A program made the position numbers and the translations under genes. Shown piece by piece: positions 1-64,000 of a stretch of DNA of 64,000 nucleotides. The notes beneath the pieces were generated by a model. That model saw only the letters and a program-made list of their open reading frames with translations. It made no database searches and was not told the origin of the DNA. How positions within the stretch are numbered: the stretch's first letter is position 1; every line of letters starts with the position of its first letter. Origin of the DNA: an uncultured Flavobacteriales bacterium (GTDB lineage Bacteria > Bacteroidota > Bacteroidia > Flavobacteriales_G > Salibacteraceae); NCBI GenBank assembly GCA_905479105.1, contig CAJQLE010000002.1, positions 124,001 to 188,000 of the forward strand. Direction: 5' to 3'.

Positions 1-920
1 TTCGCACTTCGATCTCCAGAAGAGACCATTGTTTTTCGCTTAGATGAAATCTCAGCCATGTGCTTAGAGTATTCAATATCATAGAGTCTTGAGCGCAACA
101 TATCTAAGGCCATTTCGCGATTCGCAAGCTGAGAACGAGAAACCTGACATTGAATGGTGATTCCACTAGGCTTATGCGTCAACTGAACCTTTGTTTCAAC
201 TTTGTTTACGTTTTGTCCTCCAGCCCCGCTAGAACGCGCAGTTTTAAACTCCAAATCAGCTGGGTTAATTGTGACATCGACATCAGCAGCTTCTGGAAGA
301 ACAGCAACTGTTGCCGCAGAAGTATGAACTCTACCTTGAGTTTCTGTATTTGGAACACGCTGCACACGATGAACACCTGCTTCGTATTTCATCACACCGT
401 AAACTTCATCACCTGTGACTTTCAATATAATTTCTTTATAACCACCTGAAGTCCCTTCTGTTTCATCGATCAACTCCACTTTCCATCCCTGCTTCTCCAT
501 GAAACGAGAATACATACGATAGAGATCGCCAGCAAATATGCTTGCCTCATCCCCTCCTGTACCAGCACGAATTTCAAAAATGGCATTCTTTTCATCTTCT
601 GGATCAGAAGGAATAAGCATCCATTTAATCTTCTCCTCCATCTCTGGAATCTGATCTTCTAAAGAATGCAACTCTTCTTTTGCGATTTCACGCATTTCAT
701 CATCCTTTTCGGTTTGGAGCATCTCTTTGGTACTCTCAAGGTTGGCAACCAAATTTTTGTAAACCTCATATGCCTTTACAATTTCAGTGAGCTCACTGTA
801 TTCCTTATTGAGCTTGACAAAACGCGACATATCGCCCGTTATTTCAGGGTCAGAAAGTTTTAACTCCACTTGTGTCCATCGTTCTTTGATAGATTCAAGC
901 TTACTCATTAATTTATTCAT
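1..920 (-). CDS. prfA: Peptide chain release factor 1 (partial, C-terminus beyond left edge)
   Basis: Recognises UAA and UAG stop codons in the ribosomal A site and triggers peptide release. The frame is open to the left edge, so about 306 of roughly 360 residues are present. The GGQ catalytic motif falls at residues 234-236 within [11 protein letters not shown], almost the E. coli position. The codon-recognition tripeptide reads PNT at residues 190-192 (family pattern PxT), which separates it from RF2 (SPF). The ATG at 920 overlaps the purM stop as ATGA, so the two genes are probably translationally coupled; a second in-frame ATG lies at 908. The visible end reads VSSGDRSA, which normally precedes the last 50 or so residues. 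Confidence 0.97.
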
Positions 921-2101
921 AAGCTCGTTTTAGAATATTCTAAGTTTTCGTTGCCATGTACTATTCGAAGTTCAGGTTTCTCATTTGCCTCAACATAACC
1001 AATAACCTGTGCATTTACATTGAAAGACTTAGCAATATCAATAACTGTTTGGGCGTTTTTTTCATCGAGATAAAGCTCTAGTCGATGACCCATATTAAAC
1101 ACCTGATACATTTCATTCCAAGACGTTTGTGAATGCCTTTGAATTAGATCAAACATAATTGGAGTGTCAAACAACTTATTCTTCACTACTCTATTGCTAT
1201 TCAAAAAATGAAGGATTTTCGTCTGTCCACCTCCCGAGCAATGAATCATTCCATTGATCTGTCCTTTCAACTCAGAAAACACCTTCATCATTATAGGCGC
1301 ATAAGTTCTTGTTGGGGAAAGAACCATTTTACCTGCATCGACAGGTACACCTTCGATTTTATCTGTTAAGAAATATGGTCCGACATAAGATAATTCATCA
1401 GATATAGCGGAGTTAAAGCTCTCAGGGAAACGCTTTCCAACTTCTTTGTTAAATAGATCATGACGTGCAGAGGTTAGGCCATTCGATCCAGTTCCTGCAT
1501 TCCATTGATGCTCATAGCTAGCCTGACCGTCAGAAGCAATACCTACGATAACATTACCTGGTTTGATGTTTGAATTATCGATTACATCAGCGCGACTCAT
1601 AACCGCAGTGACTGTGCTATCTACGATTATCGACCGCACCAAATCACCCACATCAGCTGTTTCTCCTCCGGTGGAAAAGATATCGAATCCATGTTCACGT
1701 AAAGATTGAAGAAGCTCTTCGGTACCCTCAATGATCGACTTAATTACCTCTCCAGGAATCTCACTTTTATTTCTACCAATAGTTGATGACAGAGCAATCG
1801 GACCAGTAGCGCCTACGCACAATAAGTCATCTGTGTTCATCACCACAGCATCCTGAGCAATCCCTTTCCAAACAGACAGATCACCCGTTTCTTTCCAGTA
1901 AGCATAGGCCAAAGAAGATTTAGTTCCAGCGCCATCAGCGTGCATTACTATACACTTAGAATCATCTCCTGAAAGCACATCTGGAATCACCTTGCAAAAG
2001 GCACCAGGAAACAATCCTTTATCAATATTCTTAATGGCATTATGGACATCTTCTTTCCCAGCAGAAACTCCTCGGTCAGCATATTTTTTACTTACTTCCA
2101 T
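917..2101 (-). CDS. purM: Phosphoribosylformylglycinamidine cyclo-ligase (AIR synthase)
   Basis: Fifth step of purine synthesis: ATP-dependent ring closure of FGAM to aminoimidazole ribonucleotide in the cytosol. From the ATG at 2101 it is 394 residues, the longer Bacteroidota form (E. coli PurM is about 345). Visible family motifs are DGAGTKS near residues 56-62, [12 protein letters not shown], and a C-terminal AIRS domain with HCSGGGQTK. An upstream TTG at 2113 would add four residues, but it lies next to the terminator of the preceding gene, so the ATG is preferred. Its TGA overlaps the prfA ATG, giving a purM-prfA coupled pair that is common in this phylum. Confidence 0.95.
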
Positions 2102-2113
2102 TCTTTTTGCCAA

Positions 2114-2154
2114 TAAAAAACCGCATGAACAGGATATACCTACTCACACGGTTT
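2114..2154 (-). terminator. Rho-independent terminator after the PorE-like OmpA gene
   Basis: On the minus strand, AAACCG plus five more pairs (two of them wobble) fold on to the complementary arm ending CGGTTT, with a loop of about 15 bases, followed by a run of T. It starts 17 bases past the OmpA-family stop codon and ends just before purM begins, so it separates the two transcripts. Confidence 0.7.
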
Positions 2155-2170
2155 CAATTATTTTATATAT

Positions 2171-4204
2171 CTAATTAGTGCCTTCTGCCTCTTTCGGTAC
2201 AAAATCAAAGCTCAATACTTGGAACACAGTTCTTCTATTCTTTTGATGAGCAATTTCTCTTTCCTCATTTGATGGAAGAGATGCGATTTGAGCATCAGAA
2301 ACAATTGGTCTAGTCTCACCGTAACCTACTGGAACCATTCTAGCTGGATCAATACCTCTCTCGATGAGGTAATTCACGCACGTTTCAGCTCTTTTTTGAG
2401 AAAGAACTTTGTTCGACTTATCTGTACCTCTAGTATCAGTATGCGCAGCAAGCTCAACTATAATTGTTTGATTCTCTTTTAGAATGTTGAACAAATATTC
2501 CAAAGAGTCTTTAGAATTAATTGTTTCATCTATCATTAAGTCCCACTTGCCTAGCTCATATAATACCAAAGGCATTTTAATTTCTTTGTCACAGTCGGCA
2601 CAAAGCAATGCGAAATCCTTTACGAATGCCGTTGATTCAGTCAATCCAACAGTTGTTTCTTGGCCTTTTGCACCTAAGTACTTGTGATCATTTGATGCTG
2701 GACTTTCTAATGCTGAAACCTCAATAGTGTAAGACGTGTTCTCCAAGATAAAGCGCTCTTCATTTTCACGAATTTCAAATTCATAATGCCCCGTTGGGTC
2801 TGTCATAACTTGACCTACAGCACCATCAGTTCCCACGAGTGAAACCTTAACATCACCTAGAGGCTCCTTCGTATCAACATCTGTAACGGTTCCCTCAAGC
2901 ATGAAAATAAGTGGAGGCATCATGAAGCTGTAAATATCATCACCCCCTTTACCTCCCGGTCGATCAGATGTAAAATAGCCTCTGTCTTTATCTTCTTCCC
3001 AAATAATTGAATAATCATTGCTAGAGGAATTAATTGGCGCACCAACATTTTCAGGTTTGCCCCATTTCAAATCCTCGGGCTCTTCGCCAGTCATCTTAGC
3101 TTTGAAAATATCAAGACCTCCCATTCCAATGTGTCCATCTGAGGCGAAGAACAAATCACCGTTTTCATGGATGTAAGGAAACATTTCATTTCCTGGAGTA
3201 TTGATATCAGGGCCTAAGTTAACGGCTGGTCCCCAAAGTTTTGTTTTCTTTTCGTATTTGATGTACCAAAGATCTTTACCTCCTTGACCACCGTAAATAT
3301 CCGAGGCGAACAAAATTAGATCATCGTCAATAGCTATGGGGTGACCTGCTGCGGTAGTATCATCGATTCCAAAATCAAGTAATTCTGGGTCAGCCCAATC
3401 GCGCCCCTGAGCGCGAGAAGTATAGATCTGACATCCAAATGGCTTATTCTTATCGTACCCACATCGGGTAAAATAAAGCTGACTGTACTTTGAATCTAAG
3501 TATGCTGCACCTTCATTAGCAGCGCTATTCACCGTTTCACCAAGTGGTTGAGGAGATGACCATTTACCCTTGTTATCCCTTTCAGAACGATAAATATCAC
3601 TAAAACTCTCGCCATATATTTCGTCTGTAGAATTACCTGCCGCACCTGGACGAGATGACGTAAAGTAGATAGACTCCAGCTTCTTATCAGCATAGATTAA
3701 CGAGAAGTCATAATATTTTGTATTTAATTGAACCTCGTTATTGACTACATATCTAGCTGGATTCTTCTCTAATTTAACTGCCTTTTCACAAGCGCTAATT
3801 CCATTTTCTGCCAGCGTCTTAGTTGCTCCTGACGCCTTAGCCATTGCTTCTCTATATCTCTCGATTGCGTCATCATAACGACCTTGAGATCTAAGTATAT
3901 CACCTAGCCTAACTTTCAATAATGGATCATCGTACGATGCAGCCTCAGCTTTTTGATACCACACTTCAGCTTGAGGAGCATCTTGAATTAGCCGATATGA
4001 ATCACCAATTCGAAATAAAATCCTTGCCTTTTCCGATTGCTTGCTTTCCTTCGAGTATGCCTTTTTATAGGCATCTACAGCTGCATAAAAGGAACCTGCT
4101 TGATAAGTTAAATCGGCTTCCTGCGTTAAATCTTTCTGCCCAAATGCGATAGTTGAAATAATCACAAAGCAAAGAGCTCCAATTGCTCCTTTCAAATATG
4201 TCAT
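2171..4204 (-). CDS. OmpA-family protein with TPR, PD40 propeller and carboxypeptidase-regulatory-like domain (PorE-like architecture)
   Basis: Envelope protein expected to sit in the periplasm or outer membrane and hold peptidoglycan. Domain order from the ATG at 4204: signal peptide (hydrophobic stretch ending AFGQ), TPR-like repeats to about residue 135, a beta-propeller of PD40-type repeats (IYFTSSRPG, LYFTRCGYD, LFFASDGHIGMGGLDIF, GYFTSDRPGGKGGDDIY), a CarboxypepD_reg-like sandwich (LEGTVTDVDTKEPL) and a C-terminal OmpA domain (AAHTDTRGTDKSN, LSQKRAETCVNYLI). This is the same order as PorE of the type IX secretion machine, but Bacteroidota carry several paralogs with this layout, so the PorE role is inferred. 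A longer reading from 4252 would place 16 polar residues before the signal peptide and is unlikely. Confidence 0.88.
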   Translation of the reverse strand: MTYLKGAIGALCFVIISTIAFGQKDLTQEADLTYQAGSFYAAVDAYKKAYSKESKQSEKARILFRIGDSYRLIQDAPQAEVWYQKAEAASYDDPLLKVRLGDILRSQGRYDDAIERYREAMAKASGATKTLAENGISACEKAVKLEKNPARYVVNNEVQLNTKYYDFSLIYADKKLESIYFTSSRPGAAGNSTDEIYGESFSDIYRSERDNKGKWSSPQPLGETVNSAANEGAAYLDSKYSQLYFTRCGYDKNKPFGCQIYTSRAQGRDWADPELLDFGIDDTTAAGHPIAIDDDLILFASDIYGGQGGKDLWYIKYEKKTKLWGPAVNLGPDINTPGNEMFPYIHENGDLFFASDGHIGMGGLDIFKAKMTGEEPEDLKWGKPENVGAPINSSSNDYSIIWEEDKDRGYFTSDRPGGKGGDDIYSFMMPPLIFMLEGTVTDVDTKEPLGDVKVSLVGTDGAVGQVMTDPTGHYEFEIRENEERFILENTSYTIEVSALESPASNDHKYLGAKGQETTVGLTESTAFVKDFALLCADCDKEIKMPLVLYELGKWDLMIDETINSKDSLEYLFNILKENQTIIVELAAHTDTRGTDKSNKVLSQKRAETCVNYLIERGIDPARMVPVGYGETRPIVSDAQIASLPSNEEREIAHQKNRRTVFQVLSFDFVPKEAEGTN

Positions 4205-4303
4205 ACGCTTCACGTGTCTTTCGAGTTTGTCTGTGATGGTTAACCGTAACATTAACAGTTACGAAGGAAGCAAATCTAGTGAAATATGATATTAGCTTGC
4301 AAT

Positions 4304-4335
4304 GAAAATTAAACAGGCCGCAAATTGTGGCCTGT
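4304..4335 (-). terminator. Terminator after glnN
   Basis: Minus-strand stem ACAGGCC/GGCCTGT, extended inward by about three pairs, followed by TTTAATTTT. It begins 9 bases after the glnN stop. Confidence 0.75.
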
Positions 4336-4343
4336 AAAGAATT

Positions 4344-6533
4344 TTACTTCGTAAAGAGTAATTCTCTATACTTCGGTAATGGCCATAAATCGTCTTCTAC
4401 AACCAATTCAAGTTTATCGACATGATATCTTATTTTCTCCAAATAGGGTAAGACTTTCTCACAATAAGCAACTGAGGCCTCTTTTGCAGAAGTAAGTGCA
4501 TTTGCCTTTTTTCTTTCCTCAATCATTTGATCGATCAAACCTTGTGCAGATCCAACTCGCTCGCTGATTTCACGAATTATACGATCATGGGGCGCAGAAA
4601 GTGACTTAAAATCACCAGCGGAATAAACTTCTTTCAAGTTTCTCAGCGTTTCAATTACTTTGTTTTGATAGGATAAGGCTGCAGGAATAATATGATTTAA
4701 AACCAGATCACCAGCGACTCTTGACTCAATCTGAATTTTCATCTTATAATTCTCATGATAAATTTCAGTTCGAGCTTCAAGCTCTTGCGGAGAAAGAATA
4801 TCAAGATCCTTGAAAAGAGATATAACTTTTTTGTCATGGTATTTTTCAAGGGCATGAGGGGTTGTCTTAATGTTTGAAAGTCCTCGCTTAGCAGCTTGCT
4901 TCACCCATTCTTCACCATAGCCATTGCCTTCAAAAAGAATGTTCCTTGAAGCAATTATGTAATTACGCAGTACCGCAAGAATAGCTTCATCCTTTTTAGA
5001 ACCCTTATTAATCAGAGCATCAACATCCTTTCTAAACACCTTAAGTTGATGAGCCATAATAGTGTTCATCACTACCATAGATGAAGAGCAATTAGCCTGA
5101 GACCCTACAGCTCTTAGTTCAAACTTATTACCTGTAAATGCAAAAGGTGATGTTCTGTTTCGATCAGTATTATCCAATAAAATTTCAGGGATCTTACCAA
5201 TTCGCAATTTCAATTCAGTCTTCTCATCAGGAGACATGCCTTTGTCCTTTATGTTTTTCTCAAGATCATTTAAAACCTTTGTCAGTTGAGATCCGATAAA
5301 TACCGATATAATAGCCGGTGGTGCTTCATTCGCCCCTAGCCTATGGTCATTACTCGCTGAAGCAATTGATGCTCTTAGCAAGTCTGAATAATCATGAACC
5401 GCTTTGATTGTATTCACGAAAAATGCCAAAAAGCGAATATTAGTCTTAGGAGTATTACCTGGGCTTAAAAGATTAACTCCAGTATCCGTTGACAATGACC
5501 AGTTATTGTGTTTCCCACTTCCATTTATTCCAGCGAAAGGCTTTTCATGAAGAAGAACCCGAAGACCATGCTTATGGGCTACTTTTTCCATAATATCCAT
5601 CAGCAATTGATTGTGATCAACCGCCAAATTTGCTTCTTCAAAAATTGGAGCGCACTCAAACTGATTAGGAGCAACTTCGTTGTGTCTAGTTTTAATAGGA
5701 ATCCCTAATCGATGCGATTCCTTTTCGAAATCGCGCATAAAAGCAGCGGCTCTATCTGGAATTGAACCGAAATAATGGTCATCTAACTGTTGTCCCTTAG
5801 AAGAAGAATGACCAAAAAGAGTTCTACCCGTCATTACAAGATCAGGACGCGCTCTAAAAAGGGCATCATCAACAAGAAAATATTCTTGCTCCCATCCCAA
5901 AGTGGCAGTTACCCTAGTCACATTTCTATCAAAATATTGAGCAACTGGAATTGCTGCTTCATTTAGTGCGTGCAATGCTTTAAGAAGTGGCGCTTTATAA
6001 TCCAATGCCTCACCAGTGTATGCAACAAAAACTGTAGGTATACACAGCGTATCACCAATAATAAAAGCAGGCGAACTTGGGTCCCAAGCAGTATACCCTC
6101 TTGCTTCGAATGTATTTCTCAAACCTCCATTCGGGAAACTTGAAGCGTCAGGTTCTTGTTGAACCAATTGTGCTCCTCCAAACTCTTCGAATGACTCACC
6201 TATTGAAGATGGCGTAAAGAAGGCATCATGTTTTTCAGCTGTTCTGCCTGTCAATGGTTGAAACCAATGCGTATAATGAGTCACACTCTTAGACAAAGCC
6301 CAAGCTTTCATACCTGAAGCAACCTCATCAGCAATATCTCTTTCAAGACCTTTACCGTTTTGCATACAATCTCTCAATCTACGGTAGGCATCTTTCGCCA
6401 AATACTGCTGCATTGCCCGATCATGAAATACACTTTCACCGAAATAATCAGATATTTTTTCAGTTCGCTCTTCAGGAAGATCAATCTTTCTATTAAGTAA
6501 AGACCCTAAAGCTTGAAATCTCAATTTTGCCAT
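4344..6533 (-). CDS. glnN: Glutamine synthetase type III
   Basis: Makes glutamine from glutamate, ammonia and ATP; the main ammonium-assimilation enzyme in many Bacteroidota. At 729 residues it has the GSIII length (GSI is about 450-470). Signs of the family are the N-terminal RFQALGSLL start, GWEQEYFLVD (catalytic Glu), RHNEVAPNQFECAPIFEE, KPFAGINGSGKHNNWS, and the long C-terminal helical part with SIIIc-like sequence (VEDDLWPLPKYRELLF). It stands alone, with a terminator behind it and about 109 bases of highly structured upstream DNA that probably carries nitrogen control. No glnB/amt genes lie nearby. Confidence 0.97.
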   Translation of the reverse strand: MAKLRFQALGSLLNRKIDLPEERTEKISDYFGESVFHDRAMQQYLAKDAYRRLRDCMQNGKGLERDIADEVASGMKAWALSKSVTHYTHWFQPLTGRTAEKHDAFFTPSSIGESFEEFGGAQLVQQEPDASSFPNGGLRNTFEARGYTAWDPSSPAFIIGDTLCIPTVFVAYTGEALDYKAPLLKALHALNEAAIPVAQYFDRNVTRVTATLGWEQEYFLVDDALFRARPDLVMTGRTLFGHSSSKGQQLDDHYFGSIPDRAAAFMRDFEKESHRLGIPIKTRHNEVAPNQFECAPIFEEANLAVDHNQLLMDIMEKVAHKHGLRVLLHEKPFAGINGSGKHNNWSLSTDTGVNLLSPGNTPKTNIRFLAFFVNTIKAVHDYSDLLRASIASASNDHRLGANEAPPAIISVFIGSQLTKVLNDLEKNIKDKGMSPDEKTELKLRIGKIPEILLDNTDRNRTSPFAFTGNKFELRAVGSQANCSSSMVVMNTIMAHQLKVFRKDVDALINKGSKKDEAILAVLRNYIIASRNILFEGNGYGEEWVKQAAKRGLSNIKTTPHALEKYHDKKVISLFKDLDILSPQELEARTEIYHENYKMKIQIESRVAGDLVLNHIIPAALSYQNKVIETLRNLKEVYSAGDFKSLSAPHDRIIREISERVGSAQGLIDQMIEERKKANALTSAKEASVAYCEKVLPYLEKIRYHVDKLELVVEDDLWPLPKYRELLFTK

Positions 6534-6551
6534 TATTTATTAAAATTTAAG

Positions 6552-6640
6552 CGAAATTAGAACTTTAAGAGGGGGTAATTGGTGATTTTTTGTGAATATT
6601 TATTCACAGCCCTTAAAAAAATAGGGGGTGATTGGTAATT
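6552..6640 (-). promoter_or_regulatory. glnN upstream control region: -7-like box, perfect palindrome and two copies of an 18-base repeat
   Basis: Reading toward glnN on the minus strand, TAATTTCG (6552-6559) resembles the Bacteroidota -7 box TAnnTTTG with one change. Upstream lies repeat 1 (6570-6587), a perfect 18-base palindrome TGTGAATA-TT-TATTCACA (6591-6608) and repeat 2 (6623-6640). The repeats match at 16 of 18 bases, are 53 bases apart (about five helical turns), and each is a tandem heptamer AATYACC-AATYACC followed by CCCT. Repeat 1 lies where a -33 box would be, and no TTG is there, which fits an activator-dependent promoter. The binding proteins are unknown. Confidence 0.6.
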
Positions 6641-6642
6641 AT

Positions 6643-7575
6643 CTAAAAAATCAGATATAAATATGACAAATACAACCCAACGAGCAAGACTCCTTCTATT
6701 CGAGAAACCTTCATTCGAGAAAGTAAGAATGGCGTTATTAATAATGGGATGCCCAATACCCAAATAAGGTCAAAAGAAAGAATCGCAGGATTCACTGCAA
6801 TAGGATGAAGAATTCCAGTAATTCCTAAAATAGCCAGGATATTGAAAATATTAGAGCCTATTAAATTACCAACACCTATAGATGTCTCTTTTCTATATAC
6901 TGCTATTAAAGATGTAGCCAATTCTGGTGCACTAGTACCAAACGCAATAATAGAAACTGCAATAATTCTTTCTTCTAAACCGAACGATCTTGCGACAATT
7001 ACAGCTCCTTCTACAAGTAAATCTGCTCCGAGGATCAAGAGTCCAATACTAAACGTCAGAATTAATATTGTTCTAATCAATCCAGTTCTTGACTTTTCAA
7101 TATCCGTATCTAATTCTTCGACTTCAGCACCTCCGGAAACTTTTATAACTAACATGTTATATGCCACGAGACAAATGACAAGCATTAAAGCCTCCCAAGT
7201 ATCAATGATCAAATCCCACGCAAAAAAGATCAATAAAAGCGTTGACAAAAGCATCAACGGCCAATGCAGCACTACAGATGAACGTTGAACTTTAATTGGG
7301 AAAACAATGGCTGTTAAGCCTAAAACCAATCCGAGATTGGCAATATTACTCCCTACCACGTTGCCTAAGGAAATATCTGGATGACCATCAAGGGCAGCAT
7401 TCACGCTTACAACCAATTCTGGAAATGATGTTCCAAAGCTTACTACCGTCAGTCCAATTACAATGGAGCTTATATTTAAGTGAAGTGCAAGTTTAACAGA
7501 TGCTCGAACTAAAAACTCACCGCCTACGAGAAGGATCAATAATCCTCCTATTAACTGCAGCAAGCCAACAATCAT
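6643..7575 (-). CDS. Calcium/sodium antiporter, CaCA family (YrbG-like)
   Basis: Inner-membrane exchanger expected to expel Ca2+ in exchange for Na+ (or H+). The 310 residues show about ten hydrophobic segments and the two inverted alpha repeats of the family: SFGTSFPELVVSV followed by GNVVGSNIANLGL, and AFGTSAPELATSL followed by GNLIGSNIFNILA. The acidic residue in each PEL is the ion ligand known from the family. An acidic cytoplasmic loop (EVEELDTDIEKS) separates the halves. The ATG overlaps the tatA stop as ATGA, so the gene is coupled to tatA. Confidence 0.92.
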   Translation of the reverse strand: MIVGLLQLIGGLLILLVGGEFLVRASVKLALHLNISSIVIGLTVVSFGTSFPELVVSVNAALDGHPDISLGNVVGSNIANLGLVLGLTAIVFPIKVQRSSVVLHWPLMLLSTLLLIFFAWDLIIDTWEALMLVICLVAYNMLVIKVSGGAEVEELDTDIEKSRTGLIRTILILTFSIGLLILGADLLVEGAVIVARSFGLEERIIAVSIIAFGTSAPELATSLIAVYRKETSIGVGNLIGSNIFNILAILGITGILHPIAVNPAILSFDLIWVLGIPLLITPFLLSRMKVSRIEGVLLVGLYLSYLYLIF

Positions 7576-7799
7576 TTTTTGTCTTTTTCTTGATCAATAC
7601 TCTTTTTCACTTCGCTTACCGAGTCCGTGATATCTCTTTGAATATCCTCAGTAGCATTTTTAAACTGCCGAATTCCTCTTCCTAAATTTCGAGCTACATC
7701 AGGAATGCGCTTAGAACCAAAGAAAAGTAGGACAAACATGAGCACCACAAATATCTCACCACCTCCTAAATTGAAAAACAGATAAATCATATTCAACAT
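7572..7799 (-). CDS. tatA: Sec-independent protein translocase TatA
   Basis: Pore-forming subunit of the twin-arginine pathway for folded proteins. The 75 residues show the expected order: a short transmembrane helix (IFVVLMFVLLFFGSKRIPD, with the FGxxxxP hinge), an amphipathic helix (VARNLGRGIRQFKNA) and a charged tail ending in KDKK. TatC and a second TatA/B are not in the window. It is first in a two-gene unit with the Ca2+/Na+ antiporter; the terminator of secDF lies in the gap upstream. Confidence 0.93.
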   Translation of the reverse strand: MLNMIYLFFNLGGGEIFVVLMFVLLFFGSKRIPDVARNLGRGIRQFKNATEDIQRDITDSVSEVKKSIDQEKDKK

Positions 7800-7816
7800 G
7801 AGCCCAAAATTGCAGC

Positions 7817-7843
7817 AAAAAAGCCACGCGGAGGGCGTGGCTT
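7817..7843 (-). terminator. Terminator after secDF
   Basis: Stem AAGCCACGC/GCGTGGCTT with a 5-base loop; on the minus strand it is followed by TTTTTT. It lies about 27 bases past the secDF stop and 18 bases before the tatA start, separating the two units. Confidence 0.88.
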
Positions 7844-7869
7844 TAAAATTTATTTATAAGAAAAGCTTA

Positions 7870-10800
7870 TTACTTGCTCTTCTTTGCTAAATCAACAACT
7901 AATGGTGTTGCTACGCAAAGGGAAGAGTAAGTTCCTACAATAACTCCGATTATCAACGCAAATACAAAACCGCGAATAACCTCTCCACCGAAAAAGAATA
8001 TCATCAATAACACAAGTAACGTAGTCATTGAAGTAATCAATGTTCTTGATAGAGTTGAGTTTAATGCATCATTGATTACAATTTCTTGATCCTTCTTTTT
8101 GTGAAGACCAATAAACTCTCTTATTCTATCAAATACAATCACAGTATCGTTTATTGAGTAACCAACAACTGTAAGTATCGCGGCTATGAATGCTTGATCA
8201 ATCTCTAATGAGAAAGGCATGAAACCATAAAGAATCGAATAGAATGAAAGCACAATTAGCACATCATGAAACATTGCCGCCAATGCACCAACTCCAAACT
8301 TCCATTTTCTAAATCGTAGAATGATATACAAGAAAATCACAATCAATGAGAATAGTACAGCCCATATTGCTCCTTGCTTGATATCATCGGCAACAGTAGG
8401 TCCGACCTTCTGAGAACTCATGATCTCAAATTCAGGGGTAACCTTTGCCAAACCTTCTTTTAGCTTAGACTCAACCACTTCATCAGCAGACTCATCTTCG
8501 CTATCAATCATAAACTTGGTCGTAATCTTTACTTGATTAGAAGAACCATACGTCTTAACCTCTGGCGCGACCTTAAGATTGTCCTCATTCACAAACTCAT
8601 CTGTCAAGACTGAAGCGATTTCTCCTACGGCAAACGTTTCATCAAACCGAACTATGTAACTTCTACCTCCAGTGAAATCAACACCGTAGTTTAGACCACG
8701 TGTAGCAAGAGACCCGATTCCAAGTAGAATTACTATACCTGAACCAATGTAGAACATCTTTCTATTCTTAACGAAACCAAAGTTCACGGCTGACATTAAG
8801 CTCTCAGTAAGCTTCGTTGAAAATGAAGGTGTTTCATTTCTATCCAACCTCCATTCGAAAATCAGACGAGTAATGAATAATGCTGCGAAAAGTGACGTAG
8901 CAATACCTATAATAAGCGTAGTCGCAAAACCTTTGATCGGTCCTGAACCAAATATGTAAAGGATAATACCTGTGAGTAAGGTTGTAATATTCGCATCAAT
9001 TATAGAACTGTAGGCATTCTTATAACCATCCACTATTGCCAATCGCACTCCTTTGCCAGCGCGCAATTCTTCTCGAATACGCTCAAAGATCAAAACGTTT
9101 GCATCAACGGACATACCAATTGTTAAAACGATACCAGCGATACCAGGAAGTGTTAAGGTTGCTCCAAGAGAAGAAAGAACTCCCATTACAAAGAACAAGT
9201 TGGCGAGCAATGCCAAGTCAGCCACTATTCCTGAAGATGAATAGTAGAAAATCATAAATGCCAGCACAATAACTAAGGCCAAAGCAAATGACATGAAACC
9301 AGCCCGAATAGCTTCAGCTCCAAGGGTAGGACCTACTACAGCTTCTTCGATAATCCTAGCTGGTGCTGGTAATTTACCTGCTTTCAAAACGTTTCCAAGA
9401 TCTTCGGCTTCTTCCAAATTGAATTGTCCAGAGATTGAAGATTGTCCACCAGCAATTTCTGAATCAACTCTAGGAGCACTATAAACCAAGTTATCCAAAA
9501 CAATAGCTATGGACTTCTTAGGATTCTGAGAAGCAGCATCACCTGTAATATTCTTCCATGTCTTGGCGCCTTCGGCATTCATACTCATAGAAACCTCAGG
9601 ATTTCCAAGAGGGTCACTAACTACTCTTGCATTGGTAATAACGTCACCCTCAAGCGGTGCTTTACCGTCTTTACTCGATACATTCATAGCATATAGCTGA
9701 AGAAATTTACCGTCTTCATCGTAAGGCTTAGCAGCCCATAAAAATTTCATTCTTCTAGGAAAAAGTGAAGCTATATCTCTTCTAGCTAGCATATCATTTA
9801 CTGATGCCGTATCAAAAACAGAAGCATAACCAACCGTTGGCCCCTTACCCGCGAAGTATCCACCACTTTCTTGGTCCTGATAAATAGCTGGTCTAAGTTT
9901 AGCGAAAAGAGGATTTTTAGCGGCAAAATCAGCGGCCATTTTAGACATTGAAGCACTGTCAGCTCCAGCTGAATCAACTGACTCATCTGATAATAAAGCA
10001 TCCAAACTATTTGAATCCGCAGCTACCTCAGAAGCAACTGATTCAGACTCAACTTCAGCAACCGAGTTTGAATCGGTTGACTCCTTAATATCTTTTGACC
10101 TTACTCCAAGCTTTTCAGCTAAAAGGTTATTTGCTTTTTCAAGACTACCATATATTTCACCATTATCGTAACACTCAAAAAATTCAAGCTGTGCAGTTCC
10201 TTGAAGAATCTTACGCACACGAGTCTTATCCTTTACTCCAGGTAGTTCAACAATAATCCGTCCTGTTCCTGGTTGACGTTGAATGGTAGGCTGAACTACT
10301 CCAAGCCCATCAATTCTTCTTCTCAGCACTTGTTCTGTTCTGCTTACGGCAGCCTCTGCCTCATCAGTTATGGTAGCAAGAATATCTTCATTAGATGCAT
10401 CTATTGGAAACTTATCCTTATTCTCTCTATTGTGAAAAATAGAAGCTAACTGTCCACCTGGGTTTAGTTCATTCCAAGATTGATCGAATAATGTGACAAA
10501 ATCATCTTGGCTGTCTTTTTGTTTTGCGACTGCCAAGCTTAATGCTTGATTAAATACAGGATCGTCATTGTTATCACTTAAAGCCCTTATAAGGTCTTTA
10601 ACCTGCACTTGCAGTGTAACGTTCATACCTCCTTGAAGGTCTAATCCTAAGTTAATTTCGTTTCGCTGACAATACGAGTAAGTAAAACCTAAAACAGGAT
10701 AAACTTCTTGAGTATTCATCGATTGCAAATACTGCTGTTCAAAACCTTGTCTTGCAATTTCTTGCTCAAGAAGGCTTAACTCAGGTTCAGTATTAACAAG

Positions 10801-10935
10801 ACTGTCTAATCTCTCATTTGCGTTTTCTCTTGCATCTCCTTCTACACCGGACGTTACAAATGTGAATGATAGCTGATAAAGACACGCTAACGACAGCAGT
10901 ATTGTAAATATCCAGATAGCACTTTTATTCTGCAT
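7870..10935 (-). CDS. secDF: Fused protein translocase subunit SecD-SecF
   Basis: Proton-driven partner of SecYEG that pulls secreted proteins out on the periplasmic side. The 1021 residues are a natural SecD-SecF fusion, the usual form in Bacteroidota. The SecD half has GLDLQGGMNVTLQV, a P1 periplasmic domain with RRRIDGLGV and RIIVELPGV, then six membrane segments including GMSVDANVLIFERIREEL. The SecF half starts near residue 690 with GLNYGVDFTGGRSY and contains GYSINDTVIVFDRIRE. A low-complexity acidic/serine stretch at about residues 275-330 interrupts P1. Single-gene transcript between its own terminator and a leader hairpin. Confidence 0.97.
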   Translation of the reverse strand: MQNKSAIWIFTILLSLACLYQLSFTFVTSGVEGDARENANERLDSLVNTEPELSLLEQEIARQGFEQQYLQSMNTQEVYPVLGFTYSYCQRNEINLGLDLQGGMNVTLQVQVKDLIRALSDNNDDPVFNQALSLAVAKQKDSQDDFVTLFDQSWNELNPGGQLASIFHNRENKDKFPIDASNEDILATITDEAEAAVSRTEQVLRRRIDGLGVVQPTIQRQPGTGRIIVELPGVKDKTRVRKILQGTAQLEFFECYDNGEIYGSLEKANNLLAEKLGVRSKDIKESTDSNSVAEVESESVASEVAADSNSLDALLSDESVDSAGADSASMSKMAADFAAKNPLFAKLRPAIYQDQESGGYFAGKGPTVGYASVFDTASVNDMLARRDIASLFPRRMKFLWAAKPYDEDGKFLQLYAMNVSSKDGKAPLEGDVITNARVVSDPLGNPEVSMSMNAEGAKTWKNITGDAASQNPKKSIAIVLDNLVYSAPRVDSEIAGGQSSISGQFNLEEAEDLGNVLKAGKLPAPARIIEEAVVGPTLGAEAIRAGFMSFALALVIVLAFMIFYYSSSGIVADLALLANLFFVMGVLSSLGATLTLPGIAGIVLTIGMSVDANVLIFERIREELRAGKGVRLAIVDGYKNAYSSIIDANITTLLTGIILYIFGSGPIKGFATTLIIGIATSLFAALFITRLIFEWRLDRNETPSFSTKLTESLMSAVNFGFVKNRKMFYIGSGIVILLGIGSLATRGLNYGVDFTGGRSYIVRFDETFAVGEIASVLTDEFVNEDNLKVAPEVKTYGSSNQVKITTKFMIDSEDESADEVVESKLKEGLAKVTPEFEIMSSQKVGPTVADDIKQGAIWAVLFSLIVIFLYIILRFRKWKFGVGALAAMFHDVLIVLSFYSILYGFMPFSLEIDQAFIAAILTVVGYSINDTVIVFDRIREFIGLHKKKDQEIVINDALNSTLSRTLITSMTTLLVLLMIFFFGGEVIRGFVFALIIGVIVGTYSSLCVATPLVVDLAKKSK

Positions 10936-10949
10936 AATAAATTGGTATT

Positions 10950-10973
10950 AATAAAATAGCCCTTAAAAAGGGC
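10950..10973 (-). promoter_or_regulatory. Hairpin with T-rich tail in the secDF leader
   Basis: Perfect 6-base stem GCCCTT/AAGGGC with a 3-base loop (10959-10973), followed on the minus strand by TATTTTATT, ending about 15 bases before the secDF ATG. It could be an attenuator-like leader element or a second, weak terminator after mdh. The sequence alone does not decide. Confidence 0.4.
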
Positions 10974-11047
10974 GTGCAAATATAGAATTTCAACTTGTTC
11001 AAACGCAGCATTATGGTTTATGTATTTTTTTCAACGGTATTGAACGA

Positions 11048-11074
11048 AAAAGGACGCCATAATGACGCCCTTTT
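11048..11074 (-). terminator. Terminator after mdh
   Basis: Minus-strand stem AAAAGGGCG/CGTCCTTTT (nine pairs, one G-U) with a 9-base loop and a run of T. It begins about 26 bases after the mdh stop. Confidence 0.82.
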
Positions 11075-11099
11075 CATAACATTTTGAAGCTGTTAAATA

Positions 11100-12029
11100 C
11101 TACATACTATCAAGAAGCTGGTTGGTTTTTCGAACTCCTTCAGCACTCTCTATCATCTTAGCTTTTTCTTTTTCATTTAATTCAACAGAAACGATTTTTT
11201 CTATACCATCTTTCCCTAAAATACATGGAACACCGATAGAAATATCGCTTAAACCATACTCACCTGCTAATAAAGCCGAACAAGGAAACATTTTCTTTTG
11301 GTCGCAAATTATTGATTGAACCAAAGATGAAACTGCTGCTCCTGGAGCATACCATGCAGAAGTACCTAACAACTTAGTTAAAGTAGCTCCTCCAACCTTA
11401 GTTGCCTCAACTATTTCATCCATCTTATCTTGAGAAAGAAACTCAGAGACCGCAACACTATTTCGTACTGCCTTATCTATCAACGGAACCATCCCAACAT
11501 CACTATGGCCGCCAATTACCATTCCATCTACATCTGACGATGGACAGCCTAAAGCTTCTGCTAATCCGTACTTAAAGCGTGCACTATCTAAAGCTCCTCC
11601 CATTCCAATAATTCTATTTTTGGGAAGACCGCTCACTTTATGTACCAAATAGGTCATGGTATCCATTGGATTGGAGACCACGATAATAATTGCGTTTGGT
11701 GAATACTTAAGGATATTTGAAGTGACGTCTTTGACTATTCCTGCATTAATACCAATTAATTCCTCTCTAGTCATTCCGGGCTTTCTAGGAATACCACTTG
11801 TAATTACAGCTACTTTACTTTCTGCAGTTTTCGAATAGTCGCTTGTACTGCCAGTAATCTTTGTGTCAAAACCATTTAAAGACGCAGTTTGCATCAAATC
11901 CATCGCTTTACCCTCTGCATATCCTTCTTTAATATCAACAAGAACAACTTCTGATGCGAAATTTTTAATTGCAACATATTCTGCGCAACTCGCACCAACC
12001 GCTCCTGCTCCTACAACTGTAACTTTCAT
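11100..12029 (-). CDS. mdh: Malate dehydrogenase (LDH-like, NAD-dependent)
   Basis: Interconverts malate and oxaloacetate in the TCA cycle. 309 residues. The Rossmann motif GAGAVGA lies at 7-13 and Asp32 fits NAD preference. The mobile loop has Arg82 and Arg88 (IPRKPGMTRE), where Arg82 marks malate rather than lactate specificity. Asp148 and Arg151 plus His175 (GGHSDVG) complete the active site. The gene is monocistronic, divergent from the large T9SS protein gene, and followed by its own terminator and then secDF. Confidence 0.96.
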   Translation of the reverse strand: MKVTVVGAGAVGASCAEYVAIKNFASEVVLVDIKEGYAEGKAMDLMQTASLNGFDTKITGSTSDYSKTAESKVAVITSGIPRKPGMTREELIGINAGIVKDVTSNILKYSPNAIIIVVSNPMDTMTYLVHKVSGLPKNRIIGMGGALDSARFKYGLAEALGCPSSDVDGMVIGGHSDVGMVPLIDKAVRNSVAVSEFLSQDKMDEIVEATKVGGATLTKLLGTSAWYAPGAAVSSLVQSIICDQKKMFPCSALLAGEYGLSDISIGVPCILGKDGIEKIVSVELNEKEKAKMIESAEGVRKTNQLLDSM

Positions 12030-12123
12030 ATTTTCTGTTCGATTAATTTAAAGGTTCACAAAGCTAAATTATCCGTTGATTAAAGCAACTGAATTTATAT
12101 CTTACGTCAATTAGCTAGAATTT

Positions 12124-12131
12124 TAATTTTG
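12124..12131 (+). promoter_or_regulatory. Bacteroidota-type -7 box (TAATTTTG) before the type B secreted protein
   Basis: Exact match to TAnnTTTG, 4 bases before the ATG at 12136, which would give a very short or leaderless transcript. No TTG was found 17-23 bases upstream, so the promoter is only half supported. Confidence 0.4.
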
Positions 12132-12135
12132 CCGA

Positions 12136-15087
12136 ATGAGACACCTTTTTGTAGGACTACTTTTATCGATTGCTTCGATATCAGCAATAGGTCAAAATCT
12201 TATCCCAGCCAACCTTATCACGACAAATGATACTGGTTTTTGTCCTCCTGCAACTTTTGACCTTCAAGGTATAGGAGGTGGATCTTGCGATTATTCTGTT
12301 GAGTCAATTCCATATAACACGGAGACCGTTGGAGGGACAAGCGTTACATTGTTCGATGATCAGATTTCAGCCCCTTTGCCCATAGGTTTCTCTTTTAACT
12401 TTTATTGCAACACCTATACGCAGTTTTACATCTGCTCAAACGGATGGGTGGGCTTTACCGGAGGGCAAACACAAACATGGGTAGTAAACCCAGTTCCGAG
12501 TGCTTTATTTAATGTCCCCAAAAACAATGTAATGACACCTTGGAGGGATTGGAACCCAGGAACTGGTGGAGGAGGCCCCTACATCACCTACCAAACTCAA
12601 GGTGTTGCGCCAAATAGAAAACTAGTCGTAACCTGGTCCGCAGTGCCAATGTTTGGTTGCGTTACCACATATGGGACTTTTCAAGTTGTCTTATTCGAAA
12701 CAAGCAACGTGATTGAAAATAATTTAACAAATGTTCCTGTTTGTCCGACTTGGGGAAATGGAGACGGTGTGCAGGCAATACATAATTTACCTGGAAACAA
12801 TGCAACTATTGTCTTAGGCAGAAATGATAATTCATTTACTGCAACAAACGAATCATGGAGGTACTCGTCCTCTACCCTCCAATGGATTTACCAGGGAGAT
12901 ACGGTTGGAGAGGGTCCCACATTAGAAATTAGTCCCGCAAATGGCGTCTATCCTACTCAATGCGAGTATGTATATGCTGTGCTTGACTCTAATAATGGAA
13001 GTGTGGCAATAGACAGTGTTCTAGTTTCCCCTTTCTGTCAGGTACCTCTTTTTCAAGAAACCGCAGTATTATGTAATGGTGATTCTACAGGCAGTTTAAC
13101 AGCAATTGATACCAATACAGCATCATCTCTTCCAAATATCTTTTATTGGATGGCTTCGAATGGGGACACCATTCAAACCAATGTTGTAAATTCAACTACA
13201 AACACTCTAAACAACATTCCTGCCGGAACTTATTCGGTAACGATAATAGATGCTTCAGGATGCTACATAACGAATGGAAGCACTAGCTTAAGTCAGCCTG
13301 CAGTATTGGTAGCAAACACATCAAATTTAAGTGCAGTCTCTTGCCCAGGTGTTTTCTCATGTGATGCTTCTGGAACAGGAATCGGTCAAGGCGGTGTTGC
13401 ACCGTATTATTATGTTTGGTCTACTGGAGAGCCTTTCCAAACTGCCAATCAACTTTGTCCTGACTCGAACTGGGTGACAGTAACTGATAACAATGGTTGT
13501 GAAGCGATAGCACTTGCAATTATCGCTGTTCCTGATACTATTCGTACAAAAGCTTTCAATGACACATTGATATGTATATCAAATCCAGCTTCTTTGGTTG
13601 CTGCATCTACAGGAGGAACACCTCCCTTTAGTTACGTTTGGACTCAAGCTTCATTGACAGGAACTGTGATTTCGACAAATCAAGCCCTGAATGTATTTCC
13701 TGAAATAAGCACGCAGTATTTCGTTTATTCAGTTGATGATAATGGATGTGCTGGAGACACATCAGAAGTCATGATTAATGTTAGGCCTCCGCTTTCATCG
13801 GAGATACCTAAGATTGATACCATATGCCCTTATGACACCATTACAATTCCTGTTACAGGGTTCGGTGGAGATTCAATCTATACCTTTTCTTGGAGTTCTG
13901 GAAATTTTGGTCCAACTACGGTGGTGAGTCCGGATGAATCCATTTGGTACCATGTGACTTTGAGTGACTTTTGTGGCTCCCCTTCTTATCTCGATAGTGT
14001 TTATGTTCAAGTAGGCGGATATAGTCAAATTGATGCGGAAATACGGGTTGAAGACGACTCAATTTGTGTTGGCGAGAATGTCTATTTAATAGCATCAGGA
14101 CGCGGAGGTTTTAGAGGACCTGATGAATATGTGTATGAATGGAGTGAGGCGAATATGGATGAAGAACCAATTCAGTTTGTTCGGCCAACTAGCACAAAAA
14201 CCTACAAAGTGACGATTTCAGATCTTTGTCTTTCACCTGTAAGTATTGCCATAAAAACAGTTTATGTAGGAGAACCTTACACACCTAATTTTGAAGCAAC
14301 ACCATCTGTTTCTTGTCAGGATACGGAAGTAAAAATCTATTTTGACAAATTACTTCCTGGATATATTTATACATGGAACTTTGGGGATGGCGAGGTCTAT
14401 GAAAACCTCTATCTGGATACTGTAAATCATCGATACCGTGAACCTGGTTGTTATGACGTAACACTTTCCACATTTACAGATTTCGGGTGTTATTCTTCTA
14501 GAACAAAAAAATGTCTAGTCGAAATTTTACAGGCTCCAATAGCGAATTACAATCATTCTCCTGCAAATCCAAGCACACTTCAGCCAATTGTTAAATTCCA
14601 AGATGCGTCCTTTAATGCTGTAAAGTCTACATGGTATATAAATGGAGACACACTTTCTGAAAAGAATATTTTCACCTATGAATTTATCGATACAGGTGCA
14701 TACACAGTTAGTATCGTTGCGATTTCAGAAGACGGTTGTTTAGATACTTTATCTAAGATTCTCTACCATAAGTTAGCTGAAACGATATACGTCCCTACTT
14801 CTTTCTCACCAAATGGAGATGGACTTAATGATGTGTTTAAAATTGGTGGTGAAGGAATACGTTTAGAAAATTTTGGAATGAGCATTTTCGATCGTTGGGG
14901 TAAAGAATTATTTCTTTCCAATAATCCAGATTTTGGATGGAATGGAAAATACCTCAGTACTGGTGAATATGTTCCCTCTGGAGCCTACCCATATGTCATT
15001 AAGTACACTGACCAATATGGAGAACCTCGAACTCTCCGAGGACATGTAATCATCAGCAATTCTGGAGTTGACAGAGGCTTGCGTTAA
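12136..15087 (+). CDS. Secreted T9SS type B (gliding-motility-associated C-terminal domain) surface protein with SprB/PKD-like repeats
   Basis: Large cell-surface or secreted protein, 983 residues. It begins with a signal peptide ending near ISAIGQ (residue 20). Residues about 35-250 form a cysteine-containing beta-rich domain (SFNFYCNTYTQFYICSNGW). From about 300 to 460 there are SprB-like repeats (GDSTGSL, NIPAGTYSVTIIDASGC, WSTGEPFQTANQLC). Ig/PKD-like repeats follow (YTWNFGDGEVYEN, YREPGCYDVTLS). The last 90 or so residues are a CHU_C type B sorting domain (VPTSFSPNGDGLNDVFKI, FDRWGKELF, GAYPYVIKY). It precedes an ECF sigma gene by 46 bases. The exact role (adhesion, matrix, gliding) cannot be told. 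Confidence 0.9.
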   Translation: MRHLFVGLLLSIASISAIGQNLIPANLITTNDTGFCPPATFDLQGIGGGSCDYSVESIPYNTETVGGTSVTLFDDQISAPLPIGFSFNFYCNTYTQFYICSNGWVGFTGGQTQTWVVNPVPSALFNVPKNNVMTPWRDWNPGTGGGGPYITYQTQGVAPNRKLVVTWSAVPMFGCVTTYGTFQVVLFETSNVIENNLTNVPVCPTWGNGDGVQAIHNLPGNNATIVLGRNDNSFTATNESWRYSSSTLQWIYQGDTVGEGPTLEISPANGVYPTQCEYVYAVLDSNNGSVAIDSVLVSPFCQVPLFQETAVLCNGDSTGSLTAIDTNTASSLPNIFYWMASNGDTIQTNVVNSTTNTLNNIPAGTYSVTIIDASGCYITNGSTSLSQPAVLVANTSNLSAVSCPGVFSCDASGTGIGQGGVAPYYYVWSTGEPFQTANQLCPDSNWVTVTDNNGCEAIALAIIAVPDTIRTKAFNDTLICISNPASLVAASTGGTPPFSYVWTQASLTGTVISTNQALNVFPEISTQYFVYSVDDNGCAGDTSEVMINVRPPLSSEIPKIDTICPYDTITIPVTGFGGDSIYTFSWSSGNFGPTTVVSPDESIWYHVTLSDFCGSPSYLDSVYVQVGGYSQIDAEIRVEDDSICVGENVYLIASGRGGFRGPDEYVYEWSEANMDEEPIQFVRPTSTKTYKVTISDLCLSPVSIAIKTVYVGEPYTPNFEATPSVSCQDTEVKIYFDKLLPGYIYTWNFGDGEVYENLYLDTVNHRYREPGCYDVTLSTFTDFGCYSSRTKKCLVEILQAPIANYNHSPANPSTLQPIVKFQDASFNAVKSTWYINGDTLSEKNIFTYEFIDTGAYTVSIVAISEDGCLDTLSKILYHKLAETIYVPTSFSPNGDGLNDVFKIGGEGIRLENFGMSIFDRWGKELFLSNNPDFGWNGKYLSTGEYVPSGAYPYVIKYTDQYGEPRTLRGHVIISNSGVDRGLR

Positions 15088-15133
15088 TAATAGCGGCAAC
15101 CTTGATCGTTATTCAGCGTCAATAACTTATTAG

Positions 15134-15715
15134 ATGGGATTATGGCATAAACATGAAGAAATGCAACTTGTTGAAGGTTGCATTAATCAAAGTCGTAAAT
15201 CCCAAGAAGAAGTGTTCTCAAAATTATATGGACGCTTGTACAGTATTTGTATGAGATACAGTGATGACCCGGACGAGGCTAAAGATGTGCTTCAAAACGG
15301 ATTCATCAAAGTGTTCAAAGGAATTGAGAATTACAAAGGAGATGGTTCTTTCGAAGGTTGGATAAAACGTATCGTTGTAAATACAGCTATAGATAATTAC
15401 AGAAGAAAGAAAGTGAAACCTGTAATTACTGACAGCGACCTCACAGATAAAATAGGGCAGACAACTGCTGAAGAGGAAGAGTCAGATAGCATCTACAATC
15501 AGGTTCCGGTGAGTGTTATAACTGAATCAGTTCAGCGACTTTCACCCGCATATAGAACAGTGTTTAACCTGTACGTAATGGAAGGTCACAATCACAATGA
15601 AATTGCAGAAATGCTAGATATAAGCGTTGGAACCTCTAAGTCAAACCTCTCAAAAGCTCGGTTGAATCTTCGTAAGATGCTTCAGCCACTAGTAGATAGA
15701 TTAAGTCAAGAATGA
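15134..15715 (+). CDS. RNA polymerase sigma factor, ECF subfamily
   Basis: Alternative sigma factor of 193 residues. Region 2 is at about 25-95 (DDPDEAKDVLQNGFIKVFKG, FEGWIKRIVVNTAIDNYRRK) and region 4 at about 130-185 (LSPAYRTVFNLYVMEGHNHN, EIAEMLDISVGTSKSNLSKA). A short acidic linker separates them. The stop TGA overlaps the next ATG as ATGA, so the downstream membrane protein is made with it, as is usual for sigma/anti-sigma pairs. Start: ATG at 15134. The upstream neighbour is the type B secreted protein, a plausible target or signal. Confidence 0.94.
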   Translation: MGLWHKHEEMQLVEGCINQSRKSQEEVFSKLYGRLYSICMRYSDDPDEAKDVLQNGFIKVFKGIENYKGDGSFEGWIKRIVVNTAIDNYRRKKVKPVITDSDLTDKIGQTTAEEEESDSIYNQVPVSVITESVQRLSPAYRTVFNLYVMEGHNHNEIAEMLDISVGTSKSNLSKARLNLRKMLQPLVDRLSQE

Positions 15716-16953
15716 CAATGAATAAATTTGATCAAATAATCGCTTCAAAACTCAATTCAGCTCATTATAGTGCTGACAAGAGTGTTTGGGCCAATATTGA
15801 ACGCGAATTACCTAGGTCCGCAGTTTCAGGTTCAAACATAAACGCTGCCTTTTTTGGTGGCATTTTAACCACCGCCATTTTAGTGTTGGGCTTCTCATTA
15901 CTGCCTACATATGATGGTGTCATAGAATCACCCTTTGATACTATTGAGCCTACTGCGTTAGTAACAAGCGATGCCTTAACTCATTTTGAGGCCGTTGATG
16001 TTTCTATTATCACTCCATTGGATCATAAGCCTCAGGAAAGGCATGAAATTGAATTAGTCTCTCTTGAACTGGTAAGTCCTATTCAACAATCTGAAAACAA
16101 ACTTAATTCAGCACAAGAACCTGAAAAAACCAATATAAAGGCTGCAAGTATTGCAATTAGTAATTCCGATCAAACTACAAAGAATCAAAGTGTTATTACT
16201 GAGCAAATAGACTTCAAAGCAGCGGGTATTCAATGTATAGATAATACTGTTCATTTTAATCCATCATCTAATGCTCTTTCTAATGTGCGTTGGATATTTG
16301 ATGGGATTCATGTCGTTGAAGGAAGTTCATGTGAGTTCACTTTTATTGATGCTGGTGAGCATGAAGTAGTCATGATTTTCGATCAAGAGAATAAAACCTA
16401 TTCTGTGAAAAAATCCATTCAGATTTTCGAGGCACCGACCCCTATTATAAGTTACTCTATCATATCTTCAGAATCTTGTTTTGAGCAATCTATCAAACTT
16501 TCTTGTGAGCCTAGCGCTAACAAGTATAATTGGTCATTGAATGAGGAATCTGGTCAAGGAAGCAACATTATTCTAAAGGCAACTGAAGGTGCACATAGCA
16601 TTAAGCTCACTGCAATTAGTGCGGAAGGATGTGTTGCTAATCTTTCACAAGAAGTGTTTGTTGATGGAGGACTTAAAATCTTCATCCCGAATTCATTTAC
16701 ACCAGACAATGATGGACATAATGACGCTTGGTTTGCTAATGGATTAGAAAAGTGCTCAGCATTTACGGTTCAAGTTTATCGTGCAAATGATCAAGCTTTA
16801 GTTTATGAAACCAACGAACTTACGCCATGGAACGGCAGTATAAATGGAAGTGCAGAAAAAGCGCAACGAGGAGATAAATTCATTTACCGAATCTTAGCGA
16901 CAGATGACTGCAACTATTCAAAAGAAATAAGCGGAACAATAACAACTCTGTAG
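15712..16953 (+). CDS. Putative anti-sigma-like single-pass membrane protein ending in a T9SS type B sorting domain
   Basis: 413 residues. The N-terminal 40 or so residues are predicted cytoplasmic (FDQIIASKLNS, SVWANIERELP), resembling the short helix found in Bacteroidota membrane proteins encoded next to ECF sigma genes. One membrane segment follows at about 44-64 (AFFGGILTTAILVLGFSLLP). The outer part has a low-complexity linker, two PKD/Ig-like modules (VRWIFDGIHVVEG, FIDAGEHEVVMIF), and a CHU_C domain (FIPNSFTPDNDGHNDAWF, WNGSINGSAEKAQRGDKFIY). No zinc-binding anti-sigma motif is present. The coupling to the sigma gene suggests sigma control, but this is inferred. A sorting domain without a cleavable signal peptide is odd. 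Confidence 0.72.
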   Translation: MTMNKFDQIIASKLNSAHYSADKSVWANIERELPRSAVSGSNINAAFFGGILTTAILVLGFSLLPTYDGVIESPFDTIEPTALVTSDALTHFEAVDVSIITPLDHKPQERHEIELVSLELVSPIQQSENKLNSAQEPEKTNIKAASIAISNSDQTTKNQSVITEQIDFKAAGIQCIDNTVHFNPSSNALSNVRWIFDGIHVVEGSSCEFTFIDAGEHEVVMIFDQENKTYSVKKSIQIFEAPTPIISYSIISSESCFEQSIKLSCEPSANKYNWSLNEESGQGSNIILKATEGAHSIKLTAISAEGCVANLSQEVFVDGGLKIFIPNSFTPDNDGHNDAWFANGLEKCSAFTVQVYRANDQALVYETNELTPWNGSINGSAEKAQRGDKFIYRILATDDCNYSKEISGTITTL

Positions 16954-17021
16954 AGTTGAATCATCCCGCTTAAACTTAGGTATTCATTAATTGCCTCGGA
17001 TTCTAAACAGAAAGAACGTGT

Positions 17022-18989
<1,968 letters not shown>

Positions 18990-19083
18990 TTACAAAACGC
19001 TCAAATATAACCTTCAAGGCAGCTTTTGTTTGCCTCAAATACCAATAAATACAAGGGTTTTATCAACAGTCAATTAACAGAAC

Positions 19084-20898
19084 CTACTCCTTCCAAAAAG
19101 AATAGGTCAAACCCGCCATGACATTGAAACGCTGCACTGGATAATTGTTCCATCGCTGATACCTCTGGATAAGTAGATTATTCAAGTTAATGAAAACAGA
19201 AAGCTTCTCTGTATAACGATATTCCAATCCTATGTTAGCATCAATAATTGGGTTCAATGTCGTACTTGTAACCGCTATTTCTTGGCCATCAAACAGCTCA
19301 ACTCCAACCGCTTCTGGATCATCACGTCCAATATACTCCTTATAGCCCTTTGAACTTCGAGGGCCAATAATATGAATCTCTGCTTTTAATAGGATCTTAT
19401 TACGCAACTGATAAAACCCCGCAGTAGAAACTTCAAAATTTGGAAGCTGCCAAGCTTCTACTTCTCTTTCGGTTTGATAATCTCTAAAAACACCCGCTGC
19501 AACTATGTGAAGCTTCTCATCTATACGATACGTCAATTCTCCACCAAACTCAGTAATTGAAAGTGTATCATATACCATGGTGAAGTAATTCACGCCAAAC
19601 GGTGTGATATTCGGATTGAACTGACTTGCGTTATAATTCACAAAAAGTGGCGCATTTCGTTCACGATAAAAACCTGCATGAAGATTGTAAGTGAATTTTT
19701 GAGATACAGACCCTCTAAATCCACCAAAAGCGTGATACTCACGATCTGTGTTTTGAAGAGGAGCTAAAGCTGGCCATAAAAATGGATTCTTCTCGGTCAG
19801 GTTGTTTAAATTATTCCTAGAAAGACCACCAGTGATTCCAAGATAAGGAATTATCACTTCCTTAACCAAATTGTATTTCGCATAGATATCTGGGTAAACC
19901 CTCAGTTTAGATGCATTTGCACTTAAATCCATTTGAGCTTTAACACCAATTTCTAGTCGCCATTTTTTAGCCTGACTTGTAATTTTAGGTGTTAGACTCA
20001 AAATGGCATTTGTTTTTGACTGAGCAACAGTATCCAACGGTTCAAAATAGAATGCATCGGCATAATTCACATTATTCATATCAGCCATGAAATCAAGGCT
20101 TCCGAGATGATTCCCAAAATACCTAGAACCTAAGGCACTGAGAACTATATTATGTTCATAGTTAGCTGCGTTTCTATCCGTAAAGTAATCGTAGTGTAAA
20201 TTAAGTACATGATTGAGTTTTGAAGAATCTGTATAGAAACTCTTTAACTCTGCGTCAGCAAACAATTCATTATAAACCTGTTTGAAAACATCTTCGTTAC
20301 CTTGGTATTCAAGGTATAATGGAGATACGTCATTATCATTATAATCATATCCATAGTATTGGATTATCTCTCTATCAAAGCCTGCCCTGCCGGATAATGA
20401 ATGCTTTTTAAAGAATTTCTTTCCATTAATAGCTGTTTGCCATTGATTATAGTTAGCTGGAGGAAGATCCTTTAATACTCCTTGAGTGCCCTTACCATGC
20501 AAATCAACACCCAGCTCTCCTTCTCTAGATCGTAAAGAGTTGACATAACCGTCAAACATGTAATTAATCCCATTACCCAATCCACCTTTCATATAGCCTC
20601 TGTATAATGGATCCAAAGGTTCACCTTTTATTTTAGCGGCATTGATACTATCAGGGACGTAATTCGTGTTAAACATTCTGGTATCAAACTGATAAACAGC
20701 CTCAGGCTTTGGAAGAATAGTATCTATAACAGATGGTGTTTCGGCCAATTTTTTCGCATCACTAATAGTCGGCTTATAGTCAAAGACAGTTATAATCTTT
20801 GTTTTCAAAGTATCCTCCGCATTAGACCTAGATACTTGGGCTTGAGAATGAGCACCAATTCCCAACGCAATAAAGAATATGGTTAGATGCTTATTCAT
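19084..20898 (-). CDS. Outer-membrane beta-barrel protein (TonB-receptor-like), coupled to a TPR protein
   Basis: From the ATG at 20898 the protein has 604 residues: a signal peptide (HLTIFFIALGIGAHSQAQ), a short soluble part with a proline-containing box (TVFDYKPTISDAKKL), then alternating aromatic beta strands up to a terminal strand ending in GLTYSFWKE, as in outer-membrane barrels. No plug domain or TonB box is clear, so it is not a standard TonB-dependent receptor. The start overlaps the end of the TPR gene by 8 bases (ATGAATAA), showing tight coupling. A start at 20964 would add a non-signal N-terminus and is unlikely. The function is unknown; a fixed TPR partner suggests an envelope assembly or transport unit. 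Confidence 0.8.
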   Translation of the reverse strand: MNKHLTIFFIALGIGAHSQAQVSRSNAEDTLKTKIITVFDYKPTISDAKKLAETPSVIDTILPKPEAVYQFDTRMFNTNYVPDSINAAKIKGEPLDPLYRGYMKGGLGNGINYMFDGYVNSLRSREGELGVDLHGKGTQGVLKDLPPANYNQWQTAINGKKFFKKHSLSGRAGFDREIIQYYGYDYNDNDVSPLYLEYQGNEDVFKQVYNELFADAELKSFYTDSSKLNHVLNLHYDYFTDRNAANYEHNIVLSALGSRYFGNHLGSLDFMADMNNVNYADAFYFEPLDTVAQSKTNAILSLTPKITSQAKKWRLEIGVKAQMDLSANASKLRVYPDIYAKYNLVKEVIIPYLGITGGLSRNNLNNLTEKNPFLWPALAPLQNTDREYHAFGGFRGSVSQKFTYNLHAGFYRERNAPLFVNYNASQFNPNITPFGVNYFTMVYDTLSITEFGGELTYRIDEKLHIVAAGVFRDYQTEREVEAWQLPNFEVSTAGFYQLRNKILLKAEIHIIGPRSSKGYKEYIGRDDPEAVGVELFDGQEIAVTSTTLNPIIDANIGLEYRYTEKLSVFINLNNLLIQRYQRWNNYPVQRFNVMAGLTYSFWKE

Positions 20899-23800
20899 TG
20901 TCTTCAGAATTATTCGGTGATTCGGTCTCAACATTCGTAGGTTCTTCAGAGTTGCTTTCATCAAACTCTATTTCAAATTCCGGAATTTCTTCTTCTGCAG
21001 GAAGCTTTTCTAATTCCTCAATTGTTTGCAGTTTCTGACGCGTTGAGAGCTTCACATCATCCTCGTCTTCATAGTTTTCAAGGATACTTTCCAACGTGGC
21101 TTTTGCTTGAAAAAGGTCGCCTCTTGTCACGTAGATATCAGAGAGAAGCAATAGACTTTTCCCTAACCAATACGATTGAGATTGATAGGTTTCAACTAAA
21201 TCGAAAACAAGCACTTCAGCCGAATCCAGATCGTCATTATTGAACTTAATTCTTGATTTCAAGTACATTGCCTCTGCTGACTGCGATGGAGCGCCATTCT
21301 CTATAACCTGATCCAAATATTCAAGAGCCTCAGAAGGACTTTCCAACTTTAAGTTAGACTTCGCTATTATAAGATTAGCCTCAGTTTTAATATTTTGATC
21401 AATCTTATCGTCTTCAAGCGTGATAAACGCATTTGCAATTGCACCTTGAAAATTGTTCAATTTATAATTACACCGCATTTGACCAATGTGAGACTCAAGC
21501 AGGTTGTTCTTATATTGACCCAACAATGAAAGCCGCTTATAATAAGCTAAGGCATCTGGATAATTTGCATTGGCATAATTAACCCGAGCCGCTTTCACCA
21601 ATGCCGATTCAGAGAATTTGTTTTTTGGTTGATTAGCAACGTATTCGTAATCCTTTATTGCTTGATCCTCTTGTCCCATTTTGAAAAGACATTCAGCCCG
21701 ATAAAACTTTGCATTAAGCGCAAATATTCCTTTATCAAAGCGATCTAAATACTTATTGAAGGCTGCCACAGCCTCTTTACATTGACCATTGAAATACTGA
21801 TTCTCTGCGGACTCGTAATTGATGCTATCTAAAGCCATATCAGAGATATTTATAAAGTCCAATGATGCGATCAGTTCTTCATATTTATCTACTTCACCTC
21901 TATCAGTATAAATATTCTGGATACCTATTAATGCCTCACGAGTGTCCTCATATGTTGGATAGTCTTTAACAACTCTCAAATAAACCTTAAGTGCTTCTTC
22001 ATCTTTTTGTTGATTGTAATAGGTTTGACCTATGCTTCCAAGGGCCTTTCTCACATAGCTACTACCTGGGAATTGATCGACTACTTTATTGAACTTATCT
22101 AGAGCATCTTGATTATTACCCAAAGCAATATCAACTCTACCCATTTCATAATATGAAGCGTCCAGGTAATGTGATTGAGGATAGCTTGACGTAAGCTTTT
22201 CTAGTGATTTCTTTTTCCCTTTCAAATCTTTCATCAATCCCTGAGTCATTGCCATTTGATACAATGAATAATCGGGGTCTGACTTCCCTAGTTTAACCGC
22301 AATTTCATAATACTCATATGCTGCATCGTATTGGTTCAGCATGAAGTAACAATCTCCAATTCGTAGGTTAGCATCCGTAAGTTTTACTTGATCTTTTTCC
22401 CTGCTGTATGAGGTATACCTTCTAAACCAAGATGGAGCCTCGATAAACTTATCCTGCTGAAAAAATGCATAGCCAATGTTATAATTAGCCAAGTTAAAAT
22501 ACGGGGTTAATACAGCGCTTGGAGCGTAAATGAAATCTTCATACGATTTAACTGCATTGCCATAGTCACCTCTATAATATAAAGCTTCTGCCTTCCAGTA
22601 CTTTGAAGATGCAGCAATAATCTTATCGAACTTAAATTTTAAAGAGCGGTCAAAATATGCTATTGCATCCTTATAAAGTCTATCCTGAAATAAGGATATT
22701 CCTTTATTGTATGCAATTCGCTGATAAGCTTCTTGAAGCCTAAGGTCAGGATTCTCATAATCCTCTATTGATGCAAGAGCAGCGTCATAGTTTTTAGACG
22801 TGAGGTAAATATTAACTAGGTAATCGAACGCCTCTTGAGTTCGTACCGTATTTGGATAAGCATCGATGTACTCTTTAAAAGCATCAATAGCCCCATCATA
22901 GGGGTCGTAGCTCAATTCGTAGGATAATTGAGCATATTTAAACAATGCATCTTCTTTTAAACCTGAATCGAAATCCATTCTTGAAGCTGATCGATAAGCA
23001 TTTCTGGCATAAGACTTTTTATTAGCCTTCAAGTAAGTTTCACCAAGATGGTAGGAAGCATTCTGACCTAGAAGATCCTCGCTGTAGGAAATTTTAGAAA
23101 ATTGCTCTGCAGCTTTATCGAAATTATTGTTTCTGAAATACGAATAACCCAAAACATAGTAATCATCTCCTTGCTTAGGAAGACGACTTTCCATGAAATT
23201 CTCTAGAAATGGAATAGCCTCATCATAAGCCAACTTATAGTACAAGGCCTCCCCCACTAATCGACTAATCTCAGCTTTTCTCTTTACATCTTCTTCCTCT
23301 AAGAAAGGTTTCCCATAACCTATCAAGTTATCATATTCTTCTTGAAAATGATAGATCTGAACGATGTAATAAGGAATCACCTCTCCAAATTGCGGATGGT
23401 TTTCTAAACTTTGAAATGATTTCAGTGCAGTAGCATAGTTACCCTGCTCATAATTGATATGAGCAAAATAATATACACCAGGAGCATAATAAATGGACGA
23501 TTCGTTTTTCATTTGGAAAAACTGATCTGCAGATTGCTCTAAATCCTCTTCTTGAAAATAGGAATAACCTTTTTTAAAGAGGTATTCACTTCTTTCAGGT
23601 TCGGGAAGATCAGAAGCTGAAATTTCATCGTAATAATTGATAGCGTCTTGCCAATCCTTCTTTCGATAATTAAAATTCCCCAGTAAAAACCAAGCCTCAG
23701 AAGATCTTGGACTGGTGCTGTAGTTTCGAATAAACTCCTTCAAGAGAAACTCTGCATCCTTGTGAAATAATTCAATTGCGCAAGCTGCTGCATAAAAATG

Positions 23801-24010
23801 AGCATTGGCGCTAATCTCCGAGTTTTGATCATCAACTGTAAGTATTGAGTGCTCAAACTGTGTTTTGGCAGCTCCGAACTTCTGCTTTTCAAAAAGCTCT
23901 AGCCCTCTGTTATAGTTAAGCAGATCATGATCGTAGGTCATTGTCATCTGCGCCAAAAGCAAAGTGGGCAGTGATAAAAGACCGATAATTAATAGTTTGG
24001 CAAATCGCAC
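20891..24010 (-). CDS. Large periplasmic TPR-repeat protein
   Basis: About 1,040 residues, nearly all tetratricopeptide-like helical repeats (AWFLLGNFNYRKKDWQDAIN, YYVLGYSYFRNNNFDKAAEQ, ALGSIGQTYYNQQKDEEALK), preceded by a signal peptide (FAKLLIIGLLSLPTLLLAQ). The last 40 residues are acidic and disordered (EEEIPEFEIEFDESNSEEP). The start is GTG at 24010 or TTG at 24022; no ATG precedes the signal peptide. Such scaffolds bind partner proteins; the barrel protein whose gene overlaps its stop is the obvious candidate. Homologs with this gene pair occur in other Bacteroidota, with no assigned role that I know of. Confidence 0.85.
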   Translation of the reverse strand: MRFAKLLIIGLLSLPTLLLAQMTMTYDHDLLNYNRGLELFEKQKFGAAKTQFEHSILTVDDQNSEISANAHFYAAACAIELFHKDAEFLLKEFIRNYSTSPRSSEAWFLLGNFNYRKKDWQDAINYYDEISASDLPEPERSEYLFKKGYSYFQEEDLEQSADQFFQMKNESSIYYAPGVYYFAHINYEQGNYATALKSFQSLENHPQFGEVIPYYIVQIYHFQEEYDNLIGYGKPFLEEEDVKRKAEISRLVGEALYYKLAYDEAIPFLENFMESRLPKQGDDYYVLGYSYFRNNNFDKAAEQFSKISYSEDLLGQNASYHLGETYLKANKKSYARNAYRSASRMDFDSGLKEDALFKYAQLSYELSYDPYDGAIDAFKEYIDAYPNTVRTQEAFDYLVNIYLTSKNYDAALASIEDYENPDLRLQEAYQRIAYNKGISLFQDRLYKDAIAYFDRSLKFKFDKIIAASSKYWKAEALYYRGDYGNAVKSYEDFIYAPSAVLTPYFNLANYNIGYAFFQQDKFIEAPSWFRRYTSYSREKDQVKLTDANLRIGDCYFMLNQYDAAYEYYEIAVKLGKSDPDYSLYQMAMTQGLMKDLKGKKKSLEKLTSSYPQSHYLDASYYEMGRVDIALGNNQDALDKFNKVVDQFPGSSYVRKALGSIGQTYYNQQKDEEALKVYLRVVKDYPTYEDTREALIGIQNIYTDRGEVDKYEELIASLDFINISDMALDSINYESAENQYFNGQCKEAVAAFNKYLDRFDKGIFALNAKFYRAECLFKMGQEDQAIKDYEYVANQPKNKFSESALVKAARVNYANANYPDALAYYKRLSLLGQYKNNLLESHIGQMRCNYKLNNFQGAIANAFITLEDDKIDQNIKTEANLIIAKSNLKLESPSEALEYLDQVIENGAPSQSAEAMYLKSRIKFNNDDLDSAEVLVFDLVETYQSQSYWLGKSLLLLSDIYVTRGDLFQAKATLESILENYEDEDDVKLSTRQKLQTIEELEKLPAEEEIPEFEIEFDESNSEEPTNVETESPNNSEDNE

Positions 24011-24115
24011 GTATAAAAACAATTTTAGGAATGTGCTAATGTACCCTTCGACAGCAGGCTACTTTGACGCTGCCTTCTTAAATTATTAACCCGTAAATGT
24101 TGAAGTAGAAAAAGG

Positions 24116-24562
24116 CTATCGATTCTTGTCTCTTGCCCAGAAAATAAAGTCGCATACTGGCGGAGTAATTTCAACTTCACTCCAAGCCATTGAGATTTGA
24201 GCGCGATGATGAGCCGAGTGGATAATAAGATGGGTTAATACCTCGTCCAGCGTATTCCTATATGTTTCACCTTTTGAGTTCTCATAGGTATGCAGTTTTC
24301 TTAGATTTCCAATCTCTAAAAGATGAAAAATCGCGTTATGACATTTTTGATTAAGATCGTGCAATTGAGCAGGCTTATGAACTTGCCACACGTCAGTATT
24401 TGATTGGCTTCCCTCTATCCTATTAACCCACATATCCAAAGCATTGAGTAAATGGCTTATCTGCGATTTGACCATTTCTGGAGATTCGGGATGATCATTC
24501 AGGACATCAATGTAACGCCCGATTATTTCTTCGTTGTATTGAAACTGACGTAAGTAATTCAT
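24116..24562 (-). CDS. DinB-family (YfiT/DUF664-like) protein
   Basis: 148-residue four-helix-bundle protein of the DinB superfamily, a group of metal-dependent, often thiol-related enzymes. The family histidine pattern is visible: ISHLLNALDMW near residue 35-45 and LIIHSAHHRAQISMAW near 115-130, where the HxxxH-type residues bind the metal. The C-terminus (PPVCDFIFWARDKNR) matches the DYIxW-like family ending. It lies downstream of menD with a 42-base gap and may share its transcript. The substrate is unknown. Confidence 0.85.
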   Translation of the reverse strand: MNYLRQFQYNEEIIGRYIDVLNDHPESPEMVKSQISHLLNALDMWVNRIEGSQSNTDVWQVHKPAQLHDLNQKCHNAIFHLLEIGNLRKLHTYENSKGETYRNTLDEVLTHLIIHSAHHRAQISMAWSEVEITPPVCDFIFWARDKNR

Positions 24563-24604
24563 CGCTTCACAAAGGAAGATAGATTTTTTGAATCGAGCAT
24601 CATA

Positions 24605-26299
24605 CTACTTAGCCTCTTTTAAGAACTCCAAATATTCCTTAAATATCTCCGGACTCTCAATACGTGGCGTAAATACTTCCAGCACTGTACACATCATCCG
24701 TTTGGGATCCATCAGGGACTGAATAGACTGTTCTAATGAATTCAAGTCGTGCGCTTCCAAATAGTCAACATCATGATATTCTACCAATTTTCGAATAGAA
24801 TGCTCATCAACTTTCTCAATAAATCCTTCACTTACAGGGTGATCTTTAGGGCCATCTATAATTCTGAAAATATTTCCACCGCTATTATTAATCACTATGA
24901 TGCGCAGGTTTTCAGTGCCACTCTTCACCGCAAGTGCATTCGAATCATAACGAAATGCTTGATCCCCGCTAACAAATAAAGTGACATCATCGGAAGCCTG
25001 AGCAGCACCGACTGCTGTAGAAGTGCAACCTTCAATACCGCTTACACCTCGATTTCCGAAATACGAGACATTTCTAAGCTGATTAAACAGTTGAAAATAT
25101 CGGACAACACTTGAATTGCCCATTTGAACATTAGCACCCTCTGGAATAAAATCATTGATCAGTTCAAATACTTTCAAATCACTATAGGGGCATTTGGCCA
25201 AAAACGATAGGTGCCTTTGCTCCATTTGAAAAAATTGAGCTCTCCATTTATTTCCAAATTGATATTGAGTATTCTGTGGGAGATCTTTTAAGAAACTCAA
25301 AACCGGAGCTGGGTCCACCTTTATAAGCCTTGTTAAAGACTGATATGAATCCATAACCTCATCTCCAAAATTCCAATGATTGGTAATACTCGCTTTATGT
25401 CTTCGAAAGAGTGCCTTCAGCTTCTTACTGATGACATTTCCTCCTATCGTAATCAATAAGTCTGGCACATAGTCTGATTCCAATTGTGACTTCAAAAATG
25501 ACTCAATCGTCCTATCAATACAGCTTACAAATCCTAAATGGTAAAGATTGGCATGCGTTTCAGTGAGAATAGCCACCTTAGAATCAGCATTCATTTCACG
25601 TAAAACATCTAAGCAATTTAAGCTATCATTTCCCTGCGCAACCAAAACCAAAATACGCTCAGCAGCATTGAATTCCGAAGCCAAGGAATCCAAGTCAATT
25701 TCTGACAAAAAAGCTTTTGGAATCATTACATCAAAAGTTTTGATTGAATCCTCATTGGATTCGACTGTTCCATAAAGTGGTTCCTTTAAAGGGACATTTA
25801 TTTGCACAGGGCGAGATAATGACATCGCCATTTCGAAAGCCTCATTGATAAGCCGATTATTATGCCAATGATCATCTTCAGTGTGCTCTTCAACCAGGTT
25901 AAATGAACCAATCAAAATATTCTCCATTAACCCTACCTGTCTCATGCTTTGTCCTTCGCCTTGATCAATCCATTCACTTGGTCGATCAGCTGTAACTGCG
26001 ATCAATGGAATATTTTGATAAAAAGCCTCAACTAAGGCAGGAGAATAATTCAAGACAGCTGAACCACTAGTGCAATTCAAGATCACTGGTTTTTTTTGCT
26101 GCTGTGCTATTCCCAAAGCAACAAAAGCCGCTGAGCGCTCATCAAGAATACTTTGACAATTAAAGGCACCATGACCGTTAAAGCTTATAATAAAAGGTGC
26201 ATTTCTGCTTCCCGGAGAAAGCACGACATCTCGCACTCCTTTCCTAGCAGCTATCTCCACTAAAGTGCTAACAGAACTAATATTTGAAATCTCACCCAT
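24605..26299 (-). CDS. menD: 2-succinyl-5-enolpyruvyl-6-hydroxy-3-cyclohexene-1-carboxylate synthase
   Basis: ThDP-dependent enzyme joining isochorismate and 2-oxoglutarate in menaquinone synthesis. 564 residues. The N-terminal Pyr domain shows VLSPGSRNAPFI, EALGIAQQ-type helix LDERSAAFVALGIAQQ and TADRPSEWIDQGEGQS. The C-terminal ThDP-binding domain shows GNRGVSGIEGCTSTAVGAAQ, LFVSGDQAFRYD and VINNSGGNIFRI. It overlaps menF by 8 bases (ATGGGTGA), so the two steps from chorismate are translated together. menB, menC and menE are not in the window. Confidence 0.96.
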   Translation of the reverse strand: MGEISNISSVSTLVEIAARKGVRDVVLSPGSRNAPFIISFNGHGAFNCQSILDERSAAFVALGIAQQQKKPVILNCTSGSAVLNYSPALVEAFYQNIPLIAVTADRPSEWIDQGEGQSMRQVGLMENILIGSFNLVEEHTEDDHWHNNRLINEAFEMAMSLSRPVQINVPLKEPLYGTVESNEDSIKTFDVMIPKAFLSEIDLDSLASEFNAAERILVLVAQGNDSLNCLDVLREMNADSKVAILTETHANLYHLGFVSCIDRTIESFLKSQLESDYVPDLLITIGGNVISKKLKALFRRHKASITNHWNFGDEVMDSYQSLTRLIKVDPAPVLSFLKDLPQNTQYQFGNKWRAQFFQMEQRHLSFLAKCPYSDLKVFELINDFIPEGANVQMGNSSVVRYFQLFNQLRNVSYFGNRGVSGIEGCTSTAVGAAQASDDVTLFVSGDQAFRYDSNALAVKSGTENLRIIVINNSGGNIFRIIDGPKDHPVSEGFIEKVDEHSIRKLVEYHDVDYLEAHDLNSLEQSIQSLMDPKRMMCTVLEVFTPRIESPEIFKEYLEFLKEAK

Positions 26300-27284
26300 G
26301 TATCAATGCTTCCATTACAGAATTACTTTTTCTCTCCGTTTCTTCCCATTCACTTAGAGGTTCAGACTTTGCGTTGATTCCTCCTCCCACATAAACTCTT
26401 ATTTGACCCTCGTAAATCTTCATACATCTTAGATTAACAAACAATTGACTCTTTTCGTTCGGATTTATTAAACCCAAATATCCTGAATATAGACTTCTTT
26501 GATGAGTCTCGTTAGCCAAAACAAATTGATAGGCCTCTTTTCTAGGAAATCCAGAAACAGCAGATGTCGGATGCAATAGCTCAGCAAACTTGATAATAGA
26601 ATCTTCAGATTGCCATCTAACGTTGGTTCTCAAATGACGCAGCTCACCATAAGCCATTTCATGAACATCACCTACTTCAATAACCTCATCGCTTAATCGA
26701 TCCATTATATCTCGAGATACAAGCATTTGTTCATCAAACTCTTTTTGACTGAAAAGATCATCTCCCCATTTGGTTCCCGCAAGAGCCATTGTAGAATACA
26801 ACTCAAAGTCTTTTTCAACTAATGTTTCTGGACTCGCGCCCATCCAAATGCCACGCTCAGACGAAATCAATAAATAAATGAATGAATCAGGAAAATTACC
26901 ACGCAGGCTCTTCAAGCTTTCTCCGATATCAATGGAATTAATCCGCTGTTCTTGAATTCGACTTAGAACAATTTTCCCATTTATTTCCTTTGATCTTTCT
27001 ATCGCAGCTGAAATAGTTTTTAAATATTGATCCTGATTTACGCTTTCACTTAATGGAGCCAAAGGCATATTCTCTAAAACTATTTCAGATGGATCAATGC
27101 CTTGATCCATTTCAGCATGAATGAACATAGGCTTCAATCCTGACTCAAAAGGACGAATCACAAAACATGATTCACTATTATTCATTGATGATGAAACTCC
27201 AAAATCATTTTGCCTACAAATTTTAAAACCTGATTCGCTGGGCATCGAATAAATCACCGCGTTGTGAGTTGAACTGAATCTCAT
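26292..27284 (-). CDS. menF: Isochorismate synthase (chorismate-binding family)
   Basis: Converts chorismate to isochorismate, the entry to menaquinone. 330 residues, shorter than E. coli MenF (431) because the N-terminal part is reduced. The chorismate-binding core is clear: KIVLSRIQEQ, SERGIWMGASPETLV, LAGTKWGDDLFSQKE, LLHPTSAVSGFPRKEA, GYLGLINPNEKSQLFVNLRC and RVYVGGGINAKSEPLSEWEE. Isochorismate synthase rather than anthranilate or aminodeoxychorismate synthase is chosen because menD follows with an 8-base overlap. The start lies 2 bases after the stop of the M43 protease gene, so these three genes may form one transcript. Confidence 0.92.
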   Translation of the reverse strand: MRFSSTHNAVIYSMPSESGFKICRQNDFGVSSSMNNSESCFVIRPFESGLKPMFIHAEMDQGIDPSEIVLENMPLAPLSESVNQDQYLKTISAAIERSKEINGKIVLSRIQEQRINSIDIGESLKSLRGNFPDSFIYLLISSERGIWMGASPETLVEKDFELYSTMALAGTKWGDDLFSQKEFDEQMLVSRDIMDRLSDEVIEVGDVHEMAYGELRHLRTNVRWQSEDSIIKFAELLHPTSAVSGFPRKEAYQFVLANETHQRSLYSGYLGLINPNEKSQLFVNLRCMKIYEGQIRVYVGGGINAKSEPLSEWEETERKSNSVMEALIHG

Positions 27285-27286
27285 TT

Positions 27287-28501
27287 TTAACGAATCACAA
27301 TTTGATTGATTTGAGACGGAGTGATCAAAGAATAAATACCAGGAGGCAATTCGGGAACATTAATCAACTCAATTTTTGAAGTAGGCGAATATGAATAAAC
27401 AACATCACCAAGCATATTGACCAACTCAATCTTACTCGGAGTTTGCTCGCCAAACTCTACATGAAATATTCCCTCAGAAGGATTAGGGTAAATTTTCAAT
27501 TCGCTCAGATTTCTCTCGGCAACTATTCCTGTAAAACCTTCACTATGAAACAATGCACTGCGATTTGTTTTCATCACTAGGTGCATCAAATCGACTTGTC
27601 TTTGAGTAAACAAATACATGCAGGAATCATTTCCATAATCCATATAATTCATAAACATATCACCATTTGGCTGACCTAAACATGAATAAGTAGGGAATGG
27701 TTTACACCCAAAATTCTCTTTCAGCTGTGTTGGAGTATCACTTATGTAGTCTGTAGAACTACAACTTTCATCATCACTTCCCCAAAGATGACGCAGTCCC
27801 AAATAATGACCCACTTCATGCACAAATGTTCTCCCTAAGTTATAAGGCTCTTTCGCAGTGCCTAAAGTTCCAAAAGCCCTCGGGCTCATAACTATCCCAT
27901 CTCTTTCAGACATTTTTGAACCTGGCAGGATTGCAAAACCAAGCGTATTACCCTCTAATTCGCACACCCAAACATTCATGTAATGAACTTGAGGCCAAGG
28001 ATCACGTCCACCACGAGTAGACTGATGATATAAATTCTCCGTGCCAATATTTTCAACCGTAGTAAGGGTTCTCGTGACACCTTTCGTGAAATTACCGTAT
28101 TGATCCTTATCTGCTAGTCTAAACCGTATTTGAGCTGAAGTCGCCAACGCACGAAAGACCTCAGGAATTTTATCCAAATCACCATTTTCCGCATTAAAAT
28201 CCCTGTTCAAAACATCAATTTGAGATTGAATCTGCTCGTATGAAATATTGTTTTCCTCTTCTCGATAAAGAACATGAACTACAACGGGAATTGTAACTTC
28301 TTTGAAACCATCGCGAACAGAAGCACTGCTTTGATCAAATTCGAATTCAGCAGATAGAGCATTTAAAAGCTGAATCCCCTCATCAAACTCTGAGTCAGAA
28401 TGTTGTTCACGCAAGTTTTCCTTATCCGAAGCACAATGATCCTGCGCGGTTAAAGAAAATACATTGATAAATAATAAAAAGAAAAGCAGCTTTCGCATCA
28501 T
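27287..28501 (-). CDS. Secreted M43-family (pappalysin-like) zinc metalloprotease with T9SS type A sorting domain
   Basis: 404 residues. A signal peptide (LLFFLLFINVFSLTAQ) is followed by a propeptide-like region to about 65. The catalytic domain carries HEVGHYLGLRH at 228-238 (two zinc His, catalytic Glu229, third His238) and a Met-turn at MNYMDY (284-289), typical of pappalysin metzincins. The last 75 or so residues form a type A sorting domain (IYPNPSEGIFHVEF, LPPGIYSLI, ending IVIR), so the enzyme should be exported by T9SS to the surface or medium. ATG codons at 28501 and 28498 are equivalent starts. Its position ahead of menF looks accidental. Confidence 0.94.
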   Translation of the reverse strand: MMRKLLFFLLFINVFSLTAQDHCASDKENLREQHSDSEFDEGIQLLNALSAEFEFDQSSASVRDGFKEVTIPVVVHVLYREEENNISYEQIQSQIDVLNRDFNAENGDLDKIPEVFRALATSAQIRFRLADKDQYGNFTKGVTRTLTTVENIGTENLYHQSTRGGRDPWPQVHYMNVWVCELEGNTLGFAILPGSKMSERDGIVMSPRAFGTLGTAKEPYNLGRTFVHEVGHYLGLRHLWGSDDESCSSTDYISDTPTQLKENFGCKPFPTYSCLGQPNGDMFMNYMDYGNDSCMYLFTQRQVDLMHLVMKTNRSALFHSEGFTGIVAERNLSELKIYPNPSEGIFHVEFGEQTPSKIELVNMLGDVVYSYSPTSKIELINVPELPPGIYSLITPSQINQIVIR

Positions 28502-28603
28502 TCAAAAGTCGGTATTGTAAACCATTTTGAGAAGCATAAGGTTTTGAAAATGAAATGTTAGTTCATTCCTAGCCATAGACGAGAAATAAGACACTTCGCG
28601 TTT

Positions 28604-28611
28604 TAGATTTG
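28604..28611 (+). promoter_or_regulatory. -7 box (TAGATTTG) before the response regulator
   Basis: Exact TAnnTTTG match ending 5 bases before the ATG at 28617. No clear -33 TTG. It lies in the 115-base divergent gap between the M43 protease and the regulator. Confidence 0.4.
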
Positions 28612-28616
28612 CATAA

Positions 28617-29324
28617 ATGTCTAAGCGAATACTTTTAGTAGAAGATGAAGAGCGCTTGCTTGAGGTGGTGAAACTTAACCTTGAGCTGGAAGGGCATGAG
28701 ATCGTGCCAGCAAGAGATGGCAAAGAAGCCCTCGAACGATTTCATCATGAGCGGTTTGATCTAATCCTGCTGGATGTAATGCTCCCGCATATGGATGGAT
28801 TTTCGGTATGTCGCTCCATTCGCCTGGAGAATCGTAAAGTTCCTATTCTGTTTCTTACCGCTAAAAACTCCGCCCAAGATCGTGTGATGGGTTTAAAGAT
28901 TGGTGGAGACGACTACTTGGTAAAACCATTTGATTTAGAAGAACTTCTTCTTCGTGTTCAAAGATTGCTTGAACGCGGATCATCCGACAACAAAATTGGA
29001 ATCTCCGAACTTTCATTTGGAGACAATGTGATTTATTTTGACCAACACAGGGCAAAAACATTCAACGGTCATACTATCGATATTGGCAAAAAAGAAATGA
29101 TGCTTTTGAGATTATTGGTTAATAGAGATGGTGAAACTGTAAGTCGAGATGAAATGCTTGATCTGATTTGGGGTGTTGATGTGTATCCGAGCACAAGAAG
29201 TATTGATAATTTCATTCTGAGTTTCAGAAAAAACTTTGAGCGGGACCCAAAAAACCCAATTCACTTTCATAGTATTCGTGGCGTAGGTTATCGCTTTGTC
29301 AGCAATCCTGTTGATCAAAAATGA
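28617..29324 (+). CDS. OmpR/PhoB-type response regulator (orphan)
   Basis: 235 residues. The receiver domain has the acidic pair DEE at 10-12, phospho-acceptor Asp in LILLDVMLPHMDG (near 53), Thr in FLTAKN and Lys in YLVKPFDLEELL. The C-terminal winged helix shows ELSFGDNVIYFDQHRAKTFN, GKKEMMLLRLLVNRDGETVS and STRSIDNFILSFRKNFE, ending GVGYRF. It should bind DNA as a dimer when phosphorylated. No histidine kinase gene is adjacent on either side, so the partner is elsewhere. Confidence 0.94.
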   Translation: MSKRILLVEDEERLLEVVKLNLELEGHEIVPARDGKEALERFHHERFDLILLDVMLPHMDGFSVCRSIRLENRKVPILFLTAKNSAQDRVMGLKIGGDDYLVKPFDLEELLLRVQRLLERGSSDNKIGISELSFGDNVIYFDQHRAKTFNGHTIDIGKKEMMLLRLLVNRDGETVSRDEMLDLIWGVDVYPSTRSIDNFILSFRKNFERDPKNPIHFHSIRGVGYRFVSNPVDQK

Positions 29325-29400
29325 CCTCTATTAATCTAAAAATAGCCAATAACCAACTTGATGAAGCAAGCGCTCGTCTTTAGGTTGACAAGAATATACA

Positions 29401-29658
29401 ATGCTAAAAAGAAGTCAAGATAACGTAACACTGAAACTGAAGCAAACAGAGCGCTTTCTGCTCTATCGTGTTTCAGGCTCTGCAGCTCGTCCATTAAGAT
29501 TTGATTTGATCAATTTAGATGGAAAAAAAGTAAGGAGTATTGATTTACTATACGGAAACGAATTCGTGATTCCAGTGCTTGGTCTTGAAAAAGGAGAATA
29601 CCTGTACGCCTTTAATTCAATTAAAGGACTTCTACAAACAGGAGTTATTACTCTCTAA
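29401..29658 (+). CDS. Small protein resembling a stand-alone T9SS type A sorting domain
   Basis: 85 residues with no signal peptide or membrane segment. The pattern FDLINLDGKKVRSIDL, then VIPVLGLEKGEYLYAF and a final GVITL matches the beta-sandwich of type A sorting domains (a G-K-x-V turn, an L-x-x-G-x-Y strand, and a hydrophobic terminal strand). It stands alone rather than at the end of a cargo protein. It follows the response regulator by 76 bases on the same strand and ends 6 bases from the convergent nuclease gene. It may be a domain fragment, a cytoplasmic relative, or a chance likeness. Function unknown. Confidence 0.6.
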   Translation: MLKRSQDNVTLKLKQTERFLLYRVSGSAARPLRFDLINLDGKKVRSIDLLYGNEFVIPVLGLEKGEYLYAFNSIKGLLQTGVITL

Positions 29659-29664
29659 CCTCCT

Positions 29665-32418
29665 TTAAAAGGTTGTATACTCCGATTCCTCATTATGCTG
29701 AAATGGCTGCGTAGGATCAAGTAAATCATCGATTACTTGTTTTAAAACTTTAGGAATCGTTTCCATAACTGTTGAGTCAAAACCCTTGTATGGTTTTAAA
29801 CCTTGATAACCTTCCTTGAAATTTCGAAAACTAATGATGAAAGGCTCAACTTCTTCGTCATTAAGTTCATGAATATTACAATACATGAACTTATATAAAG
29901 CCAATTGCATCGATTTGCTCAGCTTTCGTTCAAAAGGCAAAGCTTCTGGGTCATATTTCAATTCAGAAGAACCCACCATGCCCGTTTTATAATCAATGAT
30001 TCTATAAACCCCATCACGCTTATCTATTCTATCTGCAAAACCAAAAAGTCGCACATCTATGCCAGAAACTTGGGTATTAAAAGAAAGTCGATCCTCAATC
30101 TTCACTAATGTAACTGGACCATTGTCGCTCATATCCTTTAAATCAAAAGAGATAAAAGCTTGAACATAGTATTTTGACATCTCCAATATCAAAAGATTTC
30201 GTCCTGATTTCAAATCACTTTCTTGAAATTTCTGTAAAAAAAGCTCCTCCACTTTTTCATCTGTTTTCTCCATGATTTTCTTCAACTCACTCTGTGAAAT
30301 CACTTTCCCTTCGAATGGCCTATAAACCCATTCTAAAACGCTGTGTATAATGGTTCCTGATGTGCGAGCTTCAATATCTTCTTCTACCTCATCTTGCTCT
30401 TTTAGTTTAAGTACATAGTAATAATAAAACTCCAAAGGGCTATTAATGAACTTATTCAATGCCGAAGGAGATACGCTTCGAGATAGAAAAGCTTTCACAT
30501 CTTCTAGCACATCTTCCGTCTTATGAATGAGGGTGGGTTCTAAATCTTTCGCATTCACTTTTACATTCCATGAAGCTGTTTCCAAAGAAATATTCTTATT
30601 CTCCTCGTAAAGCTCCTCTCTTATTTGAAGCATATACCGAGATGGTTCACCGCTCGTCAAAGCCTCTGAAGTAGAATTATAGACCATATCCAATCGCTCA
30701 CTCCGTTGTATCAATCTATAAAAATGATAGGCAATCAATGCTTCTGTATCCTTCCGTGTGGGCAGTTTATAAGCTTTGCGATGAATAAATGGAATATGGG
30801 TTGACAGTGCTGGATTTCCTGGAAGCTCATCATCGGTTGCACCTAATACTATTACATGCTTAAAATCGATCATTCTTGTCTCAAGCATTCCCATAACTTG
30901 AAGAGCATCGTTCTTGGGATCTTCAATAAATAATTTAGAATATCCAACTTGTCGGTGCACAAACTTTTTCAATGACTTAAGGTCATTCTCAGGTAATAGT
31001 TCATTAAACTGAGACATTAAAAGTTTCAACTTCTCAATGTAATGAGCGATGGCTTTTTGTTCAATATGTGCAATGCCCAAATCAGTGATACTTTCACTCC
31101 ATTGCGACAATACATCGTTTATTCTTTGAAAAACGCCATTGACATCTGTATCCCAATCGAATAATAAAAAGAAGGCTTTTTCAGCAAATAAATCAACGGA
31201 CATTTTTTCCTTCAGCCATGAAATCGGAATAAACTTAATATTTCCTTCCACTATCTCATCTCTTAACTTTTGCCAGTTAAGTGATCCACTGAGCCAATTT
31301 TTGACAATTGGGTATTCCAAAAACTCCTCTAAATGCTTGTAGTAAAAAAAGCGCTCTCCTTTGCGATTAGTAGCGGTTGATTGCAACGTCATCCAAGTCA
31401 TCACAAAACGATGTATCAATGTGTTGCGGACCGGAAAACCGCTGGTGATATTGATGATGTCTTTATCCTTTTCGAACACTTCCATGAAAGGCAATAACAT
31501 CGAAGAATTGGTCAAAACAACAACGGTATCCTTCCAATTATCTCTTCCGACCTCCTCTAAAATTTGCTTAACCCGAACTACCTGAGCAATTTTACCAGGA
31601 AGGGGATGATAGGTGATTTGCTTCTCAATATTTCTGAGCAAATCAACACGCCAACTCACATCTTCATTCAAAGGAAATTCCCTAAACAACCGACCAGCTT
31701 CATGGTAATAACCAGATATGTAATACTCATCAACATCGGCAAAAAGTCTAAGCTTTGATTTTACACTGACCCAATCGAGCAGCTTTCTTTCGCTGGGATT
31801 ACCGGGAATAATTCCAACCCAAAAAACAACCTTATTCCCAAGGAACAACTCCAGTTCAGAGCTATTTAGTTCTGCGCTCTCTGCAACCGATCGATATATA
31901 AGACCGCGATAGGCTAATCTTAACCGATCAAGCTCTTCGCGTAAGGTTTTATAATACTTAGGCAGTCGTTGCCAAAACCGGAGAAAGGAGCCTTCAATAG
32001 GTCCCGCATTATCAACATCAAAAACCTCACCCGTTTGATGATATTCTTGAATGTGTTTGTAAAGGGAATCAATATCTCCTAAGTGCAAGTCAACATCGTT
32101 AACATCGCTTAAAAACGTAACGGCCCAAGTTGAAAATTTATCAAATGATTGAGGGACTTTTTCCGATTTACAATAGGACTCAAAAAAAGAAACAAGCAAC
32201 TCTTCAGGCTCAATGAGCTTCAAACCTGAAATGTTTTGCATTAAATCATCAATGGTAGTTAGCTCAACGTTTTCGTTTTCAGTCCCAATCTTTGAAGCCA
32301 ACACAAAAAGTGATCTTCTATTGGGCAAGACGACCAATAAAGGGCGTTCACCTTCAGCATTCTTGACTTCAGTGGCAAGTCTATCTAAAAATGAAACCCT
32401 ATCTCGCTTTAAATCCAT
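29665..32418 (-). CDS. AddB-like PD-(D/E)XK nuclease / inactivated helicase
   Basis: 917 residues. The N-terminal three quarters resemble a UvrD-type helicase without clear Walker motifs (LLVVLPNRRSLFVL, VVLGATDDELPGNPALSTHI), as in AddB. The C-terminal PD-(D/E)XK domain is at about 660-917: INSPLEFYYYYVLKL, TSGTIIHSVLEWVYRP, FGFADRIDKRDG and YRIIDYKTGMV (catalytic Asp and Lys), followed by the QLALYKFMY helix. It probably acts with an AddA helicase-nuclease in double-strand break repair, but addA is not adjacent. It overlaps the upstream TPR gene by 20 bases. Confidence 0.87.
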   Translation of the reverse strand: MDLKRDRVSFLDRLATEVKNAEGERPLLVVLPNRRSLFVLASKIGTENENVELTTIDDLMQNISGLKLIEPEELLVSFFESYCKSEKVPQSFDKFSTWAVTFLSDVNDVDLHLGDIDSLYKHIQEYHQTGEVFDVDNAGPIEGSFLRFWQRLPKYYKTLREELDRLRLAYRGLIYRSVAESAELNSSELELFLGNKVVFWVGIIPGNPSERKLLDWVSVKSKLRLFADVDEYYISGYYHEAGRLFREFPLNEDVSWRVDLLRNIEKQITYHPLPGKIAQVVRVKQILEEVGRDNWKDTVVVLTNSSMLLPFMEVFEKDKDIINITSGFPVRNTLIHRFVMTWMTLQSTATNRKGERFFYYKHLEEFLEYPIVKNWLSGSLNWQKLRDEIVEGNIKFIPISWLKEKMSVDLFAEKAFFLLFDWDTDVNGVFQRINDVLSQWSESITDLGIAHIEQKAIAHYIEKLKLLMSQFNELLPENDLKSLKKFVHRQVGYSKLFIEDPKNDALQVMGMLETRMIDFKHVIVLGATDDELPGNPALSTHIPFIHRKAYKLPTRKDTEALIAYHFYRLIQRSERLDMVYNSTSEALTSGEPSRYMLQIREELYEENKNISLETASWNVKVNAKDLEPTLIHKTEDVLEDVKAFLSRSVSPSALNKFINSPLEFYYYYVLKLKEQDEVEEDIEARTSGTIIHSVLEWVYRPFEGKVISQSELKKIMEKTDEKVEELFLQKFQESDLKSGRNLLILEMSKYYVQAFISFDLKDMSDNGPVTLVKIEDRLSFNTQVSGIDVRLFGFADRIDKRDGVYRIIDYKTGMVGSSELKYDPEALPFERKLSKSMQLALYKFMYCNIHELNDEEVEPFIISFRNFKEGYQGLKPYKGFDSTVMETIPKVLKQVIDDLLDPTQPFQHNEESEYTTF

Positions 32419-32998
32419 TCTTTAAAAAGTCAATGTATTCCTTAAAACCACTTTTTGTAGTTAAGGTATTGCGCATTAGAACAAATAGGCTCATTTCTTT
32501 TCTTGCCTTCTGCTCCTCAGCGGCAGCATCGACACTTTCAACAAACTCATTAAAGTTTTTCTTTTTAATTCTTTCAAGCAGATTGTCAACTTCAGCTAAC
32601 GAATCAGCGCTATCATAATACTCTTTAGCCTTGGCCTTATAACCTAGTTTTTCTTGCAACAATCCCAAGTTGTTGTATGCAATACTATCCTCAGGATCAA
32701 GCTTTATGGCAATTTCATAATCTGCAATCGCGCCTTCAGTATCTCCCATAGCATCTTTGATAAAAGCCCTGCTGGAATATCGGTAAGGATTTTCTGGTTC
32801 AAGGGTCGCGGCATAATTCATATCCGCCATACTTGCTTCAAGATTCTTCAGATAGAAGCAGACAACTGCCCTTTCGCTATAAATTGAGGGATTCTCCTCT
32901 TCACCAATAGCATCCGAATAGTCTTTAAGAGCACCTTCAAAATCCTGTGCTTCAAACTTGGTGCGTCCAGAGATATAATACTTGTTTTGTGAAATCAT
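32399..32998 (-). CDS. TPR-repeat protein
   Basis: 199 residues, no signal peptide. At least three TPR units are visible (YYISGRTKFEAQDFEGALKD, AFIKDAMGDTEGAIADYEIA, AYNNLGLLQEKLGYKAKAKE), then a basic C-terminal tail (LKNGFKAR). Likely a cytoplasmic protein-binding scaffold. The 20-base overlap with the AddB-like gene points to co-translation and possibly a shared task, but nothing in the sequence ties it to DNA repair. Confidence 0.85.
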   Translation of the reverse strand: MISQNKYYISGRTKFEAQDFEGALKDYSDAIGEEENPSIYSERAVVCFYLKNLEASMADMNYAATLEPENPYRYSSRAFIKDAMGDTEGAIADYEIAIKLDPEDSIAYNNLGLLQEKLGYKAKAKEYYDSADSLAEVDNLLERIKKKNFNEFVESVDAAAEEQKARKEMSLFVLMRNTLTTKSGFKEYIDFLKNGFKAR

Positions 32999-33080
32999 GT
33001 TTTGCAGAATTAGAAATAATGACCGAACTCATCACTATCAATTACGTTTGAATATCGAAATTAGATAGCAGAAAAGAACC

Positions 33081-33314
33081 ATGGATTTTCCGATTTATAG
33101 AAAGTACCCGAATAACAAGAGTTTCTTCAAAATTGTTGACACCGATCATTTTGAAGAAATCAAGGTGACAGGAAGGTTATTCGAAATTCACCAATTTGAA
33201 GCGAAAATCCTTCCAGACAGGAATTTCATTCAAGATATGATTTCGATGGACGATGATTATTGGGTAGATAGCACCTCTGAGGAGTTTCAGTCTGCGCTCG
33301 ATGCGATCAAATAA
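33081..33314 (+). CDS. Small conserved-looking hypothetical protein
   Basis: 77 residues, acidic, soluble, no known motif that I recognise. The sequence has a start typical of folded small proteins (FPIYRKYPNNKSFFKI) and an acidic C-terminal half (DDDYWVDSTSEEFQSALDA). Coding character looks real: balanced composition and a divergent position 82 bases from the TPR gene. It ends with an 8-base convergent overlap with murB. Function unknown. Confidence 0.65.
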   Translation: MDFPIYRKYPNNKSFFKIVDTDHFEEIKVTGRLFEIHQFEAKILPDRNFIQDMISMDDDYWVDSTSEEFQSALDAIK

Positions 33315-34317
33315 TATTCACCTCTCTTTCCAGCTCTATTTTGAACTGTGATTTAATTGCAGAAATTATTTCATCTGATAGCGCTAAAACGTCTGCACCT
33401 GTTGCACCACCATGATTTACTAAAACCAAAGCTTGTCTATCATGCACACCATAGTTACCGATACGCTTTCCTTTATAACCAGCTTTTTCAATAAGCCATC
33501 CGGCTGCCACTTTAGTTAATCCCTCGCCTCCTTCATAACCAACTATTTCCGGAAAATCTTCTTTCAAAACATTGAAATGAGAGGTGGTAATAACTGGATT
33601 CTTAAAGAAACTACCTGAATTTCCAATTTTCTTTGGATCGGGAAGTTTACTTTGACGAATTGCGATAACTGCATCACTCACTGCCTTGATGCTAACTTCA
33701 CTGACTTTCATTCGCTCAAGCTCTGCATCGATAGCCCCATAACTCGTATTGAATTTTGGAGTCTTGTTTAACTTAAAGGTAACTGAAGAGATAATGGCCC
33801 TATTCTTCAGCTCTCGCTTAAAAACACTTTCACGATAACCAAATTTACAGTCATTTTTAGAGAATGTCTCAAAGCGTTTGTCTTCAATTATAAAGGCATC
33901 TAAAGAATCAAACACTTCTTTGATTTCAACTCCATACGCACCGATATTCTGCATTGGTGCAGCTCCAACACTCCCTGGAATTAAAGACAAGTTTTCAACG
34001 CCAGCCCAGCCCTTGGAGATTGCAACTAAAACAAAGTCATGCCAAACTACACCCGCCCCAACCTTAACATAGTAATGATCACTATCCTCATGAATTAATT
34101 CAATCCCAGGAAATTCAATGCGCAGCGTTGTCCCCGGCAAATCGCGTGTAAGTAACATGTTACTTCCTCCTCCAAGTACCAAGGTTGGTAATTCTCTGTA
34201 TTCGTTAAAATACTCATCCAACTCCGCAGGTTGTGAGAGGTGAATCAAACGTTCGGATACACTCGACAATCCAAATGTATTGAACGGCTTAAGATCTTTA
34301 TTCAGTTCTATTCGCAC
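33307..34317 (-). CDS. murB: UDP-N-acetylenolpyruvoylglucosamine reductase
   Basis: FAD/NADPH enzyme forming UDP-MurNAc in peptidoglycan synthesis. Motifs: LKPFNTFGL at the start, LVLGGGSNMLLT (FAD binding), GAGVVWHDFV, LIPGSVGAAPMQNIGAYGVE, CKFGYRESVFK, GNSGSFFKNP (catalytic Ser) and AGWLIEKAGYKGKRIGNYGV. It is the type I form with the extra tyrosine loop. I place the start at GTG 34317, which leaves the usual eight residues before LKPFNTFG. ATGs at 34359 and 34422 would add non-family residues and run into the divergent acyltransferase gene's promoter area. Confidence 0.93.
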   Translation of the reverse strand: MRIELNKDLKPFNTFGLSSVSERLIHLSQPAELDEYFNEYRELPTLVLGGGSNMLLTRDLPGTTLRIEFPGIELIHEDSDHYYVKVGAGVVWHDFVLVAISKGWAGVENLSLIPGSVGAAPMQNIGAYGVEIKEVFDSLDAFIIEDKRFETFSKNDCKFGYRESVFKRELKNRAIISSVTFKLNKTPKFNTSYGAIDAELERMKVSEVSIKAVSDAVIAIRQSKLPDPKKIGNSGSFFKNPVITTSHFNVLKEDFPEIVGYEGGEGLTKVAAGWLIEKAGYKGKRIGNYGVHDRQALVLVNHGGATGADVLALSDEIISAIKSQFKIELEREVNII

Positions 34318-34454
34318 AAAACAAAGAACGCGAAGAATAGTCCGAAATGAATCATACATGTCAAAAGGTTGATGACTACTAAATGTTGAAAACTGCAGAT
34401 CAATATTCACAAGGTATAGCAATCAAAAGGTATTCTCCTCTAACTTCGCCCGAA

Positions 34455-35354
34455 ATGCTTACCCGCCTTTTATACTATGTCATTATCATTCCTTTATCAA
34501 GGCTTCCGTTTTGGTGTTTGTATATTATATCAGATGGACTTTATGTTATCATTTACCGGATTTTAGGTTATCGCAAAAAGGTAGTCAGCACAAACCTTAA
34601 AAACTCATTATCACACCTCAGCGAATCCGAAATCAAGCGAGTTGAAAGTTTGTTCTACCACCACCTGTGTGATTTGGTAGTAGAAAGTCTAAAAGGATTC
34701 AGCATTACTGAAGAGCAAGTGATGCAGCGCATGAAGTTTTTAAATCCTGAAGTCTTCGATCCTTTTCTTGAAAAGGGCCAGCGCGTTGTATTAGTTGGCG
34801 GGCACTATGGAAATTGGGAGCTTTTTGCGCAAGGTATAGACCAGAGCATTAAGCACAAAGCTGTTGCCTTATTCACGCCACTGAGCAACAAGTTTATGAA
34901 CGAGAAGGTTAAACACAGCAGATCAAAATATGGTCTTGACATGCTTTCTATTCATGAAATCAGAGAGAATTTAGCTTCAAAAACCGATGAATTAACCGCC
35001 ACGATTTTTGGTTCTGATCAATCTCCCAGTAAAAAACAGCGCGCTTATTGGCTGCGCTTTTTAGGCCAAGAAACAGCCTTGCAATTCGGTACCGAAAAAT
35101 TTGCGGTTGAATACGATATGCCTGTGATTTACGGAGAAATCAGAAAGGTAAAAAGAGGTCATTTTGAAGTAGTTTTTAAAGTGGTTTGTGAAGATCCTAA
35201 AAAGGTTCCTTTTGGTTATATCACTCAAAAACACACCCGGCTTTTAGAAAATGCAATTCATGAGCAACCCGAATATTGGCTCTGGAGCCATAAGCGTTGG
35301 AAAAGAAAAAGAAGTGCGGAAGATGAACTTCACGAGAACATTTTAGATAATTAA
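34455..35354 (+). CDS. Lipid A biosynthesis acyltransferase (LpxL/HtrB family)
   Basis: Adds a secondary acyl chain to lipid A at the inner membrane. 299 residues from the ATG at 34455, giving an N-terminal membrane anchor (LLYYVIIIPLSRLPFWCLYI). The HxxxxD/E catalytic box of this family appears as GGHYGNWELFAQ. Other family signs: FGSDQSPSKKQRAYW, GTEKFAVEYDMPVIYGE and EYWLWSHKRWKRKR. An ATG at 34383 would put 24 polar residues before the anchor and is rejected. TAACTTCG at 34441-34448 resembles a -7 box with one change. It diverges from murB. Confidence 0.92.
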   Translation: MLTRLLYYVIIIPLSRLPFWCLYIISDGLYVIIYRILGYRKKVVSTNLKNSLSHLSESEIKRVESLFYHHLCDLVVESLKGFSITEEQVMQRMKFLNPEVFDPFLEKGQRVVLVGGHYGNWELFAQGIDQSIKHKAVALFTPLSNKFMNEKVKHSRSKYGLDMLSIHEIRENLASKTDELTATIFGSDQSPSKKQRAYWLRFLGQETALQFGTEKFAVEYDMPVIYGEIRKVKRGHFEVVFKVVCEDPKKVPFGYITQKHTRLLENAIHEQPEYWLWSHKRWKRKRSAEDELHENILDN

Positions 35355-35386
35355 CCCTTTTATTTTGAACTAAAACCTAAAAAATT

Positions 35387-36235
35387 ATGAAAAAAATCCT
35401 CTATTTCCTTCCACTTGCTCTCGCAGTATCTTGCGGAAACCCTGAATCTAAATCGAACGAGTCTAATGAAGAAACAACAGAAAAAATAGAAGTTTCAGAA
35501 CCTAAAATTGTGGGTAAAGAAGTAACTTATGAAGGCGACAGTATTATCATGAAAGGTTACCTCGCCTATGATGAAAACCTAGAAGGCCCAAGACCAGGAG
35601 TTATCATTGTTCATGAATGGTGGGGACACAACGAGCATACAAGAAATAGTGCCGAGAAATTGGCTAAAGCTGGATACGTAGCTTTTGCATTGGATATGTA
35701 TGGAGAAGGCGCACAAGCTGAACACCCTCAGGATGCGCAAGCTTTTGCTGGAGCAGTTATGCAAGATTTTGATGGTGCAAAAGCTCGTTTCAATGCTGCA
35801 TTGGATGTATTGAGATCAAACAGCAATACAAATGCCAATGAAATTGCCGCAGTTGGATATTGCTTTGGTGGAGGAGTGGTTTTGAATATGGCTCGTCAAG
35901 GCGCTAACTTAGATGCTGTAGCTACATTGCATGGCAGCATTGGAGCCATTGAGCCAGCTCAACCTGGTTCGGTAAAAGGAAAGATATTGGTAATGAATGG
36001 CGAGGACGATCCTTTTGTATCAGCTGAGGCGATTGAATCTTTCAAATCCGAAATGGAAACAGCCGGTGTAGAATATGAATTTGTAAATTATCCAGGCGCT
36101 GTGCATGCTTTCACTAACCCAGAGGCTACGGAAAAAGGAAAAGAGTTTGATCTTCCTTTGGCTTATAATAAAGAAGCGGACGAACAGAGCTGGATAAAGC
36201 TAGAAGCTTTCTTGGCTGACGTTTTCAAGAAATAG
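35387..36235 (+). CDS. Dienelactone hydrolase family lipoprotein
   Basis: Alpha/beta hydrolase of 282 residues. A lipoprotein signal ends LAVSC with Cys16 as the acylation site, followed by a Ser/Glu-rich linker to about residue 40. The catalytic triad is of the dienelactone-hydrolase type: nucleophile Cys159 in GYCFGGG, acid Asp207 or Asp208 in NGEDDPFV and His240 in GAVHAFTNP. HEWWGHNEHTR near 76-86 is the usual substrate loop. The natural substrate is unknown; many such enzymes act as general esterases. Envelope location is inferred from the lipobox. A strong terminator follows. Confidence 0.94.
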   Translation: MKKILYFLPLALAVSCGNPESKSNESNEETTEKIEVSEPKIVGKEVTYEGDSIIMKGYLAYDENLEGPRPGVIIVHEWWGHNEHTRNSAEKLAKAGYVAFALDMYGEGAQAEHPQDAQAFAGAVMQDFDGAKARFNAALDVLRSNSNTNANEIAAVGYCFGGGVVLNMARQGANLDAVATLHGSIGAIEPAQPGSVKGKILVMNGEDDPFVSAEAIESFKSEMETAGVEYEFVNYPGAVHAFTNPEATEKGKEFDLPLAYNKEADEQSWIKLEAFLADVFKK

Positions 36236-36257
36236 AACGATAGAAATTTAAAAAGAG

Positions 36258-36288
36258 AAGCCCATTTCGATTGAAATAGGCTTTTTTT
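36258..36288 (+). terminator. Terminator after the dienelactone hydrolase lipoprotein
   Basis: Stem AAGCC-C-ATTTC/GAAAT-A-GGCTT with a 4-base loop followed by seven T. It starts 23 bases past the stop codon. The T run merges into the folD-like repeat at 36286. Confidence 0.88.
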
Positions 36289-36310
36289 AATCTCTTTTTC
36301 GAGCAGCGAT
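36286..36310 (-). repeat. Detached copy of the folD 3' end (distal direct repeat)
   Basis: 25 bases matching 38314-38338 at 23 positions, in the same orientation. On the minus strand it still reads IAARKRD-stop, the exact C-terminus of FolD; the two differences (AAA for AAG, AGA for AGG) are synonymous. No folD likeness continues on either side. Together with the copy at the true folD end it brackets the two interrupted T9SS genes. Confidence 0.8.
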
Positions 36311-36382
36311 GGATTTTTCCTTGCGGTTGACCTTAAGCAGAATGATTCCAAAAGATCGAGTAAAAATTAGAGAAATATATTC

Positions 36383-37216
36383 TTACCGGCTGATGACAAT
36401 GGGTTCATGAACAGTATATTGAGCACCAATAATGCTAAGAATATATACCCCAGAATTCATTGATTGAGTGTTCAAGTAATTAATTCCATCAGCTAATTGA
36501 AACCGTTCGATCAATTCGCCAGACAATGTCCTTAAGTAAGCATCCGTTTCAGAAATTTTGCTGGAAATCTCAATAGTTCATAAATCAGCTGTAGGGTTAG
36601 GGAATATTTTAATGCCTTTGTTGTCATCACCAATTTCTGATACGTTCAAATAACTTATTTTATCAGAAAAGGTCGCTTGAAGTGGGAAGTGTTCACCTGG
36701 ACCTCCACCCTCAAAGAAAGGGTCTAAAAAAACAGAATCAACTTCCTTTATATTCAGGGTCTCAGCTACAAATACATTGAAGTAATTGTTTTCTACCCAA
36801 ACACTCTTAAATTCAAAAGGTAGATTGTGATTATTTAATAAGTTAGTATCCCAACGCATTGTTATAGGTAATTCACCATTTCGGGATTTAATATAAATCG
36901 AGTAAGAGTTGATAACTCGCAATGGAAAACATAGAGTTTTTAGAACACTGTCGTTCATATTTGTTAAAACCCATGTTTGAAATTTTGTGCTATCTAATAT
37001 CTCATTTGTCTCGCCTAGTGTTGAATCCAAAAATTCCTCAGTTGCATTAGTGTCAATAACTATCCATACTGTATCTCTTTGATTGGTCGCATCCTCAAAA
37101 GCAAGATAAAACTTGAATTGGGGTTCAACCTGTGCTTGAGATACAAAAGATGATAAGAGCAATGCTATTGAGAAAAACCAATGGAGACTATCTCTTAATG
37201 AATGGATGGATTTCAT
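36383..37216 (-). pseudogene. T9SS cargo protein, interrupted by an in-frame TGA inside its sorting domain (paralog 2)
   Basis: A signal peptide (SIALLLSSFVSQAQ) leads into a domain of about 160 residues (EPQFKFYLAFEDA, MRWDTNLL, LDPFFEGGGPGEHFPL) shared with the gene just upstream. The type A sorting domain begins IKIFPNPTADL and is cut by TGA at 36578-36580. The same frame then runs 64 more codons with a convincing continuation (TIEISSKISETDAYLRTLSG, MNSGVYILSIIG, ending IVISR) to TAA at 36383. The truncated product is 212 residues; the intact one would be 277. The main domain's function is not recognised. Either a recent nonsense mutation or a base-call error. Confidence 0.82.
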
Positions 37217-38003
37217 GAGTACCAGAATCTGAATTAATAATGAGGTAGTAATTTCCAGACGGATGATGACTGACGTCTATGGTGGTTGATAATTGACTTA
37301 TTGAACCTTCGTTTACCCTTTGACCAAAGGAATTTAAAATGTAATACTCTGTCAAAAGGGGGCGATTAGCCTCGATTTTTAACTCATTTAAAATAGGATT
37401 ACCCTGAATTATAAAGTTGTCTGATGAATGAACTTGTTGTATACCAATCCAATTAAGTGGGATCTCAGAAAATTTAAAAGTTAACGGAAAGTGCTATCCC
37501 GTGCCACCTCCTTCCATAAAAGGATCAAGATTTACAGAACCATCTTCAAAGAAATCTAACGGCCCTGCAATAAATTCATTAAAGTAATTACTCTGAGCCC
37601 AAGCACGTCTTATTTCAATCGGAAGATCATTGCTCAGTAATAAATTGGTATCCCATCTCATTACGATTGGCAACTCGAATTTTGATGCCGAAATGAAGGC
37701 ACTCCATTCAGGTTCATCGGTCCCACTGACAATCGTTTTAGAGACAACAGTATCATTTGTCCAATAAAAGACTTGAAATGAAGTCGTATCGAAAACAGTA
37801 TTTGTGTCTCCGAAAATTGAATCAATTTGCATTAAATCAGCCGATTCATCAATACCATACCACACAGTATCTTTTTCATTCTTCGCATCCTCAAACGCAA
37901 GATAAAACTTGAATTGGGGTTCAATCTGTGCGAATGAAATATGACTTATGTGTACGAGAACACCTGTAACCAAAAAGAAAAATATGCGCTTTATTTTGTT
38001 CAT
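37188..38003 (-). pseudogene. T9SS cargo protein, interrupted by an in-frame TAG just before its sorting domain (paralog 1)
   Basis: A signal peptide (IFFFLVTGVLVHISHISFAQ) precedes the same domain as in the neighbour (EPQFKFYLAFEDA, MRWDTNLL, LDPFMEGGGTG). TAG at 37494-37496 stands exactly where the paralog has GAG (Glu): GGGTG-stop-HFPL against GGGPGEHFPL. The frame continues 101 codons (IIQGNPILNELKIEA, ILNSFGQRVN, HPSGNYYLIINS, ending FIKR) to a TAG at 37188, overlapping the next gene's ATG (37216) by 29 bases. The intact protein would be 271 residues; the truncated one has 169 and lacks any sorting domain. It is the first gene of the pair. Confidence 0.82.
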
Positions 38004-38313
38004 GTAAACTTGGTATCGGTCTCGCTCTAATCCTCACTTCATTCACCCACATTTGGCAAGTTAGCGACTAAATCTACCCTCAACTTCTTCCAAGTTTAAG
38101 CAAACTTGCGCGAACAATAAAAAGTTAAATAACAGAAGTTTGAGTAATTAAGGCCTCACCTATTAGGTCACATAAAGAAATCTCAGCTAACACAACCAAA
38201 GCATGGATGGTAGATGCTGGTGCAATATGCAATCCTTTTTTGCTTTAAACTTCTGCTTGACTTGAAAGAAAACACTCTATTAAAACTATGTTTTCTTAAC
38301 TAAAAAGACATTA
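38004..38313. other. 310-base intergenic region between the interrupted T9SS pair and folD
   Basis: No gene is visible on either strand. It contains a 9-base inverted repeat AAGAAAACA/TGTTTTCTT with a 14-base loop (38266-38297), a possible weak terminator 17 bases after folD, and a small palindrome AAGTTT-AAGC-AAACTT (about 38090-38106). No promoter box for the first paralog could be assigned with confidence. Confidence 0.5.
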
Positions 38314-38338
38314 TTTAATCCCTCTTTCGAGCAGCGAT
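38314..38338 (-). repeat. folD 3' end (proximal direct repeat)
   Basis: The last codons and stop of folD, matched by 36286-36310 at 23 of 25 bases in the same orientation. Marks the right boundary of the 2.0-kb block holding the interrupted T9SS paralogs. Confidence 0.8.
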
Positions 38339-39190
38339 CATTGCATTGTTGAGCAAGTATGCAATGGTCATTGGTCCTACTCCACCGGGAACTGGCGTAA
38401 TAAAGCTGGACTTTTTAGAAACTTCATCAAACTTAACATCACCCGTCAATCGATAACCTCTTTCACGCGTATCATCATCCACTCGATTGATTCCAACATC
38501 AATAACAACAGCACCTTCTTTTACCATGTCTGCAGTGACATAATCAGGCTTGCCAATGGCAGCGATTAAAATGTCCGCTGTTTTGCAAACTTCTTTTATG
38601 TTTTTGGTTCTTGAGTGAGCTATGGTTACTGTACAATTTCCTGGATATGTATTCCTGCGCATCAATATGCTCATTGGTCCGCCTACGATATTACTTCGTC
38701 CTAAAACCACACAATGCTTTCCTTCTGTTTCAATCTTGTATCGCTTGAGTAACTCAACGATCCCACCTGGTGTTGCAGAAATAAAAGCATCGAGTCCTAG
38801 AGCCATCTTACCCACGTTGATTGGATGAAATCCATCGACATCTTTAGCAGGAAGAATTCGTTCGATTACAGTCTTATCATCAATATGTGATGGCAAAGGA
38901 AGTTGAACAATAAACCCATCTAAATCTTCATTTTCATTCAATTCATCGATGCCATGTAAGAGCATCTCTTGACTTATCTCTGGTGGGAAATGCAACAATG
39001 ATGATTCATAACCAGCCTCTTTACAGGCCTTCACTTTAGCATTAACGTAGGTCTCACTAGCAGCATTTTTACCCACTAATATTACAGCTAAATGCGGAGG
39101 TCTACGACCTGCTGCGACCATAATTTTCACTTCTTCTGCCAACTCATTTCTGAGTTGTTTTGATACTGCTTTACCGTCTAATAACTCCAT
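38315..39190 (-). CDS. folD: Bifunctional methylenetetrahydrofolate dehydrogenase / methenyl-THF cyclohydrolase
   Basis: One-carbon metabolism: oxidises 5,10-methylene-THF with NADP and hydrolyses the product to 10-formyl-THF. 291 residues. Motifs: [16 protein letters not shown] (catalytic Lys), [46 protein letters not shown] (nucleotide binding), DIGI-type VIDVGINRV and [20 protein letters not shown]. It ends IAARKRD. It lies 6 bases after ffh and probably shares its transcript. A copy of its last 25 bases lies 2.0 kb downstream. Confidence 0.97.
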
Positions 39191-39196
39191 TTAATT

Positions 39197-40543
39197 CTAG
39201 CCTTTAGGCGCGCCAGGCATGTTCTTCATCGCACGCATCATTTGGCTCATTTTTGTTTTATCATTCATCACGCGCATCATTTTACGCATATCTTCAAACT
39301 GCTTTAAAAGCTTATTCACTTCATTCACGGATGTCCCACTTCCAGAAGCAATTCGCTGTCTTCTGCTTCCTTTAATCACATGTGGATTCTCCCTTTCTTC
39401 ATTGGTCATAGAAGTTATAATAGCTTCAATTCCTTTGAAAGCATCATCGTCAATATCAACATCCTTCATGGCTTTTCCCATTCCAGGAATCATTCCGACT
39501 AGGTCTTTCATGTTACCCATCTTCTTGATTTGGTTGATCTGACCTAAGAAATCATTGAAATCGAATTTATTCTTGGCAATCTTCTTTTGAATTCTTCTGG
39601 CATCTTCTTCATCATATTGTTCTTGGGCTTTTTCGACCAATGAAACAATATCGCCCATGCCAAGAATACGATCAGCCATTCTGCTCGGATAGAAAACATC
39701 CAATGCATCCATCTTTTCGCCTATACCAACAAATTTGATTGGCTTCTCAACCATATTGCGAATAGAAAGCGCTGCACCACCTCGCGTATCACCATCCAGT
39801 TTTGTTAAGACTACTCCATCAAAATTGATTCGTTCATTGAAGGCTTTAGCAGTATTCACTGCATCTTGTCCTGTCATAGAATCCACAACGAAAAGTGTTT
39901 CTGATGGGTTGATCGCCTTCTTGATTGCAGCAATCTCATTCATCATTTGCTCATCCACTGCTAGTCGTCCTGCAGTATCGACAATAACCGTATTAATTCC
40001 TTTGCTCTGAGCAAGTTTAATCGCGTTTTGGGCGATCTTTACAGGGTCATTATTCCCTCTTTCGGTGTAAATCTCTACACCTACTTGATTTGCTACTACT
40101 TCTAACTGATCAATCGCTGCTGGACGATAAACGTCACATGCTACAACCATAACTTGGCGACCGCGCTTATTCTTTAAGAATTGAGCAATCTTACCTGTAT
40201 GAGTTGTTTTACCTGAACCTTGAAGGCCCGCCATTAAAATAACTGCAGGCTTGCCGGTGAGGTTAATTTCTTCACTCTCACCACCCATTAATGCAGCAAG
40301 TTCATCTCTGGTAATTTTCACCAATAATTGGCCTGGAGAAACAGCCGTTAAAACATTTTGACCTAGAGCTTTTTCCTTAACGGTATTGGTGAAATCTTTT
40401 GCAATCTTGAAGTTAACATCCGCATCCAACAAGGATCTGCGTATCTCCTTCATGGTCTCAGCGACATTAATCTCAGTAATCTGACCCTGACCTTTCAGGA
40501 TTTTAAATGACTTCTCTAGCTTTTCTGATAAACTTTCAAACAT
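39197..40543 (-). CDS. ffh: Signal recognition particle protein Ffh
   Basis: GTPase that binds signal sequences and 4.5S RNA and delivers ribosomes to FtsY at the membrane. 448 residues. The N domain is at 1-90; the G domain shows MAGLQGSGKTTHTGKIA (P loop), DVYRPAAIDQL, VDTAGRLAVDEQMM and LTKLDGDTRGGAALS. The C-terminal M domain is methionine-rich (MRKMMRVMNDKTKMSQMMRA) with the RNA-binding SRRQRIASGSGTSVNEVN. It is followed by folD after 6 bases. Confidence 0.98.
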   Translation of the reverse strand: MFESLSEKLEKSFKILKGQGQITEINVAETMKEIRRSLLDADVNFKIAKDFTNTVKEKALGQNVLTAVSPGQLLVKITRDELAALMGGESEEINLTGKPAVILMAGLQGSGKTTHTGKIAQFLKNKRGRQVMVVACDVYRPAAIDQLEVVANQVGVEIYTERGNNDPVKIAQNAIKLAQSKGINTVIVDTAGRLAVDEQMMNEIAAIKKAINPSETLFVVDSMTGQDAVNTAKAFNERINFDGVVLTKLDGDTRGGAALSIRNMVEKPIKFVGIGEKMDALDVFYPSRMADRILGMGDIVSLVEKAQEQYDEEDARRIQKKIAKNKFDFNDFLGQINQIKKMGNMKDLVGMIPGMGKAMKDVDIDDDAFKGIEAIITSMTNEERENPHVIKGSRRQRIASGSGTSVNEVNKLLKQFEDMRKMMRVMNDKTKMSQMMRAMKNMPGAPKG

Positions 40544-40611
40544 GCTTTTAGCGCTTTATTTCAAGGGATGGCAAAGGTAATTTTTGATTAAAGAATCACG
40601 AATGATTCATA

Positions 40612-42381
40612 CTACATTCTTTCTGGAACTCTAATTCCTAACAATCCCATTGCTGTTTTAATGGTCTCAGCTGTCAAAGCAGTCAAGGCAAGTCTGAATC
40701 CTTTCAGAGATTCGTCAGCTTTAAGGATTTGATTATCGTGATAAAACTGATTATAAGTTTTCGCAATTTCAATGCAGTAATTAGAAATGGTCGCTGGGTT
40801 CATTTCGTCAGCTGCAAGAGATACTGTATTTCTAAACTCAAGTAAATTTCTCAAAAGTTGGCGTTCCTTTTCTACTAACTCCACTTCGTTTCCAATAGAA
40901 TAATCGCCCGCTTTTCGCAAAACCGCCTTGCATCTTGCGTAAGTATATTGAACGAAAGGTCCTGTATCTCCATTTAAAGAAACTGATTCAGTTGGGTCAA
41001 ACATCATCCGTTTTCTAGGGTCAACTCTCAATAGGTAAAACTTCAATGCTCCAACCCCCAGTATTTCAAAAAGCTCTTTTTGCTCGGCTTCACTCATATC
41101 GTCAAGCTTGCCTTTTTCTTCAGAAGATGCGCGTGCAGCTTCCACTACCTCATCCATCAAGTCATCAGCATCCACAACAGTTCCCTCACGCGACTTCATT
41201 TTACCTGATGGCAAATCAACCATGCCATAACTTAAGTGCCTGCAAGAAGAAGCCCATTCATAACCTAATTTTTCAAGGATCAAAAAGAGGACTTTAAAAT
41301 GATAATCTTGCTCATCACCCACAGTATAAACCACTTGCTTCAATTCCGGGTAATCTTCATAACGTTGAACCGCTGTTCCTATGTCTTGGGTCATATAAAC
41401 CGTTGTACCATCGGCTCTAATCAATAATTTTTGATCAAGGCCATCTGGCTCCAAGTCAATCCAAACTGATTCGTTATCCTTTTTAAAAAACAATCCTTTT
41501 GACAGTCCATCTTGAACGATGTTCTTGCCTTTTAAATAAGTCTCTGATTCATAATAGAGCTTATCAAACTCTACTCCCATTCGGGTATACGTTTTGTTAA
41601 ACCCTTCATAAACCCAAGAATTCATCATCTTCCATAGCGCCACTGTTTCAGGATCACCATTTTCCCAGTTCAAAAGCATTTCCTGAACCTTCTTCATAAG
41701 ATGAGCTTCCTTCTTTGCTTGCTCCTCTTCCATTCCATCTTTAACGAGCTTATTAATCTGAGCACGGTAATGTTCATCAAACATCACGTAATACTTTCCA
41801 ACCAGCTTATCGCCTTTTAAACCGCTTGATTCAGGTGTCTCACCTTTACCATGCATCTTCCATGCAAACATGCTTTTGCAAATGTGAATTCCCCGATCAT
41901 TTATGATCTGAGTTTTCACCACTTTGTTTCCATCAAAGCCTTTTATTAAGCTTACTGAATGACCCAGAAAATTATTTCTAAGATGGCCTAAATGCAACGG
42001 TTTGTTGGTGTTAGGTGAACTGTATTCAACCAATACCAAATCTTTTGAGGTTGAGGCAGTCAACCAATTACTATCGGCAGAAATTCTAACCAACTCTTGA
42101 GTCCAATATGCATCACTCAATGACAAATTCAAAAAACCCTTGATCACATTAAAGCTTTCAACTGCATCAATATTCAAAACAAGGTATTCTCCAATAGAAG
42201 ATCCTGCATCCTCAGGCTTCATTCTCAAAGCCTTTACAAACGGGAAAACTACCAGCGTATAATCACCACTAAACTCTTTGCGCGTTTGATCAATTTGAAT
42301 GTTATTCAATTCAGCATTAAAATCATATGAATCTTTCAGGAAAGAAATCGTGGCGGCAGCTATGTCCTCAATAATTGTCAT
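40612..42381 (-). CDS. argS: Arginyl-tRNA synthetase
   Basis: Charges tRNA-Arg; class Ia enzyme of 589 residues. The N-terminal Add-1 domain precedes the HIGH-type motif NKPLHLGHLRNNFLG near 126-140; the KMSKS region reads KMKSREGTVVDADDLMDE. The C-terminal DALR anticodon-binding domain shows YTYARCKAVLRKAG and ends LLGIRVPERM. The gene lies 6 bases from the arginase gene upstream on the same strand, so tRNA charging and breakdown of arginine are probably co-transcribed. Confidence 0.97.
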   Translation of the reverse strand: MTIIEDIAAATISFLKDSYDFNAELNNIQIDQTRKEFSGDYTLVVFPFVKALRMKPEDAGSSIGEYLVLNIDAVESFNVIKGFLNLSLSDAYWTQELVRISADSNWLTASTSKDLVLVEYSSPNTNKPLHLGHLRNNFLGHSVSLIKGFDGNKVVKTQIINDRGIHICKSMFAWKMHGKGETPESSGLKGDKLVGKYYVMFDEHYRAQINKLVKDGMEEEQAKKEAHLMKKVQEMLLNWENGDPETVALWKMMNSWVYEGFNKTYTRMGVEFDKLYYESETYLKGKNIVQDGLSKGLFFKKDNESVWIDLEPDGLDQKLLIRADGTTVYMTQDIGTAVQRYEDYPELKQVVYTVGDEQDYHFKVLFLILEKLGYEWASSCRHLSYGMVDLPSGKMKSREGTVVDADDLMDEVVEAARASSEEKGKLDDMSEAEQKELFEILGVGALKFYLLRVDPRKRMMFDPTESVSLNGDTGPFVQYTYARCKAVLRKAGDYSIGNEVELVEKERQLLRNLLEFRNTVSLAADEMNPATISNYCIEIAKTYNQFYHDNQILKADESLKGFRLALTALTAETIKTAMGLLGIRVPERM

Positions 42382-42387
42382 ATAATA

Positions 42388-43335
42388 TTATCTGTTTTCA
42401 AGTGTATAAACTGCTTTTTCTAAAATAGAAAGTGCCGTGGACGCCATTTTATTTCCCTTTTTATCCAGCAAAGGGTTTACCTCCACCATTTCAAAGCAAC
42501 ATACTTTTGGATCAGCTAGAAGCACCGTAAGAAGATTCTTAGCTTGATCTGGAGTGATTCCATCTTGAACAGGCGTTCCCGTTCCGTATGATACTTCATC
42601 CGGATCCATGCTATCAACATCAAACGAGACATAAATAATATCACATTCACCCAATTCTTCTAAAATTTCTTTGCCAATCTTAAACATACCCATGTCATCT
42701 ACTTCAGCAACTTCATAATTGATGATATTGTGCTGCGTCATTAAATGAATCTCTTCCTTCTCGGTGTCTCGCACTCCAACAAAAATCAAATCTTGAGGTA
42801 GGATTTTAGGTGAGATACCACCCAAATTTTTCATGCGTTCCCAAAAGTCCACTGTTTCCTCATTCGGTGTGTTGCGTTGCATATCCAAATTATCAGTCGC
42901 GATACTTGCACCTAAAGGCATTCCATGAATGTTTCCAGAAGGCGATGTATAAGGCGTATGCAGGTCAGCATGTGCATCTATCCACACAACACCGAGTCTT
43001 TTATCAGGGTGAACCATTTTTATTCCTGCGATAGTTCCACCAGCTGAAGCGTGGTCTCCAGAAAGTATCACAGGTACTTTACCCATACGCATATTCCGAA
43101 GGACAGATTCAGATTGAGCGGCCCAAGTAGCCAGCATTTGCTTAATGCGCAATGCATTTGGGGTTGATGTCGGCTCGAATAAAGAATCATTCAAATCTGG
43201 GATTTGCTCAAACGGATACCTGTTAAACAACTCACTTTCTTCATTCAACGATGCCATCATTATCGCATCCGGACCAAGACTGCTTCCGCGAGTTCCGGCA
43301 CCGATTTCAGAACATTGAACTAAATATTTAAGCAT
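42388..43335 (-). CDS. rocF: Arginase
   Basis: Hydrolyses arginine to ornithine and urea; ureohydrolase family, dinuclear Mn. From the ATG at 43335 (start LKYLVQCSEIGAGTRGSSLG) it has 315 residues. The metal-binding motifs are GDHASAGGT, DAHADLHTPYTSPSGNIHG and SFDVDSMDPDEVSYGTG, with the C-terminal EVNPLLD. An ATG at 43386 would add 17 residues and is less likely. Arginase rather than agmatinase is favoured by the GNIHGMPLG loop. It is followed by argS after 6 bases. Confidence 0.94.
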   Translation of the reverse strand: MLKYLVQCSEIGAGTRGSSLGPDAIMMASLNEESELFNRYPFEQIPDLNDSLFEPTSTPNALRIKQMLATWAAQSESVLRNMRMGKVPVILSGDHASAGGTIAGIKMVHPDKRLGVVWIDAHADLHTPYTSPSGNIHGMPLGASIATDNLDMQRNTPNEETVDFWERMKNLGGISPKILPQDLIFVGVRDTEKEEIHLMTQHNIINYEVAEVDDMGMFKIGKEILEELGECDIIYVSFDVDSMDPDEVSYGTGTPVQDGITPDQAKNLLTVLLADPKVCCFEMVEVNPLLDKKGNKMASTALSILEKAVYTLENR

Positions 43336-43396
43336 AAAATTGAAATAAGATGCAAAGGTAGTTTCGATATTTAATAAGAGAAACACTATTCAAGCT

Positions 43397-43425
43397 TTTG
43401 AGTTTGAGTTGCATGGTTATTTTTG
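43397..43425 (+). promoter_or_regulatory. Bacteroidota-type promoter (TTTG - 17 bases - TATTTTTG) before the lipoprotein gene
   Basis: TTTG at 43397-43400 and TATTTTTG at 43418-43425 match both parts of the TTTG/TAnnTTTG promoter with a 17-base spacer. Predicted transcription start is near 43432, about 15 bases before the TTG start codon. This is the best complete promoter match I found in the window. Confidence 0.6.
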
Positions 43426-43446
43426 TGACGATCTATTTTAGACTAT

Positions 43447-44151
43447 TTGAAAAACATCATACGTCCATTTTGGTGGCTAATACTAGCCGTGACAGCCGTT
43501 AGCTGCAGTGAAGGGGGTTCGTTTCAGAAGCACATCACTGAGGGCGTAATAGAGTATGATGTGACGTATCCGGAGCTTGACTCAGATAATTTGATGCTAG
43601 AAATGCTCCCAAATGAGATGAAAATGACCTTTAAAGAGGATAAATTTAAGTCTCAATTAAAAACAGGAGCCGGTATTGTTGAAATGACAGTTATTGCCAA
43701 TGGAGAACAGAAACTCCTGCACAATATGGTAAAGCTATTCAGCGACCGTTATGTTTTAACCCTTGATGAAAAAGGCGCGCATCAAATGACCAATGTGATT
43801 CCTCCATTCCAAATCAAATACATTGATGGTATTGATACTATTGCTCAAGCTTTATGCAAAAGGATATTAATCGACTTTGGAGCTGCGAAAAACGAAAGTT
43901 ACATCTTCGCCTATACAGATGAAATCGCTCTTAAAAGTCCGAACTGGTGCACACCTTACCGAGATATTGAAGGCGTTTTACTTGATTATCGCATTGAAAA
44001 TTACGGCATGAATATGAGATTGAGAGCCACTAGTATTAGATCTGAAGAAGTGGACGACTCTGAATTTATTGTTGATGATCGTTACGAAACTCTTACACTT
44101 TCAGAGTTCAATGATCTTGTCGTGAAGAACTTGAAAATCTTCATGGAATAG
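43447..44151 (+). CDS. Lipoprotein of unknown function
   Basis: 234 residues from a TTG start; no ATG precedes the signal peptide. Lipobox LAVTAVSC gives Cys20 as the lipidated residue. The remainder is a single beta-rich domain (GVIEYDVTYPEL, EMKMTFKEDKFKS, RILIDFGAAKNESYIFAYTD) resembling the DUF4412-like group of Bacteroidota lipoproteins, which I cannot confirm. It lies between arginase (divergent) and ftsK. Role unknown. Confidence 0.8.
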   Translation: MKNIIRPFWWLILAVTAVSCSEGGSFQKHITEGVIEYDVTYPELDSDNLMLEMLPNEMKMTFKEDKFKSQLKTGAGIVEMTVIANGEQKLLHNMVKLFSDRYVLTLDEKGAHQMTNVIPPFQIKYIDGIDTIAQALCKRILIDFGAAKNESYIFAYTDEIALKSPNWCTPYRDIEGVLLDYRIENYGMNMRLRATSIRSEEVDDSEFIVDDRYETLTLSEFNDLVVKNLKIFME

Positions 44152-44222
44152 ACCTGAACTTCTTGTTCAAAAACACCTTGATAACTATACACCTTACACC
44201 CCTAAAAGGCTCGAGAGCCTGA

Positions 44223-44230
44223 TAACTTTG
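44223..44230 (+). promoter_or_regulatory. -7 box (TAACTTTG) overlapping the first possible ftsK start codon
   Basis: Exact TAnnTTTG match; its last three bases are the TTG that opens the ftsK frame. If this promoter is used, translation must begin downstream, with TTG 44249 the next candidate. Confidence 0.4.
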
Positions 44231-46807
44231 AGCGTTAAAGTCAAGAGTTTGAGTTATTCTAATCATTATAAGAACCAGGTCGGGGATTCCGCATCGAAAT
44301 CTAAAAAGACCAAAGAAAAAAAGGATCGAAAAGGATTCTCTCTTTCTGTAGGTAATTTCGATGGTCTGAAGAACTTCTTTAAAGATGAGCGCACCAAGAA
44401 TGTTATCGGGTTGTCACTGCTTCTCCTTAGCGCTATTATTCTATTAGCATTAACCTCATATCTGTTCACTTGGAAAATAGATCAAGATGAGCTATTCAAA
44501 AGATCATGGTTGAATATTTGGTTAGATCCTGAGGTTAATATTGAAAACTGGCTCGGAACTTTTGGAGCTTTACTTAGTCATCAATTAATAAACAATGGCT
44601 TTGGTGTTTCGTCCTTCACCTTTGTTTTAATAACCTTCCTTCTCGGATTCAAAATCCTTTTCAAAACGGAATTGCTGCCATTTTGGAAAACGACTGGTCA
44701 TTCAGTTTTTGTTCTAGTATGGAGCTCGATTTTATTGGGCGCAATTTTCACGAAGAACTTTCTCTTTCTTGGAGGAGCTTTTGGTTACAATACAAATATT
44801 TGGTTGAGTGGAATTTTTGGAAGTATTGGCGCTTTTGCTTTGATTTTCTTTTCACTTCTTCTCTATGTTATAATATTTTGGAACATCACGATTCGCGATA
44901 TGATTGCAGTCTTCAATTTTAAAAATGATGAGAATGACGAAGCGCTTTCTGCATTGAATCAATCAGAAGAAGAAGCTGACACTAATCTGAATGACGATGA
45001 TGAATACATTCAAAATGAATTGGTAAGTCCTAGTATAGACCTGGATGATCCAGATTCACATGACATCTCAGATCAAGGGGTTAAAGAAGATAGTCTCGAC
45101 TTAGAAATGGAAGTCGAGCTGCAAGAAGAGCCTGAGGTTGCTAACGATGAAGATAACGCAGCATTAAATCTTGATTCAGAATCAACACCGGAGAAAGAAG
45201 AAGATAATAAAGAGGAAGAGGTCGAGTTTGCTGTAGAGGAAAATACTGGCGATAGCGAATTAAGTGAAGAAGAAAAGGCAAGCAGCACAGAAATGGTTGA
45301 TTACGACCCGCTTTTAGACTTAAGCAAGTATAAGTATCCCCCGTTAGACTTATTGGCTAATCATGGAGACGGGGCTATTCAGGTGGAAAGAGACGAACTG
45401 GAAGGGAATAAAAACAAGATTGTCCAAACGTTGAATAACTACAACATTGGAATTTCTAAAATCAAAGCAACCATTGGTCCAACTGTAACGCTTTATGAAA
45501 TTGTTCCAGAAGCTGGAGTTCGTATCTCAAAAATTAAAAACCTTGAGGATGACATAGCATTAAGCCTAGCTGCTCTGGGAATCAGAATTATTGCACCAAT
45601 TCCGGGTAAGGGAACAATAGGTATTGAAGTGCCAAACCAAACACCTGACATAGTTTCTATGAGAACGGTGGTGAATTCTGAAAAATTCATGCATGCCAAA
45701 ATGGAGCTTCCTATTGCTTTCGGGAAAACCATTTCGAACGAAACCTTTGTGGTAGACTTGGCGAAAATGCCACACCTATTGATGGCTGGAGCCACAGGTC
45801 AAGGTAAGTCGGTAGGTTTGAATTGTATTCTAGCATCGCTGCTCTACAAAAAGCATCCTGCACAAGTAAAGTTCGTTTTGGTGGATCCTAAGAAAGTTGA
45901 ATTGACATTATTCAACAAGATTGAGCGTCATTTCTTGGCCAAACTCCCAAATGAGGAAGAAGCAATCATAACTGACACTAGCAAGGTTGTGAATACGCTT
46001 AACTCTTTGTGCATTGAAATGGATAATCGCTATGAGCTGCTAAAAAACGCACAGTGCCGAAACATCAAAGAGTACAACACCAAATTCATCAAACGAAAGT
46101 TGAATCCAAACAATGGCCATCGCTTTTTGCCTTATATAGTCTTAGTAGTTGATGAGTTTGCAGACTTAATTATGACAGCCGGTAAAGAAGTGGAAACGCC
46201 TATCGCTAGACTTGCCCAATTAGCTCGAGCAATCGGTATCCATTTAATCATCGCGACACAGCGTCCTTCGGTTAATATCATCACTGGCACCATTAAGGCG
46301 AATTTCCCTAGTAGGATTGCATTCAGAGTGACTTCTAAAATAGATTCAAGAACGATACTTGACTCGGGCGGTGCTGAACAACTCATCGGAAGAGGTGATA
46401 TGCTATACTCTAATGGAAACGATCTTATTCGACTTCAGTGTGCGTTTGTCGACACACCTGAAATAGAACAAATCACAGAATTTATTGGTAGTCAACAAGG
46501 CTATCCAGATGCTCATTTGCTTCCTGAGTTCGTCCCCGAAGGTTCAGAGGGTGCATCTTCCGATTTTAGCGATATGGATCGTGATGCATTGTTTAATGAT
46601 GCGGCACATGTAGTTGTATTACACCAGCAAGGAAGTGCATCTTTGCTTCAACGAAAATTAAGGTTAGGGTATAACCGGGCCGGCCGCATTGTTGATCAAT
46701 TAGAGGCTGCAGGCATCATTGGTCCATTCGAAGGAAGCAAAGCTAGACAGGTTCTTATTTCAGATGAAGTAAGTTTGGAACAGCATTTGAAGAGTCTAGA
46801 CAATTAA
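44228..46807 (+). CDS. ftsK: DNA translocase FtsK/SpoIIIE
   Basis: Septum-anchored motor that pumps chromosome ends and aids dimer resolution. About 859 residues. A basic N-terminus precedes four membrane segments between about 60 and 215 (VIGLSLLLLSAIILLALTSY, ALIFFSLLLYVIIFWNITI). A long acidic linker follows at 232-360. The motor domain has Walker A GATGQGKSVGLN near 520, Walker B IVLVVDEFADLIM and HLIIATQRPSVNIITG. The gamma winged helix is at the C-terminus (LLQRKLRLGYNRAGRIVDQL). No ATG is available before the first membrane helix; the start is TTG 44228 or TTG 44249. LolA follows 11 bases later. Confidence 0.95.
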   Translation: MSVKVKSLSYSNHYKNQVGDSASKSKKTKEKKDRKGFSLSVGNFDGLKNFFKDERTKNVIGLSLLLLSAIILLALTSYLFTWKIDQDELFKRSWLNIWLDPEVNIENWLGTFGALLSHQLINNGFGVSSFTFVLITFLLGFKILFKTELLPFWKTTGHSVFVLVWSSILLGAIFTKNFLFLGGAFGYNTNIWLSGIFGSIGAFALIFFSLLLYVIIFWNITIRDMIAVFNFKNDENDEALSALNQSEEEADTNLNDDDEYIQNELVSPSIDLDDPDSHDISDQGVKEDSLDLEMEVELQEEPEVANDEDNAALNLDSESTPEKEEDNKEEEVEFAVEENTGDSELSEEEKASSTEMVDYDPLLDLSKYKYPPLDLLANHGDGAIQVERDELEGNKNKIVQTLNNYNIGISKIKATIGPTVTLYEIVPEAGVRISKIKNLEDDIALSLAALGIRIIAPIPGKGTIGIEVPNQTPDIVSMRTVVNSEKFMHAKMELPIAFGKTISNETFVVDLAKMPHLLMAGATGQGKSVGLNCILASLLYKKHPAQVKFVLVDPKKVELTLFNKIERHFLAKLPNEEEAIITDTSKVVNTLNSLCIEMDNRYELLKNAQCRNIKEYNTKFIKRKLNPNNGHRFLPYIVLVVDEFADLIMTAGKEVETPIARLAQLARAIGIHLIIATQRPSVNIITGTIKANFPSRIAFRVTSKIDSRTILDSGGAEQLIGRGDMLYSNGNDLIRLQCAFVDTPEIEQITEFIGSQQGYPDAHLLPEFVPEGSEGASSDFSDMDRDALFNDAAHVVVLHQQGSASLLQRKLRLGYNRAGRIVDQLEAAGIIGPFEGSKARQVLISDEVSLEQHLKSLDN

Positions 46808-46818
46808 CTTAAAAAAAC

Positions 46819-47502
46819 ATGAAGAGAATTAGCGTATTATTTATTGCTTTAATAGTAGTTTCAGGAAATATTATCGCCCAACGATCAGAAGAGGATTTAA
46901 ATCCGAAAGACCCCAAAGCTCAAGAAATACTAGACGCACTTAGCAATAAGGCAAAAGAGTACAAATCATTTAGTTCTGATTTCGAATATACTTTAGTTGA
47001 CCAGACTGATGGCATCAACGAGACTCAGTCCGGCTCCGTTAGTATGAAAGGACAAAAGAAGTATAAATTAAATGTGGCTGGTCAGCAAATCATGTGCAAT
47101 GGGGAAACCGTTTGGACGTATATCCAAGATGTAAAAGAGTTGCAAATTTCAGACCTTCCCGAGGAGGATGATCAAGACGGAAATATGATGAATCCTGCGA
47201 ATGCTTTTCATATGTACAAGAATGGATTCAAGTATAATTATAGCGGCAAAGAAACCGTTGATGGCAAGGAAGCAGACGTAATTAAAATGTTTCCAATGGA
47301 TCCTAAAAGCAAGCCATACCACACTGTAATCGTAAACGTTGACAAACCTAACTTAGAGTTGATCAGTATGATTGTGCTTAACAAAGACGGAAATGTTTTT
47401 ACGTACAAGCTCAAAAACTTCAAGTCAAACGTAAATCTCACCGACAGTGATTTCGAATTTGACGAATCACTCGCTGACGACATTATTGATTTAAGAGATT
47501 AA
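46819..47502 (+). CDS. lolA: LolA-like outer membrane lipoprotein carrier
   Basis: 227 residues with a signal peptide (ISVLFIALIVVSGNIIAQ). The LolA fold is suggested by FSSDFEYTLVDQTDG, GQKKYKLNVAGQQIMCNGET, VWTYIQDVKELQI and DADVIKMFP-type strands, ending DLTDSDFEFDESLADD-like sequence. It would carry lipoproteins across the periplasm to the outer membrane. The ftsK-lolA order is common in Bacteroidota. A bidirectional terminator follows. Confidence 0.85.
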   Translation: MKRISVLFIALIVVSGNIIAQRSEEDLNPKDPKAQEILDALSNKAKEYKSFSSDFEYTLVDQTDGINETQSGSVSMKGQKKYKLNVAGQQIMCNGETVWTYIQDVKELQISDLPEEDDQDGNMMNPANAFHMYKNGFKYNYSGKETVDGKEADVIKMFPMDPKSKPYHTVIVNVDKPNLELISMIVLNKDGNVFTYKLKNFKSNVNLTDSDFEFDESLADDIIDLRD

Positions 47503-47507
47503 AAATT

Positions 47508-47536
47508 AAAAAGCCATCACAGAGATGGCTTTTTTT
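47508..47536 (+). terminator. Bidirectional terminator between lolA and the FMN reductase gene
   Basis: Stem AAAAAGCCATC/GATGGCTTTTT with a 5-base loop, with T runs on both strands. It lies between two convergent genes (stops at 47502 and 47541) and can serve both. Confidence 0.9.
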
Positions 47537-47540
47537 AATT

Positions 47541-48065
47541 CTAAAATGAAGTGAATCCTTGTAGTAAATGGTTCAACTGTTTAATAGTTTTTTCATCTAT
47601 AAGCTTGCCCTCATCATCCATCATGCTTTCGATGTGAATAAGATTGACGCGTTTTGGCAGGACCGGCATCTCTAAGTAGTGAAGGATTCCAGTAAGTTGA
47701 TCCAATCCCCTTAAATTACCTGCTCTGCCTGAAGATAACCCTACCAGCGCTGCTTTCTTCCCCTTAAATTGTTCAGGCCAAACAGCATCGATAAAGGCTT
47801 TACATACCCCTGGAAAGCTTCCATTGTATTCAGGTACTACAAACACAAAACGGTTAGCGGTAGAGATGAATTGATCAACGATCGCTGAAAAACCCGGATC
47901 TGGATTTCCAAAAACATCATTTCTGAACACAAAGTCCTTAGGGAGCTTTTGTAAATCCAGTATTTGAGCCTCGATTTCCATGCTTGTTAACAATTCAGCA
48001 ATTGCCATTGACACCCTAAGGCTAAGGTTCTCAGGACGATTCGTTCCGCTTATTATAGTTATCAC
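47541..48065 (-). CDS. NADPH-dependent FMN reductase family protein
   Basis: 174-residue flavodoxin-fold reductase. The FMN-phosphate loop is SGTNRPENLSLRV near 6-18; the second loop is VVPEYNGSFPGVCKAFIDAV, the family hallmark, followed by GKKAALVGLSSGRAGNLRG. Likely reduces quinones, azo compounds or flavins with NAD(P)H. The frame starts with GTG at 48065; no ATG is available nearby. Convergent with lolA and divergent from parA. Confidence 0.92.
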   Translation of the reverse strand: MITIISGTNRPENLSLRVSMAIAELLTSMEIEAQILDLQKLPKDFVFRNDVFGNPDPGFSAIVDQFISTANRFVFVVPEYNGSFPGVCKAFIDAVWPEQFKGKKAALVGLSSGRAGNLRGLDQLTGILHYLEMPVLPKRVNLIHIESMMDDEGKLIDEKTIKQLNHLLQGFTSF

Positions 48066-48286
48066 TTCTAGTTCACAGATTTTTGTTCAAAAAAGCAGGA
48101 TAAACTCTATGCAACCCATGCCTTTCTCATTAGATTTATTAGGACTTTTGAAACTTGCAAAGAAAGTGTTCATTCGTCAAACAGCTAACTTCAATTGTCT
48201 TTAAATTGTAATAACTCTGTTTGATTCTTTAAAAGAACTTGAAACATTCGATGCCATCAGACTTAATCAATGAATATTGAATTGAT

Positions 48287-49105
48287 ATGGGAAAAATAAT
48301 AGCGATAGCCAACCAAAAAGGTGGTGTAGGAAAAACAACCACAAGTATAAACTTGGCAGCTGCTTTAGGTGTTCTTGAGAAGAGAACGCTTCTTGTTGAT
48401 GCTGATCCGCAAGCTAACGCCACCTCCGGAGTTGGATTTGACCCGAGAAATGTCCGCACAAGTATTTACGAATGCATCATCAATCAAGTTGAGCCAAAAG
48501 ACATCATTCTTAGTACTAAAAGTCCTAATCTAGATATTCTTCCTGCGCATATTGATTTAGTAGGTGCTGAAATTGAAATGATCAATCTTCCAAACCGGGA
48601 GAGAATGATGAGAATGGCATTGAGTAAGGTGAAGGATGATTATGATTTTATCATTATTGACTGTTCTCCATCTCTGGGATTGATTACTGTTAATGCTTTA
48701 TGCGCTGCAGATAGTGTTATCGTTCCTGTTCAATGCGAATATTTTGCGCTAGAAGGTCTCGGAAAACTGCTTAACACCATTAAGATCGTGCAGTCAAGAT
48801 TGAATCAAGATTTAAACATCGAAGGTCTTCTGCTTACCATGTATGATCAAAGACTAAGATTGGCTAACCAAGTTGTTGAAGAAGTGAAAATGCACTTTCA
48901 ACAATTGGTGTTTGACACTATCGTTCACAGAAACACACGCTTAAGTGAAGCTCCGTCACATGGAGAAACCATTATCAGTCATGATGTTTCATCAACAGGC
49001 TCGATCAACTATTTGAACTTAGCGAGAGAAATTCTCCAAAAAAATGACATGACTCGCATAAACGAGAAAGACAAAATTGTAGAGGAGTATAATGGCGAAT
49101 CCTAA
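48287..49105 (+). CDS. parA: Chromosome partitioning ATPase ParA (Soj)
   Basis: Walker-type ATPase that positions replication origins with ParB. 272 residues. The deviant Walker A motif KGGVGKTTTS lies at 11-20 with both lysines; then VDADPQANATSG, IDCSPSLGLITVNA and CEYFALEGLGKL. The chromosomal type is indicated by length and lack of an N-terminal HTH. Its end overlaps parB by 14 bases. I saw no parS-type palindrome near the operon. Confidence 0.97.
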   Translation: MGKIIAIANQKGGVGKTTTSINLAAALGVLEKRTLLVDADPQANATSGVGFDPRNVRTSIYECIINQVEPKDIILSTKSPNLDILPAHIDLVGAEIEMINLPNRERMMRMALSKVKDDYDFIIIDCSPSLGLITVNALCAADSVIVPVQCEYFALEGLGKLLNTIKIVQSRLNQDLNIEGLLLTMYDQRLRLANQVVEEVKMHFQQLVFDTIVHRNTRLSEAPSHGETIISHDVSSTGSINYLNLAREILQKNDMTRINEKDKIVEEYNGES

Positions 49106-50000
49106 GAAAAATGCTTTAGGGCGCGGATTAAGCGCTCTTCTTGAAAATGCTGATACAGATATTACCCAATCTTCTGGGAGATCTAATGATACAACACTCG
49201 GAAGTATTTCAGAAATTAGCGTGCTTCAAATTGAGGCGAATCCTTTTCAACCCCGCTCACGTTTCGAGAGCAATGCCTTAGAGGAACTTGCAGAAAGTAT
49301 CCGACAGCATGGAGTAATCCAACCCGTTACAGTCCGAAAAATGGGCAACGACTCTTACCAGTTAATCAGTGGTGAGAGAAGATTCCGAGCGTCTCAATTG
49401 GTTGGATTAGATTCTATTCCGGCATATATTCGAGTTGCTAATGACCAAGCTATGCTTGAATTGGCATTGGTAGAGAATATCCAACGTGAAGACCTTAACC
49501 CTATCGAAGTAGCCATAAGTTACAAAAGACTGATTGATGAATGTGATTTAACCCACGAAGGTTTAAGCGATAAAATCAGTAAGAGCCGTTCAAACATTAC
49601 CAACTTTCTTCGATTATTGAAATTGCCAGCTGAAATTCAAATGGCGCTGTCAAAAGGAACGATTACTATGGGTCATGCACGTGCACTCATTAGTGTTGAA
49701 GACCCCGCTGAGCAATTGGATATATTCGAGCGAATCATCAATGAAGTTCTTTCTGTACGTGACGTAGAAAATCTTGCGCGTAAGGCTAAGAAACCCAAAC
49801 CCAACATTACCGAAGCAGAGCAGAAAAAAGACTATTACCGAGATGCTAAATATGGTATTAGTCAAACATTGAATGCAAAGGTTGACATGAAGTTTCTACC
49901 AAATGGCAACGGAAAGATCGTGATAGACTTCGTGAATGAGCACGATTTGAACAGAATTATTCAACTTCTGCAAGCCTCAAGTCAGAATTATTCATACTAA
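49092..50000 (+). CDS. parB: Chromosome partitioning protein ParB (Spo0J)
   Basis: parS-binding CTPase clamp, 302 residues. The N-terminal box KKNALGRGLSALLE is the ParA-contact segment. ParB/Srx domain: EANPFQPRSRFE, GVIQPVTVRK and GERRFRA at 94-100 (CTP motif). The central HTH has GLSDKISKSRSNITNFLRLL. The C-terminal dimerisation part ends SSQNYSY. It overlaps parA by 14 bases and is followed by a DUF5683 gene after 41 bases, a common order in this phylum. Confidence 0.97.
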   Translation: MANPKKNALGRGLSALLENADTDITQSSGRSNDTTLGSISEISVLQIEANPFQPRSRFESNALEELAESIRQHGVIQPVTVRKMGNDSYQLISGERRFRASQLVGLDSIPAYIRVANDQAMLELALVENIQREDLNPIEVAISYKRLIDECDLTHEGLSDKISKSRSNITNFLRLLKLPAEIQMALSKGTITMGHARALISVEDPAEQLDIFERIINEVLSVRDVENLARKAKKPKPNITEAEQKKDYYRDAKYGISQTLNAKVDMKFLPNGNGKIVIDFVNEHDLNRIIQLLQASSQNYSY

Positions 50001-50041
50001 AAGACCATTCCTCTTTTATTGCCGTTATTTTGCATCAGTAA

Positions 50042-50656
50042 ATGGCTAAGCCTTTTTCATATTTAATTCTAATAATCTTCCTATTGCAAGGACTGAACCT
50101 TCATGCTCAGAAGGATTCGTTAAAAAATAAACTGCCTCACAAATTTAGCCCTGACACACTTTTAAATTCAAACATTGACGGTCTGCACATCTCAGCCAAA
50201 CCTTATAAAAGAAGTCCAAAAAGAGCTGCCTTACTATCTGCATTAATCCCAGGAGCAGGTCAGATTTACAATCATAAGTATTGGAAATTACCTATTGTTT
50301 ATGGTGCGCTTGCCACTGTAGGATTTTTCTATTTCAATAACAGGTTTTGGTACCTAGAGTATAAAGATGCCTATCTGAATGATTTAGACGAAATCAATGC
50401 GCCTTCAGTGTATGCCCTTCAAGGCGTTACAACATCTCAATTACGCGTTGCAGCCGACCAAAATCAACAGTTCATGGAGTATTCAATGATAGGATTTGCG
50501 TTGCTCTATGGTTTGCAAATTGTTGACGCTACTGTTGATGCTCATTTATTCTATTTTGATGTTAGTGAAGACCTTTCAATGAACTGGCACCCTTCATTGC
50601 AAATGACAAGAAATCAACAATTTGCGCAGGGTCTATCCTTAAATTTCACATTTTAG
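50042..50656 (+). CDS. DUF5683 domain-containing membrane protein
   Basis: 204 residues. A signal peptide or anchor (LILIIFLLQGLNLHAQ) is followed by KRSPKRAALLSALIPGAGQ, the DUF5683 core, and two to three hydrophobic segments (LPIVYGALATVGFFYFNN, IGFALLYGLQIVDATVDAHL). It ends in a beta-strand-like tail (GLSLNFTF). The domain is widespread in Bacteroidota directly after parB and before dapB, as here. Function unknown. Confidence 0.9.
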   Translation: MAKPFSYLILIIFLLQGLNLHAQKDSLKNKLPHKFSPDTLLNSNIDGLHISAKPYKRSPKRAALLSALIPGAGQIYNHKYWKLPIVYGALATVGFFYFNNRFWYLEYKDAYLNDLDEINAPSVYALQGVTTSQLRVAADQNQQFMEYSMIGFALLYGLQIVDATVDAHLFYFDVSEDLSMNWHPSLQMTRNQQFAQGLSLNFTF

Positions 50657-50689
50657 TAAAATCAATAACATGACTACAATCAATACACA

Positions 50690-51403
50690 ATGAAAATTGG
50701 AATCATTGGCTACGGAAAGATGGGCAAAACCATCGAAGAAATAGGAGTTCAAAGAGGGCACGAAATTGTTGCCCGTATCACTTCATCTTCAACAGATGAA
50801 GAATGGAACGATTTAAATGAAGCAGATGTTTGCATTGAATTCACAAATCCTGCGTCCGCTTTAGAAAATATTAAATATTGCATGGAAAATGGATTCCCAA
50901 TGGTAACTGGTACTACGGGATGGTATGATCACATTGACAAAGTTGAACGTTGGCAAGACAAATACAAGGGATCATTCTTTTACGCTTCGAACTTCAGTAT
51001 CGGTATGAATTTGTTTTGGCAAGTCAACAGACGACTGGCCGAGATCATGAACAACCATGAAGATTACGCAGTTTCGATCAAAGAAATTCACCACAAAGAA
51101 AAATTAGACAAGCCAAGTGGAACAGCCATAACGACAGCCGAGCAAATCAATAAGGCCATTCCAGACTTAAAAGGATGGAAATTAGTAGAGGATAATCAAA
51201 ATGCAGATGTAATAGGAATTGAATCAATTCGAGAAGGTGCTGCAAAAGGAACTCACATCGTAACTTACGAAAGTGATATAGATTCTATTGAGTTAAAGCA
51301 TGAAGCAAAGTCGCGCAATGGGTTTGCTTTAGGGTCAATTATGGCTGCCGAATTTCTAGAAGGTCAAAAAGGATTCTTCACAATGGAAGACATGCTAGGC
51401 TGA
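50690..51403 (+). CDS. dapB: 4-hydroxy-tetrahydrodipicolinate reductase
   Basis: Lysine and diaminopimelate synthesis: NAD(P)H reduction of HTPA. 237 residues, the shorter Bacteroidota form. Motifs: IGIIGYGKMGKTIEEIG (nucleotide binding), MVTGTTGWYD, YASNFSIGMNLFWQ and KEIHHKEKLDKPSGTAITTA (substrate site with His and Lys), then RNGFALGSIMAAEFL at the end. It overlaps the convergent membrane protein gene by 9 bases. Confidence 0.96.
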   Translation: MKIGIIGYGKMGKTIEEIGVQRGHEIVARITSSSTDEEWNDLNEADVCIEFTNPASALENIKYCMENGFPMVTGTTGWYDHIDKVERWQDKYKGSFFYASNFSIGMNLFWQVNRRLAEIMNNHEDYAVSIKEIHHKEKLDKPSGTAITTAEQINKAIPDLKGWKLVEDNQNADVIGIESIREGAAKGTHIVTYESDIDSIELKHEAKSRNGFALGSIMAAEFLEGQKGFFTMEDMLG

Positions 51404-52285
51404 CAAACTCAAGACTCTTCTCAGTCTAATTTTTCGCAGTATTTTTTCGGCTAAATCATTGTTTATGAATATACTATAACTGGCTATCATAAACAGTCCA
51501 AAGTCAGTAATTCCTATTAAAAAAATAATAGAAATGTGAAATGCTGCTCCAAAAAGGAGTACCCATTTCCGTATTGGTTTTATCCAAACCAAGGCAATAA
51601 AGAGCACTTGATAAGCCAAAACCATCCAAGTGAGTATTTGAAGAAAAATTGTGTTCTCTTTTAACGTATTGGCAATCCATGGAAAACCAAATTCTTTAAA
51701 TGAAAGCGTCAAAAACATCGCGCTTCCATCCAACCACAAGTCACCCTTTAGTTTCCATATTCCCGAAACCAAATAGAGAATGGCAATTTGCAACCAAATA
51801 GAATAATATGCGAGATGATGGATAAATCTGCCCAAGGATGATAAATAACTCACCTCTTCAGACTTCACTCGAAATAAGAAAATATGAAAGAAGAGTAATT
51901 GTTGAATTAAATGATGCCCGCCAGTACTCACTGCTCCATTTCCAAAATGGAGATTCACGAATAAAAACCAAACAACAATGCGCGTAAATACATTATGAAA
52001 TCCAAGTAATCCCGCAAGTATCAATCCTAAAAATGGTAAAACGAAATACAAATAGTAAATGCGGACTGCTGGAATATTCAACAGCATTGCGAGACGATCA
52101 GGACCGGAGAATGGATCACTAAGCAGAATGAAATAATCCTCACCCCACACTACATTGCCAATTAGAAGTAGTTTAATTGTACTCCAAAGTAAAACCGAGT
52201 ACAGAATTTTGATGAACAGTTCCGAGGAAGAGCCTATACTCAATGTGAATTGCCATTCTTTCAAATTCTTGGTTATCCAATTCAT
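51395..52285 (-). CDS. HTTM-like multi-pass membrane protein
   Basis: 296 residues with about seven hydrophobic segments (ILYSVLLWSTIKLLLIGNVV, AILYLVSGIWKLKGDLWLDG, LLFGAAFHISIIFLIGITDF). The GIWKLKGDLWLDGSAMFLTL stretch and conserved Gly/His loop (STGGHHLIQQLLFFHIF) resemble the HTTM / vitamin-K-dependent-carboxylase-like membrane family; the carboxylase activity itself is not claimed. Its ATG shares one base with the stop of the upstream gene, so the two are coupled. Membrane-enzyme role is inferred. Confidence 0.7.
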   Translation of the reverse strand: MNWITKNLKEWQFTLSIGSSSELFIKILYSVLLWSTIKLLLIGNVVWGEDYFILLSDPFSGPDRLAMLLNIPAVRIYYLYFVLPFLGLILAGLLGFHNVFTRIVVWFLFVNLHFGNGAVSTGGHHLIQQLLFFHIFLFRVKSEEVSYLSSLGRFIHHLAYYSIWLQIAILYLVSGIWKLKGDLWLDGSAMFLTLSFKEFGFPWIANTLKENTIFLQILTWMVLAYQVLFIALVWIKPIRKWVLLFGAAFHISIIFLIGITDFGLFMIASYSIFINNDLAEKILRKIRLRRVLSLSA

Positions 52286-52878
52286 CAGCGCATAGATTTA
52301 ATTGGATACTGCTGAAAAATCTCCTTAGCATGAATGTGATGATCCTCGTCAAAGAAATGATGCTCTGTCTTCACTCCTACCTGAAACGATAAAATATGAC
52401 TATCAGCATAGGCTGAATTTCTAGTAATATATCGCTCTGCTGCATTATGCGCAGGCAAAGAGAACCAGTTTTCATCTGTTGGATTATCAATGAAATTCAC
52501 GAATATGATTCCATCAAACAATGCATTTGAAAGTCCATAGAACATATCATACATGTCAGATGCACTTCCAAATCTATTCCGCCAATGCTGCCGCATCTCT
52601 TCTAGCCCTGGTTCTTCCCAATCAGACCAACCATCGGATGTTTCAACACGAAAAACAAACGAATTAATATTATAAGTTGGGTCTGGGGCAAACATGTAGT
52701 AATTCTGATAAAACCAAGGCACAGAATATCGATCGATTAGCACATTAAGCTTTTTCGGCAGCACTTCATTTCCAAATTGATATCCCAAAACGGTAAAAAA
52801 GTGCATAACAAATCCAAGGATAATTATCCAAAGAATGGAAGACGGTAGTGTATAAGTACTGCTATTTTGCAAGGGCAA
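52285..52878 (-). CDS. Membrane-anchored protein (DUF5819-like), partner of the HTTM-like protein
   Basis: 197 residues from a TTG start. One membrane segment at about 14-34 (SILWIIILGFVMHFFTVLGY) is followed by a periplasmic or outer domain with PWFYQNYYMFAPDPTYN, the element that recalls DUF5819, and VETSDGWSDWEEPG. An internal ATG at 52809 would remove half the anchor, so TTG is preferred. Its TGA overlaps the next ATG by one base. Such a small anchored protein next to an HTTM-like gene suggests a two-part membrane complex. Function unknown. Confidence 0.65.
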   Translation of the reverse strand: MPLQNSSTYTLPSSILWIIILGFVMHFFTVLGYQFGNEVLPKKLNVLIDRYSVPWFYQNYYMFAPDPTYNINSFVFRVETSDGWSDWEEPGLEEMRQHWRNRFGSASDMYDMFYGLSNALFDGIIFVNFIDNPTDENWFSLPAHNAAERYITRNSAYADSHILSFQVGVKTEHHFFDEDHHIHAKEIFQQYPIKSMR

Positions 52879-52935
52879 TGACTACATTTGTTAGTCCTAA
52901 TGACTAGGAATGTTTAATGCATAAAAATACATTTT

Positions 52936-54207
52936 ATGAAACGTGATGAGCTGGTATTTGATCTAATCGACCAAGAAAGAGAAAGACAGGAACATGGTAT
53001 TGAATTAATTGCCTCAGAAAATTTTGTGAGTGACCAAGTTTTGGAAGCCATGGGATCCGTCCTGACCAATAAATATGCTGAAGGATATCCTGGGAAAAGA
53101 TATTACGGTGGATGTGAAATTGTGGATCAAACAGAGCAAATTGCCATCGATCGAGCGAAAGCACTTTTCGGTGCCGAGTATGCTAATGTTCAGCCTCATA
53201 GCGGAGCACAAGCAAATGCTGCAGTAATGTTAGCCTGTCTAAACAAAGATGACGCTATCTTAGGTTTCGATTTATCGCATGGAGGACACTTGACTCATGG
53301 CAGCCCTGTAAATTTCAGTGGTAAGCTCTATCAAAGTAATTTTTACGGTGTTGAAGAAACAACGGGAAGAATTGATTACGACAAATTAGAAGCAAAGGCG
53401 AAAGAAGTAAAGCCTAAAATGATCATTTGCGGAGCTTCGGCTTACAGCAGAGATTGGGACTATGAAAGATTCAGAAGTATTGCAGATAAAGTTGGCGCTT
53501 TGTTGCTGGCAGATATTTCTCATCCTTCTGGATTAATAGCCAAAGGAATTTTAAATGATCCTATGCCACACTGCCATATTGTAACAACCACCACACATAA
53601 AACTCTTCGTGGTCCAAGAGGCGGAATGATTATGATGGGTAAAGATTTTGAGAATCCATGGGGATTAAAAACACCAAAAGGAGCAACAAGAATGATGAGT
53701 GCTATCCTTGATAGTGGAGTATTCCCCGGAACGCAAGGTGGACCATTGGAACACGTTATCGCATCAAAAGCTGTAGCATTTGGCGAGGCTCTAACTGATG
53801 AATACATGAGTTATTGCTTGCAAGTCATCAAAAATGCGAGTGTAATGGCCGAAGAATTGATGAAACGAAATTATAAAGTGATTTCAGGTGGAACTGACAA
53901 CCACATGATGCTGATTGATCTTCGTAATAAGAATATCACAGGAAAAGAAGCAGAAGCCGCGCTTGTTGCAGCTGATATCACCGTGAATAAAAACATGGTT
54001 CCATTTGATGATAAATCACCATTTGTAACATCTGGAATTCGCGTGGGAACGGCTGCTATTACCACAAGAGGAATTACAGAAAAACAAATTCCTTGGGTAG
54101 TAAACCTAATTGATCGTGTAATCATGAGTAAAGGAGATGCCTCTATCATTGAACAAGTAAAATCTGAAATAAACGCAGAAATGAGCAAGTATCCATTATT
54201 TGCGTGA
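52936..54207 (+). CDS. glyA: Serine hydroxymethyltransferase
   Basis: PLP enzyme interconverting serine and glycine with THF; main source of one-carbon units. 423 residues. Motifs: [59 protein letters not shown] and [17 protein letters not shown] with the PLP Lys222. The C-terminal domain has [15 protein letters not shown]. Its stop overlaps a GTG that could open the next gene, so fumarylacetoacetase may be coupled. Confidence 0.98.
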
Positions 54208-54221
54208 TAAACGAAAAACAC

Positions 54222-55490
54222 ATGTTAGAATCTAATAATCCAAGAAGACAAAGCTGGGTTGAGATCCCAGAAGACAGCGACTTTCCAATTCAAAACTTAC
54301 CATTTGGAATTCTATCACGCAATGGTGGAATTAAAAAAGTTGGCGTGGCCATAGGTAACTATGCGGTTGATCTTTCTGCTCTTTACGATTTCGGATATTT
54401 AGACCCTCATGAATTCTCTCATGATCATTTTCAAAATGATTATTTAAATGACCTTTTGAGCTTAGGAAAAGAAAAAGTAAGGGCTTTACGCGAACGAATT
54501 TCATTCCTTCTCAGCACTGACTCAAATGAGCTGAAGAACGACACGAAACTCAATCAAATTCTTTTTAAAGCAAGTGAACTTGACATGCACCTTCCCGTTA
54601 AAATTGGAGACTACACGGACTTCTATTCAAGTGAAGACCATGCTCGGAATGTGGGTAAAATGTTTCGTGATCCTGAAAATGCATTGTTGCCGAATTGGAA
54701 ACATATACCGGTTGGTTATCACGGGCGTTCATCTTCTATCATTCCATCTGGAGTTGCTATTCACCGTCCTAAAGGACAAACAATTCCGAAAGATTCTGAC
54801 CAACCAATTTTTGGTCCTTCCAAATTATTAGACTTTGAGCTTGAAATGGCATTTATCACTTATCCTGGAAAGGAACTTGGTGATAGCATTTCTACTTCAG
54901 AAGCTGAAGATTACATCTTCGGAATGGTGATAATGAATGACTGGAGTGCGAGAGATATTCAGAAATGGGAATATGTGCCTTTGGGTCCATTTTTAGCGAA
55001 GAATTTTGCTTCATCAATTTCGACTTGGATCGTTACCATGGATGCTCTAGAACCTTTTCAAACATCTGGACCAGTGCAAGACCCTGAAGTGCTTTCCTAT
55101 TTAAAATACGAAGGAAACCATCATTACGATATTCATCTTGATGTAATGATTAAGCCTGAAAATGCCGAACCGACAATCGTTAGTCAATCAAATTACAAGC
55201 ATATGTATTGGAATATGGCTCAACAATTGGCTCATCATACTGTTAATGGCTGTAATATCCATGGTGGAGACATGATGGCTTCTGGAACGATTAGTGGTCC
55301 AACTCCCGATAGTTTTGGTTCAATGCTCGAAATCAGTTGGCAAGGAACGAAGTCAATCACGCTCTCTGATGGTACTGAAAGAAAATTCATTCAAGATAAA
55401 GACACCGTCATAATGAAGGGTTATTGTCATAATGAGGATGTAAGAATTGGATTCGGAGAATTATCTACAAAAGTTCTTCCAAGCAAATAG
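54222..55490 (+). CDS. fahA: Fumarylacetoacetase
   Basis: Last step of tyrosine breakdown: splits fumarylacetoacetate into fumarate and acetoacetate. About 422 residues from the ATG at 54222. Motifs: the N-terminal SH3-like part (QNLPFGILSRNGGIKKVGVA), then DYTDFYSSEDHARNVGKMFR, PVGYHGRSSSIIPSG, LDFELEMAFI, MNDWSARDIQKWEYVPLGPF and GDMMASGTISGPTPDSFGSM. A GTG at 54204 overlaps the glyA stop and would add six residues. Homogentisate dioxygenase and other pathway genes are not nearby. Confidence 0.95.
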   Translation: MLESNNPRRQSWVEIPEDSDFPIQNLPFGILSRNGGIKKVGVAIGNYAVDLSALYDFGYLDPHEFSHDHFQNDYLNDLLSLGKEKVRALRERISFLLSTDSNELKNDTKLNQILFKASELDMHLPVKIGDYTDFYSSEDHARNVGKMFRDPENALLPNWKHIPVGYHGRSSSIIPSGVAIHRPKGQTIPKDSDQPIFGPSKLLDFELEMAFITYPGKELGDSISTSEAEDYIFGMVIMNDWSARDIQKWEYVPLGPFLAKNFASSISTWIVTMDALEPFQTSGPVQDPEVLSYLKYEGNHHYDIHLDVMIKPENAEPTIVSQSNYKHMYWNMAQQLAHHTVNGCNIHGGDMMASGTISGPTPDSFGSMLEISWQGTKSITLSDGTERKFIQDKDTVIMKGYCHNEDVRIGFGELSTKVLPSK

Positions 55491-55540
55491 ATATCTTTAT
55501 TTGGTTCACTTCGTATATAAAGTAAGTCCTCATTGAAGAC

Positions 55541-57772
55541 ATGTCTGAAGAACAACTGACATTAGAACGCAAAGCGATAGCGCGTGAGTATAGAGCCCTG
55601 CTTAAAAACTCAAAGCGAAATGCTACTGATGCGGATAAAATTTTAATTCGGAAAGCTTTTGACCTTGCCGTTGAGGCTCATCAAAACATGCGTAGGAAGT
55701 CTGGAGAAGCCTACATCTTCCATCCTATCGCAGTGGCAAGAATTGTTTCTGAAGAAATTGGTTTAGGAACAACTTCCATAGTATGCGCATTGCTTCATGA
55801 TGTAGTGGAAGACACTGAAATCAATTTGGATGATATTGAAAGTTTATTTGGTCCACGAGTGCGTCTTATTATAGATGGATTAACCAAAATAAAAGGAGCA
55901 CATTTTCTTGAAAACGCCTCGATGCAAGCGGAAAACTTCCGCAAAATGTTGCTTACACTGTCAGATGACGTTAGGGTAATATTGATAAAGCTCGCAGATC
56001 GATTGCATAATATGCGAACTCTGGGATCGATGCGCAATGACAAGCAGCAAAAAATTGCTTCAGAGACATTGTACCTGTATGCTCCGCTATCTCATAGACT
56101 AGGACTTTACAACATTAAGAGTGAGCTTGAAGATCTATGTTTAAAATACAAGGAACCTGAAGTTTACAGCGAGATTGAAACTGCCTTGGCAAAAAGTAAA
56201 GCAGTCAGAACCCGATTCATCAATCAGTTTACTGTTCCTGTCCAACGCGCATTGAAAATTGCAGATTTTGAGTTTGAGATTAAATCAAGAACTAAATCAA
56301 TTTATAGCATCTATAATAAGATGCTGACGAAGAATATTCCTCTGGAAGAAATTTATGATGTGTTCGCAATTCGAATCATTCTGAATTCTAAACAGGAAGA
56401 TGAAAAATCCGATTGCTGGAAAGCATATAGTATAGTGACAGACTATTACAAACCAAATCCTGATCGATTGAGGGATTGGATAAGCACACCAAAGAGCAAT
56501 GGTTATGAATCATTGCATACCACTGTGATGAGTCCATCGGGTAAGTGGGTTGAAGTTCAAATTCGCACCAAGCGCATGGATGAGATTGCTGAAATGGGCT
56601 ATGCTGCTCATTGGAAATACAAAGAGTCGGCAAGTGAACATGCATTGGATGAGTGGATCACTCGAATTAGAGAAACTCTTCAAAACCCAGATCCGAGCGC
56701 GCTAGAATTTATTGATGATTTCAAATTAAATTTATTCTCTAAAGAAATCTTCGTTTTCACTCCAAAAGGAGAGTTAAAAAACTTACCTCAATCAGCTACT
56801 GCACTGGATTTTGCGTTTGAAATTCACACCCAAGTTGGAGCGCAATGTATTGGAGCTAAAGTGAATCACAAGTTGGTCCCATTAAGCTCTCAATTGAACA
56901 GTGGTGATCAGGTAGAAATTCTCACCAGTTCAAAGCAGAAGCCAAAGGAAGACTGGCTCAGATTTGTGGTAACTGCAAAAGCCAAGTCAAATATCAAAGC
57001 GCTTCTCAAAGAAGAACGCAGAAAAATTGCAATTGATGGCCAAGAGATTCTAGGAAGGAAGCTAAGAAATTTAAAAATCAATAGCAATGATGCAAACATT
57101 AAGAAAATACACAGCTTCTTTAAATTAACTTCCCCACACGAGTTATACTATAAAGTAGGCACAGAGCAAATTGATCTATCTAAATTATCCAATTTAAAAA
57201 AGGAAAAAGGACAACTCAAGTACAGAAGTGCTAGAAAGAAAAAAGCTTCATCCATTAAAGACATTGTCAAATCAATTGACACTAAAAACACCAACCTAGT
57301 TATTGGTGATAGTATGGAGAGCTTGGATTACAAAATTGCCAGTTGCTGCAATCCCATCCCAGGTGATAATATTTTCGGTTTTGTCACTGTCAGCGATGGA
57401 ATTAAAATTCACCGTCAAAATTGTCCGAATGCCATAACCCTAATGTCTAATTATGCCTACCGCATCATTAAAGCAAAATGGACCAATGCTGAAGTTATTT
57501 CATTCTTGGCAGCCATTAAAATCATAGGCATAGATCAAGTGGGGTTAGTAAATGATGTTACTAAAGTAATTTCAAGTGAATACAATGTCAACATGCGAAG
57601 TATTTCTTTCGATACAGATGATGGCATTTTTGAGGGAACAATTAAAGTTTATGTAAATGACACTACCCATCTTACTGAGTTGATGAGAAAATTGAGTGCA
57701 ATTGATGGCGTTACCAAAGTAAGTAGAATCAAAGGCGAACAACTTGAATCAACAGTTAATGTAGCTAATTGA
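55541..57772 (+). CDS. Bifunctional (p)ppGpp synthetase / hydrolase (RelA/SpoT family)
   Basis: Makes and degrades the stringent-response alarmone. 743 residues. The hydrolase domain at 40-200 keeps the HD motif: His61 (FHPIAVARIV) and His86-Asp87 (LLHDVVEDTE), so hydrolysis should be active. The synthetase domain has EIYDVFAIRIIL and SNGYESLHTTVM (substrate site). TGS follows (IFVFTPKGELKNLPQSATAL), then a basic/zinc-finger-like region (KIASCCNPIPGDNIFGFVT) and a C-terminal ACT domain (IGIDQVGLVNDVTKVIS). A fur-like gene follows after 16 bases; the order with purA is seen in other Flavobacteriia. Confidence 0.96.
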   Translation: MSEEQLTLERKAIAREYRALLKNSKRNATDADKILIRKAFDLAVEAHQNMRRKSGEAYIFHPIAVARIVSEEIGLGTTSIVCALLHDVVEDTEINLDDIESLFGPRVRLIIDGLTKIKGAHFLENASMQAENFRKMLLTLSDDVRVILIKLADRLHNMRTLGSMRNDKQQKIASETLYLYAPLSHRLGLYNIKSELEDLCLKYKEPEVYSEIETALAKSKAVRTRFINQFTVPVQRALKIADFEFEIKSRTKSIYSIYNKMLTKNIPLEEIYDVFAIRIILNSKQEDEKSDCWKAYSIVTDYYKPNPDRLRDWISTPKSNGYESLHTTVMSPSGKWVEVQIRTKRMDEIAEMGYAAHWKYKESASEHALDEWITRIRETLQNPDPSALEFIDDFKLNLFSKEIFVFTPKGELKNLPQSATALDFAFEIHTQVGAQCIGAKVNHKLVPLSSQLNSGDQVEILTSSKQKPKEDWLRFVVTAKAKSNIKALLKEERRKIAIDGQEILGRKLRNLKINSNDANIKKIHSFFKLTSPHELYYKVGTEQIDLSKLSNLKKEKGQLKYRSARKKKASSIKDIVKSIDTKNTNLVIGDSMESLDYKIASCCNPIPGDNIFGFVTVSDGIKIHRQNCPNAITLMSNYAYRIIKAKWTNAEVISFLAAIKIIGIDQVGLVNDVTKVISSEYNVNMRSISFDTDDGIFEGTIKVYVNDTTHLTELMRKLSAIDGVTKVSRIKGEQLESTVNVAN

Positions 57773-57780
57773 TACCTTTG
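57773..57780 (+). promoter_or_regulatory. -7 box (TACCTTTG) before the Fur-family gene
   Basis: Exact TAnnTTTG match 8 bases before the fur-like ATG, overlapping the last base of the upstream stop region. It could give the regulator its own transcript. A -33 TTG at the right distance is not clear. Confidence 0.35.
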
Positions 57781-57788
57781 ATCGCTGA

Positions 57789-58247
57789 ATGAAGTCCACT
57801 GAAATAAAACAAGAAGTACGTATCATCTTCAAACGCTATCTCGAGGAGCATAAACATCGCAAAACTCCGGAGAGATTTGCCATTCTCGATGAAATCTACA
57901 ACTCAAAAGGTCATTTTGATGTAGAGGCACTTTATGTTCAAATGAAGAATAAAAAGTACCGTGTTAGTCGCGCAACTTTATATAACACGATAGACCTTCT
58001 GCTAGCTTGCAATCTGATTAGAAAGCATCAGTTTGGTAAAAACATGGCGCAGTTTGAACCGAGCTACACCAATAGTCAACATGATCATATCATTTTTACC
58101 GATTCAGGAGAAGTACAAGAATTCTGTGATCCTCGGTTGCAGCTTATCAAAAAATCTTTGGAAGACGCATTAGGTATTAAAATTCTTCATCATTCATTGA
58201 ATTTTTATGCGGTGAAAATTGATGAAATAGAATCCGAAAAAGACTAA
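57789..58247 (+). CDS. Fur-family metal-dependent transcriptional regulator
   Basis: 152 residues. The winged helix shows [20 protein letters not shown] and the recognition helix [20 protein letters not shown] (59-71). The dimerisation and metal site shows HDH at 98-100 ([16 protein letters not shown]) and a single Cys at 113. The two CxxC zinc motifs of classical Fur are missing, as in the Bacteroidota subgroup, so the sensed metal (Fe, Zn or Mn) cannot be told. It lies between the (p)ppGpp enzyme and purA. Confidence 0.9.
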
Positions 58248-58383
58248 AACCCTCTCCCCTTTTTCTGTTTCTTCATAGACAGTTTACTTTACTCTTTTGA
58301 GAACTTTGATTTTATTGCTCACAAATAGTGTAAAACTCAGTTGATTCTGCAGGAAGAATCGAGTCCCGTCTTGGTCAAAAAGA

Positions 58384-59691
<1,308 letters not shown>

Positions 59692-59694
59692 CTA

Positions 59695-61425
59695 ATGCAT
59701 TTGGTTAGACTTCTATTTCTTTTCACGTTGCTTCTTATTGGAGCTAAAGGGTTTTCTCAAACTCCAGAAATAAAAGAGGAAAAACCTAAAGAAATTGAAC
59801 TCATCCATGCTGATAAATTCACGGTAGATAAAAAGACTCCTAAAGGAGCTTCAAAATTAGTTGGGAGTGTTAAACTCAGGCATCAGGAAGCTTTCATGTA
59901 TTGTGATAGTGCGTACTTGTATGACAACAATAGTTTGGACGCATACGGTCATGTAAAAATAGAGGAAGGCGATTCTCTCGTCATGACGGGTGATTCACTT
60001 TTCTATGATGGAAATAAAAAATTAGCACGTGTTAGAGGTCGAGTAAGGATTGATAATAAAGCATCTGTGCTTACCACACCTTTTCTAGACTACTATCGAG
60101 AAACATCCATGGCACATTATTATGGAGGTGGGACAATAGATAGCGAGAAGGAAAAAACACATTTAGTCAGTAAAATCGGTTATTACTTCAGTGATATTAA
60201 GCTTTTTCACTTTAAGACCGATGTGGTTATGACACATCCTGACTACGTGATTCATACCGACACCATGCACTATGCTCCAGACAGAGAAAAGACATGGTTT
60301 TTTGGCCCTACCACTATTGATTCCGATAATAAGAGTATCTATTGCGAACGAGGCTGGTACGATCAACTCAATGACAAGGCAGAATTTATAAAGAATGCCG
60401 AAATAAACTCTTCAGGACAAACCATGAAGGGCGATACCATCGAATATGATCAAGCTACAGAAATTGGAATTTCGAAATGCAATGTTGTATTAATTGACAC
60501 CAATGAAAAGTTTGAAGTGAATGGAGACTACGCCATTTACTATGAGAAAGACAGCACGAGCTATGTAACGAAGAATGTCATACTCAAGCAGGACATGGAA
60601 GGTGATACATTCTTCCTGACCGCTGATACACTCTATTCGCTTTTAGATACTGCTGGAAATCGAATCATGAAGACATATCACCACTCTATTTTTTATAAAA
60701 GTGACATGCAGGGTGCGTGTGATTCATTGTATTATCATACCAAAGACAGCATTATCTATATGTTCCACGATCCTATTCTTTGGTCTACCGATAATCAGAT
60801 CACTGCAGACTCGATTCGAATGACCATGAAAAATGGGGTAATGGACAAGATGTACATGGATAAAAATGCATTTATTATTGCCTATGAGGATAGCATTTTC
60901 TACAATCAAATCAAGGGCAGAAACATGATCGGTCACTTTGAGGATGAGGCCTTGCGTAAAGTTGATGTATTCGGAAATGGAGAAACCATTTATTACCCTA
61001 GAGAAGAAGACAATAGTCTCATTGGGGTGAATGAAACAAAATGTTCTACAATGTCAATTTATATCGATAGTAACACCATATATAAAATCACATTTTACGA
61101 CAAACCAGTTGCCAAAATAATTCCTACTGATGAAATGCCTATTGGTGGAAAAAAATTAGATGGATTCAATTATAGAACCAGTGAGCGCCCTGTATCTTCT
61201 ATTGATATACTGAATAAATACTTGGCGCTTCTGAATAAGGAAATGATTGCTTTAGATAGTTCTCAGACAGATTCAGTGTCTGGCATCACTACAGATTCTA
61301 TCCTTAACGAAGTAGAAAAGGTTACCCAAGAGGAAATTGACGCTACAATGAAAGAGGCGATTGACTTGCTTTCTCCTTCATTAGATAAAGGAACCAATCA
61401 AGAAGGGATTAAGGAAGAAGATTAG
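59695..61425 (+). CDS. OstA/LptA-like organic solvent tolerance protein
   Basis: 576 residues with a signal peptide (LLFLFTLLLIGAKGFSQ). The periplasmic region consists of OstA/LptA-like beta-jellyroll repeats: LVGSVKLRHQEAFMYCDSAY, DAYGHVKIEEGDSLVMTGDS, ARVRGRVRIDNKASVLTTPF, and later TMKGDTIEYDQATEIG. This is longer than LptA and not the full LptD barrel; it likely takes part in carrying LPS or lipid through the periplasm. The C-terminal 60 residues are acidic and disordered. It overlaps the convergent 61409 gene by 17 bases. Confidence 0.88.
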   Translation: MHLVRLLFLFTLLLIGAKGFSQTPEIKEEKPKEIELIHADKFTVDKKTPKGASKLVGSVKLRHQEAFMYCDSAYLYDNNSLDAYGHVKIEEGDSLVMTGDSLFYDGNKKLARVRGRVRIDNKASVLTTPFLDYYRETSMAHYYGGGTIDSEKEKTHLVSKIGYYFSDIKLFHFKTDVVMTHPDYVIHTDTMHYAPDREKTWFFGPTTIDSDNKSIYCERGWYDQLNDKAEFIKNAEINSSGQTMKGDTIEYDQATEIGISKCNVVLIDTNEKFEVNGDYAIYYEKDSTSYVTKNVILKQDMEGDTFFLTADTLYSLLDTAGNRIMKTYHHSIFYKSDMQGACDSLYYHTKDSIIYMFHDPILWSTDNQITADSIRMTMKNGVMDKMYMDKNAFIIAYEDSIFYNQIKGRNMIGHFEDEALRKVDVFGNGETIYYPREEDNSLIGVNETKCSTMSIYIDSNTIYKITFYDKPVAKIIPTDEMPIGGKKLDGFNYRTSERPVSSIDILNKYLALLNKEMIALDSSQTDSVSGITTDSILNEVEKVTQEEIDATMKEAIDLLSPSLDKGTNQEGIKEED

Positions 61426-61909
61426 CGTGCCAGCTGTTTTTCACAGTTATTTCCCAACTCGTTTTGAATTCACCCAAAGTCTGGACTACATTATTAAACA
61501 CGAAGGTTGAATCATCTACTTCTCCAGATTCCAACATTTGAGCAAACGAATTCATATCACATTCTAGAATGTCTTCACCAGACCGATAGGCAACCTTTAT
61601 TCTATTCAAGAGATCCAAACTATGCTGATCATCAATGGATTGAACGGTATGCATCAATTTATCCACTGAACAGCCCGTAGCTTGAGCCATCGCTTCGTCA
61701 ACAGCGATGACAATAAATCTATCGAATTTAATCTCGAACGCAGCGAATAGGCTCTGTCCGTGAGCTGCCCAATCTTTTAAAAATGCAATTAGCTTGGAAC
61801 TTATTTCAGTCCGCATATCTCCTTGCAAAACCTTAGAAGACTGAAATACCCAAATTCTTGAATGATCAGCGAGGGTTGAAAAATCCGTTACAGATTGAGT
61901 AACTATCAT
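61409..61909 (-). CDS. Conserved Bacteroidota protein, often mis-named 'ABC transporter ATPase'
   Basis: 166 residues, soluble. It has the pattern ADHSRIWVFQSSKVL, FLKDWAAHGQSLFAAFEIKF and DRFIVIAVDEAMAQATGCSV of a family I recall as labelled ABC transporter ATPase in Flavobacteriia, although no Walker motif is present and ATPase activity is unlikely. Its ATG overlaps the stop of the iron-sulfur protein gene as ATGA. Function unknown. Confidence 0.85.
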   Translation of the reverse strand: MIVTQSVTDFSTLADHSRIWVFQSSKVLQGDMRTEISSKLIAFLKDWAAHGQSLFAAFEIKFDRFIVIAVDEAMAQATGCSVDKLMHTVQSIDDQHSLDLLNRIKVAYRSGEDILECDMNSFAQMLESGEVDDSTFVFNNVVQTLGEFKTSWEITVKNSWHANLLP

Positions 61910-62694
61910 AAGTCAGCAGCTTCAGCGATAAGTTCAGCAATGTCTTTCACCTCAATTTCATTCTCCTTATTGAAGTGCTTCACACCATCCGTCATCATTG
62001 TATTACAAAACGGGCATCCTACCGCGATGATGTCTGGCTTAACCTCCAAAGCATCTTCGGTTCTCTCAATATTAACTTCCTTATTACCTTTCTCTGCTTC
62101 CTTGAACATTTGAGCTCCACCGGCACCGCAACAAAGTCCACTTTGTTTGCATCGCTTCATTTCAGTTAACTCTGAGTCCAATTTTGAAAGCACTTCACGT
62201 GGTGCCTCATAAACTCCATTTGCACGACCTAGATAACAAGGATCATGAAATGTGATCTTCTTACCTTTAAATGTACCACCTTCAACAGTAATCCGTCCTT
62301 CGTTCAATAAACTTTGCAAAAACTGGGTATGGTGAATCACTTCATAATTTCCACCAAGCTCCGGATATTCATTTTTCAAGGTATTGAAGCAATGTGGGCA
62401 TGCCGTTACAATGCGTTTTACATTATATCCATCCAATACCTGAATATTGGCAAAAGCTTGCATCTGAAAAAGGAATTCATTCCCAGCTCGCTTTGCTGGA
62501 TCACCAGTGCATGATTCCTCTGCTCCTAGAACAGCAAATTTTACGTTTGCCTTATTCAATATTTTCGCAAAAGCCTTAGTAATCTTTTTGGCACGATCAT
62601 CGAAGCTGCCCATGCAACCTACCCAAAAAAGCACTTCAGGTTCTTCGCTTGCGGCCATCATTTCGGCCATTGTTTTTATTTGTAGCGACTCCAT
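61906..62694 (-). CDS. (Fe-S)-binding protein with CCG domains (HdrB/GlpC-like)
   Basis: 262 residues. Two CCG-type cysteine modules are visible: VGCMGSFDDRAKK ... ITACPHCFNTLKNEYPEL-like and HDPCYLGRANGVYEAP ... GLCCGAGGAQMFKEAE with GCPFCNTMMTDGV. These ligate [4Fe-4S] or non-cubane clusters as in HdrB, GlpC and LutA. It follows the membrane Fe-S protein gene after 38 bases and is coupled to the 166-residue protein (ATGA). The pair looks like a quinone-linked electron-transfer complex. Substrate unknown. Confidence 0.9.
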   Translation of the reverse strand: MESLQIKTMAEMMAASEEPEVLFWVGCMGSFDDRAKKITKAFAKILNKANVKFAVLGAEESCTGDPAKRAGNEFLFQMQAFANIQVLDGYNVKRIVTACPHCFNTLKNEYPELGGNYEVIHHTQFLQSLLNEGRITVEGGTFKGKKITFHDPCYLGRANGVYEAPREVLSKLDSELTEMKRCKQSGLCCGAGGAQMFKEAEKGNKEVNIERTEDALEVKPDIIAVGCPFCNTMMTDGVKHFNKENEIEVKDIAELIAEAADL

Positions 62695-62732
62695 TTGTCA
62701 ATCTTTTTAATTCATGATTAAAAAATCATGCG

Positions 62733-64000
62733 TTACGCTTCGTCTTTCCAATTCAATCTATCAGCCTGAGCAAACTGCCAAGGCGCACCGTTGTTCTCAA
62801 TATTCGTAAACATGCCATTCAACTCTGCTGGTGCAGCAGATTCCTCCATCACTAAAAATCTTCTCAAATCCACAATAATTGAAAGTGGATCAATATTTAC
62901 AGGACATGCTTGAGTGCAGGCGTTGCATGTAGTGCATGCCCACAGTTCTTCAGAAGAAACATAATCGCCTAGCAAGCTCTTCCCATCTTCACTTTCAGAT
63001 CCATTCGCACGTTTATGTTTTCCTAACTCCTCCAAGCGATCACGGGTATCCATCATGATTTTCCGAGGAGAAAGAAGTTTTCCAGTTTGATTGGCCGGAC
63101 ATTCAGAAGTACATCTTCCACATTCTGTGCATGAATAAGCATCCATCAAATTCTTCCAAGAAAGGTCGGTCACGTCTTTGGCTCCGAATCGCTGAGGAGC
63201 CACATCACCTGCATCAGGCGCAGGAGCCGCAAATGGATCAACATTCGGATCCATCATCATTTCCACTTCTTTCTTCACACTTTCGAGGTTATTGAATTCA
63301 CCTGAAGGCTGAAGTTTAGAGTAATAAGTATTCGGGAACGCAAGGAAAATGTGAAAATGCTTCGAATAGGGCACGTAGATTAAAAACCCCAAAATGCCTG
63401 TAATATGGATCCACCAACACGTTCTTTCAATGTAGAACAAAGTCATAGGATCATCCGGCATAAACCCAGTCAAATAAGCACTAACCCAAAACGAATCTGG
63501 AAATTCAATCCCCGCATAATGATCAAGTCCAGCTTGCATGACCCAAGTATCTTTCATCATAAACAACACACTATCTGCCGCATTCATAGTAAGCAGCGCC
63601 AGCATTAAAAAACACTCTACAATTAAAATGATGTTGGCATCAGATTTTGGCCATTTTGTCATTTCTGTTCCAGAAAAACGCTTCAGCTTACCTATGTTTC
63701 TTCTAATCAAGAACACCACACACGCAACAAGTACTAAGAAAGCTAGAAGCTCAAAAGAACCAATGAGTACGTAGTAAAGATCACTTCCTATCAAACCATA
63801 GAATAACCTGTGCGTGCCAAAAACACCATCTATGATAATTTCAAGGATTTCGATATTGATCAAAACAAAGCCTACATAAATGAGAATATGCATAAAGCCA
63901 GCAAGAGGTCTTGCTACCATTTTGCTTTGTCCTAATGCCACACGCGCCATGGTTTTCCAGCGCTCACTTGGATTGTCAGACAAATCCAAATCTCTGCCTA
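62733..64000 (-). CDS. Membrane (Fe-S)-binding oxidoreductase (partial, N-terminus beyond right edge)
   Basis: At least 418 residues. The frame stays open to the right edge; the first in-window TTG is not the true start, because the family has a further membrane helix before DLSDNPSERWKTMARVALGQ. Four or more hydrophobic segments (LAGFMHILIYVGFVLINIEI, LLAFLVLVACVVFLI) precede a cytoplasmic two-cluster ferredoxin domain: CTECGRCTSECPAN and CTTCNACTQACPVNIDP. Likely a membrane-bound electron carrier that partners the HdrB-like protein encoded after it. Confidence 0.9.
   Translation of the reverse strand, partial: GRDLDLSDNPSERWKTMARVALGQSKMVARPLAGFMHILIYVGFVLINIEILEIIIDGVFGTHRLFYGLIGSDLYYVLIGSFELLAFLVLVACVVFLIRRNIGKLKRFSGTEMTKWPKSDANIILIVECFLMLALLTMNAADSVLFMMKDTWVMQAGLDHYAGIEFPDSFWVSAYLTGFMPDDPMTLFYIERTCWWIHITGILGFLIYVPYSKHFHIFLAFPNTYYSKLQPSGEFNNLESVKKEVEMMMDPNVDPFAAPAPDAGDVAPQRFGAKDVTDLSWKNLMDAYSCTECGRCTSECPANQTGKLLSPRKIMMDTRDRLEELGKHKRANGSESEDGKSLLGDYVSSEELWACTTCNACTQACPVNIDPLSIIVDLRRFLVMEESAAPAELNGMFTNIENNGAPWQFAQADRLNWKDEA

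Follow-up and report, generated by a model that had tools for sequence, protein, structure and literature searches.

Two tandem T9SS type-A cargo genes interrupted by in-frame stop codons in an accessory block of a Flavobacteriales genome: probable early nonsense decay

In the window analysed here, a 64-kb stretch of the genome of an uncultured Flavobacteriales bacterium, two tandem paralogous genes (g1 and g2) each encode a T9SS cargo whose sorting domain is severed from the rest of the protein by a single in-frame stop codon, raising the question of why two neighbouring genes should both be interrupted in this manner. The initial annotation, which had proposed this arrangement, was borne out in its main lines: both stops and both tails were located as claimed, neither gene carries a frameshift, and the g1 frame, when read through its stop, runs over the ATG of g2 (37216-37214, minus strand), overlapping the g2 start by 29 nt. 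The 101 codons that stay open after the g1 TAG indeed read as a sorting domain, scoring above the cut-offs of both PF18962 (27 bits) and TIGR04183 (23 bits), and the g2 TGA cuts its sorting domain, with 64 codons continuing in frame (Table 1). Only when the two genes are read past their stops does the domain exceed the curated PF18962 cut-off, and neither translated product holds it whole. The two genes also share the motifs MRWDTNLL and EGGG, as had been described, and both start, as judged by eye, with a signal-peptide-like segment (i.e., a basic start, a hydrophobic run and an AQ end).

Table 1. Coordinates of g1, g2 and the block that carries them, in positions of the window
Feature	Position	Strand	Details
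37-nt direct repeat, left copy	38302..38338	-	folD 3' end, encoding IAARKRD and the stop, plus the next bases
g1 as translated (putative signal peptide and most of cargo domain, 169 aa)	37494..38003	-	Ends at TAG 37496-37494 (codon 170)
g1 frame after the stop, 101 codons (final conserved stretch of the cargo, HFPLTFKF..., and T9SS type-A sorting domain)	37191..37493	-	PF18962 30.2 bits, TIGR04183 25.5 bits; open until TAG 37190-37188
g2 as translated (putative signal peptide, cargo domain and start of sorting domain, 212 aa)	36578..37216	-	Ends at TGA 36580-36578 (codon 213)
g2 in-frame continuation, 64 codons of sorting domain	36386..36577	-	PF18962 32.3 bits across TGA, TIGR04183 22.3 bits after TGA; ends at TAA 36385-36383
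37-nt direct repeat, right copy	36274..36310	-	Second folD 3' end, then terminator and dlh arrangement as in G011
2,028-bp block (insert and one repeat copy)	36274..38301		Missing in G011

Two finer points had to be amended. Opposite the g1 TAG, g2 has GAA and not GAG as first reported, and Glu is not conserved at this position, where the other six family members have E/E/D/Y/N/T. Moreover, the g1 stop does not remove only the export tag: a conserved FPL/FPI segment, which precedes the sorting domain and closes the cargo part in 7/7 family members, lies 3' of the TAG and is lost with it, such that only the g2 TGA falls inside the sorting domain proper. g1 and g2 resemble T9SS type-A cargos (PF18962 / TIGR04183) in having a cargo domain and a C-terminal sorting domain in frame, after a signal-peptide-like start, yet differ from them in that a stop cuts this domain off (g1) or cuts within it (g2), and in a cargo domain that matched no Pfam or NCBIfam family. 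This domain had no significant relative in a PDB profile search, and an AlphaFold2 model of g2, built on a 3-sequence alignment, reached a pLDDT of 38. A search upstream of g1 and g2 for a Bacteroidota-type promoter element (TAnnTTTG) found none. A terminator-like match over the g1 TAG (37502-37484) was set aside, its 6-pair stem probably being due to chance.

Of the 42 genomes of the order that were searched, just four contain full-length homologues, namely the source genome (G000, two copies), G004 (two), G012 (one) and G018 (two and a fragment); the first three were the only carriers of full-length copies among 13 congeners, and G018 is a further one in the family. Weaker partial matches were present in G036, G038 and G040. 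The full-length copies in G004 and G018 are intact, and g1 and g2 carry lesions relative to intact homologues, which would be expected to inactivate them. The G012 copy (on public contig CALKOP010000046.1, from an uncultured Flavobacteriales MAG) has a TAA within its sorting domain. When the relatives were compared at both stop positions, a check that the initial annotation had called for, the stops proved not to be common to them: the three stops of the family (TAG in g1, TGA in g2 and, as a third codon at a third position, TAA in G012) occupy different alignment positions, at which other members have sense codons or gaps, and are each followed by a different base. The cargo part of the G012 copy has a dN/dS of about 0.13 against the G004 copy G004a, which mostly reflects the time before the stop, and the g1-g2 comparison is saturated at synonymous sites and says nothing about the tails. 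In the tandem paralogues of G004 (L022 5560-7285), the sorting domains are nearly identical (dS of about 0.23) and the cargo domains divergent (dS saturated), a pattern that suggests recent gene conversion of the tails.

As to its surroundings, the pair sits between folD and a dienelactone-hydrolase gene (dlh), both named by inspection of their translations, and is bracketed by two copies of a 37-nt direct repeat that are 84% identical and spaced 2,028 bp apart (local score of 44, versus at most 25 among 300 shuffles). In the closest relative by FolD (G011, 97% identity), 55 bp separate the folD stop from the 3' end of dlh, and there is no cargo gene. With its repeat, the block looks like the trace of an insertion at the 3' terminus of folD, a deletion in the relative being a less likely alternative. 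No recombinase gene was found within the ~2 kb block, and searches of plasmid, phage and viral collections returned no homologue. The two G004 family copies lie at an unrelated locus (C5:63.5-65.3 kb, with the folD of that genome at C5:729.6 kb).

g1 and g2 are not the only interrupted cargo genes in their genome. Among its 98 type-A sorting tails, at least four more belong to interrupted genes (C3:97424, C4:669339, C3:303533 and C1:335561), a count that is a lower bound because upstream sequence was inspected only for tails with short open frames. The C3:97424 cargo (L040, G000:C3:97417-99451, minus strand) is repeat-rich and carries five in-frame stops (TAA, TAG, TGA, TAA and TAG) spread over 678 codons with no frameshift seen; this gene was not found at length in congeners. 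The C4:669339 cargo (L104, G000:C4:667300-669900) is interrupted once, by an in-frame TAG in the middle of the cargo (HTETMGG, stop, FGLEIHTMAY), that at C3:303533 has one TAG and a doubtful N-terminus, and that at C1:335561 is disordered. Nearly all of the interrupted cargos inspected in the source genome are nonsense-only. By comparison, stops were seen in 0/37 type-B sorting domains and in 1/30 ABC domains, the difference between type A (6/98) and type B (0/37) being not significant (Fisher p 0.19). At least seven interrupted cargos are present in G012, on contigs C46, C49, C168, C179, C195, C180 and C203 (L021, L117, L119, L118, L041, L120 and L122). Many T9SS cargo genes of that genome have in-frame stops after which the frame is intact, and frameshift-type lesions seem fewer there.

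The initial annotation had held that two tail-proximal stops in neighbouring paralogues are unlikely by neutral decay alone. To gauge this, we weighted each codon by the single substitutions that turn it into a stop, counting transitions twice, and found that a random nonsense change falls after the cargo core with a chance of 0.40 in g1, 0.29 in g2 and 0.34 in the G012 copy. The joint chance is 0.12 for g1 and g2, and about 0.04 for all three, and with other type-A cargos of the genome also interrupted, the argument from improbability does not hold for the pair. Nor need the two stops be independent events, as had been assumed, given that g1 lies directly upstream of the overlapping g2. Still, stops occur in 3/7 full-length family members, all near or in the tail; at a 5% background, the probability of 3 or more of 7 is 0.004, a figure noticed post hoc, in which g1 and g2 cannot count as independent cases. 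The family is left with a weak, unexplained excess of tail stops.

Could the stops instead be artefacts, i.e., errors of assembly or base calling, or a mixed-strain consensus? Assembly errors are known to show up as internal stops (PMC11017572). However, two separate substitutions, each creating a stop, would be needed in a genome rated 99.85% complete, the ORF layout reveals no other interrupted gene in the rest of the window, and the near absence of stops from the type-B and ABC domains argues against pervasive error; we consider this explanation improbable. Read-through, whereby a fraction of ribosomes passes the two stops and yields a minority of exported full-length cargo, is less probable still, and we regard it as very unlikely. 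Bacterial genes often carry in-frame stops with the frame maintained beyond them, which has been taken as a case for read-through (Belinky et al. 2021, PMC7918605); in that work, the criterion is that purifying selection persists while the stop is there. g1 and g2 resemble those genes in having an open frame with a recognisable sorting domain beyond the stop, and several cargos of the source genome are likewise nonsense-only. Yet in programmed read-through the stop and its context are conserved in relatives, whereas the stops here use different codons at different positions, are followed by different bases, and none is common to the relatives. Read-through is further weakened, and a genome-wide recoding was rejected, as no suppressor tRNA is present among the 35 tRNA genes found and all three stop codons end ordinary genes (TAA, TAG and TGA terminate 95, 50 and 39 of 184 long genes, respectively).

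Another explanation is that loss of surface export was itself selected, truncation having been advantageous in g1 and g2 and, as a separate event, in G012, and with the cargo domains retaining a periplasmic function. In all three genes, the stop leaves most of the cargo domain in place, and the domain is otherwise intact; 3/7 family members are truncated. Against this, the g1 stop takes a conserved cargo segment with it, intact copies with tails persist in G004 and G018, unrelated cargos have stops within their cargo part, and the chance placement calculated above is adequate to account for the pair. Selected loss of export is not needed, and we deem it improbable. We attach similarly little weight to the broader proposal that nonsense codons repeatedly switch off the sorting tail (in g1, g2 and G012) while the cargo is kept, turning a surface protein into a periplasmic one or leaving low-level export by read-through.

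We therefore favour early nonsense decay: g1 and g2 are probably early-stage pseudogenes, tandem small T9SS type-A cargo genes carried on a ~2 kb accessory block. This reading rests on the stops themselves, the in-frame tails that follow them, the repeat-flanked block, which the nearest relative lacks, and the like lesions in other cargos of this genome and of a congener. It places the pair with bacterial nonsense pseudogenes: each gene has a single in-frame stop, the genes are patchy in distribution and taken to be dispensable, and the same lesions occur in other cargos and in G012; unlike in such pseudogenes, frameshifts are almost absent among the cargos inspected here. That g1 and g2 have only one lesion each, and no frameshift, likewise counts against decay. 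The dN/dS of the G012 cargo part points the same way, with the limitation given above.

In this decay scenario, the cargos would be dispensable, allowing stops to become fixed. One stop, most simply that of the upstream g1, could then lower the expression of the overlapping g2 through lost translational coupling and Rho polarity. Some 280 nt between the g1 stop and the g2 start go untranslated, a gap that would be expected to loosen coupling and leave the transcript open to Rho. With its expression lowered in this way, g2 would in turn come under relaxed selection as well. The truncated products are predicted to be exported by Sec without a complete sorting domain, and should remain in the periplasm, where they would probably be degraded; in P. 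gingivalis, secretion is impaired when the sorting domain is ablated or carries point mutations (PMC11285876).

Taken together, g1 and g2 are best read as a tidy example of ordinary gene decay and not of a new mechanism, and the block at the folD 3' end illustrates clearly how cargo genes turn over in these bacteria. More generally, an in-frame stop in a T9SS cargo gene need be nothing unusual: several percent of type-A cargos are interrupted in the source genome, and likewise in a congener. Should the tail stops prove, on the other hand, to be under selection or subject to read-through, a nonsense codon would amount to a simple switch of protein location between the surface and the periplasm.
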